A DNA stretch of 48,185 nucleotides. Origin: Desulfobulbaceae bacterium (GTDB taxonomy: Bacteria; Desulfobacterota; Desulfobulbia; Desulfobulbales; Desulfobulbaceae). The first letter of the stretch is position 1. Each line of letters starts with the position of its first letter. This document shows positions 1 to 48,185 of the stretch, one piece after another. The position numbers were made by a program, and so were the translations under genes. The notes beneath the pieces were generated by a model, which did not search any database, was not told where the DNA came from, and saw nothing but the letters and a program-made list of their open reading frames with translations. The stretch covers positions 1-48,185 of the forward strand of contig WFUT01000062.1 of the NCBI GenBank assembly GCA_015484845.1, given 5' to 3'.

Positions 1-1640
1 GTGCGGGTACCGCCGATGGCCAGCATGTAGCGCGAGTCATGGTTACGGTCACCCAGGGGAAGGACGGTGAAGGTTCCATGCCGGCTGCGGATGGCGTCTA
101 GGGTGGAACGGGATATGGGCAGGGTGAAGCGGCGATAGGGATGGGGGATGGCATGGGCCTCCGCAAGCAGGGCAAGGAGCACGGGCAGGGTCAGCCAGCG
201 CAGGGACGGCCGGCGGTCTGACAGCCTGTCGAGAAAACAGGCCCCGGCCACGACCAGAAAGATCATGACAATGATGCTGAACCTGGACATGACCCGGAAA
301 CCGCTCAGGGGAAAAAAGGTGCCGACCAGGGAAAAGACCAGGTTGTCAGCCCTGGCGGCGCCACCCGAAAGCACGAGCAGGGACGGCCCCAGGCTGAGGA
401 TGAAACAGAGCAGGGCCGCGGCGGCAAGGCCGCGGCAGAAACGGGCCGCGGGCTGCCCGGGCACGGCAAGCACGGCGAGCAGCAGGGTGGCGGCCAGGGC
501 CAGGACCAGGGTTCCATTACCGAACCAGGTCAGCAGCAGGCCGGAAGAAGCACCATGTGCGTGGCCAAGAGAGAGCACCAGGACGGCGAACCCGGCCAGG
601 GCGGCCAGGCGCAGCCAGCGCAGCATGGTCACCGGCGCCGGCTCCCGGTCCGCCTGCGGACGCCCGGGCAGGTGGCGCGCCGCAATACCGTAGCCGGCCA
701 CCAGGACCAGCAGGGTCAGGGAGGGAAAAACGCTCATCTCGTCGAATTTTACCCTGCCGACCATGCCGGCGGGCAGGACCAGGCCCAGCAGGTACCTGCC
801 CAGGTAGGCGAGCGGCTCCAGCGAATGTTTTGTCATCTCGCTGGCACTGCGGCCGTAGCCGCCGTGGAACAGGGTGAAATAGGGGCCCAGGTAGAGCAAG
901 CAGAGGGGAACCACGGTGACCAGGCCGGTGGCCACGGAGAGGTAGAGGCGCAACGTCCTGGCGTACCTGCGAAATATTTCCCCGATAAAGGGCAGGACCA
1001 GCAACGGGAAGGAGAGTGCCAGGATGACGGCCTGGTAGAGCTCGCTCACCGCCTGCAGCCAGAAGGCCAGGCCAAGGCCAATGGCGTTCACCACCCCGGG
1101 CCGCCTGGCATAGCGGACCCAGAAGTAGAGAAACAGGGGCAGGCCGAAACACATCTGCATGTTGAACTCCACGTAGTAACTGACCCGGTAGGGGATCAGG
1201 CACATGGCTGCGGCGCCGAACAGGGAGGGCAGGCGGCGCAGGCTCAGCTCGCGCAGCAGCAGGTACATGCAGAGACCGGACAGGGCCCAGAAAAAGAGAA
1301 AAACCAGGTTGTAGGTCAGGATCGGACCGCAACCGGCAAGGGCGAGCAGGGCCGCCAGCATGGCCTGGGGCCAGAGCAGGGCGTCGAAATAGAACTCGTT
1401 GCCATAGGGGTAGTAGACATTGGTCTGGGTATCCGGGACCAGGCGGTGCTGGCGCAGGATCTTGTCCGCCCCCACCTGGAGCTTCCAGGCATGGAAGGGG
1501 GGGTCGAAATGGTCCGGGAAGCCGGTCCGGAAATGGAGTGGCCAGGGCCAGAGGGCGAGGAGGATAAGCGCTGCCAGCAACGAAAAGATCAGCAGGTATT
1601 CCGGCAGCCGCGTGCTCTGAAACGCTTGTGACACCTTCAT
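1..1640 (-). CDS. YfhO-like polytopic membrane protein (GT-C-like), partial at left edge
   Basis: My own translation of the minus strand from an ATG at 1640 stays open to the window edge, giving at least 546 codons with the C-terminus outside. The protein begins MKVSQAFQSTRLPEYL, followed at once by a hydrophobic helix. A loop with HFDPPFHAWKLQVGADKIL and YYPYGNEFYFDALLWP follows, and then about ten hydrophobic segments. This layout matches the proteins at 10522 and 37187 (first helix, early extracytoplasmic loop with an acidic residue and YPYG/NPYE, late soluble part), so the three are probably paralogues. Such YfhO/GT-C-like proteins use polyprenyl-phosphate sugars in the family generally; the substrate here is unknown. 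A weak GGAG lies about 12 bases before the ATG. The gene starts 16 bases after the lipoprotein gene stop, so they are probably co-transcribed. Confidence 0.8.
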   Translation of the reverse strand, partial: MKVSQAFQSTRLPEYLLIFSLLAALILLALWPWPLHFRTGFPDHFDPPFHAWKLQVGADKILRQHRLVPDTQTNVYYPYGNEFYFDALLWPQAMLAALLALAGCGPILTYNLVFLFFWALSGLCMYLLLRELSLRRLPSLFGAAAMCLIPYRVSYYVEFNMQMCFGLPLFLYFWVRYARRPGVVNAIGLGLAFWLQAVSELYQAVILALSFPLLVLPFIGEIFRRYARTLRLYLSVATGLVTVVPLCLLYLGPYFTLFHGGYGRSASEMTKHSLEPLAYLGRYLLGLVLPAGMVGRVKFDEMSVFPSLTLLVLVAGYGIAARHLPGRPQADREPAPVTMLRWLRLAALAGFAVLVLSLGHAHGASSGLLLTWFGNGTLVLALAATLLLAVLAVPGQPAARFCRGLAAAALLCFILSLGPSLLVLSGGAARADNLVFSLVGTFFPLSGFRVMSRFSIIVMIFLVVAGACFLDRLSDRRPSLRWLTLPVLLALLAEAHAIPHPYRRFTLPISRSTLDAIRSRHGTFTVLPLGDRNHDSRYMLAIGGTR

Positions 1641-1656
1641 CGGTCAACCTGCGCTC

Positions 1657-2694
1657 CTACCGGGCCAAGAGCGGCCGGGGCTCGATCCACAGATCGGGGA
1701 AAAAGTCGGCCCGCTGGTTACGGGTCACCTGCCGCCACGCCTCGACACCGGTCAACGCACTGTTGAAACGGCCGACCAGGATCTCGATGCCCGCACCGCC
1801 GCCGCGGATGGCGTTGCCGCCGTGCATGACGGTGTAGGGGCCTGAGACCGCGAGGTAGCGGCGGTTGTTGGACCAGCGGGGATGGTAGACCTCGTGCCCC
1901 CCGACCAGGGGCGCGCCGCTGATATCCACCTGCCAGCGGCGGCCGCTGGCGGTATCCACCATGCTCAGCCGCCGGTGATTGGCCTGGAAGACCCAGAAGA
2001 CATAGCTGTTGTCCGGGGCAAGCGCGGTCCAGCAGCCCCGGTCGTAGATCCTGATCCGGCCGTCGGCCATGCCGATCACCCCGGCCCTGGGCCAGGGGAA
2101 CAGGCCAGCGGCCCGGCTGCCGTCCGCGGAGAGCTGCAGGCTGTCCTGGCTGAGAGGGATATTCCCCGGCCAGACCCGCTCCTCCCCAGCCCCGCCATCC
2201 AGGGGCAGGCGAAAGAGAACGCCCCTGTCCGCGGACCGGCCCGGAGGCGGATTCTTCTGAAAGTAGAGCCACTCGAGGCCCGAGGCAGGATCCAACCAGA
2301 GGGCAAGGGCCCGGCCGTCGGCGATCCGCCGCCGGCCACCGCCGTCCCAGTTCACCTGCCAGATCGCGGAGCGGCCCTTGCCATCGCGCGACGAGTAGAC
2401 AACCCTTTTGCCGTCACTGCTGAGCAGCGGCTTGCCGAAATTGCCGATCCCGGGCACGAGCTGCCGTTCCCTGCCCGGTCGGCGGGAATCCAGGGCCATG
2501 AGACGCAGCCGCTGCCCCTGGCAGAAGACATCCCGGTTATCGCCCGCGTCCTGGATCCAGACCAGCCGGAAACGGAGCTTCGCCAGGGGCCCCTGGCCAT
2601 TGCCGGCCCCTTCCCGGCCATCACCACAGCCGGCGAGAAGGGTCCACGCCAACAGCAGAACAATCGTCTTGACCACCTTCTTTCTCATTATCAT
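1657..2694 (-). CDS. TolB-like beta-propeller lipoprotein
   Basis: About 345 residues. I chose the ATG at 2694 (an ATG at 2688 is also possible) because it places a classic lipoprotein signal at the N-terminus: MRKK, a hydrophobic stretch and the lipobox LAGC, with the cysteine near residue 23. A longer reading from 2730 would bury the signal. The mature part has repeated WD40/TolB-type strands such as LLSSDGKRVVYSSRDGKG, LQLSADGSRAAGLF and HPRWSNNRRYLAVSGP. The last part (AIRGGGAGIEILVG ... RADFFPDLWIEP) resembles the end of the propeller at 27417 (DYEIFLWPVG ... NDCWPDIFLTG), so the two propellers are probably paralogous. It is expected to be anchored in the outer or inner membrane facing the periplasm. 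It lies between the HAD phosphatase gene and a membrane glycosyltransferase gene. No catalytic residues are recognisable; binding or scaffolding is a guess. Confidence 0.8.
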   Translation of the reverse strand: MIMRKKVVKTIVLLLAWTLLAGCGDGREGAGNGQGPLAKLRFRLVWIQDAGDNRDVFCQGQRLRLMALDSRRPGRERQLVPGIGNFGKPLLSSDGKRVVYSSRDGKGRSAIWQVNWDGGGRRRIADGRALALWLDPASGLEWLYFQKNPPPGRSADRGVLFRLPLDGGAGEERVWPGNIPLSQDSLQLSADGSRAAGLFPWPRAGVIGMADGRIRIYDRGCWTALAPDNSYVFWVFQANHRRLSMVDTASGRRWQVDISGAPLVGGHEVYHPRWSNNRRYLAVSGPYTVMHGGNAIRGGGAGIEILVGRFNSALTGVEAWRQVTRNQRADFFPDLWIEPRPLLAR

Positions 2695-2759
2695 TCCCAG
2701 GGACTCCCCGGCCCGACCATTGCCGGCCAAAAGAACGTCGCCCTCGTCGCGGCTCCGGC

Positions 2760-3347
2760 TCAGCGAAAGGGCCGGAAACTTGGCTGGTGCGCCATGGCCA
2801 GCATGGGCCGGTCGCCCTCGGTATCACCGTAGGCATGGATCTGGTCGAATTCCCCCAGGCGGTAGCAGGCCATGATCCGCTCCACCTTTTCCCGGCCGCG
2901 GCAGTTCCGGCCCCTGATCCGTCCGGTCAGTAGCCCGTCGGCCACCTCCAGCCGGGTGGCCAGCAGGTCGAGGCCGTTCTGCCGGCACCAGGGCGCCAGT
3001 ATCGGCTCCGGGGTGGCAGACACGACCGCGATCCGGTCGCCCCGCCGGCGGTGCCAGTGGATCCGCTCCCCGGCGCCGGGCCTGATGATGGCCGGAACGC
3101 GCTCGCGGCAGAACTCTTCGGCAAGCGCCTGGAATCTCTGCAGGGGCCAGTGGCGGAAAAAACGGGTCAGCACGTCCTCTTTCAGGGCCTGGTTGGGATA
3201 GCGGCCGAGCAGAAATCCAATGATCCGGGGCGAGAGCAGGGTCATACCGGCGGCGAAACGGCCCGGCCCCACCGCACTGCGGACAAAAAGAAGGAAACTG
3301 TCACGATCGCTGATGGTGCCGTCAAAGTCAAAGAGCGCCAGGTCCAT
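2760..3347 (-). CDS. HAD-IB family phosphatase
   Basis: 195 residues. The N-terminus LALFDFDGTISDRDSF carries HAD motif I (DxDGT, nucleophile Asp7 and Asp9). Motif II is IAVVSATPEPI, the motif III lysine is in GREKVERI, and motif IV is YGDTEGDRPML. This is the serine-phosphatase-like IB subgroup. The gene starts 5 bases after the stop of the UbiA gene, so translation is probably coupled. In mycobacteria decaprenyl-phosphate is phosphoribosylated by a UbiA enzyme and the 5-phosphate is then removed by a phosphatase of another family. HAD proteins are often adjacent or fused to UbiA homologues of this type, so I infer a lipid-linked phosphopentose phosphatase. A general phosphoserine or lysophospholipid-type phosphatase cannot be excluded. 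The sequence ends shortly after motif IV (HQPSFRPFR), slightly short for the family. Confidence 0.8.
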   Translation of the reverse strand: MDLALFDFDGTISDRDSFLLFVRSAVGPGRFAAGMTLLSPRIIGFLLGRYPNQALKEDVLTRFFRHWPLQRFQALAEEFCRERVPAIIRPGAGERIHWHRRRGDRIAVVSATPEPILAPWCRQNGLDLLATRLEVADGLLTGRIRGRNCRGREKVERIMACYRLGEFDQIHAYGDTEGDRPMLAMAHQPSFRPFR

Positions 3348-3352
3348 GGACT

Positions 3353-4294
3353 TCAGTAGGAGGCCGTGATGGTGGGGTGGAACAGCTCGTGCAGCATGGG
3401 CACGGGAATGAAGAGCAGGGCCAGCAGGACCGTGCCGCAGAGGATGCAGTAGAGCAGAAAACCCCGCTGCCGGTAGAGATGCTCCGGGTACTGGGTCGGA
3501 CTGTTCTCCATGAAGCCCAGGTGGATGTACCAGGCAATGAAGCCGGCGATCAGGGGAATGGAGAGGATCAGCTCCATGCGGTAGCGGATGAGAAAGATGC
3601 CGAAAAACAGGCCAAAGGCCACGGCGTAGTAGATGATGCTGGTCAGGAGGCGTTCCTCGTTGTAGTGGGCAAAGGACTGGCGGTAGCCGGCCGAGACCGC
3701 GGGATCGTTGATGCGCCGGTACTCGGCGAATCGCTTCACGGCCATGAAAAAAGCGCCCACCATCCAGTAGGCCAGCACCAGGGAGACCGGCGGCAGAACG
3801 GTGATGCCGGTGGCGTACCAGCCCAGCAGCAGCCGGAGCGGGTTGTTGACCGATTCACTGAGCACGTCGAAGTAGGGCTTGTCCTTGGACCGGATGGGCG
3901 GGATATTGTACACGCACCCCATGATCCAAAGCGCCAGGGCCACGATAAAGAACTCGGTTCCCAGGGTGAAGGCGATGGAGAGGCCGATCAGTCCGAACAC
4001 GATCCACTGGACAAAGGCGAGGGGCTTGTTCACCAGGCCCGAGGGAATGGGCCGGTGCTTCTTGACCGGGTGCAGGGCGTCGAAGCGGGCGTCGAGCAGC
4101 TCGTTGAGCACGTAGTTGCTCGAGGCCACCATGCCCGTGGCCAGGAGGGCGACCAGGACATGCCACAGCGTCGTCACGGACAGCAGGTCGGAGCGGGCAT
4201 AGAGGGCGACCACCACGCCCGGCAGCATGAAGACGTTCTTGAACCAGTGGTCAAAGCGGGCGATCTGGATGTAGGGACGAATTTTCTTCAGCAT
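3353..4294 (-). CDS. UbiA-family prenyltransferase, polyprenyl-phosphate phosphoribosyltransferase type
   Basis: 313 residues with about eight to nine membrane helices. The first Asp-rich motif is NELLDARFDALHPVKKHRP (N64, D68, D72) and the second region is DVLSESVNNPLRLLLGWY. The segment AVKRFAEYR resembles the KRYAE of mycobacterial Rv3806c-type enzymes, which transfer phosphoribose from PRPP to decaprenyl phosphate; this is why I prefer that subgroup over quinone or haem UbiA enzymes. The ATG at 4294 follows GAAGATCGAGATT. It heads the set UbiA, HAD phosphatase, lipoprotein, YfhO-like protein. A second UbiA lies at 16668-17540 but differs considerably in sequence. The 374 bases upstream hold the MITE-like element, so the promoter of this set may lie in or beyond that element. 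Confidence 0.82.
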   Translation of the reverse strand: MLKKIRPYIQIARFDHWFKNVFMLPGVVVALYARSDLLSVTTLWHVLVALLATGMVASSNYVLNELLDARFDALHPVKKHRPIPSGLVNKPLAFVQWIVFGLIGLSIAFTLGTEFFIVALALWIMGCVYNIPPIRSKDKPYFDVLSESVNNPLRLLLGWYATGITVLPPVSLVLAYWMVGAFFMAVKRFAEYRRINDPAVSAGYRQSFAHYNEERLLTSIIYYAVAFGLFFGIFLIRYRMELILSIPLIAGFIAWYIHLGFMENSPTQYPEHLYRQRGFLLYCILCGTVLLALLFIPVPMLHELFHPTITASY

Positions 4295-4386
4295 AATCTC
4301 GATCTTCGGGCCAGCGGCACAGCGGCGGCCTGGTGTTGCATCACAGGTAAGGAGGTGAGCAACCTTTTACCTAAATCCTGCACTTC

Positions 4387-4491
4387 GAAAATGAAGAAAA
4401 AAATTTTCTTTTGCCGTATCAGCGGACTATACGAACGTGATCGTTTTTTTCGACTCACTAATCGGGTGAAGGATTTTTTTTCTTCATTTTC
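4387..4491. repeat. Inverted repeat, first arm of the MITE-like element
   Basis: GAAAATGAAGAAAAAAA at 4387-4403 is the exact reverse complement of TTTTTTTCTTCATTTTC at 4475-4491, a 17-bp stem with a 71-base loop. Read on either strand the stem ends in a run of A or T, so it could also act as a transcription stop. Confidence 0.7.
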
Positions 4492-4503
4492 TCGCCCTTC
4501 GGG

Positions 4504-4601
4504 ATTGGCAATTTTACCGAATCTGCTTCGTTATCAAGGGCTTGAAGTATTCGTATACGTCTGCGCCCTTGATGCCTCGCATCTCCGGCAAAATTGCCAA
4601 T
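4504..4601. repeat. Long imperfect inverted repeat, second arm of the MITE-like element
   Basis: ATTGGCAATTTT (4504-4515) pairs with AAAATTGCCAAT (4590-4601). Further in, ATCAAGGGC (4533-4541) pairs with GCCCTTGAT (4565-4573). The sequence between the paired blocks is partly complementary too, giving one imperfect hairpin of almost 100 bases capped by a loop containing CGTATACG. Confidence 0.7.
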
Positions 4602-4668
4602 TGCAGGATTTAGGTTTTACAAAACTCTGAAAAAATATGAAACAGCTAAATTCACGTCGGTCCCGGGA

Positions 4669-7515
4669 TCAGGGGAAGAGGATCCTGACCACGTCCATGC
4701 CCAGGGTCCGCCGGTCCCTGGTGGCCGGGACAAAGGTCCTGCTCAGGACCTGCACCTCCCGTAGCCGGTCCAGCTTCGGCGGCAGGGCAAACAGGTAGCT
4801 TGCCCCCTGCCGCCGCAGAAGCCGCAGCCGGCGGCCATTTGCCAGCACCCGCAGGCCCAGGGCCCGGGGATCACCGCCATGCGGACTGTTGCCGCCGGTG
4901 ACCAGGACCAGGGTGTGCCTGTCCCCGGCCAGGCGGAGGTGGAGATCCCGGAAGATGCCCCGGCCATTGGTCCAGCCGTCATGATAAAACCCCGAGGTTC
5001 CGTCCTGGCCGGGATCGAGGAACGGCAGGCCGGAGCGGTGAAGATCAATGGTGGCCAGGTCGTGAAAATCCTGCAGGCGCACGAGCAGATGACCGTTCCA
5101 GTAGAGAAATCCCTGCCCCGGCTTTCGCTTCGCCCTGTCCAGGAAAAAAAGGCTATAGCCGGCCAGGTCCACGCGGCGACGGATGGCGTGGCGGCCATAG
5201 ACCGCCCGGAGCCGGCGCTCACAGGTATCGGCCACCTTCCTGGCCGGGGCCAGGACCAGGCCCGGCGCCGGCACCACCAGGCGGCTGTAGTCCTGGTTAT
5301 CGGCGCGGGGATTGAACCGCGGCAGGGCAGGAAGGCGTCCGTTGCGGGCCCCCAGGGCCCGGATAATGGCCGCGCTGAGCCAGCGATCGGCAAATGTGAA
5401 GCGTGCCTGCTCCCGCCTGAGCAGGGCCACAACCCGCTCCGCCTGCAGGTCCGCACCCGGCCGCGGCCCTGCAGCCTCAAAAAGGACGATCCCGCTCAGG
5501 CGCACCTCCCGGTTACCGGTCAGCGCGATCCGCAGGTAGCGGGCCAAAAGGGGACGGAAACGGCACTCGGCCCGGCCGAAATAGCCCGATACCCAGACGC
5601 GGTTGCCCTGGACATAGGCCTGGTTGACGCGGGAGGCAAAGGAGAGGACCGGCCTGTAGACCCTGTCCGCGCCGGCGGCACTCACCTGGTAGCTGACAGG
5701 CAGTCCCTGCATGGTGCCCTCTGCCTGTCCTTGCGGTGCAAAGAGCCAGAAACCGCTCAGCATGCGCTCGCCACCGAGGTCGATGAGCACGGAGCGGGGA
5801 GAGGCCCCGCCCTTCCACGTTACAGCGGTGGACATGCTGCCGTCCAGGAGATTGGCGGACTTGCCCGTCGCATTACCCTGGATCCGGAGGGTGATTCCCC
5901 CGGGCCCCATGGCCCGGACCGGACCGCCCAGGATGCGGAATCCGTGGAACAGGGTCGATCCACCAGCGGTCTCGAGGCTATAGGCAACGCGCAGGGGGGC
6001 CAGGGCGGCCGTCACCCTGTCCCGGTCCGCGGCCCTGCACATGAGGCCGTAGGCCGGTTCGCCTTCCGCGGCCTGGGCATTCTTCTGATAGCGCTCCCTG
6101 CCGGCAGACACGAACCTGATCCGGTTGCCGGTAAGAGCGCTGAGTTTCTGTCCCCCGTAACCGTACTTCTCGTTGCCCAGCAGGAAGACGGCCTTCAGAC
6201 CGGCCGCCCGGACCATGCCCAGGATCGCTCCGGCCTGCTGCATCCGCTCCTGCCTGACCCGGGCCATGGAGCGAACAAAGAAATAATCACCCAGACCGTT
6301 GTACCCGGCCCAGAAGAGCAGGAGGACGAGGAAGAGGACCCTGGCAGGACGCCTGGCAGGACCGGCCCCGGCCAGCAGCTTGAAGGAGTAGGCCCACATG
6401 GTGGAGACCATCATGGCCCAGGGCCCGAACAGGTACCTGGGCGTGGGGATGACCGCCATGCGGTGGGGCAGAAACAGGGCCAGGAAAAAGGCAAGGTAGA
6501 GCAGGGGAACCAGGAGGAGGAGCAGGTGGCGATGGCGGCGACGAATCACATAGAGCAGGGCGCAGCCGGCAAGAAAAAGACACAGCACCAGGCAGAGGCC
6601 GTGGGCCCAGGCGGGATCGGGGGCCAGGTCTCCCCTCCAGGCAAGATAGGCGCCGAGATCGCGGTGGACGAGGATGTCCAGGCTGCGCTGCAGGTGGGGG
6701 AGGCTGGGAACGAAACTGGAGATACTGCTGCCCCCCAGGCGGCCGTTGTTGACGACGAGAAAGGGAATCAGGCCACAGGCGGCCAGCAGGGCACCGAACA
6801 GGTAGAAGGCGAGGATGACGATGTCGAACCGGCGGCGCACCCAGTGGGCCAGCAGACAGATCGCGGTGACCAGCAGGTAGGGCAGAATAAAGAAGTGCAC
6901 CCAGATGGCCAGGGCGGCAAGCAGGCCGATGGCGAGCACCTGCGGCAGAAGCCGGGCGCGGTCCGGGTTTTCCCGGCAGACACGGGCCCCCAGCCAGAGA
7001 ACCAGGGTTCCCAGGGCCAGGATGACGCTGTAGCCGCCACTGAGGGCAAAGCTGTAGTACCAGGCGTAATAACCTGAAAAGACCGCTGCCAGGGTGGCCA
7101 CCAGGCCACCACGGCGGTCAAGGATCTCGGAGAAGAGGAGGTAGGTGCCAACGAGCCAGAGCAGCGAGAAGAGGATGGGCGAAAGGGTCAGGGCCAGCTC
7201 GGAGAAACCGAACAGCCTGATCATGGCCGCGGCCACGTAGGCCTCCAGGGCGCCGGCATAGTGCAGGCCGTACCAGAAGAGGGGGAAATCCTCGCCCCTG
7301 GCGATATTGACGGCCATCAGCTCCACGGTGCCGGTGTCAAAGTCCCCCGTGAATCCCCTCCAGGAGCCGTAGAGGCACATGACCCCGTACAGGACCACCA
7401 GGGTGATGAGCAGGGCCATGGCAACAGGCCGCCGCAGATCGCCACGGGCGACCTGCCCGGCAGCCTGGTATGTGCAGAAACGGGGTCTGAGCATGCCGGT
7501 AAGTAGGGAGGGCAC
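4669..7515 (-). CDS. GT-C-like membrane glycosyltransferase with C-terminal lectin-like domains
   Basis: 948 residues. Residues about 30-410 hold roughly eleven helices. The first outside loop carries TGDFDTGTVELMAVNIARG and FWYGLHYAGALEAY, the position where GT-C/PMT enzymes keep their catalytic acid. The same loop pattern occurs in the protein at 17547 (EEAEFGLIALNILKG, SPYHGVLECY), so these two are paralogues. Residues about 540-680 look like a diverged F5/8-type-C (discoidin) fold: SANLLDGSMSTAVTW, SVLIDLGGERMLSGFWLF, RYLRIALTG. Residues about 838-948 form a second beta domain ending in LSRTFVPATRDRRTLGMDVVRI, a tail I recognise from many bacterial surface glycosyltransferases. The soluble part should face the periplasm. 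The acceptor sugar is unknown. It is divergent from the gene at 7803 and co-directional with the UbiA set, separated from it by the MITE-like element. Confidence 0.8.
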   Translation of the reverse strand: MPSLLTGMLRPRFCTYQAAGQVARGDLRRPVAMALLITLVVLYGVMCLYGSWRGFTGDFDTGTVELMAVNIARGEDFPLFWYGLHYAGALEAYVAAAMIRLFGFSELALTLSPILFSLLWLVGTYLLFSEILDRRGGLVATLAAVFSGYYAWYYSFALSGGYSVILALGTLVLWLGARVCRENPDRARLLPQVLAIGLLAALAIWVHFFILPYLLVTAICLLAHWVRRRFDIVILAFYLFGALLAACGLIPFLVVNNGRLGGSSISSFVPSLPHLQRSLDILVHRDLGAYLAWRGDLAPDPAWAHGLCLVLCLFLAGCALLYVIRRRHRHLLLLLVPLLYLAFFLALFLPHRMAVIPTPRYLFGPWAMMVSTMWAYSFKLLAGAGPARRPARVLFLVLLLFWAGYNGLGDYFFVRSMARVRQERMQQAGAILGMVRAAGLKAVFLLGNEKYGYGGQKLSALTGNRIRFVSAGRERYQKNAQAAEGEPAYGLMCRAADRDRVTAALAPLRVAYSLETAGGSTLFHGFRILGGPVRAMGPGGITLRIQGNATGKSANLLDGSMSTAVTWKGGASPRSVLIDLGGERMLSGFWLFAPQGQAEGTMQGLPVSYQVSAAGADRVYRPVLSFASRVNQAYVQGNRVWVSGYFGRAECRFRPLLARYLRIALTGNREVRLSGIVLFEAAGPRPGADLQAERVVALLRREQARFTFADRWLSAAIIRALGARNGRLPALPRFNPRADNQDYSRLVVPAPGLVLAPARKVADTCERRLRAVYGRHAIRRRVDLAGYSLFFLDRAKRKPGQGFLYWNGHLLVRLQDFHDLATIDLHRSGLPFLDPGQDGTSGFYHDGWTNGRGIFRDLHLRLAGDRHTLVLVTGGNSPHGGDPRALGLRVLANGRRLRLLRRQGASYLFALPPKLDRLREVQVLSRTFVPATRDRRTLGMDVVRILFP

Positions 7516-7802
7516 CGGTTCCGGTCCAGGGAGCCGGCCCGGGCGATTCCAATAATATTGAATCCTGTTTTCTTCTTGACCGCAAACCGGGAATCAGGTA
7601 CCACGAAAACAGCCCCTGGGCGCGGCATCAACAAAGGCGCTGGGGCAGGGGCACCGCCTTGCCAGGCGGCGGGTCGGCGGATGCGATTTCAGCAACTCCT
7701 TGACGAACAGCCCGGGATCCAGTAATGAAACCAGGATCAATTCTTTTATAGTAGTCCTGTTCCGATATTTTATCCACTCTTTTCACAGGTGGGGATGACG
7801 GC
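7516..7802. other. Divergent intergenic region
   Basis: 287 bases between two divergent genes, which must carry promoters in both directions if neither gene is part of a longer unit. I see a TATTAT on the minus strand and the palindrome CAATAATATTG at 7550-7560, but no convincing -35 partner. On the plus strand TTGACG (7700-7705) has only a poor -10 after it. No open reading frame is supported. Confidence 0.4.
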
Positions 7803-8570
7803 ATGAAACACTTCAACAAGCGCCCTTCCGGCTCCATCCTGCTGACGGCTATGCTGCTGGCCTGCCTTCTCCTGCCATGCGCCGCCGCGGCGGCGACAGC
7901 AGGAAACAGCAGCATGGATCTCGCATGGTCCGAGTTTGACGGCCAGCGATTCGAGATCTACTTCAAGACCCGGCGCGATTCCCGGTGGGGAGAAACGGTG
8001 CAGATCACCAATGACCAGTACAACAACATGCATCCCAGCCTGGCCGTTACCGGCCGGGGAGAGGAATGGCTGGTCTGGACCGGTCTCAACGGGCAGCACA
8101 ACAGGCTGTTCTATTCCAGGAGGAAAAAGGGCCAGTGGACCTTTCCCCGGGAGATCGAGACCGGGCTGGAGTCGAGCATCGCGCCCTCCATCACCATCGG
8201 CCCCGGTGACAGGCCCTGGATCGCCTGGGCAGGCTACAACGGCAGGAACGACGACATATATGTCAGCCGCTGGAACGGGAGGACCTGGCAGAAGCCGGTC
8301 CGCATCCACCCGGCCAACAACGTGCCGGACATCCTGCCGGTCATTGCCATGGACCATGGCAGGCTGACCGTGACCTGGCAGCGGTATGACGGCGACAAGT
8401 ACATCTACGTGACCAGCACCTGGACCGGCAAAGGATGGTCTGCCGTAAAGGCGGAATCTCCCGCCCGCCTCCAGGTGCGGAAAAAGATGCTGCTAGAGCG
8501 AAAGAAACTCAAGGCGCGGCTTCCCGAAGATATCAGGCCGGTGGGCGAACCGGCCCTCCTGGCCCGTTAG
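7803..8570 (+). CDS. Secreted four-blade beta-propeller-like protein
   Basis: 255 residues with a clear Sec signal (basic KHFNKRPSG, hydrophobic core, cleavage near CAAAAATAG). The mature part contains four similar blocks of about 45-50 residues, each with a W-x(2-4)-NG/DG core, a tyrosine-rich strand and a GxW turn: LAWSEFDGQRFEIYF, LVWTGLNGQHNRLFYSRRK, IAWAGYNGRNDDIYVSRWNG and VTWQRYDGDKYIYVTSTW. This resembles BNR/sialidase-type repeats without the catalytic residues of a sialidase. A charged tail (RKKMLLERKKLKARLPED) ends in EPALLAR. GGTGGGGATGACGGC precedes the ATG. It is the first gene of the plus-strand block and is followed by two esterases, so a role in binding or trimming the surface glycan is likely but unproven. 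Confidence 0.75.
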   Translation: MKHFNKRPSGSILLTAMLLACLLLPCAAAAATAGNSSMDLAWSEFDGQRFEIYFKTRRDSRWGETVQITNDQYNNMHPSLAVTGRGEEWLVWTGLNGQHNRLFYSRRKKGQWTFPREIETGLESSIAPSITIGPGDRPWIAWAGYNGRNDDIYVSRWNGRTWQKPVRIHPANNVPDILPVIAMDHGRLTVTWQRYDGDKYIYVTSTWTGKGWSAVKAESPARLQVRKKMLLERKKLKARLPEDIRPVGEPALLAR

Positions 8571-8604
8571 GGTTTCGCCACTGCCGCGACCACCCATCTC
8601 CAGC

Positions 8605-9339
8605 GTGATACCAATGGACCGATCACTCTCCCGCCGATGCGCTCTTGCCATCCTCCTCCTGGCGCTGTTCCTTTCCGCTCTGCCGGCCGGGGCGGCCGAA
8701 CTCATCACCGCCTTTGGCGACAGTATCACCGAGGGACTCTGCCGCGGTGTCTGCCACGGCTACTTCGAGGTGCTCGACTCCATGATGGACGCGGCCGGGC
8801 GGCCGGTGGACATCATCAACGGCGGCCTGGGCGGTGAGCTGACCTCCGGCGGCGTCGGCCGCATCGATATCTTCCTTGCCGACAATCCCGACTATTCCCA
8901 CAACAACCACTGTCCGCCGCAGACCCAGTACAACGGCCGGCGGGCGCGGATCATCCTGATCATGGAGGGGGCCAACGACGCCATCCACGGCGTCTCCTGG
9001 ACCGCGACCCGGGACAACCTGCGTTTCATGATCGAAAAAAGCAGGGCCGCCGGCGTGATCCCTGTCCTCGCCACCATCACCCCGGACTACAAGTACAACA
9101 TGAGTGACTGCAACACCGGCATTATCGGCGTCTACAACAACGCCATCCGTGCCCTTGCCAGCGAGGAGAACGTCACCCTGGCCGACCAGTGCAATGCAAC
9201 GGACAAGGACTGGCAGAACCTGACCTGCGAGGGACTGCATCCCACCTATGCCGGGGACGTGCGCATATCCAACACCTGGTACGCGGTGATGCCGCCGCGC
9301 CCCGGTCTCAACGGTCCGCTCCTACTCCTGCTGCGATAA
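8605..9339 (+). CDS. SGNH/GDSL-family hydrolase, secreted
   Basis: 244 residues from a GTG at 8605; an ATG at 8614 is equally possible and both keep the Sec signal ([23 protein letters not shown]). SGNH block I is AFGDSITEG (catalytic Ser), block [14 protein letters not shown], block [11 protein letters not shown] (oxyanion Asn) and block V CEGLHPTY (catalytic His). The usual Asp three residues before the His is Glu here. The family removes acyl groups from sugars or lipids. It lies 34 bases after the propeller gene and is followed by a paralogous esterase, so tandem duplication is likely. Unlike that paralogue it stops soon after the catalytic domain, with a short leucine run (GPLLLLLR). Periplasmic de-O-acetylation of the surface glycan is my inference. 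Confidence 0.82.
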
Positions 9340-9394
9340 AAACAGTGCCGGTTGCCGAGTTGCATTCCATCAACCCTCTGCAGACAACCATGCC

Positions 9395-10438
9395 ATGCTG
9401 AGTTCACGAGTCACTTCCGCCGCCCGGGTCCTTCCCGCCCTACTCCTGCTCTTTCTTTTCCTGCCGGCCAGGCCCGCGCACGCCGAGGATATCATCGCCT
9501 TCGGCGACTCCATCACCCATGGCAGCATCGACCCGGCCGGCAGCGATCACGGCGGCTATCCCATGGTCCTGCAGCAGATGTATGACAACAACGGCATTGC
9601 CGTTCATGTCTACAACGAGGGTGTACCCGGGGAACGGACCTCGGCCGGGGTGAGCAGGATCTCGTCGGTTCTCAACCGGCGGCCGGCCAGCTACCTCCTC
9701 CTGCTGGAAGGGGCCAACGATGTCATCGCCGGCATCAGCCCCCAGACCCTGGTGCAGAACCTGGGGATCATGATCGACAAGTGCAAGGCAAAGGGTGTGG
9801 TGCCCCTGGTGGCCACCATGACCCCGGAGGAGAAATACGGCAACACGCCCCTTATCAGGGACACCATCAATCCGCAGATCATCGCCCTGGCCGGCAGCAA
9901 GAACATCACCCTGGTCGACCTGTACAGCGCGGTGGCCGACAGCTGGTCCGCGTGGAGCTGGGACGGCCTCCATCCCAACTACGACGGCATGCTGGCCATC
10001 GCCCGGGCCTGGTACAACAAGGTGCCGGTTCCGGGGGTCACCACCAAGTCCGGGCCTGCCGGTGCGGCCGCCTCGGGCTCCGGTGGCGGCGGCGGAGGCT
10101 GTTTCATTGCCACGGCCGCCTACGGTTCCCTGCTCCAGCCGCAGGTCGTGCTCCTGCGCAGGTTCCGGGATCGCTTCCTGCTGAGCAATTCCCCGGGCAC
10201 CCTCTTTGTCAGGCTGTATTACCGCTACTCTCCGCCCCTGGCTGACTATATCGCCCGCCACCGGCTCCTGCGGGCACTGACGCGGATCGGTCTCTATCCG
10301 CTGGTCGGCCTTGCCGCCATACTCCAGTACCCCTTCCTGCAGCGGACGCTCGCCCTGGTCCTGCTCTCCGGCGCCGTGCTGCTGCTGTTGCTGCGCAGGC
10401 GGGCCGGCCTTGGAACCGGCAGGATCCCCGGTCCCTGA
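9395..10438 (+). CDS. SGNH hydrolase with CFI-box C-terminal anchor
   Basis: 347 residues: a Sec signal ([19 protein letters not shown]), then an SGNH domain with [33 protein letters not shown] and DGLHPNYDG, so Ser, Gly, Asn and the Asp/His pair are all present. After about residue 220 comes a Gly-rich linker and the motif [11 protein letters not shown]. About 60 residues containing [16 protein letters not shown] follow, then a last hydrophobic helix and an RRRAG tail. This is the CFI-box-CTERM arrangement, a C-terminal module thought to mark sorted or processed envelope proteins; its processing enzyme is not known to me. The catalytic core is clearly related to the hydrolase just upstream (55-base gap). 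It probably acts at the membrane surface on an esterified glycan or lipid. Confidence 0.85.
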
Positions 10439-10447
10439 AAAATCGGC

Positions 10448-10469
10448 GCCAGCAGCGGCCGCTGTCGGC
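10448..10469. repeat. GC-rich hairpin after the esterase gene
   Basis: The perfect palindrome CAGCGGCCGCTG (10453-10464) is extended by GCC/GGC arms to 22 bases. It starts about 10 bases after the stop codon but has no T-run behind it, so termination is possible but not convincing. Confidence 0.35.
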
Positions 10470-10521
10470 AAAATCCTGTTTGTCTCCTGGACAGTTCCCG
10501 TCATCCGTTTTCGGTCAAACC

Positions 10522-12723
10522 ATGTCCCTGTCCCGTCCCGCTGCCCTGCCGATACGCATTGTCCGGCAGGGAACCGTCTATGGCATTTTCTTTCTCCTGG
10601 TCTGTATCTTCACCTATCCGCTGATCCTGCATCCGGGATCCATGCTGCGCGGCCTCAATGACCCCTATCTCTTCACCTGGATACTGAACTGGGCCGCCTC
10701 CCATGTGGTGGCTGATCCAAGGGGGCTCTTTGACGCCAATATCTTCTACCCCTACGGCGCCACCTTTGCCTATTCCGAGCCCCTGCTGGTCCCGGCCCTG
10801 CTGACCGCGGCCCCGATCCTGTCCTTAAGCGGCAACCCGGTCCTGGTCCACAACCTCACCCTGCTCCTTTTCCAGGCCCTCTGCGGCTGGGCGGCCTGGT
10901 TCGCCACCAGCAGGATCACCGGTTCCCGGACCGCCGGCTGGATCGCCGGCATCGCCTTTGCCGTCTCGCCCTTCCGGACCGGCTATTACAACTATCTCAA
11001 CGTCCACATGCAGTGCGCGATCCCCCTGGCCCTGGTCTCGCTCGCCCTCTACCTGGAGAAACGCTCGCCCCGTTACCTCGCGGCCACCGTGATCCTGCTC
11101 TGGCTGCAGATGATCACCATCTTCTACGGCGGCGTGCCCCTGGGTATGCTGCTGGCCCTGTTCTTCGCCGGCTTCCTGCTCCTGCGGCCTGCCGGATGGC
11201 AGGTCCGGACCTGGTGCCAGCTGCTTGCCGGCGGTAGCATTCTCCTGCTCCTGCTCGCGCCCGTGCTCTCCCCCTACTACCAGGTCTTCCGGGAACTGGG
11301 CCTGGAACGCAGCCTCAAGGATGTTATCCGCTACAGTGCCGACTGGTACTCCTTCTTCGATACCGGGCGGGATCACAACTTCTATCAACTGGCCGACTCG
11401 GGCAGGTACCCGGGCTTTTTCCCCGGCTTCACCGTCTACATCCTGGCAGGTCTCGCCCTGCTCTCCCTGTGGCGGAACCCCGGCGACCTCCCGCGCCGCA
11501 TCCTCCTGCCACAGCGGATCATCGGCGCCACCATCACCCTGCTCTGCGCCGTGGTCGCCCTGCTCCTGGTCCGCAGACAGGCAACCCTTCCCCTGGTCGC
11601 CGGCCTCTCCATCTCCATCGGCCAGGCGACCCTGGCGATCCTCCTGCTCGGTACCCTTGCCCTGGCCGTTCGCGGACAGGCCGTGCGGGCCGCCGGATCC
11701 GGCCACCGCCCCCTGGCCCGGCGGGAATGGATCATGCTCCTTGGCCTGCTCAGTCTCTTCTTTGCCCTTCTCACCCTGGGACCGGTGATGCATATCCAGG
11801 GCAGGCCGGCGGGCACCGGCATCTATGCCTGGCTCTACAAGGTCTTCCTCCCCCTGCATACCATCCGGCTCTCCATCCGGCTTGGCTACATGCCGGTGCT
11901 GCTCCTTGCCATGCTGGCCGGCTTCGGTCTGGCCACCCTGCGCGACAGGCTGCCCCGCCGCCTCCGGCCCCTGCTCTGGCTGCTGCCGATCGTTCTCCTG
12001 TTCGAGTACTCCTCCTTTCCCCTGCATTACCAGCGCGTCAACTGGAACGCGACCCCGCCTGTCTATCGCTGGCTGGCCGGCCAGAAAGGCGACTTTGCGG
12101 TCCTGGAATGGCCATCCAACAACGAGGGCATCGATTCCAGGTATGTCTTCTGGTCCCTGCGGCATCACAAGAAGGAGGTCACCGGCGTGAGCGGCTTTTT
12201 CCCGCCCTTTACACGACGAGTGGTCAGGGACATGATCCGTTTTCCCGCCGGTGACTCCATCACCCATCTGCGCCGGATCTACCCCCTGCGCTACCTGATC
12301 GTGCATGGCGACCTCTTCTTCCGGCCCGAGCATCAACGGCTGGCCCTGACCTGGGCGGACAGGGTTCCCACCGGCATGACCCTGGTGCGACGGTTCGGTA
12401 ACACCATGGTCTTTGCCTTTCAGGACCGTCCCGAGACCGTGCGCCGGTGGGAGCGCACCTTTTCCTCGGCCCTGGTGAAAAAGCGCCCGGTGGCCGTGGT
12501 GACCGTGGCGATGCACAACAGGGGCAGCGCGGGAGGCGAGATCGGGGTGGAGTTCAACGGTCGTCTCCTTGGCCGGATCAGGGCGGACAGCAGGGCCCGG
12601 ACCCACCGGATTCCCCTGCCCGGCCCCTATCCGGCAGCGGATCGTAATATCTTCCGCCTCCTGCCCATGTCCGGGAACGGCAGCATGACCGTGTCCGGAT
12701 TCCGGCTGGACCGAAATCCCTGA
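10522..12723 (+). CDS. YfhO-like polytopic membrane protein (GT-C-like)
   Basis: About 733 residues. I use the ATG at 10522; an in-frame TTG at 10480 would add 14 unremarkable residues. The first helix (GIFFLLVCIFTYPLIL) is followed by an outside loop with LNDPYLFTWILNW and NIFYPYGATFAYSEP, the same pattern as the protein at 1-1640. About twelve helices run to residue 500 or so. A soluble region follows (PPVYRWLAGQKGDFAVLEWP, HLRRIYPLRYLIVHGDLFF), then a small beta domain near the C-terminus. The overall architecture is GT-C/YfhO-like; the catalytic loop would face the periplasm. It stands between the esterases and the HEAT/HD-GYP pair and probably ends the transcription unit, because a good promoter follows downstream. 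Donor and acceptor are unknown. Confidence 0.78.
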   Translation: MSLSRPAALPIRIVRQGTVYGIFFLLVCIFTYPLILHPGSMLRGLNDPYLFTWILNWAASHVVADPRGLFDANIFYPYGATFAYSEPLLVPALLTAAPILSLSGNPVLVHNLTLLLFQALCGWAAWFATSRITGSRTAGWIAGIAFAVSPFRTGYYNYLNVHMQCAIPLALVSLALYLEKRSPRYLAATVILLWLQMITIFYGGVPLGMLLALFFAGFLLLRPAGWQVRTWCQLLAGGSILLLLLAPVLSPYYQVFRELGLERSLKDVIRYSADWYSFFDTGRDHNFYQLADSGRYPGFFPGFTVYILAGLALLSLWRNPGDLPRRILLPQRIIGATITLLCAVVALLLVRRQATLPLVAGLSISIGQATLAILLLGTLALAVRGQAVRAAGSGHRPLARREWIMLLGLLSLFFALLTLGPVMHIQGRPAGTGIYAWLYKVFLPLHTIRLSIRLGYMPVLLLAMLAGFGLATLRDRLPRRLRPLLWLLPIVLLFEYSSFPLHYQRVNWNATPPVYRWLAGQKGDFAVLEWPSNNEGIDSRYVFWSLRHHKKEVTGVSGFFPPFTRRVVRDMIRFPAGDSITHLRRIYPLRYLIVHGDLFFRPEHQRLALTWADRVPTGMTLVRRFGNTMVFAFQDRPETVRRWERTFSSALVKKRPVAVVTVAMHNRGSAGGEIGVEFNGRLLGRIRADSRARTHRIPLPGPYPAADRNIFRLLPMSGNGSMTVSGFRLDRNP

Positions 12724-12805
12724 GCAAGAGATGTCGCGGTTCAGCGTCGATCCTGGATATTCCTGCAGCGACAGACTGTTACAGTCAATCTCTTTGCCCC
12801 GTTCC

Positions 12806-12835
12806 TTGACACTGCATCGCCGCATTATGTATCCT
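12806..12835 (+). promoter_or_regulatory. Sigma70-type promoter candidate for the HEAT/HD-GYP pair
   Basis: TTGACA at 12806-12811 is a perfect -35. TATCCT at 12830-12835 is a fair -10 (4 of 6) after an 18-base spacer. About 20 bases upstream lies the palindrome GACTG-TTA-CAGTC (12774-12786), possibly an operator. The start codon of the next gene is about 100 bases downstream. Confidence 0.5.
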
Positions 12836-12941
12836 TACAGTATGGGGTTGTGCCAGGACGGCCGGAATCTCTTCCGGACCGGGCAGCACCTGTACAGCCC
12901 TTCATCTTCCCTGTGCCGGGGATCCCGGCAGGCCCGACCGG

Positions 12942-14738
12942 ATGAAAACATCACTTGCCAACCAGGACATCCAGGCTGTCTGTGCCTTTGCCACCTCCCT
13001 TGCCGGGGCGGCACGGAACTATGCCCTCTATCCCGGCGACCATGCCATTGCCGCCCGACACGCCACCAGGGTGCACACCGATCTCCTGCGCTACCTTGCC
13101 CACAATGAACTGCTCAGGCTGCAGGTCGACAGGGGGCGCCTCCTCTACGAGGGAGAACCCGTGCTCGAGGGCAGGATGCACGAGGGCAACATTGCCTATC
13201 TCTTTGCCCGCGACGGCCTGGAATGGTTGGAGTTCCACAACGGGATCGAACGCTGGGAGGTGGAGGGATTCCTGAAACTGATCAACGACTACCGGGTAAT
13301 CGACGGCGAAAACGACGAAAACATCGTCACCGCCCTCTGGGAACAGGACTATCCCCACATCCGCTACAAGGCAGTGGACATCCTTGCCCTGGACGCGCCG
13401 GCGATCAGTTTCTCCTCCTTCCGCATTGCCCCGGCCGCCGGCCCTGGCACTGCTCCCTCCTCCGCCCAGGCCCCGCATGGTTCCCGGCCCGGCAATGCTC
13501 CCGGCGGGCAGGCGGCAGGGGCAGGCAGCGAGGCACCGGGCGGACGGTCCGAAGAGCCGGTCGCGACGCCGGTTCAGGATGAGGAACCGCCACCGGTGAG
13601 CATCGCCATTACCGCCAGGGGCAACGATCTCTGGAGCCTGACCCCGGCCGAACAGGAGCAGCTCGAGGCCATGGTGTACGAGGAGGAACACCATGACAAC
13701 TCCAATGACGTCATCGAGGTACTCCTGATCCTCCTGGTGGTCCAGAACAACGAGGCGGACTTCATCACGGTCCTCGATTTCCTCCAGGAACGGTTTATCC
13801 GCTCTCTCCGCACCCACCAGTTCCACCTGGCCCTCAAGATCGTGCGCAACCTGAAGAACGTCCGCTCCACCTTTGCCGCCAAACGACAGTGGAGTATTCC
13901 CCTGCTGGACAACTTTTTCACTGCCATCTCCAGGCCGGAGAGCCTGCGCGACGTCTCCAAGTTCTTCCTCAACCCGCCGCCGGATCTCGAAAAGGAGCAG
14001 CTCGATTACCTGTGGCAGGTATTGCGGCAGCTCCGGCCCGGGGTCCTGGCCACCCTGGCGCCGTTGACCAGGAAACTGCGCTCCGGCCCCATGGCCGCAC
14101 CGATGTTCGATCTTGTCATCTTCCACGGCCTGAAAAAACCAGGCGTCCTGGCCAACGTGGTGGACCAGATCGACGAGGCCACCTGCAGGGAGCTCTTCCC
14201 GGTTGTGGAAGAGATGCGGATCGAGGATGCAACCCGTGTCCTGACGGCAATGACCCGGCATTCCGCGCCTGCCATCCGCAGGCAGGCCCTGGACCTGCTC
14301 ATCGAATGGGACATCCTTATCCTGCGCGATGTATTTCATCTCCTCAACGATCCGGACGAAGAGACCAGGAACAGGATCCTGGCCCTCATCGGCAGGCAGA
14401 GGGACACGGAAACCGAGCAGCTGCTGCTGGACTACCTGGAGCAGGAAAACTGGACCATACAGAGCCGCGACCACCTCCTGGCCTGTTACCGGGCCCTGGG
14501 GATGTGCGGCAGCCACCGCTCGCTGCCCTTTCTCCGGCACATCCTCATGCAGCGCAACCTGAACACCATGTTTGCCATGGGAGGCAGCGTCCACAAGGAG
14601 GGCGCGGCCCGGGCCCTGCAGGCCCTGCACCTGCGCGATGCCGCGAACATACTCGAAGAGGGATGCCACAGCATGATGCCTGACACGCGCAGTGCCTGCC
14701 GCAAGGCCGTTGCCCGGCAGGGGGGGATGGCGACGTGA
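12942..14738 (+). CDS. HEAT-repeat-like protein paired with HD-GYP
   Basis: 598 residues, no signal or membrane helix, so cytoplasmic. The N-terminal 150 residues (YALYPGDHAIAARHATR, LLYEGEPVLEG, LEWLEFHNGIERWEVEGF, LKLINDYRVIDGENDEN) correspond in pattern to the N-terminus of the next protein. A low-complexity Pro/Gly/Ala linker (about 165-210) follows. The C-terminal 380 residues are helical pairs with HEAT-like spacing, for example SAPAIRRQALDLLIEWDI and DPDEETRNRILALIGRQRD. The stop overlaps the next ATG by four bases (ATGA), so the two are translationally coupled. HEAT scaffolds bind partner proteins; the likely partner is the HD-GYP protein. A promoter with a perfect -35 lies about 100 bases upstream. 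Exact function is unknown. Confidence 0.75.
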   Translation: MKTSLANQDIQAVCAFATSLAGAARNYALYPGDHAIAARHATRVHTDLLRYLAHNELLRLQVDRGRLLYEGEPVLEGRMHEGNIAYLFARDGLEWLEFHNGIERWEVEGFLKLINDYRVIDGENDENIVTALWEQDYPHIRYKAVDILALDAPAISFSSFRIAPAAGPGTAPSSAQAPHGSRPGNAPGGQAAGAGSEAPGGRSEEPVATPVQDEEPPPVSIAITARGNDLWSLTPAEQEQLEAMVYEEEHHDNSNDVIEVLLILLVVQNNEADFITVLDFLQERFIRSLRTHQFHLALKIVRNLKNVRSTFAAKRQWSIPLLDNFFTAISRPESLRDVSKFFLNPPPDLEKEQLDYLWQVLRQLRPGVLATLAPLTRKLRSGPMAAPMFDLVIFHGLKKPGVLANVVDQIDEATCRELFPVVEEMRIEDATRVLTAMTRHSAPAIRRQALDLLIEWDILILRDVFHLLNDPDEETRNRILALIGRQRDTETEQLLLDYLEQENWTIQSRDHLLACYRALGMCGSHRSLPFLRHILMQRNLNTMFAMGGSVHKEGAARALQALHLRDAANILEEGCHSMMPDTRSACRKAVARQGGMAT

Positions 14739-16336
14739 CCGGGGCGGAGCCAAAGAAAGAGCCGGACAGGCTGCTGGGCCAGCGGTTCCTCGCCGCGCTC
14801 AACAGCCTGTTCAGCACCGCCAGGATCCACCGGGACAACAACATCCTGCTTATCCATTGCGTGGAACGGTTCATTGAGCTCACCGAGGAACTCCTGCAGA
14901 ACGATGACGAGGTCACCCTGCTCACCTCGGTGGGTGGTTTCTACCTGCAGCAGGAGAAGGTCCTCTTCCAGCGTAATGCCGCCGGCCTGGTCCGCAAGCT
15001 CCTTGATTACTTCCAGCAACGTGGCATCAGCGGCCTGCGCTTCTACCAGGGCGCCACCTATGCCTCGCTCGCCGAGATCCTGGCCTTTGTGCGCCTCCTC
15101 AACGAGATGGCGGACCGGGACGACCCGATCCGCTGGCTGCGGGACAAGCTGGAACAGGCCCACTTCCCCTGGGTGGAGATCATTGACGGCTCGGAGACCG
15201 ATTCCCTGGAATCCATCTTCATGGACGCCGCCGGCCAGGGGCAGGAGCACCCGGCCACCATCGCGGCGGGGCCGGGCCGTGATCCGGAAGGACATGGCCG
15301 GCCGGCCGCGTCACCACCAGCACACCACGCCGGCGGCCAGGGCGGGCCGGCAAATGACACCAGTACCGGGAAAAAGGCCGAGCGCCGCAAGAACCGGGCC
15401 CTGCGCACCTATGGCTATGCCATGCACTCCCTGCAGGAGGTGGCGGACAAGCTGCGCAGCAACCGGCAGGCCGGCATCGGCAAGGCCGTGCACCTGGTCC
15501 AGAACATGGTCGACCTCATCATGGATGATGACAATGTTCTGCTGGGGCTGAGCACCATCCGGGACTACGACGACTATACCTTCACCCACTCGGTGAACGT
15601 GGCCATCCTCTCCATCTGCCTGGGACACAGGATCGGCATGTCGCGCGTCTCCCTGTCCCGGCTGGGCCTGAGCGGTCTCTTCCACGACCTGGGCAAGATC
15701 GATGTGCCGAAAAAGATCCTCAACAAACCCGGCCGTCTGGGCGAACAGGAGTTCGCCATCATGCAGAACCATTCCATGAACTCGGTGCGGCGCATCGTCA
15801 GGCTGCGGGCATCCTACGAAAAAAAGGCCTGCATCCTGCTCGGCCCCTTTGAACACCATCTCCGCTATGACCTGTCCGGCTACCCCAGGACGCCGCGAAA
15901 AAAACCGCTCAGCCTCATCGGCCGCATCGTCGCCATCGCTGACGTCTACGACGCGATCACCTCGCCGCGCAGCTACCGCCGGACGGCCATGACCCCGGAC
16001 CAGGCCCTGGGCCTCATGCTCAAAGGTTCAGGCACCGCCTTTGACCCGATCCTGCTCAAGGTCTTTATCAACATGCTCGGTGTCTATCCGGTGGGCACGG
16101 TCCTGGAGCTTGACAAGGGCGAGATGGGGATCGTCATTCCCCCGCCGCCGGGCCGGGAGGACGCCGGCGCCCTGTGGCTCCGGCTCCTGGCAGGGGACCG
16201 GGCCGGTGGATTCCGGAAACAGGGCATCATCAGCCTGGGCCGCTGGAACCCCGCCAACGGGGGCTTCAACCGCGCCATCCTGGCCAGCCACCACCCGGCC
16301 GACTTCGGTATCCAGCCGGCGGACTTTTTCTTCTGA
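14735..16336 (+). CDS. HD-GYP domain protein (cyclic-di-GMP phosphodiesterase family)
   Basis: 533 residues. Residues 10-150 form a module shared with the upstream HEAT protein (GFYLQQEKVLFQR, ISGLRFYQGATYASLAEI). A His/Gly/Pro-rich linker covers about 165-215. The HD-GYP domain follows: THSVNVAIL (H285), LFHDLGKIDVP (H317, D318, K321), MQNHS (H346), EHHLRYDLSGYP (H374, H375, GYP 382-384) and IADVYDAITSPRSY (D403). Canonical proteins have HHE-R-DG-GYP, so the segment is slightly changed (DLSGYP), but the metal ligands appear present, so activity on cyclic-di-GMP is likely. No receiver or membrane part is seen, so the input may come through the N-terminal module or the HEAT partner. Its place in a glycan locus suggests control of surface polysaccharide by cyclic-di-GMP. 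Confidence 0.85.
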   Translation: MTGAEPKKEPDRLLGQRFLAALNSLFSTARIHRDNNILLIHCVERFIELTEELLQNDDEVTLLTSVGGFYLQQEKVLFQRNAAGLVRKLLDYFQQRGISGLRFYQGATYASLAEILAFVRLLNEMADRDDPIRWLRDKLEQAHFPWVEIIDGSETDSLESIFMDAAGQGQEHPATIAAGPGRDPEGHGRPAASPPAHHAGGQGGPANDTSTGKKAERRKNRALRTYGYAMHSLQEVADKLRSNRQAGIGKAVHLVQNMVDLIMDDDNVLLGLSTIRDYDDYTFTHSVNVAILSICLGHRIGMSRVSLSRLGLSGLFHDLGKIDVPKKILNKPGRLGEQEFAIMQNHSMNSVRRIVRLRASYEKKACILLGPFEHHLRYDLSGYPRTPRKKPLSLIGRIVAIADVYDAITSPRSYRRTAMTPDQALGLMLKGSGTAFDPILLKVFINMLGVYPVGTVLELDKGEMGIVIPPPPGREDAGALWLRLLAGDRAGGFRKQGIISLGRWNPANGGFNRAILASHHPADFGIQPADFFF

Positions 16337-16667
16337 CCAAGGATGCTGAAAAGAACAGGCAAAGGAGCAACAAAAAACAGGGAGATAAAGTACAAAAGCC
16401 TCAATAATCACCCGCTCCCCACGCAGACAGGTCATTACAGATGACCATTCACAATCATCGACACCACGGATCTTGTCGTCTTGTCACCGGCCACCGCGAC
16501 TGTTTTTCCGGCCTCCCCTCCCGCGCTAACCTCCCGCCCGGCTCGCTTCGCGCCCACCACCATCTTTTTTATTGACCATCCAAGCAGATCGCACTATTTT
16601 TGAGAAATTGTTCCAAAAAGATCAAGATGCTGAAAAGCTATCGTATCCCGGACCGCAACCTGACCGG
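16337..16667. other. Intergenic region before the second UbiA gene
   Basis: About 330 bases if the UbiA start is the ATG at 16668. It contains the inverted repeat GGTCAT-TACAG-ATGACC (16430-16446). The 12-mer GATGCTGAAAAG occurs at 16342-16353 and again at 16626-16637. The first part is A-rich and the second part C-rich on the plus strand. No promoter or terminator is convincing and no further gene is supported. Confidence 0.4.
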
Positions 16668-17540
16668 ATGCCACCTCTGATTGCCGCCTGCCGACCGCTT
16701 CACTGGCTGAAGAACCTGCTTGTTTTCGTCGCGATCCTTGTCTCACACCGATTTCTCGAACTCCATTCCTGGTGGCTGTCTCTCCTGGGCTTTATCGCCC
16801 TGTCCTGTACGGCCTCGGCCGGTTACCTGTTCAACGACCTGACCGATCTGCGGGCTGACCGCACCCATCCCGTCAAACAACACCGGCCCATGGCCAGCGG
16901 CAGGATCACTGCCGTGCAGGCCGGGACAACGGCGGCTGCTCTGCTCGCGCTGTCCGTCTTCCTCGGTATCACCCTGGGAGCGGAATTCCTGCTCGGCCTC
17001 GCCCTCTATTTCCTGACCACCACGACCTATTCCCTGTGGCTGAAGAAAATGGTCATCATCGACGTATTAGTGCTGGGGCTGCTGTTCACCCTGCGGATCA
17101 TCATCGGCTGCGCCGCGCTCACGGTGGATCCCTCGTTCTGGCTCCTGGCCTTTTCCCTGTTCTTTTTCCTGAGCATTGCCCTGGTGAAAAGATTTATCGA
17201 GCTGGACAGCGCCGGCAATGGAGAAAATGGACACTGCCTGCCCCGACGCGGCTATATGAAAGACGATCGCGCGGCCATCGGCGCCATGGGGGTGGCCAGC
17301 GGATATCTGTCTGTCCTGGTGCTGGCCCTGTATGTCAACAGCGACCAGGTCCTGACCCTGTACAGCCATCCCCATGACTTCTGGGGGCTCTGCCTGCTCG
17401 TCCTGTACTGGATCAGCCGGCTCTGGTTTCTCGCCCACCGCAACGAACTCTGTGAAGATCCAGTTTTTTTCGCGGCCCGGGACGGGGTGAGCTGGCTGGT
17501 GGCTGGAGCTGGCCTGTGTATCCTGCTCCTGGCCCTCTGA
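16668..17540 (+). CDS. Second UbiA-family prenyltransferase, phosphoribosyltransferase type
   Basis: About 290 residues from the ATG at 16668. An in-frame TTG at 16572 would add 32 polar residues; the family homology starts just after the ATG (PPLIAACRPLHWLKNLLVF), so I favour the shorter form. The Asp-rich motif is NDLTDLRADRTHPVKQHRP. Further on, WLKKMVIIDVLVLGLLFTLR and LVKRFIEL match the region around KRYAEL in mycobacterial polyprenyl-phosphate phosphoribosyltransferases. About nine helices. Many homologues carry a HAD domain at the N-terminus, which is absent here; the only HAD gene is next to the other UbiA at 3353. The next gene (GT-C) starts 6 bases after its stop. I infer it makes a lipid-linked phosphopentose for that or a nearby transferase. 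Confidence 0.8.
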   Translation: MPPLIAACRPLHWLKNLLVFVAILVSHRFLELHSWWLSLLGFIALSCTASAGYLFNDLTDLRADRTHPVKQHRPMASGRITAVQAGTTAAALLALSVFLGITLGAEFLLGLALYFLTTTTYSLWLKKMVIIDVLVLGLLFTLRIIIGCAALTVDPSFWLLAFSLFFFLSIALVKRFIELDSAGNGENGHCLPRRGYMKDDRAAIGAMGVASGYLSVLVLALYVNSDQVLTLYSHPHDFWGLCLLVLYWISRLWFLAHRNELCEDPVFFAARDGVSWLVAGAGLCILLLAL

Positions 17541-17546
17541 AAAGCC

Positions 17547-20051
17547 ATGACCAGCCGCAGAATATACAGATCAGCCACGCCTCTTGCTTCCGGTCTGTTT
17601 TACCCGGCCGTTACCCTGCTTCTGCTGCTTGGCGCAGGCCTGCGCCTCTATCTGCTCCTGCAGCCACGGTACGCCCAGGTCCAGTACGAGGAGGCCGAGT
17701 TCGGCCTGATCGCCCTCAACATCCTCAAGGGCAAACCGGCCCTGTTTCTCTGGGGCTCACCCTACCATGGGGTACTCGAATGTTACCTGATCGCCCTGCT
17801 CTTCAAGCTCTTCGGTGTCTCTACCCTGGTCCTGCGGCTGGAGCCCCTGCTGATGTCCGTCCTGTACATGGTGGTCATGGTCTGGGCGGCCCAACGGTTG
17901 TGGGACCGGCGCACCGGGCTGTACACGGCCCTGCTGGTGGCCCTGCCGCCGCTCTATCTCTCCACCTACAGCGCCCTGGTCTATCCCTCCTATCTCGGCG
18001 TAATCATCCTGTCGACCGTTGCCTGTGTCCTGCTCTTCTCCCTGATCACGGATGACGCCCGGCGAGCCTCCAGGATCTTTCTGCTCGGTCTCGTGTGCGG
18101 CCTGAGTTTCTGGGAACACGCCACCTCCATCCCGCCCCTGTTGTGGTTTTCGCTGGTGCTGCTGATCAGCAGCCCGGCCTGGTTCACGCCGCGACGCTGC
18201 GGCCTGCTGCTTCTGGGCGTTTTTCTCGGCGGCTCTCCCCTCTGGCTCTGGAACCTGAGCCACCACTTCAACACTTTCCGCTGCCTGTTCGGCGGCTACG
18301 GCGCGGTTCAAAGTCCCTACTCCCTGCAGGAAATCATCCGCCACTTCCTCACCTTCCTGCTGCCCTATGTCGGCGGGGTCATGGTCCATTACTGGGACTC
18401 CGCCAGTCAGGCCCCGTTCTGGCGTCTCTGGTACTGGGCCTGCTACCTGCCGATCCTGGGCTGCTGGCTGAACATGGCCATGGCCCAGGGAAGGTCCTGG
18501 TGGCGTGGCGAAAAAACACTACAGCCGGAGATCCTCTTTCTCGGCCTGGTCGCCACCGTCCTGGCGGTGAATATCTTCAGCGGCCGGATCACCGACCGCT
18601 ACAGCCTGAACATCTATGCGGCCTGGCCGATCCTGGTCGCGCTCTGCCTGGTCAGGATCCAGCGCTGGCGCCGATGGCCGGCCTACCTCCTGCTCACAGC
18701 GCTTTTGATCCTGCATGGCAACGACCATCTCCGTTTTTTTGCCGGCCAACGGCGTGTGGCCGCTGTTGACCGCCGGCCGGTGGACCAGGTCATCGCCACT
18801 CTGGATAAAAACGACATCCGCTATCTCTACGGGCACTTCCGGGTGGCACGGGTGGTGACCTTCGAAACCGGTGAGAGGATCATCGGTGCGGACTTCCACG
18901 GCTACAAGATGCGGATGTACGAGCTGTTCGAAGGAGACCTGTCCACACCCAGGGGCTATCTCCTGGCCGTGGATAATGCACGGAGAAAGGCGATCCTCAC
19001 CCACAAACATCTCGGCCTGCCCTACCCCCGGGAGATGGATCGCTACCTGGCCTGTCTCGATGCCCGTTCGACCAGGGATGAACTCCGCCACCATGTCATC
19101 TACCACGATTTCGTGGATCCGTACCCGATCCTGGTCCCCATCGAGCCGAGTCACTGGCGGGCCACGGCCAGCAGCAACCGGGCCGAGGCGTCACACGCCT
19201 TTGACCGGACCAGGGGACAAAGCTGGCACACAACCCGCCAGGACCACGCCTTTTTCCAACTGGATCTCGGCCGGGAGCAGACCGTGGCCAAGATCGTCCT
19301 GGACGCCGGTGTGGACAAGGGCCACGATTATCCGGCCGGCCTGCGGATCGACGTGTCCCTGGACGGGAAGAAATGGACCGTTATCAGGCCGGATCATGAT
19401 GAATTCTTTCATCTTTTCCCAGGATTCGACTGGTTCAACGGCTCCCCCCGCCTGACCATGAACGGCCCTGTGGGCATTGTCCTGCCCCACCCCTGTCGAT
19501 GCCGCTATCTGCGGTTGACCGTGGTGGTGCCCAGACAACGCTGGTACTGGACCATCGACGAGATATACTGTTACCGGCCCGGTCAGGGGCCCCGGGTCCG
19601 GGACAGCGACCGGCGGGCGGTGTTGAACTGGCTGCTCGCCCATCCGACGCCGGGCCTGATCTACGGCGAACCGGAACAGGTGCCCTACCTGAAACAGCAT
19701 GGCCAAGGCCGGCTGCCGCTCTGGGATATCTACCGGACCGAGGTATGGATCAACACCCGGCGGGATCTTCGCCCCAACGGCAGCAACGCCCTGTTTGTCA
19801 GTCCACTCCGGCACGAGGCCGCCATGGCCCGGGTGGCTGAACGGGGCGGCGCCCGCTGGCAGCGGGTCTTTACGGCCGGGGAACTGGGCGTGTACAGGCT
19901 GGGGATACCGGCCGGCTCCCATCCGCCCCTGTACTGGAGCAACCAAGGGCTGCTCCTGCTCCCCGGAGCAGCAAACCACCCGCAAGGATCATGGCAGAGG
20001 ATACCCGCTGGTTTGCCACGGCCCGCGGCAAGGAAAACCGGACAAAAATAA
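17547..20051 (+). CDS. GT-C-like membrane glycosyltransferase with F5/8-type-C-like domain
   Basis: 834 residues. Helices cover about 15-400. The first outside loop has YEEAEFGLIALNILKG (acidic pair at residues 48-49) and LWGSPYHGVLECYLIALL, typical of PMT/ArnT-like GT-C enzymes that use polyprenyl-phosphate sugars. Residues about 535-678 form a discoidin-like domain: ATASSNRAEASHAFDRTRG, FFQLDLGREQTVAKIVLDAG, GLRIDVSLDGKKWTVI, RYLRLTVVVP. A last 150-residue part (LIYGEPEQVPYLKQHG, DIYRTEVWINTRRDLRP) has no clear family. It is related to the protein at 4669. It starts six bases after the UbiA gene, so UbiA-derived donor and GT-C user may form a two-gene pathway. The lectin-like part should lie in the periplasm and could hold the acceptor glycan. 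Confidence 0.82.
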   Translation: MTSRRIYRSATPLASGLFYPAVTLLLLLGAGLRLYLLLQPRYAQVQYEEAEFGLIALNILKGKPALFLWGSPYHGVLECYLIALLFKLFGVSTLVLRLEPLLMSVLYMVVMVWAAQRLWDRRTGLYTALLVALPPLYLSTYSALVYPSYLGVIILSTVACVLLFSLITDDARRASRIFLLGLVCGLSFWEHATSIPPLLWFSLVLLISSPAWFTPRRCGLLLLGVFLGGSPLWLWNLSHHFNTFRCLFGGYGAVQSPYSLQEIIRHFLTFLLPYVGGVMVHYWDSASQAPFWRLWYWACYLPILGCWLNMAMAQGRSWWRGEKTLQPEILFLGLVATVLAVNIFSGRITDRYSLNIYAAWPILVALCLVRIQRWRRWPAYLLLTALLILHGNDHLRFFAGQRRVAAVDRRPVDQVIATLDKNDIRYLYGHFRVARVVTFETGERIIGADFHGYKMRMYELFEGDLSTPRGYLLAVDNARRKAILTHKHLGLPYPREMDRYLACLDARSTRDELRHHVIYHDFVDPYPILVPIEPSHWRATASSNRAEASHAFDRTRGQSWHTTRQDHAFFQLDLGREQTVAKIVLDAGVDKGHDYPAGLRIDVSLDGKKWTVIRPDHDEFFHLFPGFDWFNGSPRLTMNGPVGIVLPHPCRCRYLRLTVVVPRQRWYWTIDEIYCYRPGQGPRVRDSDRRAVLNWLLAHPTPGLIYGEPEQVPYLKQHGQGRLPLWDIYRTEVWINTRRDLRPNGSNALFVSPLRHEAAMARVAERGGARWQRVFTAGELGVYRLGIPAGSHPPLYWSNQGLLLLPGAANHPQGSWQRIPAGLPRPAARKTGQK

Positions 20052-20052
20052 G

Positions 20053-20066
20053 GCTGATTTTTCAGC
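20053..20066 (+). repeat. Small hairpin directly after the GT-C stop codon
   Basis: GCTGA-TTTT-TCAGC begins two bases after the TAA stop. Without a T-run behind it, it is a poor intrinsic terminator, but it is placed where one would stand. Confidence 0.3.
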
Positions 20067-20169
20067 TCGAAATGACTGAAAACTGACTCTGGAATAATAC
20101 TTTTCAACACCCCTTGTGCTGTCGGGGCCGAAAAAACAACCGCTTTTGCCGCCATTTCGCAACAGTCGC

Positions 20170-20197
20170 TTGCATGATACCGATTTTCTGGTATACT
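20170..20197 (+). promoter_or_regulatory. Promoter candidate for the GT2/LAB_N/DUF2079 cassette
   Basis: TATACT (20192-20197) is a 5-of-6 match to the -10 box. TTGCAT (20170-20175) is a weaker -35 with a 16-base spacer. It lies in a 259-base gap and points to the gene at 20311, about 114 bases away. Confidence 0.45.
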
Positions 20198-20310
20198 CCC
20201 GAAGTCCGTGACGCCTCCTGTTCACTGTCCGTCGGAGAAGCATCCCCGCGGCAGGGGGATTTCACCTGCCACTGCCTGCTCCGAACCTGAACAACTCTTG
20301 CTGAATATAT

Positions 20311-21048
20311 ATGCCGTCAATCTCCTTTGTCATCCCGATGCACAACGAGGCCGGAAACTGTACCGCCCTGGTCAAGGAGATCGACACCATGGCCGCAACC
20401 CGCTGGGAAGACTACGAGATCCTCTGCGTCGACGACGCAAGCACGGACAACACCCTTGCCCTGCTCCAGGAACAGCAAAAGGAGATCCCGCGACTTGCAC
20501 TCATCGCCTTTGCGGCCAACTGCGGCCAGAGCACGGCCCTCTGTGCCGGTATTCGCGCCGCCCGGGGCGAGCTCATCGTCACCCTGGACGGGGATGGCCA
20601 GAATGACCCTGCCGACGTGCCGGCCATGGTCGACCTGCTGCTGCAGAAAAAGAAGGAGCAGGTCCGCATGATCGCCGGCTGGCGCAAGCAGCGGAAGGAC
20701 ACCTTCTGGCGGCGGCTGTCATCGAGGGTGGCCAACAGGGTGCGCAGTTTCCTGCTCCGGGACAACACGCCGGATACCGGCTGCGGCCTGAAGGTCTTCT
20801 ACCGGCAGACATTCATGGATCTTCCCTGGTTCGACCACATGCACAGGTTCCTGCCTTCCCTTGTCCAACGGGGCGGCGGCAGGGTCCTCTCGGTGGAGGT
20901 CCACCACCGGCAGCGACAACACGGCAGCTCGCACTATGGCACCCTGGACCGGCTGCGGGTCGGCGTGGTCGACCTGCTGGGCGTGGCCTGGCTGCAGCGG
21001 CGCTACAAGGTACCGGTTCTGCGCCAATTGCCGGGAGCCGAAACATGA
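20311..21048 (+). CDS. GT2 glycosyltransferase, polyprenyl-phosphate sugar synthase type
   Basis: 245 residues. GT-A fold motifs: SFVIPMHNEAGN at the N-terminus, ILCVDDASTDNT (nucleotide-binding Asp pair), FAANCGQSTALCAGIRAA and the DXD region VTLDGDGQNDP. Later DTGCGLKVFYR, HRFLPSLVQRGG and HRQRQHGSSHYG are typical of DPM1/ArnC-like enzymes that charge polyprenyl phosphate with a sugar. There are no C-terminal membrane helices, unlike the GT2 at 26399. Its stop overlaps the LAB_N start by 4 bases. GT2, LAB_N and a GT-C-type enzyme in one row is a known cassette that moves sugars onto lipid A or envelope glycans. The sugar cannot be named from sequence. Confidence 0.85.
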   Translation: MPSISFVIPMHNEAGNCTALVKEIDTMAATRWEDYEILCVDDASTDNTLALLQEQQKEIPRLALIAFAANCGQSTALCAGIRAARGELIVTLDGDGQNDPADVPAMVDLLLQKKKEQVRMIAGWRKQRKDTFWRRLSSRVANRVRSFLLRDNTPDTGCGLKVFYRQTFMDLPWFDHMHRFLPSLVQRGGGRVLSVEVHHRQRQHGSSHYGTLDRLRVGVVDLLGVAWLQRRYKVPVLRQLPGAET

Positions 21049-21320
21049 CCAGGGAGCATGTCTGGCTGGTGGTCGGTTTTGCCGGCCAGGCCATGTTCAC
21101 CATGCGCTTTGTCGTCCAGTGGATCGCCAGCGAACGGAAGAGACAGAGCACCATTCCGCTGGCATTCTGGTACTTCAGCCTCATGGGCGGCATGATCCTG
21201 TTCAGCTATGCCCTCTACCGCAGGGACCCTGTCTTTATTCTCGGACAGAGTTTCGGGATATTCATCTACCTGAGAAACCTCTATTTCATCTACAGAAACA
21301 GGGCTAACACAGGTGACTGA
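21045..21320 (+). CDS. LAB_N domain membrane protein
   Basis: 91 residues: three hydrophobic helices with FAGQAMFTMRFVVQWIASE, IPLAFWYFSLMGGMILF and FGIFIYLRNLYFIYRNR. This is the stand-alone form of the domain found at the N-terminus of some lipid-A-disaccharide synthases (LAB_N), known for its conserved R-x-x-x-Q-W and W/FYxS pattern. Small proteins of this type usually lie next to a GT2 and a GT-C transferase, as here. It overlaps both neighbours (ATGA with the GT2 gene, 8 bases with the next gene), so the three are probably made together. The role is unclear, perhaps handling of a lipid-linked sugar. Confidence 0.85.
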   Translation: MTREHVWLVVGFAGQAMFTMRFVVQWIASERKRQSTIPLAFWYFSLMGGMILFSYALYRRDPVFILGQSFGIFIYLRNLYFIYRNRANTGD

Positions 21321-23208
21321 CCGACAGGCCACTGCAGGACAACCGCCGGGCGCAGCGCCTGTGCCGGACACGGGTCAACGGCTTCGGACCTGTTTCGTCG
21401 CCGCCCTGGCCCTCCTGCTGCTCTGCATCACCCTGGCCTACATCCTGGCCGCCTATTCCGCCTTCACCTCCTTCAAGTTCACGCTCACCGACTACGGCCG
21501 CTACGTCAACACGGTCTGGAACAGCGCCCACGGCCATCCCTACCGGCTACTCACCCAGTACAGCTACCTCAACACCCACCTCTCCTTCACCCTGTTCCTG
21601 CTGGCCCCGGTCTTCCTGATCTGGAACCATCCCTTTGCCCTCTGGAGCGCCCAGTTGCTCATGACCCTGGCCGGTCTGGGCATCATGTGGCGGGCCGCGG
21701 CGCGGCACGGGATTCCCGGCGAGGTCACGGCCGCGCTTCTCCTCTTTTACCTGGCCAGCCCCTACACCCAGTCCGTTCTCCTTTCGGAGTTTCATGGCGT
21801 TGGCCTCTATTTCCTCCTCCTGCCCTGGCTCTACTACTGTCTCGCCTTTCGGCGCGGAATGGTCTGGCTTCCCCTGCTCCTCACCTGGGGTGTCCGGGAA
21901 GAGGCCGCCTTCCTCGTCCTGCCCATGCTCCTCTACTTTACACTCCGTGACCGCTGGCGGACAGGCTGGCTGTGGACCGCTGCCAGCGGCCTTTACGGCC
22001 TGCTGGCCTGCACCCTGCTCTTCAGGTGGATCAACGGTTTCAGCTTGTCCTCGGAGCGACCCGGCCTGCGTCCCGCCGACCTCCTCGGCATGCTCGGCTC
22101 CATGCGGCTGCGGCGGTTCACCCCCGCCCTCACCCTGGTCGCGCCGGCCCTTCCCTTTCTCTACCGCGGCTGGGTTCCCATCCTGGCCTTTCCCGCCGTG
22201 GCGCTGCTCTTCACCATCTTCAGTCCCTACCCGGCCCAGTACAGCCTCAGGTTCCACTACCCGGCCGCCCTGCAGGTGAGCTTTGTGCTCGGCCTGCTGC
22301 AGGGCCTGGCCGTCTTCTGGCAGGGACGGCCGAAACACCCCCTTGCCGCCAGGTGGTTCCAGGCTCTCTTTCTCGTCATTGTCACCGCCCTGTTCTACTT
22401 CCTGCACGGCTTCCTTGTCCTTGGCAGGTACAATGCCGCCTTCTACCGCCGTCCGAACATCATTGGCAAGAGCGCCCTGTGTGCGGTCTCCCGCATCCCG
22501 AGACAGGGGCTGCTGCTCACTGACCGCCAACACGGTGGCATGTGCGCCAACCGGGGGAAGATGATCATCTGGGAACAGTATGCGACAGGAAAGTGGCAGC
22601 CGGACATCATCTTCACCAGTATCAGGGATCTTGCCGGCAGGCATGCCAACGTCCTGCAACCGCTGCTCGAAAACGGCACCTTCGGGGTCTCCTTCTCTGA
22701 CGATGACCACCTGGTCCTCGTCCGCGGCTATTCCCGTTCCAAAAACCAGGCCGTGCTTGATGCGGCCCGCAATGCAGCCAGGACCATTCTGTTTGCCTAT
22801 ACCAGGAAAAAGGGGGGCAGGGAGCTCATGATGCCCGACTGCCGGCTGGTCCGCTACTGGGACGGCACAGGCGGAACTGCCGGGACACTGGTTGCCTACG
22901 GCCGGGCGTTCACCCTTGCCGCCGGCGACTACCTCGCCCGTTTCCGGCTGCGGCTGCGGCCTGCCGGCAGGCCCGGCATCCTCCGCATCACTGAACGGGC
23001 CAGCCAGAGGACACTGGCTCGGGCCGAGATCCGTCTGCCGAAGGACAATGGCAAGGCATTCTTTGTCCAGACCCTGCCACTGCACCTGGCCCAGAAGACC
23101 AGGGTTGAGCCGCAGGTAATCGGTCAGGGCAGCCCCCTCTGGCTGGACCGGGTTGTCCTGGAGCCGGTCCGACGGCGGCCACCGGACACCGATGTGCGAG
23201 AAAAGTGA
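21313..23208 (+). CDS. DUF2079-type membrane protein (predicted GT-C) with a beta-sandwich tail
   Basis: 631 residues from a GTG that overlaps the LAB_N gene. Residues about 30-385 hold about ten helices. The first loop FTLTDYGRYVNTVWNSAHG and later LSEFHGVGLYFLLLPWLYY, GVREEAAFLVLPMLLY match the DUF2079 family, predicted GT-C glycosyltransferases. A soluble part (SRIPRQGLLLTDRQHGGMC) follows. From about residue 529 there is a beta module with YGRAFTLAAGDYLARFRL, TLARAEIRLP and LWLDRVVLEP. The same module occurs twice in the protein at 37187. Probably the last step of the GT2/LAB_N cassette, transferring the sugar on the periplasmic side. The unit ends here; two hairpins follow. Confidence 0.78.
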   Translation: MTDRQATAGQPPGAAPVPDTGQRLRTCFVAALALLLLCITLAYILAAYSAFTSFKFTLTDYGRYVNTVWNSAHGHPYRLLTQYSYLNTHLSFTLFLLAPVFLIWNHPFALWSAQLLMTLAGLGIMWRAAARHGIPGEVTAALLLFYLASPYTQSVLLSEFHGVGLYFLLLPWLYYCLAFRRGMVWLPLLLTWGVREEAAFLVLPMLLYFTLRDRWRTGWLWTAASGLYGLLACTLLFRWINGFSLSSERPGLRPADLLGMLGSMRLRRFTPALTLVAPALPFLYRGWVPILAFPAVALLFTIFSPYPAQYSLRFHYPAALQVSFVLGLLQGLAVFWQGRPKHPLAARWFQALFLVIVTALFYFLHGFLVLGRYNAAFYRRPNIIGKSALCAVSRIPRQGLLLTDRQHGGMCANRGKMIIWEQYATGKWQPDIIFTSIRDLAGRHANVLQPLLENGTFGVSFSDDDHLVLVRGYSRSKNQAVLDAARNAARTILFAYTRKKGGRELMMPDCRLVRYWDGTGGTAGTLVAYGRAFTLAAGDYLARFRLRLRPAGRPGILRITERASQRTLARAEIRLPKDNGKAFFVQTLPLHLAQKTRVEPQVIGQGSPLWLDRVVLEPVRRRPPDTDVREK

Positions 23209-23236
23209 CAGCAGGGGCCACGGACGGGGAGCCACA

Positions 23237-23270
23237 ACAGGTTTTTTCCTGTAGAAGAGAAAAATTCTCT
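23237..23270 (+). terminator. Two adjacent hairpins after the DUF2079 gene
   Basis: ACAGG-TTTTTT-CCTGT (23237-23252) and AGAGAA-AAA-TTCTCT (23256-23270) begin 29 bases after the stop. Neither has a classical T-run after the stem (only TTC follows the second), so termination is plausible by position but not certain. Confidence 0.35.
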
Positions 23271-23375
23271 TTCAGGATGACAAACTGCCATGGTATTGTT
23301 GCACAGTATTGTCAACGCCGGCCGGCAAACTCCAGGAAGACCTTTCAACAGCTGCGATGACGACCGTGAACTGAG

Positions 23376-25439
23376 ATGCGTACCACCTCCCTATACCGTG
23401 GTGAAGCGTTCCTTGTCCCTGTCCTGTTTCTCGTCGTCTTCGCAGGTTGCTCCCTCTTCTATATTCACCGAAGAGATTCCGATGACATCCGGCAATTCAG
23501 AACACACGCGGCCATCATCACCGATGACCTCTGGGCCCTGAACGAGGCCGGGGCGAGATCGTACCTGCAGCTGGCGGCCCAGGCGAATCACTACAGGTCA
23601 CTCTCCCTGACCCTGGACCGGGGCGATATCTTTCTCGAGGTGCACAGCCCGCCCCTTCGGGGCCTTGACGCCCTGCTCCGGCGAATGCATCTTATCTGGA
23701 CCAAGACCCTGTCCACGGATGTCTTCTACAAGAACCGGTTCATCGGCACCCTGCATGGCGAGCAGTATGTCCGCATCGTCTATCCCCTGCTCAATATCTT
23801 CCTCGTCCTGCTGCTCGTCACCCTCCTGCTCCTCTTCCTGGTCCGCTCCCTCTCCTATCGCCGGCTCCTGGAGCGCCGGGTCCGGGAGAGGACCCGCAGC
23901 TACCGCGAGAGCGAACGTCGCTTCCATGACCTGGTCAACCTGCTGCCGGAGATGGTCTGCGAGACCGATTCCAGCGGCCGTCTCACCTTTGCCAACGAGA
24001 TCACCCTCAAGCGGTTCGCCATACCTCCGGACCATATCGGCCGCCGCTCCTATTTCGACCTGGTCGTTGCCAGCCAGCGCCGGGACCTGGAGGAGCACTT
24101 CGCCAGGGCGCTGCAGGGCCGGGACCAGGGCCTGGCCAAGTTCACCGCCCTGGGCAGCGAAGGCAACCACTTCCCGGTCCTGATCCGTTCCGCGCCCATC
24201 TACAGGGAGGAGGAGGTGAGCGGCATCCGCAGTATCGTGATCGACATCACCGAGCGCCAGGCCCTGGAAGAACAGTTACGGCGGGACCAGAAGATGAAGG
24301 CCATCGGCGCCATGGCCGGCGGCGTGGCCCATGATCTCAACAATATCCTTTCCGGGGTCATCAATTATCCCGAGCTGATCCTCATGCAGATCGGGGAGGA
24401 CAGCGCCATCAGGACATACGTGGAAGCGATCCGCTCCTCCGGAATGCGGGCCGCCGAGGTGGTGGCGGACCTGTTGACCGTGGCGCGGGGGGTTGCCGCC
24501 AGCAGGACCGTGGCCAACCTGAACGACCTGGTGCGGGAGCACCTGGAATCACCCGAGTCCAACCGCCTCAGGTCACTGCACCCGGAGATCACCATTGGCC
24601 TGGACCTGGCCCCTGAGACCGCCAATATCTACTGTTCCACCATTCACGTCAAAAAATGTCTCATGAACCTGCTCCTCAATGCCGCCGAGGCCATCGACGG
24701 CAGCGGCAGGATCACGGTCTCGACCAGGAACAGGGAGAAGGGGGAAGCGACATGGAGTGTTCTCACGGTACAGGATACCGGCGAAGGCATCTCCTCCAGG
24801 GATATTCAGCATATCTTTGAGCCCTTCTATACCAGGAAGGTCATGGGACGAAGCGGCACCGGCCTGGGGCTTTCCGTGGTCTGGAACACCATGCAGGATC
24901 ACGGCGGCGAGGTGCAGGTCAGAAGTGACAGTGGCGGCACCCGGTTCGACCTCTGGTTTCCGAGTACCGACCGCAAGCGGGAAACCGATCCCTCGGAAAC
25001 GGTCCTGGGCCGGGTCAGGGGCCGGGGAGAGAGCATTCTCATCGTTGACGACGAGATGCTGCAGCAGGACATCGCCCTGCACCTCCTGAGCTCCCTGGGA
25101 TACAGCGTGGCCATGGCCTCCTCGGGCGAGGAGGCCGTGCGCTACCTGGAAAAGCACACCGTGGACCTGCTGATCATCGACATGCTGATGCCGCCGGGCA
25201 TGAACGGCTACCAGACCTATAAAAAGATTCTCGAGATCCACCCGAACCAGAAGGCGGTGATCGCCAGCGGTTTCTCCAAGAACAGGGACGTGCTGGCCAC
25301 CATGGAACTTGGTGCGGGCGGTTTTATCAAAAAGCCCTATACCATGGAGCAACTTGCCGAAACCGTTTACAACGTACTCTACCGGCAACCCGCTACCGGT
25401 CCATCTTCACCATCACCCACGGAGGACCTGCGAAATTGA
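23376..25439 (+). CDS. PAS hybrid sensor histidine kinase with receiver domain
   Basis: 687 residues. Helix 1 at about 11-30 and helix 2 at about 137-157 enclose a periplasmic sensor region of about 105 residues with no known family. A coiled linker follows, then PAS (about 180-295), HisKA with [13 protein letters not shown] (H319), and HATPase with N-box [11 protein letters not shown]1 DTGEG and G2 GTGLGLS. A C-terminal receiver domain has VDDE near 558, phospho-acceptor D602 in [11 protein letters not shown] and the lysine of IKKPYT near 653. No DNA-binding output is fused, so it should act through a phosphorelay or within the kinase. The next gene, a periplasmic binding protein, overlaps its stop, so the binding protein may feed signals to the sensor region. 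The target genes are not seen. Confidence 0.9.
25421..25425 (+). promoter_or_regulatory. Shine-Dalgarno deciding a TTG start
   Basis: GGAGG lies 10 bases before the TTG at 25436, inside the 3' end of the kinase gene. It is the reason I accept TTG, which shares bases with the kinase stop codon (TTGA). Confidence 0.6.
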
Positions 25440-26392
25440 GCCTGTCCCGTCCCCTGTCCGCCTGCCGGCGTACCATCCATGTCAGGCTGTCTCCGGCCAT
25501 CCTGCTCCTTGTCTTCTGCCTGCTGTCCGGCCTCGCCTGTTTCCGTCCTGCCATGGCCAAGGATGAAATCACCTGGCTGGAGGCCGACGCACCACCTTTT
25601 TTCATCGAGCATGGCCCGGACAAGGGCCAGGGATACGAAGACGTCATCACCGCCATCATCCAGCACGACATGCCGGACTATGTCCACCACCGGCTGACGG
25701 CGACCATCTCACGGCATTACCATGACTTCAAAACAGGGAAAAAGGTCTGCAGTGTCGGCCTGTACAAGACCCCGGAACGGGAGAAATTCCTCTATTTTTC
25801 CATCCCCAGTTTTTTTACCCTGCCCACGGTGATCATCATCAAGAAGGATCGGTTTGCCGATTTCGGCAACAGCAAGACCGTTTCCCTGGAAAAGGTGCTG
25901 CAGAAAAAGAACCTGCTCATCGGCCGGGCCCAGAACCGCTCCTACGGCCGGTACGTGGACGAGATCCTGGACCGGCACAAGGGGGCAGGGAACATCTTTG
26001 TCTACGAGGGCGAGCAGCTCTCCCTCAACTTCTTCCGCATGCTGCAGATGGATCGGCTGGACGGGGTGATAGGCCTGCCGGAGGAGGCAATGTACCTGGC
26101 GGAAAAACTCGGCATCCGGGACCGGATAATGACCCTCACCATCAGGGAGAACCAGCGGGGCATGGAATCATGGCTCAGTTATGCCGCCTGCTCCAGGACG
26201 CCGTGGGGAAAAAAGGTGATTGCCCGCATCAACGAGGTTCTCCTCAAGGAGCGCCCCACCGAGCGCTACCGGGCCGCCTACGAACGATGGCTGGATCCGA
26301 GCAGCCTGGAGAACTACAGGAAACTGTACCGCCGGGTCTTCCTCAAGCTCACCAGCCAGGCCCCTGCCCGGCTTCCCCTCACCCGGCCATGA
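25436..26392 (+). CDS. Periplasmic solute-binding-like protein (SBP family 3 / TIGR02285 type)
   Basis: 318 residues from a TTG start with a good GGAGG. Sec signal: IHVRLSPAILLLVFCLLSGLACFRPAMA, with likely cleavage after AMA. The mature part begins KDEITWLEADAPPFFIEHG, the usual first strand of amino-acid-type binding proteins. LTATISRHYHDFKTGKKVCSVG, DGVIGLPEEAMYLAEKLG and WLSYAACSRTPWGKKVIARIN are typical of a subgroup that accompanies signalling proteins rather than transporters. No ABC permease or ATPase for it is near. The overlap with the kinase gene argues that it is the ligand-sensing partner. It ends only six bases before the stop of the convergent gene. Confidence 0.78.
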   Translation: MSLSRPLSACRRTIHVRLSPAILLLVFCLLSGLACFRPAMAKDEITWLEADAPPFFIEHGPDKGQGYEDVITAIIQHDMPDYVHHRLTATISRHYHDFKTGKKVCSVGLYKTPEREKFLYFSIPSFFTLPTVIIIKKDRFADFGNSKTVSLEKVLQKKNLLIGRAQNRSYGRYVDEILDRHKGAGNIFVYEGEQLSLNFFRMLQMDRLDGVIGLPEEAMYLAEKLGIRDRIMTLTIRENQRGMESWLSYAACSRTPWGKKVIARINEVLLKERPTERYRAAYERWLDPSSLENYRKLYRRVFLKLTSQAPARLPLTRP

Positions 26393-26398
26393 TGGTGG

Positions 26399-27385
26399 TC
26401 AGGGCCGTTCCTCCTGCCCGTGGCGCATGACCCTGCGCACCGTGTAGATGGGTTTATCCTGGGCCTCGTGGTAGGTGCGGGCCTGGAGCTCGCCCAGCAG
26501 GCCCATGGAGATGAACTGCATGCCCATGAAGATGAGGAGCACGGCCAGAAGCAGGAGCGGCCGGTTGCCCAGCGGGATGCCGAAGAACTGGCGCTGGATG
26601 GTCATGACCAGGGCGATGGCAAAGCCCAGCGCCCCGCAGATGACACCGAGCAGGCCAAAGACCTGGATGGGCCGGGTGGCATAACTGAGCAGGAACTTGA
26701 CCGTCATCAGGTCCAGGATCACGCGGATGGTCCGGGAGATACCGTACTTGGAGGTGCCGAAGCGGCGTGGCCGGTGGTTGACCCGGACCTCGGCGATGCG
26801 GCTGCCCATGCCCGAGGCGATGGCCGGGATGAAGCGGTGCATCTCGCCGTAGAGGCGGATGCCGCGGGTGATCTCCTTGCGAAAGGTCTTGAGGGTGCAG
26901 CCGTAATCGTGCAGGTGGACGCCGGTGACCGTGGAGATGATGCGGTTGGCGATCATGGAGGGCAGCTTGCGGCTGATGAAGGCGTCCTTGCGGTCGTGGC
27001 GCCAGCCGGAGACCAGGTCATAGCCCTCGTCCATCTTTTCCAGGAATTTCGGGATATCGTGCGGGTCGTTCTGCAGGTCGCCGTCCATGGTGATGATGAT
27101 CTCGCCGCAGGCATAGTCGAAGCCCGCGGCCATGGCCGCGGTCTGGCCGAAGTTCCTGCGAAAGCTGACCACCACCACGTGATCGTCGTCCCCGGCGATC
27201 TCCTCGAGCAGCTCCAGGCTGCGGTCGCTGGAGCCGTCATCGACAAAGACGACCTCCCACGGCCGGCCGATCCCCTCGAGCACCTCCTTCAGCTCGTCAT
27301 AGAGGGCGCGTATGTTCTCCTCTTCATTGTATATGGGGATGACGACGGAGAGTTCCACATCCATCCCGCTGCAGTCACTGGACAT
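26399..27385 (-). CDS. GT2 glycosyltransferase with two C-terminal helices (ArnC/GtrB/DPM-like)
   Basis: 328 residues. LSVVIPIYNEEENIRALYDEL, VFVDDGSSDRSLELL, RNFGQTAAMAAGFDYA and the DXD region ITMDGDLQNDP define the GT-A catalytic part. YGCTLKTFRKE, LYGEMHRFIPAIA and RPRRFGTSKYG are typical of polyprenyl-phosphate sugar synthases. Two membrane helices (about 240-262 and 273-295) follow, with LGELQARTYHEAQDKPIY at the end, as in ArnC and GtrB. The ATG at 27385 has a good GGAG nine bases before it. It is the last gene of the long minus-strand operon, 31 bases after the fusion gene. It probably makes the lipid-linked sugar for a GT-C enzyme of the locus; which sugar is unknown. Confidence 0.88.
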   Translation of the reverse strand: MSSDCSGMDVELSVVIPIYNEEENIRALYDELKEVLEGIGRPWEVVFVDDGSSDRSLELLEEIAGDDDHVVVVSFRRNFGQTAAMAAGFDYACGEIIITMDGDLQNDPHDIPKFLEKMDEGYDLVSGWRHDRKDAFISRKLPSMIANRIISTVTGVHLHDYGCTLKTFRKEITRGIRLYGEMHRFIPAIASGMGSRIAEVRVNHRPRRFGTSKYGISRTIRVILDLMTVKFLLSYATRPIQVFGLLGVICGALGFAIALVMTIQRQFFGIPLGNRPLLLLAVLLIFMGMQFISMGLLGELQARTYHEAQDKPIYTVRRVMRHGQEERP

Positions 27386-27416
27386 TATTCAAGGCTCCAA
27401 GAAATGCGGTTCCGGT

Positions 27417-29519
27417 TCAGGGCCGCCGCGGCCGCGCCCCGGTGAGAAAGATATCGGGCCAGCAGTCGTTGCCGGTGAAGTAACTGATCCGCACGGCCGC
27501 AGCCGCCGGCCGCCCCACGGGCCAGAGAAAGATCTCGTAGTCGGCGCGGTCGTGTTCATGGCCGCCGGTGCTGGCACCATATACCATAAAGTCGCCGGTG
27601 TTGGCTACCTTGGGAAAATATTCATGGCTGTATTCCCCCTCGGCATCGAACCAGAGCGTGCGGGACAGTGTTTCCGGATCGACCCGGAAGATGGCGTTCC
27701 TGCCGCGGCCGCCGTGGTCCACGAAATAGAGATAGCTGGAATCGGGTGCCCAGGCGAGCTGGCAGCCACCGCCCACCTGGTGGATCGCGCTGCCCGGCCC
27801 GACCACCGCGGTCATCCGCTTTGTGCCGCGCAGGGTGACCGCCATCTGGCGGCGGGCTGCGCTCCAGGAAGGAGTCTCCAGGATGACCGAGCTGGCCAGG
27901 GGCAGGTTTTTCCCACTGGCATAGACCACCTCCTCCCGGCCCGTTGCAAGATCGTGGCTGACAAAGGTGTTGCCGTTTCTCTGGAAAAAGACCCGCTTGC
28001 CGTCCGCGGACCAGGTGGGGGTGTTGGCGTCCCTGGCGATGAGCCGCTCACCGCCGGTGGCGAGATCGAGCATGTAGACGTCCCAGGCATAGTAGTTACG
28101 CTGGGAGACCCATGGTTCCTGGGAGCGGCAGAAGACGATCCTGGTCCCGTCCGGCGAGATGCGGGGGAAGTACTCGGTATGGGGGTTGTCGGTAAGCCGG
28201 ACCAGCTTTTTCTGCGGCAGGGTGAACATGAAGATGTCATGGTTGCCGTAGCGGTTGGAGCTCCAGACGATGAACCCATGCAGCGAGGCGAGCAGCGGGT
28301 CCCTGTCCCTGGCCGTGGCGGGCAGCAGTCGTCCCTGCTCGGTGGACGGTGGCGGCAGCATGCCCAGCTTTTTCACCTTCCTGAGTTCAAAGAGGCCATA
28401 GAGGGCCGCGGCCGCCACCAGCAGCAGGAGCAGGGATACCAGGAGCCGTCCCCTGCCCCGGCCACTGGTCCGGGCAACCGCTTGCCGTCTGCGGCCGGCG
28501 GAAAAGACAAAGAGGATAAAGGCCGCGATTCCCAGGGAATAGTCCATCACCTGGCTCCAGAGATGCAGGGCCAGCATGATCAGGACCGAGGCGGACTTCT
28601 CCGCGCCCAGGGCGACCATGGCCAGGGCACCTCCGGCCTCGTAGGTCCCGAAGCTCATGAAGGCGGGAACCGGCAGGGCGGCAGAGGCCTCGGCACTGAC
28701 AAGGGCGGCCAGCACCGGTGCCGGCCGGGTGTCAATGCCCACAAAGGAGGGCGAGGCAACGGCCAGGAACAGGACATAGAGGCCCAGGTATTTTACCAGG
28801 CGCACCCCCAGGGAGAGCAGCAGCACCGGGCCGAAGATCCCGGCCCGCCGGGTCCTGGCCAGGGTGGCGGCCGTGGACTCCAGGAAGGCCACGGCCCGGC
28901 CGATCAGCCGCAGGTTTTCGGCGCCGCTTTCCTGCAGAAACCGGCCGACCCGGGTCGCCACCGGAAAGAGCAGGACCAGGAGGAGCAGGCAGAGCAACGC
29001 CACCATGAGAAAGGAACCAATGAGCCAGGTCTGCAGGCTGCCCAGGAGTAGTTGGCCCAGGAGCAGCAGGAACAGGAGCAGGGCCAGGGCGACCAGGTCA
29101 AAGACAAAACTGATGGCCAGCGAAGACAGGCAGGCACCGGCCGCCACCTGGTAGCCGCGGTTGAGCATGGCGATGTAGCTCAGCTCGCCCAGGCGGGCCG
29201 GCAACATGTCGACGAACATGTTGCGGCTCATGGAGACCAGGAAGAGATGCCAGTTGCCGGGGACAGCGGGCTCGGTGGTGCGCAGGATCACGCCGTAGCG
29301 CAGGCCGCGCAGCCAGGCCTGGATGAGGCCGGTGAGCGCGTACAGCCCCACGTACAGGAGCGAGGTGGCCGAGAGAACAGACAGCAGTCGCGGCCAGGCG
29401 CCGCCGCCGGCCTGGCCGGTAAAGGCGCTGACCAGGGTCCCCAGGACCAGCAGGGAGACAGCAAGCGAGAGCAGGAGCCTCAGGAAAAAGCGGCGGTCGA
29501 ACAGGGACGCATCATTCAT
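27417..29519 (-). CDS. LPG_synthase_TM-like membrane domain fused to a TolB-like propeller
   Basis: 700 residues. Residues about 10-345 carry around eight helices of the flippase-like LPG_synthase_TM/DUF family (ARLGELSYIAMLNRGYQ, FMSFGTYEAGGALAMVAL, LGVRLVKYLGLYVL). A further helix lies at about 358-377, followed by a linker. Residues about 412-694 are a TolB/WD40-like propeller: LHGFIVWSSNRYGNHDIFMF, FPRISPDGTRIVFCRS, PTWSADGKRVFFQRNG, LAWAPDSSYLYFVDHGG. The propeller resembles the lipoprotein at 1657. Its start overlaps the stop of the gene at 29516-30502 by 4 bases, and that gene encodes a second protein of the same membrane family without a propeller. The family is linked to lipid flipping and to dolichol-phosphate-like substrates; here lipid-linked sugar movement with a glycan- or protein-binding periplasmic part is an inference. 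I know of no described fusion of this kind. Confidence 0.8.
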   Translation of the reverse strand: MNDASLFDRRFFLRLLLSLAVSLLVLGTLVSAFTGQAGGGAWPRLLSVLSATSLLYVGLYALTGLIQAWLRGLRYGVILRTTEPAVPGNWHLFLVSMSRNMFVDMLPARLGELSYIAMLNRGYQVAAGACLSSLAISFVFDLVALALLLFLLLLGQLLLGSLQTWLIGSFLMVALLCLLLLVLLFPVATRVGRFLQESGAENLRLIGRAVAFLESTAATLARTRRAGIFGPVLLLSLGVRLVKYLGLYVLFLAVASPSFVGIDTRPAPVLAALVSAEASAALPVPAFMSFGTYEAGGALAMVALGAEKSASVLIMLALHLWSQVMDYSLGIAAFILFVFSAGRRRQAVARTSGRGRGRLLVSLLLLLVAAAALYGLFELRKVKKLGMLPPPSTEQGRLLPATARDRDPLLASLHGFIVWSSNRYGNHDIFMFTLPQKKLVRLTDNPHTEYFPRISPDGTRIVFCRSQEPWVSQRNYYAWDVYMLDLATGGERLIARDANTPTWSADGKRVFFQRNGNTFVSHDLATGREEVVYASGKNLPLASSVILETPSWSAARRQMAVTLRGTKRMTAVVGPGSAIHQVGGGCQLAWAPDSSYLYFVDHGGRGRNAIFRVDPETLSRTLWFDAEGEYSHEYFPKVANTGDFMVYGASTGGHEHDRADYEIFLWPVGRPAAAAVRISYFTGNDCWPDIFLTGARPRRP

Positions 29520-30502
29520 GGCTTGTCGGCCTCGCGGTTGGTCCGGGTGGTGGCGGGTACGCCGAAGATGCGCCAGAGGTGGAGCAGGCCGCCGACCAGG
29601 GAATAGCAGACCGTAAGACCCAGGAAGAGCAGGGCCAGGGAGCGGGTCTGCAGGTTGGAGAGGCCGGCCTGGCCGAAGAAGAAGACATAGCCGGCGTCAC
29701 GGATGCCGATGCCGTAGATGGAGACCGGCAGGGCCTCCATCAGGGTGATGAGCGGCACAAAGGCGGCAAAGTAGAAGAACGGGACCCGGGCGTGCAGGGA
29801 GAGCGCCAGCAGGTAGACCACGCAGATCACCGAGAGCTGGAAGGCGAACGAGATCAGCATCACCCGCAGGAGCAGGCCGCGGTCGGCGCCGTACTTCTGC
29901 CAGGAGAGGAAGAACTTGTCTGTCAGCCGGGTGAGCGTGGCAAACCGGTCCAGCCGGGTTACGGCCAGGAAGCGACGTACCGGGGTCTGGTAATGCAGGA
30001 TGACCAGCAGCAGCACCAGGGCGAGAAAGATCACCAGCGGCCCCAGGAAAAAGGCCCAGCGCTGCAGCCGCAGGGCAACCAGCACCGACGAGGCCAGCCC
30101 CAGGATGACCAGGGCAAGGAAGCCGGAGAACCGGTCCGCAAAGACCGAGGCGGCCGAGCGCATGGTCTGCCGCGACTTGCGGGCGATATCATAGATCCGG
30201 TAGGAATCGCCGCCGATGTTGGACGGCAGAAACAGGTTGTAGAAGCTGCCGATCAGGTAGGTGGCGGTGAGGGTGGACAGGGGGATCTCCACCTGGTCGC
30301 AGCGCAGGAGGAGCTTCCACTTCCAGGCCGAGAGCACGGTGTTGGCAAAGAGCAGCAGGACAATGGGCAGCAGGTAGCGCCAGTCGATATCGGCCAGCAG
30401 CACCAGCAGTTTGTCCAGGGGCGTCTTGCGGTAGAGCAGGACGAGCAGACCGGTGCTGACCAGGAGCTTGGCAAGCGTCAGCGCGGCCCTGTTCCGGGTC
30501 AT
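29516..30502 (-). CDS. LPG_synthase_TM family membrane protein
   Basis: 328 residues, about eight helices. Signature: LPSNIGGDSYRIYDIARKS followed by SAASVFADRFSGFLALVILG, and later EALPVSIYGIGIRDAGYVFF, all characteristic of the LPG_synthase_TM superfamily members found in polysaccharide clusters, which lack the catalytic aminoacyl part of MprF. They are thought to move or handle lipids or lipid-linked sugars. Its ATG overlaps the stop of the acyltransferase gene by 4 bases and its stop overlaps the fusion gene by 4 bases, so the products are probably made together and may act as a pair. Confidence 0.85.
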   Translation of the reverse strand: MTRNRAALTLAKLLVSTGLLVLLYRKTPLDKLLVLLADIDWRYLLPIVLLLFANTVLSAWKWKLLLRCDQVEIPLSTLTATYLIGSFYNLFLPSNIGGDSYRIYDIARKSRQTMRSAASVFADRFSGFLALVILGLASSVLVALRLQRWAFFLGPLVIFLALVLLLVILHYQTPVRRFLAVTRLDRFATLTRLTDKFFLSWQKYGADRGLLLRVMLISFAFQLSVICVVYLLALSLHARVPFFYFAAFVPLITLMEALPVSIYGIGIRDAGYVFFFGQAGLSNLQTRSLALLFLGLTVCYSLVGGLLHLWRIFGVPATTRTNREADKP

Positions 30503-31233
30503 TGTGTCCGCTCCCGCACCACCCTGGCCGGCACCCCCATGCTCACCGTGCGCGGTCCCACCGACCGGGTGAGCACGGCGCCGGCCGCGGCAATGCTCGA
30601 GCGGCCCATGCTCACGCCGCCGAGCACGGTGACATTGCCGCCCAGCCAGACATCCTCCTCCAGCCGGACCCCACCATCGGGCCGGATACCCTGCGTGCGG
30701 ATCGGGACATCCAGCCGGTCGGTATTGTAGGAACCGCCGCCGATGATGAAACAGCGCTGGCCGATGATGCAGTCATTGCCGATCTCCACCGGGCAGCCAC
30801 TGGTGGACTGGACAATGGTCTGGGCATTGAGGCCCACGTCGGAACCGATCCGGATGGTGCCGTTCTTGCACGAGAGCATGACGTTGTTGGAGAGGATCAC
30901 GTTGTCAGCGAGCACGATGGCGTCCTCGGCCTCGGCGTGCCGGCCATCGAGCACGCAGCCCTCGCTGATGATCACGTTGCGGCCAAGCCGGATACGGCCG
31001 GGATGGCGCACCACGATGCCGGCGCCGAACATGCAGCCCCGGCCGCAGGCGCCGAACATCCGGGGCCAGAACACCTTGCGCAGGGCCATGCCCGCGGCAC
31101 CCGGCACCACGGAGAGCACCATGCACCACTCGAAATAGAGCAGCTCTGCCAGGCTGCGGCTGCCGACCACCACGTCCTGGTATTTTTTCAGGGCCGAGCC
31201 CCTGCCGGTGACTGCCGCGTGGGTCTTCTTCAT
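30499..31233 (-). CDS. Left-handed beta-helix acyltransferase (hexapeptide repeats)
   Basis: 244 residues. An N-terminal amphipathic/hydrophobic part (LLYFEWCMVLSVVPGAAGMALRKVFWP) is followed by hexapeptide repeats: IRLGRNVIISEGCVLDG, IVLADNVILSNNVMLSC, IRIGSDVGLNAQTIVQ, VEIGNDCIIGQRCFIIGGG, VRLEEDVWLGGNVTVLGG. It ends in AAAGAVLTRSVGPRTVSMGVPARVV, the typical C-terminus of sugar O- or N-acetyltransferases. It probably uses acetyl-CoA in the cytoplasm to acetylate a sugar of the repeat unit. The presence of two SGNH esterases in the other half of the window suggests that acetyl groups are added and later trimmed, though this link is only inferred. It lies 18 bases after the SDR gene. Confidence 0.85.
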   Translation of the reverse strand: MKKTHAAVTGRGSALKKYQDVVVGSRSLAELLYFEWCMVLSVVPGAAGMALRKVFWPRMFGACGRGCMFGAGIVVRHPGRIRLGRNVIISEGCVLDGRHAEAEDAIVLADNVILSNNVMLSCKNGTIRIGSDVGLNAQTIVQSTSGCPVEIGNDCIIGQRCFIIGGGSYNTDRLDVPIRTQGIRPDGGVRLEEDVWLGGNVTVLGGVSMGRSSIAAAGAVLTRSVGPRTVSMGVPARVVRERTQ

Positions 31234-31251
31234 CAGGGATCGAATATCGGC

Positions 31252-32235
31252 CTAGAGGTATCCTTCTGCCCGGTACCAGTCAGCGGTGCGCCTGAGGCCT
31301 TCGTCCAGGGAGATATTGGGGGCATAGCCCAGCTCCCTCTTGGCCTTGCTGATGTCAAAGGCCCGGTTCTGGCGGAACCAGTCCACCCGGCGCGGAAAGA
31401 TGGGCGGCTTGATCTTGAACGGCTTGCAGGCCTTCTCGCAGACATGACCGGCGATGATCAGCGGCAGGATGGGATAGTGGGGAATCCTGACCTCCACGCC
31501 CAGGGCGCGGGCCGTGCGCCGCACCAGGTCCTCGATGGACACGTACTCCTCGTCGGCGATGAGATAGGCCTGGCCGTCGCCCACGCCCTCCTGCTGGACC
31601 AGGAGAAAGGCGTCCACCAGGTGGTCGATATAGAGCGGATGATAGAGGGTCCTGCCAGAGCCGAACATGGGAAAGACGCCCTTGCTGACCCGCTTGAAGA
31701 TCATGAAGAACCGTTCAGGATCGCCGGGACCGTAGATGGCCGCCGGCCGCAGGATCACCGAGGGCAGGCCGTTGCGGTGGAACTCGAGAACCACGGGCTC
31801 GGCCCGGTACTTGGTCTGCTGGTAATAATCGGCCGCGTTGATGGGCGCGTTCTCGTCGGCAGGCGGATTGTCCACGTTGCCGTGCACGCCGCAGGTGGAG
31901 CAGTAGATGAACTTCCTGACCCCTGCCTCTTTCGCCTCTTCCAGGCAGATACGGGTGCCGCCGATGTTGACCTCGTCGTAGTAGGAATGCGGCACGTCCA
32001 GCTCGCGAAAGGCGGCGGCCAGGTGATGGACGACCTCCACGCCCTCCATGCACCGCCTGACCACCTCCCGGTCGGTGACCGTGCCGATCACCACCTCGGC
32101 GCCCCACTGGCGCAGCTCCTCGGTCTTCAGTCCCTCCTGGTAGTCCAGGGCCACCACCTGGTGGCCCTCGTCGAGCAGGCGCCGCACCAGGGCCTTACCC
32201 GTGAAACCGGTGCCGCCGGTAACAAGTATCTTCAT
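31252..32235 (-). CDS. SDR-family NAD(P)-dependent sugar epimerase/dehydratase
   Basis: 327 residues. ILVTGGTGFTGKALVRRLL is the Rossmann GxxGxxG motif (residues 7-13). IYCSTCGVHG supplies the Ser/Thr region and DYYQQTKYRAE the catalytic Tyr-x3-Lys. VILRPAAIYGPGD and the tail FDISKAKRELGYAPNISLDEGL are typical of extended SDRs acting on nucleotide sugars. Some members act on sterols or 3-keto sugars, so the exact substrate remains open. It sits between asparagine synthetase and the acyltransferase in the O-antigen operon and probably makes or tailors a nucleotide sugar. Confidence 0.8.
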   Translation of the reverse strand: MKILVTGGTGFTGKALVRRLLDEGHQVVALDYQEGLKTEELRQWGAEVVIGTVTDREVVRRCMEGVEVVHHLAAAFRELDVPHSYYDEVNIGGTRICLEEAKEAGVRKFIYCSTCGVHGNVDNPPADENAPINAADYYQQTKYRAEPVVLEFHRNGLPSVILRPAAIYGPGDPERFFMIFKRVSKGVFPMFGSGRTLYHPLYIDHLVDAFLLVQQEGVGDGQAYLIADEEYVSIEDLVRRTARALGVEVRIPHYPILPLIIAGHVCEKACKPFKIKPPIFPRRVDWFRQNRAFDISKAKRELGYAPNISLDEGLRRTADWYRAEGYL

Positions 32236-32249
32236 ATTCTCACTCTCTT

Positions 32250-34115
32250 TCAGTCAAAAAACCTGTCGTGCCAGATAGCCACGTTGAGCAGGGCCCACAG
32301 GATGTGATTGTGATTATGTTTCATGCTGCAGTGTTCCGCGATCAAGCGATCGACCTGGTCCATGTTCATGGTCTCGGCCAGGACCGCGGAATCGTGCAGC
32401 CGCTCTATCATATACTGTTTGAGTTCGCCGCGCAGCAGGTGTTTGACCGGCAGGCTGTAGCCCTGCTTGCCGCGATGAACGATCTTCTCCGGCAGCAGCC
32501 CCTCCAGGGCCTTGCGGAAGATGTACTTGGTGGTCATGCCGTGCAGCTTCCAGGAGCCGGGCAGCGAGGCCAGGAACTCGACCACAACGTGGTCGAGCAG
32601 GGGCACGCGGATCTCCAGGGACGAGGCCATGGACATCCGGTCCACCTTCATGAGCACCGAGTCGGTCATCATGAAGCGCATGTCCAGGTAGATCTCGCGG
32701 TTGACCTGGTCGGTGGCGTCGCAGCGGGCCGCCAGTTCGCGGATCCGGCGGAAGGGGTCCATGGTGATCCGCTCCCTGAAACCGGCGGAGAAGAGATGCT
32801 GTTCCAGGTCCTGGTTCAGGAAGTACTGCCAGCGCAGGTGCTGGCCGGCCGGGTCCAGGTTGGCGCCCTCGACGAACCGCTTGAACATGTTGATGGCGCC
32901 CTTTTTCTGGGGCCGGTCCGGCAGCATGGCGGCAAGCCGGCCGACCACCTGCCTGCGCAGGGGAGCCGGTACCAGGCTGAACCAGCGGTTGAGGCGGCTG
33001 GCCTTGAACCGGTCATAGCCGGCAAAGGACTCGTCCGCGCCCTCGCCGGACAGGCAGACCGTGACATACTCCCGCGCCTGCTTGCAGAGCAGGTAGAGGG
33101 GCACGGTGGAGAGGTCGGTCATGGGCTCGTCCAGGTGCCAGAGGGTCTTTTCCACGTAGTCGGCATTGAGCTGGTCGAGCATGAGCACGTGGTGCTCGGT
33201 GTCGCAGTGACGGGCCACGATCTCGGCATAGTCCAGCTCGGAAAAGGTCTTGTCCTCGTAGCCGATGGTGAAGGTCCGCAGGGGGCCGTTGATGTGCCGC
33301 CGCATCAGGGCCACCAGGCAGCTCGAATCCAGGCCGCCGGAGAGAAAGACGCCCAGGGGCACGTCCGAGACCAGGTGGCTTTTCACGGCCGCGTCGAGCT
33401 GGCCGCGCAGCTCCTCCACGGCCTCGTCCATGCTCGGCACCGGCCCGTGGCCGGTGAAACGGAGATCCCAGTACTGGCGGACATCAATGCCACCCTGTTC
33501 ATGGACCAGCAGGTGGCCGGCCGGCAGCTTGCGGATCCCGTCGAACATGGTCCGGGGCGCGGGCACGAACTCGAATCCAAGGTAGTCGTAGAGGGCCTGG
33601 TGGTCCAGCCGTCGCTCCACCTGCGGATCGGCCAGGATGGACTTGATCTCGGAGGCAAAGAGCAGGCGGCCGTGGCTGAAGGTGTAGTAGAGCGGCTTGA
33701 TGCCGATACGGTCACGGGCCAGGAGCAGCCGCCGGCGGGGCTGGTCGTAGATGGCAAAGCCGAACATGCCGCGCAGGTGCTGCACGCAGTCGTCGCCATA
33801 CTCCTCGTAGGCATGGAGGATCACCTCGGAATCGGTGCGGCTCCTGAAGCGGTGCCCCTTTTTTTCGAGCTGATCGCGCAGTTCCTGGAAGTTGTAGATC
33901 TCGCCGTTGAAGACCAGGTGGATGGAACCATCCTCGTTGGCCATGGGCTGGGCGCCGTTTTCACTGAGATCGATGATGGAGAGCCGCCGGAAGGCAAGCG
34001 TCATGTTCCTGTCGGTAAAGACGCCCTCCTGGTCCGGTCCCCGGTGAGTGATACGGCCGGCCATCTCCCTGGCCAGGGCCTCATCGTTCCAGTTAAACCC
34101 GCAGATCCCGCACAT
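32250..34115 (-). CDS. asnB: Asparagine synthase (glutamine-hydrolysing), AsnB type
   Basis: 621 residues. I start at the ATG at 34115 so that the nucleophile Cys2 of the class II glutaminase is exposed (MCGICGFNW); the longer reading from 34217 would bury it. The glutaminase part includes THRGPDQEGVF, RLSIIDLSENGAQP and FNGEIYNFQELR. The synthetase part has the PP-loop VFLSGGLDSSCLVAL (259-264). YLDMRFMMTDSVLMKVDRMS and RVPLLDHVVVEFLASLPGSW are also present. In polysaccharide loci such proteins often amidate uronic acids or other sugar carboxyls instead of making asparagine, so the substrate here is open. The 233-base gap upstream breaks the otherwise tight operon and carries a possible promoter. 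Confidence 0.9.
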   Translation of the reverse strand: MCGICGFNWNDEALAREMAGRITHRGPDQEGVFTDRNMTLAFRRLSIIDLSENGAQPMANEDGSIHLVFNGEIYNFQELRDQLEKKGHRFRSRTDSEVILHAYEEYGDDCVQHLRGMFGFAIYDQPRRRLLLARDRIGIKPLYYTFSHGRLLFASEIKSILADPQVERRLDHQALYDYLGFEFVPAPRTMFDGIRKLPAGHLLVHEQGGIDVRQYWDLRFTGHGPVPSMDEAVEELRGQLDAAVKSHLVSDVPLGVFLSGGLDSSCLVALMRRHINGPLRTFTIGYEDKTFSELDYAEIVARHCDTEHHVLMLDQLNADYVEKTLWHLDEPMTDLSTVPLYLLCKQAREYVTVCLSGEGADESFAGYDRFKASRLNRWFSLVPAPLRRQVVGRLAAMLPDRPQKKGAINMFKRFVEGANLDPAGQHLRWQYFLNQDLEQHLFSAGFRERITMDPFRRIRELAARCDATDQVNREIYLDMRFMMTDSVLMKVDRMSMASSLEIRVPLLDHVVVEFLASLPGSWKLHGMTTKYIFRKALEGLLPEKIVHRGKQGYSLPVKHLLRGELKQYMIERLHDSAVLAETMNMDQVDRLIAEHCSMKHNHNHILWALLNVAIWHDRFFD

Positions 34116-34348
34116 GATCCCAGTCCTGCCAGCAGAAAGAGGTTCACAAAAAAAACCGACCTCAAGTGGCCGGCCCCTGGTTTCCCATCCACCTGGGAAA
34201 GTCGAAGAATATTCCAAAATACCTTACTTTGCCAAAGCCGGCAAGCTGTTTCCGCCTCCAACCGGGAGTGGCAGAGGATGCCCCGGCCGCACCCTGTTTC
34301 AGGGATGCAGGGCCTTCAGTTGCGGCCATGTCCGGGGCTGACGGTCTT
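34116..34348. other. Gap between the GT4 and AsnB genes
   Basis: The longest gap in the minus-strand operon. It contains the perfect hairpin TTTCCCA-TCCACC-TGGGAAA (34181-34200) and a promoter candidate described separately. No coding sequence is supported. Confidence 0.4.
34216..34244 (-). promoter_or_regulatory. asnB: Internal promoter candidate before asnB
   Basis: On the minus strand TTGCCG (34244-34239) and TATTTT (34221-34216) stand 17 bases apart, each 4 of 6 from consensus. The start codon at 34115 is about 100 bases further. It would give a separate transcript for the distal half of the operon. Confidence 0.35.
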
Positions 34349-35539
34349 TCACCGCCTGCCCGCAAGGCGCCTGTAGCTCGCCAGTAGCGTCTTTCCCACC
34401 GCCTCCATGGAGTAGGTGCCGCGGACCTGCTCCCTGCCCGCCTCGCCGCGGCGCCGTGCCAGGGCAGGATCGGCCAGGGCGGCGCTGATGGCGCGGGCCA
34501 GGCCGGCGCCGTCCATGCTCGAGGCATAGAAACCGCACTCGCCCAGGAAGCTGCGATTGTTGGCAGTATCGAAACAGGCCACGGGCAGGCCGGCGGCCAG
34601 GTAATGGAGCAGCTTGCCGCTGGCCTCGCCGGAATCATCCTCCTTGGGCTCGACCGCCACGTCGCCGGTACCGAGCCAGGCGGCAAGATCGCCGTAGGCC
34701 ACCTGCCCCGGCAGCCGTACCCGGTCGGCCAGGCCGTACCGGCCGACAAATGCCCGGGCCTCGTCCACCGGGTAACCGACAAGAACAAAGAAGAGATCGT
34801 CGCGCGCCTCCAGCAGGATACGCATGGCCTCGAGAAGGTGGGCCACCCCCTTGCCCGGGAGCAGGGAGCCGGTATAGATGATGATCTTCTTCTCCAGGGG
34901 AAGGTCATGGTGTCTGCGCAGGGCGCGGGAATCGGCAGAAGCAAAAAATTCCCCGGGCACCACGTCCTGCAGAAGCGCTGTTTTTTCCGGGGCCACCCGG
35001 AAACGGCGGAGCAGGGTATTCCTGCTCTCACGGGAGGAACAGAAGAAGAAATCCGGCAGTCGGCAGATCAGCCCCTCCACCAGGCCGACCACCCGGGTCA
35101 GGAGCCGGGAATTCAGGGTGCCATAGCTGACCAGTTCCCCGCTCAGGCTGCCCTGCATATCCATGACCAGGGCCGTCCGCCGCCAGAACAGGCAGGTCCT
35201 GACCGCCCAGCCGATGAGGGCGCCCTCGTGCAGGTGCCCGTGCAGGACATGCGGCCGCTGCCGCCAGCAGGTACGCAGAACCAGGAAAAAGAGCAGGATA
35301 TCGGCAGGAAACCTGAACGGCGAATAGCCGGCATCGAGCTTGCGGTAACCCGGGATCCTCCAGATCCTCCGCACCTCGAGCCCGCCCGGATCACGGCCCA
35401 GGTGGTAGGTGCAGACCAGGGCCTGCACGGGATATGGTTGCAGGGCCTCAAGCTCGTTGCGGATGCGGATGTGACAGCCCCGGTCGGCAAAAAATGGCGT
35501 GGGCGCGATATGCAGCACCCGGAGCGGTTCCGACTCCAT
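34349..35539 (-). CDS. GT4-family glycosyltransferase
   Basis: About 396 residues from the ATG at 35539, which has AGGTGA six to seven bases before it; an overlapping GTG at 35548 would add three residues. GT-B fold: N-terminal LRVLHIAPTPFFADRGCHIR, then LHGHLHEGALIGWA. The C-terminal donor domain has IIIYTGSLLPGKGVAHLLEAM, FFVLVGYPVDEA, and VAVEPKEDDSGEASGKLLHY, the E-x7-E-like region of retaining GT4 enzymes. It is a cytoplasmic transferase for a nucleotide-sugar step of repeat-unit assembly. The gene touches the stop of glpD. Confidence 0.85.
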   Translation of the reverse strand: MESEPLRVLHIAPTPFFADRGCHIRIRNELEALQPYPVQALVCTYHLGRDPGGLEVRRIWRIPGYRKLDAGYSPFRFPADILLFFLVLRTCWRQRPHVLHGHLHEGALIGWAVRTCLFWRRTALVMDMQGSLSGELVSYGTLNSRLLTRVVGLVEGLICRLPDFFFCSSRESRNTLLRRFRVAPEKTALLQDVVPGEFFASADSRALRRHHDLPLEKKIIIYTGSLLPGKGVAHLLEAMRILLEARDDLFFVLVGYPVDEARAFVGRYGLADRVRLPGQVAYGDLAAWLGTGDVAVEPKEDDSGEASGKLLHYLAAGLPVACFDTANNRSFLGECGFYASSMDGAGLARAISAALADPALARRRGEAGREQVRGTYSMEAVGKTLLASYRRLAGRR

Positions 35540-35544
35540 GATGA

Positions 35545-37218
35545 TCACCTGTACCGGTAGCGGTCTTCGACCGCGGCGATCTGCCGGGCCTGCTCGTCTT
35601 CGTCCCAGCCCAGGTGGTCCGCCATGATGGCGGCGCAGCGCAGCAGGGCCTCCCTGCCCGGGTGGCCGATGGTGCCCAGGCCGGTGCGCCGGAAGACCAC
35701 GTCTTCGAGCGTCCGGGCCATCTCGTGCCGGACGGCGTGTTCGATCTCCACCACCAGGGTGTGCCGGTCCGGGGCCACGGGCTCCAGGCCGCCATGCTCC
35801 TGTCCCCTGCTGACCAGGGTGTCGATCTCGCGGCCATGGTTACGGATCAGGGCGCGGATGACATCGTCTGCCAGCAGGCCGGCATACCGGGCCCGGCACT
35901 GGCGGCTGAAGGTCCGGATGTCCGGGATCTCGCCCTCGGCCAGGGGGGTCGAGGATGTGGCGCAGCCGGGATCCCGCCTGTCCAGCCGTTTCATGACCAG
36001 GTCCACGCACAGGGCCGCCACGCGCCGGGCCGTGGTGAACTTGGCGCCCAGGGCGGTGACCACCCCCTGGATACCGTCCTTCTTCGCGTGATCCACGATC
36101 TGGAAGGCGCCGGTGCCCTGGTAGGTATCGGGCTTGATCTCGCGGGCGATGATGGGATAGATACCGGTGAAGGCGTAGTGGACGTCCGACTCTGCCAGGT
36201 TCGCCTCGGGCAGGGCCTCGTTGATGTCCTGCAGGAAATCGGTCACGTCCCTGGCCGTTACCCGGATATGTTCCAGTTCGCCCTCCACCGGCACGTTGGT
36301 GGTGCCGATCAGGGAGCGGCCGCGCCAGGGAATGATGAAAAAATGACGGCCGCCGCGGGTGATGAGCCCCTCGGTCTTTTTCCTGGTGGTGAGCGCCAGA
36401 GCATAGCGGGGTTCGAGCTGCCGGGTGACCAGGTGCACGCCGCGGGAAAATCCCGTCAGCCTGTGGTGCAACCGCAGACCGGGCAGGGAGCGGTTGACCT
36501 TCTGGACAAAGGGCCCGGCCGAGTTCACCACCAGGCGCGCCCTGATCTCGAACTCTTCACCGCCCAGACGGTCCCTGACCCGGGCCCCCTCAACCCGCCC
36601 GTCCCGGGCCAGGAGGTCAGTCACCTCCAGGTAGTTGGCAATATCACCCCCGTTCGCGGCCGCGGTCTTGAGAAAGCCAAGCGTCATCCGCTCGGAGGAG
36701 TGCATGTGCGACTCAAAGAGCACCTGGGCGCCGGTCAGTCCCTGCAGGGCCGAGAGCAGGGGCACCCGTGCCAGGACCTCGGCCGGGGGCAGGAACTCGC
36801 GTTCGGGCGGCTGCTTGCCCGGGTCCGGGATCAGGGAAGACAGGCCCAGGCAGCAGAGGCCATAGATCCCCATGGCCGCCTTCATGGCCAGGGCGCCCTT
36901 GGCCGGCGCACTGTTGTCCGTGGGAATCAGGAAGGGCAGCCAGCGGGTCAGGTGCGGGGCCAGGCACTGGAAGATGGCCTGTTCCCGGGCCGATTCCCGT
37001 ACCTTCCAGACCTGGCCCTTGGGCAGGTAGCGGATACCGCCGTGCAGGAGCTTCGAGGATGCGGACGAGGTGGCGGCGCCAAAGTCGTTCTTCTCGACCA
37101 GGCCCACGGACAGGCCGCGCAGGGCAGCGTCATGGGCAATGCAGCTGCCGGTGATGCCGCCGCCGATGACCAGCAGGTCGTACTCCTTACTTGCCAGCTT
37201 GTGCAGGTCTCGTTGCAT
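35545..37218 (-). CDS. glpD: FAD-dependent glycerol-3-phosphate dehydrogenase
   Basis: About 557 residues from the ATG at 37218 (GTG at 37227 also possible). FAD-binding YDLLVIGGGITGSCIAHDAA at the N-terminus, GLVEKNDFGAATSSASSKLLHGG, RYLPKGQVWKVRESARE, GRHFFIIPWRGRSLIGTTN and VVTALGAKFTTARRVA are strongly GlpD-like. The C-terminal helical domain ends in MARTLEDVVFRRTGLG, also typical. The family oxidises sn-glycerol-3-phosphate to DHAP and passes electrons to quinone at the membrane. A glpD in the middle of an O-antigen operon is unusual. It overlaps the 3' end of the large membrane gene by about 32 bases. It could serve general glycerol use, or supply or remove a glycerol-phosphate unit linked to the glycan; only the family assignment is firm. 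Confidence 0.9.
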   Translation of the reverse strand: MQRDLHKLASKEYDLLVIGGGITGSCIAHDAALRGLSVGLVEKNDFGAATSSASSKLLHGGIRYLPKGQVWKVRESAREQAIFQCLAPHLTRWLPFLIPTDNSAPAKGALAMKAAMGIYGLCCLGLSSLIPDPGKQPPEREFLPPAEVLARVPLLSALQGLTGAQVLFESHMHSSERMTLGFLKTAAANGGDIANYLEVTDLLARDGRVEGARVRDRLGGEEFEIRARLVVNSAGPFVQKVNRSLPGLRLHHRLTGFSRGVHLVTRQLEPRYALALTTRKKTEGLITRGGRHFFIIPWRGRSLIGTTNVPVEGELEHIRVTARDVTDFLQDINEALPEANLAESDVHYAFTGIYPIIAREIKPDTYQGTGAFQIVDHAKKDGIQGVVTALGAKFTTARRVAALCVDLVMKRLDRRDPGCATSSTPLAEGEIPDIRTFSRQCRARYAGLLADDVIRALIRNHGREIDTLVSRGQEHGGLEPVAPDRHTLVVEIEHAVRHEMARTLEDVVFRRTGLGTIGHPGREALLRCAAIMADHLGWDEDEQARQIAAVEDRYRYR

Positions 37219-40200
37219 GGTTGTCACGCAGAAGTAAAAGGGCCGGGACAGGCGTTCCCCCGGCGCAGGACCTGGTCTCTATCTCGATCCGGTCCACCAG
37301 GAGATCAGCCTTGCGCTCGAAACGCACGTTGAAGCTCACCTCGTTATCCCGATCCAGGATCATGTCCAGCGCGAAGCTCTTGTAGTTTTTTCCCTCTGCC
37401 GCTCGCAGCCGCACCGGCCGGCGCGCCAGGATGGTGCGGCCCTGGTCGGTGCTGATACCGAGCTCGGCCACAACCGGGTTGCCGGCCACGGGGAGACCGG
37501 CCCGGTCGGCGCGGAGATAAAAGAGAACGCGGTAGCAGCCGGCCGGATACTTGCGGTACGGGCCATAGACCAGCAGGCCGGCCGGATCACGCAGCACGTT
37601 GCCCAGCACGGCCCTGCCGCCGGACGCCTCCCGGTCGCGCACCGGCAGGCCGGTGTCGCCGAGCAGGCTTTCCGCTTCCAGCAGGGCATCGAACCGGTCC
37701 TGGTCCGCACAGGTGACCACCACCTTTTCCAGCCGCAGGATACCATTGCCCTCGTACCAGGTCCTGAACTCCATCCTCTGCAGCCGGTCAAGGGAAAAAT
37801 TCAGGGTAAAGGCCTGGTAGCCGGGACCGGAAAAATCCGTGCCCCTGATCTGCCGCCGGCTGAGAATCTTCTGCCTCGCGTGGCCGACATAACTGGCCAC
37901 CTCGAGGCGGGCCACCGGGATGTCGCGGCCGGCCTGGTTGCTGCGCAGTTCGAAATAGACCTGGTACCTGCCCGGCGGCAGCTCCACGTAGGGACCATAG
38001 TTGAGAAAATGGGGCCGGTCCAGTTTCGGGCTCGCCTTGAGCACCTCCAGGCCGATGGTGGGGTCCTTTTCCAGGCGGCCGACCACGTGCGAGAGATGGC
38101 TGGCCGGAAAGATGTCCGGGATAAAGTAGCGGCAGGTGGCCTTTTCCTCGGCATGGCTGATGGGGGGGACCCGGTCCCTGACCCGGAAAAGATAGAGGTT
38201 CCTGTTCTCCCGGACCAGGCCCGGCAGCCTGATCATGTTGCGCAGGGGAACATACTCCAGGAAGGGCGAGCTCATCAGGTGCCTGATCGTGACCAGGGGC
38301 GGATAGGGACTCACCTTGGTCGGGAAGACATCGGGATTGTTGTGAACCGTGATGAAACGGACCCCCATCCTGCGCAGCAGTTCATACTGCGCCCGGTCAA
38401 GAAAACCGCGGTTCAGGGTGGAGAGCGGCTTGTAGACCGTGTCGATATACTCCTGGGTGACGATGGGGGTATAGCCGTTGACCCGCCGGATGCGGTCCCG
38501 GGTGATGTAATACTCGTAGAGCGAGGACTGGTGCGAATCACCGGGCCAGAGCGGCAGCTCGAGGAGCAGCTTGTCACCGATATGCTTCCGCACGTAGTCA
38601 TAGACGCTCTGGCCCTGGTCCAGGTTGGTCAGGGCCACCGGCTGCTGGGCGCCAAAGTCGTACCAGGTGACGACTGCCAGCAGGAGGATGAAACCATGGG
38701 GGATGAGTCTGCGCGCGCCCTCTTCCCGGAAACGGAGCAGGATATCGCGCACCGCGAAACCGGCCAGGACCGCCCCGGCCAGGAAGGCGATGGTCATGAT
38801 CCGGTCCGGGACCCGGGGATAGTTGAAAAAAGGAAAATAGTTGAAAAACGGGATGTAGAGGGAGGAATAGCCAAAGGAGAGCCCGGCGCCCAGGATGAAG
38901 CCCAGCAGAAAGATACAGGCCCACAGGGTGGCGAGACTGAGCTGCAGGCGGCTGTAGAACCGCTCCCGCGCCAGGAACTGGCGTACGATCACCACCAGCA
39001 TGTAGAGGATGAGCAACAGGGGCACCAGGCCCAGGTAGACGTCAGCGCCCCGCGTGTAGAGATCGGCGAGATGGGGGCTGAAGAGCTTGACATCCTGGAT
39101 GGTGCGGCCGCCGTGGGCAATGGAACCGGCAAAGAAGACCTTTTTCACCAGCAGGACCCAGGCCACGGCCAGGAGCAGGCCCAGGGCCACGGGCAGCAGC
39201 GGCCGCAGCCGCGACCAGGAGCAGAGAGTGCAGAGCAGGGAACCCTGCAGCCGGGCCCTGTCCAGGTAGCGCGCCGCGGCAAAGCGGGCAGTGACCAGGG
39301 TCAGGAGCAGCACCGTACCGCAGAGCAGGACCAGGGCAATGCGGACATCTACGTGCAGAAAATGGTTCAGGCCATAGAGGGGCAGCAGGGCCAGGGGGGC
39401 CAGGGAAACGCCGAAAAACCAGAGTGTTCCCCGAAGGCCCTGGCCGGTCAGCCTGGCGAACAGGTCCACGAGCACAAGGACGGCCACGAGAAACAGGAGG
39501 GGATAGAGCCCCAGGATCACCCAGAAGTCGGACGACAAAAAGGGTTGAAAGAACTTCCTGCTCACCACCACCTGGTAGATGACGGTCAGGCCGACCCCGG
39601 CAAGCCAGAGCAAAAGCGGCGGCAGCCACATCCGACGGTCACAGGCGCCGGGCAGGGGCCGGTCGATGCTCTGCAGGCCGGTGCCGGCGACAGGGTCGGC
39701 GGTATAGAGCAGGCGCAGGGGGATGAAGACGGCCAGCAGGACGCACATGTAATAGATGAGATGGACCTCGAGCAGGGAGAGCCAGAAGATGCAGAGACCG
39801 CAGAGGATGCCGGCGACGACACTGCGGCGGCGCACGCTCCTCTCGAAAAAGAAAAGAATGGCCGGGATCAGGTAATAGATAAAGCCGTTGAGGTGCCCCC
39901 CCATCAGGTTGATGATCCGCAGGGGCACCAGGGTGTAGAGCAGCGCGGCCAGCAGGGCCCCGGCCCGGCTCTCGGTATACTCGCGCACCAGGAGATAGGT
40001 GAAGAGCCCGGTCAGGACGTAGGAGGCCAGGACCAGGGCATTGTAGGCACCGATATCCCCCAGGGGAGTGAAGAGGAGATAGAGGAAGTAGAAGGGATAC
40101 ATGTAGGGGCCGCCGGGCGGGGAGACGGCCGTCATGTTGAACTCGTAGGGGTTCCTCATGAAGCCCGAGGCGCCGAACAGGTTATCGCGCAGGAGCCAGA

Positions 40201-40372
40201 ACCAGTAGTAGAGCTGCAGGGAATCCCCGGGCCGGTCCAGGTACAGACGGCCGGCCGTGGTCTGGCACGGGATGGCGAAGAAAAAATGGTCCAGCAGCGG
40301 CCAGGTCGCGGCCACGGCCACCGCGCCCATCAGGAGAACAACGGCAAGATCCTCGAACAGCCGCTTGCTCAT
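37187..40372 (-). CDS. Very large YfhO-like membrane protein with two C-terminal beta-sandwich modules
   Basis: 1061 residues from the ATG at 40372, which forms an ATGA overlap with the preceding gene; a GTG at 40390 is less likely. Residues about 5-560 hold around fourteen helices. The first loop has YLDRPGDSLQLYYWFWLL and FMRNPYEFNM, and SPPGGPYMYPFYFLY follows, as in YfhO/GT-C proteins. A soluble region comes next (LLLELPLWPGDSHQSSLYEY, MGVRFITVHNN). Two copies of one beta module then follow, starting YGPYVELPPGRYQVYFELR (about 792) and YGPYRKYPAGCYRVLFYLR (about 936). They share I/V-L-S/A-RR-x-I/V and F-x-L-D/N-x-x-L-D-R positions, proof of an internal duplication. A related single copy is in the DUF2079 protein at 21313. 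Periplasmic binding of the growing glycan is my inference. Confidence 0.78.
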   Translation of the reverse strand: MSKRLFEDLAVVLLMGAVAVAATWPLLDHFFFAIPCQTTAGRLYLDRPGDSLQLYYWFWLLRDNLFGASGFMRNPYEFNMTAVSPPGGPYMYPFYFLYLLFTPLGDIGAYNALVLASYVLTGLFTYLLVREYTESRAGALLAALLYTLVPLRIINLMGGHLNGFIYYLIPAILFFFERSVRRRSVVAGILCGLCIFWLSLLEVHLIYYMCVLLAVFIPLRLLYTADPVAGTGLQSIDRPLPGACDRRMWLPPLLLWLAGVGLTVIYQVVVSRKFFQPFLSSDFWVILGLYPLLFLVAVLVLVDLFARLTGQGLRGTLWFFGVSLAPLALLPLYGLNHFLHVDVRIALVLLCGTVLLLTLVTARFAAARYLDRARLQGSLLCTLCSWSRLRPLLPVALGLLLAVAWVLLVKKVFFAGSIAHGGRTIQDVKLFSPHLADLYTRGADVYLGLVPLLLILYMLVVIVRQFLARERFYSRLQLSLATLWACIFLLGFILGAGLSFGYSSLYIPFFNYFPFFNYPRVPDRIMTIAFLAGAVLAGFAVRDILLRFREEGARRLIPHGFILLLAVVTWYDFGAQQPVALTNLDQGQSVYDYVRKHIGDKLLLELPLWPGDSHQSSLYEYYITRDRIRRVNGYTPIVTQEYIDTVYKPLSTLNRGFLDRAQYELLRRMGVRFITVHNNPDVFPTKVSPYPPLVTIRHLMSSPFLEYVPLRNMIRLPGLVRENRNLYLFRVRDRVPPISHAEEKATCRYFIPDIFPASHLSHVVGRLEKDPTIGLEVLKASPKLDRPHFLNYGPYVELPPGRYQVYFELRSNQAGRDIPVARLEVASYVGHARQKILSRRQIRGTDFSGPGYQAFTLNFSLDRLQRMEFRTWYEGNGILRLEKVVVTCADQDRFDALLEAESLLGDTGLPVRDREASGGRAVLGNVLRDPAGLLVYGPYRKYPAGCYRVLFYLRADRAGLPVAGNPVVAELGISTDQGRTILARRPVRLRAAEGKNYKSFALDMILDRDNEVSFNVRFERKADLLVDRIEIETRSCAGGTPVPALLLLRDNHATRPAQAGK

Positions 40373-42708
40373 GACCGCCCGGCCCGGCACGTGGTTTCCA
40401 TTCGCTGCAGCAGGCGCTCCAGGACCGGGAGCACGTTTTCCGGCAGAAAGTCACGCCGCCGCTGCCGCTGGCCGGCAAGGACGCGTTCGCGCAGGTCCTG
40501 GTCGCGCACCAGCAGGTGGGCCAGGGCCGCCACCTGCTCCAGGTCGCCCTTGTCCGTAAACAGCAGGCCGCCCTCGCCCAGGGTCTCGGGCACGGCCGAG
40601 CTGCGGTACGCCAGCACCGGGATATCGAACCACATGGCCTCGATAAACGGCACGCCGAACCCCTCGTGCTCGCTCATGGACCAGTAGAGATGGGCGGTGC
40701 GGTAATAGGCGTGCAGGTAGGAATCATCCACCTTGCCGGCAAAGAAGACGTCGCCGCGCAGGCCCAGCTCGTCGATGAGGCGGACCAGGTCCTGGTAGTA
40801 GGCCTCGCGCTCGTCGTAACCGCCCACCAGGAGCAGGCGGGCCGAGGGATCGAACCGGCGCAGCAGTCCAAAGGCGCGGATCAGGTCGTGCTGGCACTTG
40901 TTGGCCACCACCCGGCCGACAAAGAGGATATTGGTGCGGCCGTCCTGGAGCTCGAACATCACCGGTGTTGCCGCCGGGATGTTCCACTTGGCCGGATCCA
41001 CGCAGATGGGCATGATCTCGGGCTGCTGGAACCCGTGCTCCTCCAGTTCCCGGGCATTGAAGCGGGACACGCCGGCCGAGACCGGAAAGAGGCGGGCCAG
41101 TTCCGGCAGGTCATCCAGGCCCTGCTGCAGTTGTTCTGCCAGCTCCGGGCTGTGCTCCCGGACCAGCTCGGGCGGCGTGATGTTGTGGTAGACCAGGCAG
41201 CGCGGCCCCTTGAAACCCCGCAGAAAGGGCATCAGGCCGGAGCCGATGGAGTGATGGTAGATGAGGCCATGGTCCGGCCTGATCTTTTTGCCGCCGCTGA
41301 ACAGCTCCCCTTCCCGGGTCATGGAGGGGTCGATGGTCTCGGTGAAGATCGTCGACCGCAGCCCCTGGCCGCGCAGGAAGTCACGGATCAGCATGGCCTG
41401 GTTGGAGATGGCGTCACCAAAGGCGAAACCCGGCAGGAGCTGGTGCACGGCCGCAAGCCCGGTCCGGACAGTGATACGCGGCTTCTCCTCTCCCGTAAGT
41501 CCCAGCACCTCCTCGTAACGGTCAATGACCCGGTCCCAGACCGCGTAGCGCCGGGCATACTCCCTGCCACGCCGGCCCAGGGCCAGGAGCTCGCTCTCCG
41601 GCAGGTCGCTGACCCGGGCCAGCAGCTCCACCCACTCGCTCTCGCCGTCGGCCAGCCAGCCGCCCCCGGCCCGGGACACGGCAATGGCCGTGGCCAGGCA
41701 GCGCCGGTGCGCGGCAACGGGCCGGTCATGGAACCAGGCCTCCATGATCACCCGCGAATAGGATTCGTTCTCGCTGGGATGAAACAGGGCCAGGCAGTGG
41801 CTGAGCAGGGCCTCTTTTTCCTCCTCCGAGACCAGGCCGAGATCAATGACGCCGGCAGCGGCGTCGCTGTACTTCTCCTCACCCGGTCCGGCCAGGGCCA
41901 GCTTCAGGTCGGCGCCGGGATGATTCCTGCGAAAGGCGGCAAAGGCGCGGGCGAGAAAGAGCGTGTTCTTGTGCACGTCGCGGCGGCCCAGGCAGAGGAT
42001 GAACCGGTCCCGGCCCATGCGCAGCGGCCCCACCCGGTCCACCCGGTGGCCGCCGCCGACGCTCTCGACCCCGACGCCGACCACCACCTCCCTGGCCGCG
42101 ATACCGGGTCCGTACAACCGCCTGGCCAGCTGCGCCTCGCCGTCCGAGTTGTAGAGGATGCCGCGGGCCATGCGGAAGAGCTCCTCCACCCGCGGCAGGT
42201 AGGCATAGGCCTCGTCGTGCAGGCAGGGCTGCAGCCAGGCCCGCTCCGCCACCAGGGGCAGGCCGTTCAGGATGGGGCCGTACAGATAGGGCAGGAAGAT
42301 GAAGGCGTGGTAGGATGTCTTGTTTCTGCGCAGGTACCTGAGCAGGCGGGCCGACTTGATATTCTCGTAGACAAAGGTGTCGCCGGTGCCGCAGGTAAAG
42401 GGACTGACCCCGGGCAGGAGGCTGCTGCGGGGAATGGAGAGCACGAAGTTGTTGGCCGCGGCAAACTCGCCGTCCCGCCTGCGGTCCACGGGAAAACGAC
42501 GGACCAGGACGCCCTCTTCCTCGGACTCGCCCGGCGCAAGGTGGTTCACGGACCAGTCGTCGAGAAAGGAGCGGCAGCAGGTGGTGAGCACCTCCACGTC
42601 GTGGCCGCGGGCCGCCAGCCGGGTGGCAACCTGCCAGGCGAGCTGCTCGGCGCCGCCCTTCAGGTCGCGGCCGAACCAGGATGTGACGATGGCGACCCGT
42701 CTGTTCAT
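40369..42708 (-). CDS. Tandem double GT4 glycosyltransferase
   Basis: 779 residues made of two GT-B units. The first, about 1-405: VAIVTSWFGRDLKGGAEQLA, FILCLGRRDVHKNTLFLARA, ALFHPSENESYSRVIMEAWF. The second, about 415-779: AVHQLLPGFAFGDAISNQAM, GLIYHHSIGSGLMPFLRGF, NILFVGRVVANKCQHDLIRA, EHEGFGVPFIEAMWFDIPVL. Both carry the E-x7-E-like acidic pair of GT4 enzymes, so both halves may be active. Bifunctional enzymes like this often build the short repeating unit of ABC-exported O-antigens (mannan or rhamnan types), in line with gmd nearby. The start overlaps the methyltransferase stop by 4 bases (ATGA) and its own stop overlaps the next gene in the same way. Confidence 0.88.
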   Translation of the reverse strand: MNRRVAIVTSWFGRDLKGGAEQLAWQVATRLAARGHDVEVLTTCCRSFLDDWSVNHLAPGESEEEGVLVRRFPVDRRRDGEFAAANNFVLSIPRSSLLPGVSPFTCGTGDTFVYENIKSARLLRYLRRNKTSYHAFIFLPYLYGPILNGLPLVAERAWLQPCLHDEAYAYLPRVEELFRMARGILYNSDGEAQLARRLYGPGIAAREVVVGVGVESVGGGHRVDRVGPLRMGRDRFILCLGRRDVHKNTLFLARAFAAFRRNHPGADLKLALAGPGEEKYSDAAAGVIDLGLVSEEEKEALLSHCLALFHPSENESYSRVIMEAWFHDRPVAAHRRCLATAIAVSRAGGGWLADGESEWVELLARVSDLPESELLALGRRGREYARRYAVWDRVIDRYEEVLGLTGEEKPRITVRTGLAAVHQLLPGFAFGDAISNQAMLIRDFLRGQGLRSTIFTETIDPSMTREGELFSGGKKIRPDHGLIYHHSIGSGLMPFLRGFKGPRCLVYHNITPPELVREHSPELAEQLQQGLDDLPELARLFPVSAGVSRFNARELEEHGFQQPEIMPICVDPAKWNIPAATPVMFELQDGRTNILFVGRVVANKCQHDLIRAFGLLRRFDPSARLLLVGGYDEREAYYQDLVRLIDELGLRGDVFFAGKVDDSYLHAYYRTAHLYWSMSEHEGFGVPFIEAMWFDIPVLAYRSSAVPETLGEGGLLFTDKGDLEQVAALAHLLVRDQDLRERVLAGQRQRRRDFLPENVLPVLERLLQRMETTCRAGRS

Positions 42709-43979
42709 GGCCGGTAGCCGATCACCGCATAGTCACGGGCACAGGAGAGCAGGTCATTGAGCCGGGCCGCCAGCTCGGGCGCCTCGTCTTCGGGCAGGCG
42801 GGCGCCGGGCTCGTGCGGATGGAGGAACTTCAGCTCCACCCGCGAAAACCCCCGGTACTCGAGGAAGAACTTCTGGGTCTCCGGGTAGAGGGGCCGTTTA
42901 TGGGTGGGATCGGCATAGAAGTTACAGGCCCCGACCAGGAGGTTCTGCGGATTGGGGGTCTCGAAGATGGCCACGCCGCCCGGCCGCAGGACCCGCACCG
43001 CCTCGCCGTAGAGTTCCAGCTGCGTCTCCATGGGCAGGTGCTCGATGATATGGAAGCCGGTGACCGCGCCCAGGCTGGCCTCGGGCAGGGAGCGCAGGTG
43101 GGCGATGGCGTCGCCGGTCTCCACGGCCAGGCCCCGTTCGCGGCACTGGTGGGCCAGGGTATCGTTAAGGTCCACGCCGCGACCGGCCAGCCCCTCGTCA
43201 CGCAGCAGCTCCAGCCACTCGCCCCGGCCGCAGCCGATATCCAGCACCGGCTGCTCCTCGCTGCCGGCACCGGCGGCACGCAGGATATCCAGGTAGACGC
43301 GCAGCCGCTCGCGGATCTCCCCGCGCGTGCCACGGAACTTGTCTTCAAAGGTGACATAGAGGGAGTCGAGCAGGTGCCCTTTCTCACGGACAAATTCGCC
43401 CAGCTCCTCCTGGCTGAAGGTCTCGGGCAGGCAGCGCCTGGCCTCGTCCAGAAACAGGCTGATGCGGCGCTCCTGCATGACCAGGCTGGCCTTGAGATAG
43501 CCGATCAGGTGGTCCTTTTCCCGGTCGCGCCGGGCCAGTTCCGCAAGCTGCCCGGCCTGCTCCTCCAGGCGGGCATCGAGCCGGCGCACGGTCTGGTCCG
43601 TAAACCGGTTCATATCCCGGATCCCGTTCAGGGTGATGCGCAGGGCATGGAGAATGGCGCTGTTGAAGTCACGCTGGGGCACGGTGATCACCCGGCCGAA
43701 GTAGAGGATCACCCTGCCCACCCCGCGCACCAGCCAGCGCACCGAGCGGCGGTAGTTGAGAAAGGTGGAGAGCCGGGCACCGGCATCCACGTTCTGCTGG
43801 GCCACGTCCAGGGTGGCGGAGAGCTGGGCCCACTGGTAGGGATTGTTGGTCTCGCCCTCCTGGGCCGCCGCAGCCTCGCTGCCGCCGGTCTCGACCTTCT
43901 GCCGCTGCCGGTCCACCTCTTTCTGGACCAGGGCCAGCAGTTCGGCCACATCGATCCTGGGATTGTTCGATTCGATCAT
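42705..43979 (-). CDS. Coiled-coil SAM methyltransferase, likely O-antigen chain terminator
   Basis: 424 residues. The N-terminal 120 residues contain SFLNYRRS-like text (FLNYRRSVRWLVRGVGR) with an amphipathic helix. About 125-180 is predicted coiled coil (TVRRLDARLEEQAGQLAELA). The class I methyltransferase core follows: VLDIGCGRGEWLELL (SAM motif I, 245-259), GRGVDLND (motif II acidic residue) and FHIIEHLPMETQLELYG. VRVLRPGGVAIFETPNP and NFYADPTHKRPLYPE are typical of the WbdD-like group. WbdD-type enzymes methylate the non-reducing end of ABC-exported O-antigens, which stops growth and is recognised by the Wzt tail. Here the gene overlaps the wzt gene by 4 bases and Wzt has such a tail, so this role is strongly suggested. 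A kinase domain, present in some WbdD proteins, is absent. Confidence 0.82.
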   Translation of the reverse strand: MIESNNPRIDVAELLALVQKEVDRQRQKVETGGSEAAAAQEGETNNPYQWAQLSATLDVAQQNVDAGARLSTFLNYRRSVRWLVRGVGRVILYFGRVITVPQRDFNSAILHALRITLNGIRDMNRFTDQTVRRLDARLEEQAGQLAELARRDREKDHLIGYLKASLVMQERRISLFLDEARRCLPETFSQEELGEFVREKGHLLDSLYVTFEDKFRGTRGEIRERLRVYLDILRAAGAGSEEQPVLDIGCGRGEWLELLRDEGLAGRGVDLNDTLAHQCRERGLAVETGDAIAHLRSLPEASLGAVTGFHIIEHLPMETQLELYGEAVRVLRPGGVAIFETPNPQNLLVGACNFYADPTHKRPLYPETQKFFLEYRGFSRVELKFLHPHEPGARLPEDEAPELAARLNDLLSCARDYAVIGYRP

Positions 43980-45208
43980 GATGTTTCCTTTTTCACCTCG
44001 ACTTCGGCAGGCAGGGAGGCCAGGCCGACAAAGGACGGGCCGCTACCGGGCACGACCTGGAAGACCAGGCACCGGTCCCACCAGTCGCAGTTTTCGATCA
44101 GGTGCGAGTCACCCGGATGCACGGCCACGCTGAGGGAGTAATTGCCCGGCCCCAGGTTGAGGACCAGGGAAAAGGCGGCCTCCAGGGTGTCGCCCGGCGC
44201 GCAGGCCGGCGTGGCCGCGCCCAGGTGAAACGAGTTGATGCCAAAGACATCGCCGCCCATCCGGTCCCGGACCAGGATACCCACCGTGGGATTGTCCATG
44301 GACTTGCGGAAGCGAACCCGGCAGCGGATCACGGCCGCATCGCCCACGCTGAAGGCCCGGGCCGTCTCCCCTGCCCTGTTCTCCATCTCCACGGACTCGA
44401 TGCGCACGTTGCCGGTGCCGGAACGGGTGGAGATGCCGTCTTCCCCCTCCAGCTGCCGGATCTCCTCCTCGGAGCTGGCCCGGGCGATGCGGGCGTTGTA
44501 GTAGTCCAGCACCGAGTCGCTGGGCCCGTCCTGGAGGATGACGCCGTCCTCGATGAGCAGGGCCCGTTCGCAGAGGGACTTGACCGCGCCGGGATCGTGG
44601 GAGACAAAGAGCAGCGTGGTGCCCTGTTCCCGGAAGGAGCGGATCCGTTCGATGCACTTGTGCTGAAAGTAGGCGTCGCCCACGGACAGGGCCTCGTCCA
44701 CGATCAGGATCTCCGGCCGGACGGCCGTGGCCGCGGAAAAGGCGAGCCGCACCTGCATGCCGGTGGAATAGACCCGCATGGGCTGGTCAAAGTAGTCGCC
44801 CAGCTCGGAGAACTCGGCGATCCTCGGCAGCAGTTCGTGGCTCTCCTCGGTGGTGAGCCCCATCATCTGGCAGGTCATCTTGGCGTTGACCCGGCCGGAG
44901 AAATCCATGTGCGAGCCCATGCCCAGCTCGAGCAGGGCCGAAAGCCGGCCCCGCGTCTCCATGCTGCCGCAGGTGGGCACGCTGGTCCGGGTCAGCAGCT
45001 TAAGCAGGGTGGACTTGCCGGCCCCGTTACGACCGATGATGCCCACCGCCTCGCCGGACTGCACCTCGAAGCTGATGTCGCGCAGCACCCAGCGTTCCTC
45101 GTGCAGGATCCTGCGGCCGCCGCTGAGCCATTCCCCGAGCCGGGCCCAGCGGCTGGGATAGCGCTTGTACTTCTTGCCCAGGTGGCGGGCTACGATCTCA
45201 CCACTCAC
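43976..45208 (-). CDS. wzt: O-antigen ABC transporter ATPase with C-terminal glycan-binding domain
   Basis: 410 residues. ATPase: Walker A GIIGRNGAGKSTLLKLL (59-66), Q-loop-like segment near 90-115, signature YSTGMQVRLAFS (near 147-158; usually YSSGM), Walker B ILIVDEALSVGD and the switch histidine SHD. This is the polysaccharide-export (ABC2) type with the WARLGEWLSGG N-terminal insertion. From about residue 265 to 400 a beta-sandwich domain follows (RIESVEMENRAGETARAF, VGILVRDRMGGDVFGINSFH, NLGPGNYSLSVAVHPGD), the carbohydrate-binding Wzt-C domain that recognises the capped chain end. It overlaps the permease and methyltransferase genes by 4 bases each. It drives export of the finished glycan across the inner membrane. 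Confidence 0.92.
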   Translation of the reverse strand: MSGEIVARHLGKKYKRYPSRWARLGEWLSGGRRILHEERWVLRDISFEVQSGEAVGIIGRNGAGKSTLLKLLTRTSVPTCGSMETRGRLSALLELGMGSHMDFSGRVNAKMTCQMMGLTTEESHELLPRIAEFSELGDYFDQPMRVYSTGMQVRLAFSAATAVRPEILIVDEALSVGDAYFQHKCIERIRSFREQGTTLLFVSHDPGAVKSLCERALLIEDGVILQDGPSDSVLDYYNARIARASSEEEIRQLEGEDGISTRSGTGNVRIESVEMENRAGETARAFSVGDAAVIRCRVRFRKSMDNPTVGILVRDRMGGDVFGINSFHLGAATPACAPGDTLEAAFSLVLNLGPGNYSLSVAVHPGDSHLIENCDWWDRCLVFQVVPGSGPSFVGLASLPAEVEVKKETS

Positions 45209-45996
45209 AGTTCATCCACCATTTCGGCCGAAAGCCTGTTGAACACCATGAAGCCGGCGACCAGGGCCAGCAGGGCGCCCACTGCATGGGGAATGAAGTG
45301 GGACCACTGCGGCCACTGGTGATAAAGGATGATATGCTGGTAGGCCAGGACCAGCGAGGTCAGGGGATTGAGCCAGATGAGACTGCGCACCCGCTCCGGC
45401 AGGATCGTCGCCGGATAGACAATGGGCGTGAACCAGAACCAGAACTGCAGTACCACGTTCAGGAACTGGCCCACGTCGCGGAAAAAGACATTGATCGAGC
45501 CCAGGAGGATACCCAGGCCGATGACAAAGAGCTGCTGAATGACCAGGAGCGGGATGAAGGCCAGGACCACCCAACCGGGAAAGCGGCCGGTCAGGGCCAG
45601 GAAGCCCAGGAAGATGGTGAAGATGATCACAAAGTTGATGGTCGAAGAGAGAAAGGCGATCACCGGCAGGGTGATGCGCGGAAAATTCACCTTCTTGATC
45701 AGGGCGGCCTGGTCCAGGAAGATATTGGGGAAGCGGCCAAGCAGCTCGATGAAGTAGGTCCAGGGCAGGAGACCGGCGCAGATGAACATGCCGTAGGCCA
45801 TGGAATCGTCGATGCCGGGCAGCTTGGCCCGCATGACCCGGGAGAAGATCACGGTGTAGATGAAGATCATGGCCAGGGGGTTGAGCACCGACCAGAGGCT
45901 GCCCAGGAGCGAGCCCAGATACCTGCTGCGAAACTCGCGCGCCACCATGGAGATGACAAAACCGCGGTAGTGCCAGAGGGCCCGTAACCGTTCCAT
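45205..45996 (-). CDS. wzm: O-antigen ABC transporter permease
   Basis: 263 residues with six helices of the ABC2 membrane type: MVAREFRSRYLGSLLGSLW, VLNPLAMIFIYTVIFS, YGMFICAGLLPWTYF, QAALIKKVNFPRITLPV, NVVLQFWFWFTPIVYP, LIWLNPLTSLVLAYQ. These features (the Q/E-A-x-L-I-K-K-x-x-F-P region, F-T-P-I-V-Y) are strongly typical of Wzm/TagG-like exporters. A strong GGAGGAGGAG lies before the ATG at 45996. It pairs with the ATPase gene, whose start overlaps its stop. It moves undecaprenyl-diphosphate-linked glycan to the periplasm. Confidence 0.92.
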   Translation of the reverse strand: MERLRALWHYRGFVISMVAREFRSRYLGSLLGSLWSVLNPLAMIFIYTVIFSRVMRAKLPGIDDSMAYGMFICAGLLPWTYFIELLGRFPNIFLDQAALIKKVNFPRITLPVIAFLSSTINFVIIFTIFLGFLALTGRFPGWVVLAFIPLLVIQQLFVIGLGILLGSINVFFRDVGQFLNVVLQFWFWFTPIVYPATILPERVRSLIWLNPLTSLVLAYQHIILYHQWPQWSHFIPHAVGALLALVAGFMVFNRLSAEMVDEL

Positions 45997-46008
45997 CTCC
46001 TCCTCCCG

Positions 46009-46980
46009 TTACCGGCCAGCGGCCTGCCGGCAGGCGTTCACCATCATGCGGGCGACATCGGGCATGAAGGAACGCGCCTGCCAGCCGAGCCGGCGGGCCG
46101 CCTTGGCAGGGCTTGCCAGGGAAAGCATGATATCGGTGGGCCGGAGGAGATCCGGGTTCTGTTCGACATGGTCATGCCAGTCCAGGTCCAGGGAGGCAAA
46201 GACCTCGCGGACAAAATCCTCCAGGGCATGGGTGCGGCCCGTGGCCACTATGTAGTCGTCGGCCCGATCCTGCTGCAGCATCAGCCACATGGCCTCCACG
46301 TACTCGGGCGCCCAGCCCCAGTCTCGGCGGACCGAGATGTTGCCCAGCCGGAGCTTCTCCCTGCTGCCGGCGGCGATCCGGCAGGCGGCGGAGACGATCT
46401 TCTGGGTGACGAACCGCTCCGGCCTGAGCGGCGACTCGTGGTTGAACAGGATACCGGAGCAGGCAAAGATACCATAGGCCTCGCGGTAGTTGGCCACCTC
46501 CCAGAAGGCAGCCGCCTTGGCCACGGCATAGGGACTGCGGGGCCGGAAGGGGGTCTCCTCGGTGGCGGGCACGCCGCCGGTGTTGCCGAAGCACTCGGAG
46601 GAACCGGCATTGTAGAACCGCAGGTCCATGCCGAGAAAACGGATGGCCTCCAGCAGGTTGAGGGTGCCGATGGAGATGGACTCGAAGGTCTCCACCGGCT
46701 GGTCAAAGGAGAGCCCCACCGAGCTCTGGCCGGCCAGGTTGTAGATCTCGTCAGGCGCGTACTCCCGGAGCACCTGCAGGACACTCCGGAAGTCCACCAG
46801 GCTGGCCGAGGCCACCTCCACCCGGTCGCGGATCCCGAGCCGCTTCAGGTTGTGGAACGAGGAGATCTGGGCGTCGCGGGATGTGCCCACCACCCGGTAG
46901 CCCTTGTCCAGGAGCAAGCGGGCGAGATAGCTGCCATCCTGGCCCGAGACGCCGAATATGAGTGCTGTTTTCTGTGCCAC
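46009..46980 (-). CDS. GMD-like GDP-sugar dehydratase/reductase, second copy
   Basis: About 323 residues from a GTG at 46980 (a TTG at 46983 is possible); a reading from 47091 would overlap gmd and add an unlikely basic leader. TALIFGVSGQDGSYLARLLL is the Rossmann motif. LRFYNAGSSECFGN (Ser/Glu) and SPYAVAKAAAFWE (Tyr/Lys) hold the catalytic residues. [40 protein letters not shown] and LRPTDIMLSLASPAKAARRLGW follow GDP-mannose 4,6-dehydratase closely, so it is a paralogue of gmd next door. Such pairs either make a GDP-4-keto-6-deoxy sugar twice or split dehydration and reduction (as for GDP-rhamnose or GDP-6-deoxytalose). I cannot decide from sequence. It lies 12 bases before wzm and 68 bases after gmd. 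Confidence 0.82.
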   Translation of the reverse strand: MAQKTALIFGVSGQDGSYLARLLLDKGYRVVGTSRDAQISSFHNLKRLGIRDRVEVASASLVDFRSVLQVLREYAPDEIYNLAGQSSVGLSFDQPVETFESISIGTLNLLEAIRFLGMDLRFYNAGSSECFGNTGGVPATEETPFRPRSPYAVAKAAAFWEVANYREAYGIFACSGILFNHESPLRPERFVTQKIVSAACRIAAGSREKLRLGNISVRRDWGWAPEYVEAMWLMLQQDRADDYIVATGRTHALEDFVREVFASLDLDWHDHVEQNPDLLRPTDIMLSLASPAKAARRLGWQARSFMPDVARMMVNACRQAAGR

Positions 46981-47048
46981 CAATGGTTTCCCGGCGACAG
47001 CGGACCCGGGACGGGCGCGCTGTCGTCTGCTGCAGGTTTCTCGTCGTG

Positions 47049-48155
47049 CTACTCGTAGTAATTCTTGACCGCAAAACCCTCGCGCCGGCACATGGCGTCG
47101 CGCCGGGCCTCTTCCAGGTCAAAGCGGACCATCTCGGCCACCAGGTCCTGGAAACTGGTCCTGGGCTCCCAGCCGAGCTTCTCCTTGGCCTTGGCCGGAT
47201 CGCCGAGCAGGGACTCCACCTCGGTGGGCCGGAAGTAACGGGGATCGACCCGGACAATGGTCTTGCCGACCAGCTTTTGCTCCGGTGCCTCGACCACGGT
47301 GCCGGTCTCGTCCACGCCGCTGCCGTTCCACTCGAGCCTGATCCCCAGTTCCCGGGCCGCCGCCTCGACAAACTCCCGGACCGAGTGCTGCACCCCGGTG
47401 GCGATGACATAGTCCTCGGGTTCCTCCTGCTGCAGCATCAGCCACTGCATCTCCACGTAGTCGCGGGCATGGCCCCAGTCCCGCTTGGCATCCAGGTTGC
47501 CCAGGTAAAAACAGTCGTCAATGCCCAGGTAGATCCTGGCCAGCGCCCGGGTGATCTTGCGGGTGACAAAGGTCTCGCCGCGGACCGGCGACTCGTGGTT
47601 GAAGAGGATGCCGTTACAGGCATAGATGCCATAGGCCTCGCGGTAATTGACCGTGATCCAGTAGGCGTACAGCTTGGCCACCGCGTAGGGCGAACGGGGA
47701 TAAAACGGCGTTGTCTCGCGCTGGGGGACCTCCTGCACCTTGCCGAACAGCTCCGAGGTGGAGGCCTGGTAGAAGCGGGTCCTGCCGGCCAGGCCCATGG
47801 AGCGGATGGTCTCCAGGATGCGCAGGGTGCCCAGGGCGTCGGAGTTGGCCGTGTACTCGGGCTCCTCGAAGGAGACCTGCACGTGCGACTGGGCCGCCAG
47901 GTTGTAGATCTCGTCGGGCTGTACCTTCTGGATAATGTGGATCAGGCTGGAGGAGTCGGTCAGGTCGCCATGGTGGAGGATAAACGTGCGCTCCTGCTCG
48001 TGGGGATCCTGGTAGAGATGATCGATCCGGTCGGTGTTGAACAGTGAGCTGCGGCGCTTGATCCCGTGCACCTCGTATCCCTTGCCCAGCAGGAACTCGG
48101 AGAGGTAGGCGCCGTCCTGGCCGGTGACACCGGTAATAAGTGCTTTTTTCTTCAT
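47049..48155 (-). CDS. gmd: GDP-mannose 4,6-dehydratase
   Basis: 368 residues from the ATG at 48155, with AAGGAAATTCC before it; an ATG at 48176 would add seven residues. [83 protein letters not shown] (Thr/Glu), [18 protein letters not shown] (Tyr/Lys), [40 protein letters not shown] and the late [18 protein letters not shown] are diagnostic. It converts GDP-D-mannose to GDP-4-keto-6-deoxy-mannose, the parent of GDP-rhamnose, fucose, talose and perosamine types. It is the first gene of the operon seen here; its promoter would lie in or beyond the remaining 30 bases of the window. Confidence 0.95.
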
Positions 48156-48185
48156 GGAATTTCCTTGCCGCGGCAATTGTGCAAC

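Follow-up and report, generated by a model that had tools for sequence, protein, structure and literature searches.

Between the stop of an upstream gene (4669) and the start of UbiA (4294), the 48,185-nt stretch of Desulfobulbaceae DNA analysed here (the window) carries a short, strongly folded sequence, which raises the question of whether it is a structure serving this locus or a mobile element, and, if it is mobile, by what it is moved and what its fold is for.

The element upstream of UbiA and its copies

A preliminary description of the sequence had placed a MITE-like element of 247 bp at 4369–4615, with perfect 14-bp inverted ends and a possible TTTTAC duplication at both edges. Our analysis led to an element of 245 bp (4370–4614, plus strand). 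Its left terminal inverted repeat (CCTAAATCCTGCA, 4370–4382, plus strand) is identical to the ends of insertion sequences (ISs) of the IS1380 family and is matched perfectly over 13 bp by the inverted right end (4602–4614, minus strand). The inverted ends are thus perfect as described but one base shorter, since the 14th base on each side belongs to the target duplication. The edge duplication is likewise present, though as a 5-bp TTTTA (4365–4369 and 4615–4619); the sixth base of TTTTAC is coincidental, since the C on the left side is the element's own first base. Both long internal inverted repeats recognised beforehand were recovered, namely a left hairpin (4387–4491) with a perfect 17-bp stem (4387–4403/4475–4491, 100% complementary) and a right hairpin (4504–4601) with 23-bp arms (4504–4526/4579–4601, 83% complementary), which contains a 74-nt conserved core (4516–4589) common to MITEs with other ends. 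A small hairpin, CCC-TTC-GGG (4495–4503), lies between the two. In the left stem, the sequence varies among lineages, while pairing is preserved. The low GC content reported against GC-rich surroundings amounted to 42% compared with 64% for the whole window, and the folding energy of the element was -98.1 kcal/mol compared with -56.1 (sd 4.9) for shuffled sequences (z -8.6). The MITE has no coding capacity; of the listed ORFs, the only one reaching it, a frame of 417 aa, lies antisense to UbiA and extends into the element.

The host genome (G000) harbored about 90–100 copies of the element, 40 of them near-complete, with 94 left and 75 right ends; 280 end matches, compared with 3 for a reversed-pattern control, exclude chance. 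Further copies were identified in Desulfogranum marinum, Desulfocapsa, and other Desulfobulbaceae-type genomes; the two matches in MAGs named Parabeggiatoa and Bacteroidetes may reflect misbinning. A search of phages, plasmids, and viral contigs for carriage of the element resulted in no match. At the orthologous place, both same-genus relatives (G001 and G002) revealed a single TAAAA within CAGAGTTTTGTAAAAGG, i.e., the empty site, which together with the multiple copies identifies the sequence as a MITE insertion. Thus, instead of a single copy conserved in place across relatives, we found what had been proposed, an element with many copies in the host genome and its relatives, target duplications, and an empty site. 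A non-mobile host regulatory structure at this locus, for which the strong folding and the position upstream of UbiA would speak, is extremely improbable in view of the empty site in both relatives, the roughly one hundred copies, and the duplications.

Among 61 copies in the host genome with both ends, 36 displayed a perfect 5-bp duplication and 51 one with at most one mismatch, while the next 5 bp, used as a control, gave no perfect case. The target preference was TNNNA, with T in 36/36 and A in 31/36 of the perfect duplications. A 3-bp duplication, suggested by the near-constant A and T beside the ends, was rejected, since the outer bases vary jointly on both sides: deviating outer bases match (TGGTC/TGGTC, TTCTC/TTCTC, CGTAA/CGTAA), so that the duplication is 5 bp long. 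Shorter forms of about 150–155 bp without the right hairpin and stubs of 38–58 bp were also present in this genome. None of 43 copies examined was located inside a called gene, based on heuristic gene calls. A 2-kb end pair on contig G000:C198 was considered as an autonomous element and discarded, since its ends belong to separate MITE copies.

The window copy lies 54 bp past the upstream stop and, as described before, just ahead of the UbiA set, 75 bp from the UbiA start. No intrinsic terminator was detected in the element, and only one weak promoter-like match, a sigma-70-like TCGAAA-16-TATAGT in the loop of the left hairpin, directed toward UbiA (4426–4453, minus strand). From the sequence, an effect of the MITE on UbiA transcription is plausible. 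Between the upstream gene and UbiA, a 40-bp block (AATTTAG.TGTTTCATATTTCTGCAGAGTTTTGTAAAAGG, window 4615–4660; L135, L136) is conserved in three genomes and is perhaps a promoter; the insertion point of the MITE is the end of this block. In G001 (L135, G001:C78, 90–540), the interval between the conserved block and UbiA is occupied by another sequence, about 450 bp long and with strong self-complementarity (GTAAGCG..., GCAGATTCGGACTCTACGCTTACC), which is perhaps a further repeat element.

A putative IS1380-type partner

The 5-bp duplication is common to the MITE and to ISs of the IS1380 family. One of these, in the relative G046, has a size of 1674 bp, both ends exact, an ATTAA/ATTAA duplication, and an open transposase frame, and is intact and multicopy (at least six equal-score matches among those listed). 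Broken ISs were identified in D. marinum (G015; 1685 bp, TACTA/TATTA, both ends exact) and G036 (1667 bp, TAAAA/TAAAA, ends one mismatch from those of the MITE), and an order-wide search revealed, besides the IS of G046, related IS1380s in G186 and G201. The IS1380 family model scored 269 bits (cut-off 180). Transposases with CCTAAATCCTGCA ends formed one clade (support 100/99, 60–77% identity), separate from IS1380s with CCTGAATCCGTGA or CCTAAATTGAGCG ends, with some long branches elsewhere in the tree. The mobilising partner is therefore likely to be found in one clade of IS1380-family ISs with identical ends and 5-bp duplications, as judged from sequence comparison. An IS1380-family DDE transposase would recognise the CCTAAATCCTGCA ends, act on the MITE in trans, and insert it at a 5-bp TNNNA target, which would be duplicated; we infer that it is this transposase that moves the MITE. 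An earlier candidate, IS982 (AC-type ends, assumed 3-bp duplication), had no member above the cut-off in 13 genomes and was abandoned in view of an IS1380-like frame beside the ends and the duplication length of 5 bp.

A search for the IS1380 transposase (PF13701, NF033539) in the host genome (97% complete, 233 contigs) resulted in no match; either the family is probably dormant in this host, or the assembly lacks the enzyme. A partner transposase in the same genome is usual for a MITE, though not required. Beyond about 16 bp, the interior of the MITE does not resemble the ISs and thus does not represent a deleted IS.

Other elements with the same ends were seen alongside. At L080, L084, L085, and L160 (G052, G041, JANTGH010000138.1), MITEs of about 177–250 bp with CCTAAATCCTGCA ends have an unrelated interior (TTATCCGGCATTCGAACG...), so that these ends carry at least two cargoes. 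A 241-bp element at L148 (QNER01000799.1, 3899–4139), in a Candidatus Parabeggiatoa MAG, displays CCTAAATCCTGCA ends, a TAATA duplication, and an unrelated AT-rich interior.

The hairpin core and its carriers

A covariance model built on the right hairpin without the element ends matched in 73 of 251 genomes from the order, representing 33 of 69 genera, and many of these matches had no CCTAAATCCTGCA end. In a phylum-wide sample, the model of the 74-nt core matched in 34 of 395 genomes; these belong to 27 genera, and many carry several copies. In 20 diverse members the fold was retained, with 95.5% of cells paired and 45 double-sided changes, compared with 9.6 for shuffled sequences and no more than 10 with a slid partner. 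Among 97 distinct cores, 93.4% of cells were paired and 395 double-sided changes were counted, while shuffles gave 118.7 (sd 13.8) and slid partners no more than 92. Fitting of this alignment to the model biases it towards pairing, but an unfitted alignment (A4) agreed with it (100 double-sided changes compared with 30.1 in shuffles). No Rfam family matched above the gathering score. The core of the window copy also contains an exact match to the IHF site WATCAANNNNTTR (TATCAAGGGCTTG); related cores alter it and keep their pairing, so that this match is not the constraint. Two further arrangements were observed, a tandem pair of cores without recognised ends at L046 (G059:C1, 1500–1640) and an extra small palindrome (GGCAGGTAGCGTAGACTCCGAAATTT and similar) that enlarges the right hairpin at L041 and L071 (G069, D. 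marinum).

Around the cores, end pairs with duplications were sought, with 3/282 and 0/282 for the displaced-flank controls. IS1380-type carriers, flanked by 5-bp duplications that in some cases contain one mismatch, had the ends CCTAAATCCTGCA, CCTAAATTGAGCG, or CCC[AG]GATTATGCA, where CCTAAATTGAGCG also terminates an IS1380 in G051. Other carriers, of 156–159 bp, displayed GTAAGCG-type (GTAA-type) ends and 8-bp duplications; they represent nine distinct insertions, spread over five genomes (G231, G061, G253, G087, and G058), with L264 and L272 counted once as the same insertion, and eight of the nine duplications are perfect, one being 7/8. The ends of IS66 read GTAAGCG (PMC11946415), and published duplications are 5 bp long in IS1247 (IS1380) and 8 bp long in IS66 members (PMC3281130), so the putative IS66 assignment of the 8-bp carriers is based on end sequence and duplication length. 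Overall, at least four kinds of end accompany the core, three or more of them IS1380-type; some cores had no recognisable ends and may be remnants or belong to other carriers. The presence of one core in IS1380-type and apparently IS66-type carriers makes it a conserved folded module that MITEs of two unrelated transposase types have in common. That the core is simply a part of IS1380 was rejected, since it is missing from nine of nine IS1380 loci. Altogether, we are highly confident that the window element is a non-autonomous MITE moved in trans by an IS1380-family transposase, with an interior that is a folded cassette whose core is also present in IS66-type backbones.

As to what the hairpin might do, our favoured, though unproven, reading is that the core is recognised by a host factor, either as extruded DNA or as minus-strand RNA, and thereby aids persistence or tolerance. 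We lean towards selection on the fold and regard a DNA role as about as likely as an RNA role. A role as extruded or single-stranded DNA, e.g., as a host-factor or transposition-enhancing site, is a tentative but realistic possibility: pairing is near-exclusively Watson-Crick (1728 of 1875 cells; G.T 20), the internal loops are conserved (0.94 bits at unpaired compared with 1.02 bits at paired positions), and the core is found in MITEs of two transposase types, while its absence from the nine IS1380 loci argues against it. A role as minus-strand RNA in 5' untranslated regions, e.g., as a processing or stability element, is a similarly tentative, slightly less likely possibility. Left ends face gene starts in a ratio of 67:22 (p 2e-6), compared with 46:31 (not significant) for right ends, and the excess of A.C over G.T among plus-strand mismatches (63 compared with 20, or 27 compared with 11 with redundancy removed) leans weakly to minus-strand wobble; on the other hand, wobble pairs make up only about 1% on the plus and 3.4% on the minus strand, the contrast between left and right orientation is weak (Fisher p 0.04) and depends on heuristic gene calls, and Rfam holds no matching family. 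An outward promoter as the cause of this orientation bias was rejected, since the consensus TATAAT of the left loop, which reads TATAGT in the window copy, was present in only 38 of 69 copies, with conservation no higher than that of the adjacent sequence.

Covariation might also arise unselected, if imperfect palindromes were repaired by templated mutation or replication strand switching, with no function needed. The predominance of paired changes, the scarcity of wobble intermediates, and the frequent loss of the palindrome (copies of about 150 bp without the right hairpin) fit such repair, but mismatched loops should then vanish, yet they are conserved like the stems across dozens of genera and differing backbones, which makes this explanation unlikely. 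Returning to selection on the fold, we consider the prospects evenly balanced that the structured cassette is carried phylum-wide between IS1380- and IS66-type MITEs because the function of the hairpin aids spread or tolerance.

Relation to known repeats

REP/REPIN sequences, like the present element, form imperfect hairpins, occur in large numbers, and spread through bacterial genomes; they are tied to tyrosine transposases. To our knowledge, they have no DDE-type ends and no target duplications, unlike the present MITE. The IS1380 family itself (e.g., IS1247) resembles the MITE in its ends starting with CC and its 5-bp duplication (PMC3281130), and the partners have a size of about 1.67 kb; the MITE differs in lacking a transposase and in its unrelated interior. 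Correia/NEMIS, ERIC, and other bacterial MITEs are likewise small, AT-rich, and intergenic, with inverted ends, a duplication, stable stem-loops, and many copies (PMC10969869, PMC2229807), but differ from the present MITE in their ends and partner. CIR repeats of Caulobacter/Brucella, compared by description, also show two hairpin arms and a phylogenetically conserved motif, but contain a GANTC methylation site with no terminal inverted repeat listed (PMC2229807). MITEPye1 of Paracoccus yeei was likewise assigned to an IS family by its ends and is able to fold, but has an IS1182 partner and only 1–3 copies per chromosome (PMC11578231). A review of bacterial MITEs names neither IS66 nor IS1380, and our text searches, which covered sources outside the subscription literature and ISfinder, revealed no earlier account of an IS1380 MITE or of one hairpin common to MITEs of two IS families. 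The MITE itself is thus of a familiar sort; the new aspect is the covarying core common to MITEs of two transposase types.

MITEs are usually viewed as decay products of insertion sequences, which only their ends hold together. An internal hairpin kept by compensating changes over dozens of genera suggests instead a cargo under its own selection, and with it the role of a MITE's hairpin becomes testable.
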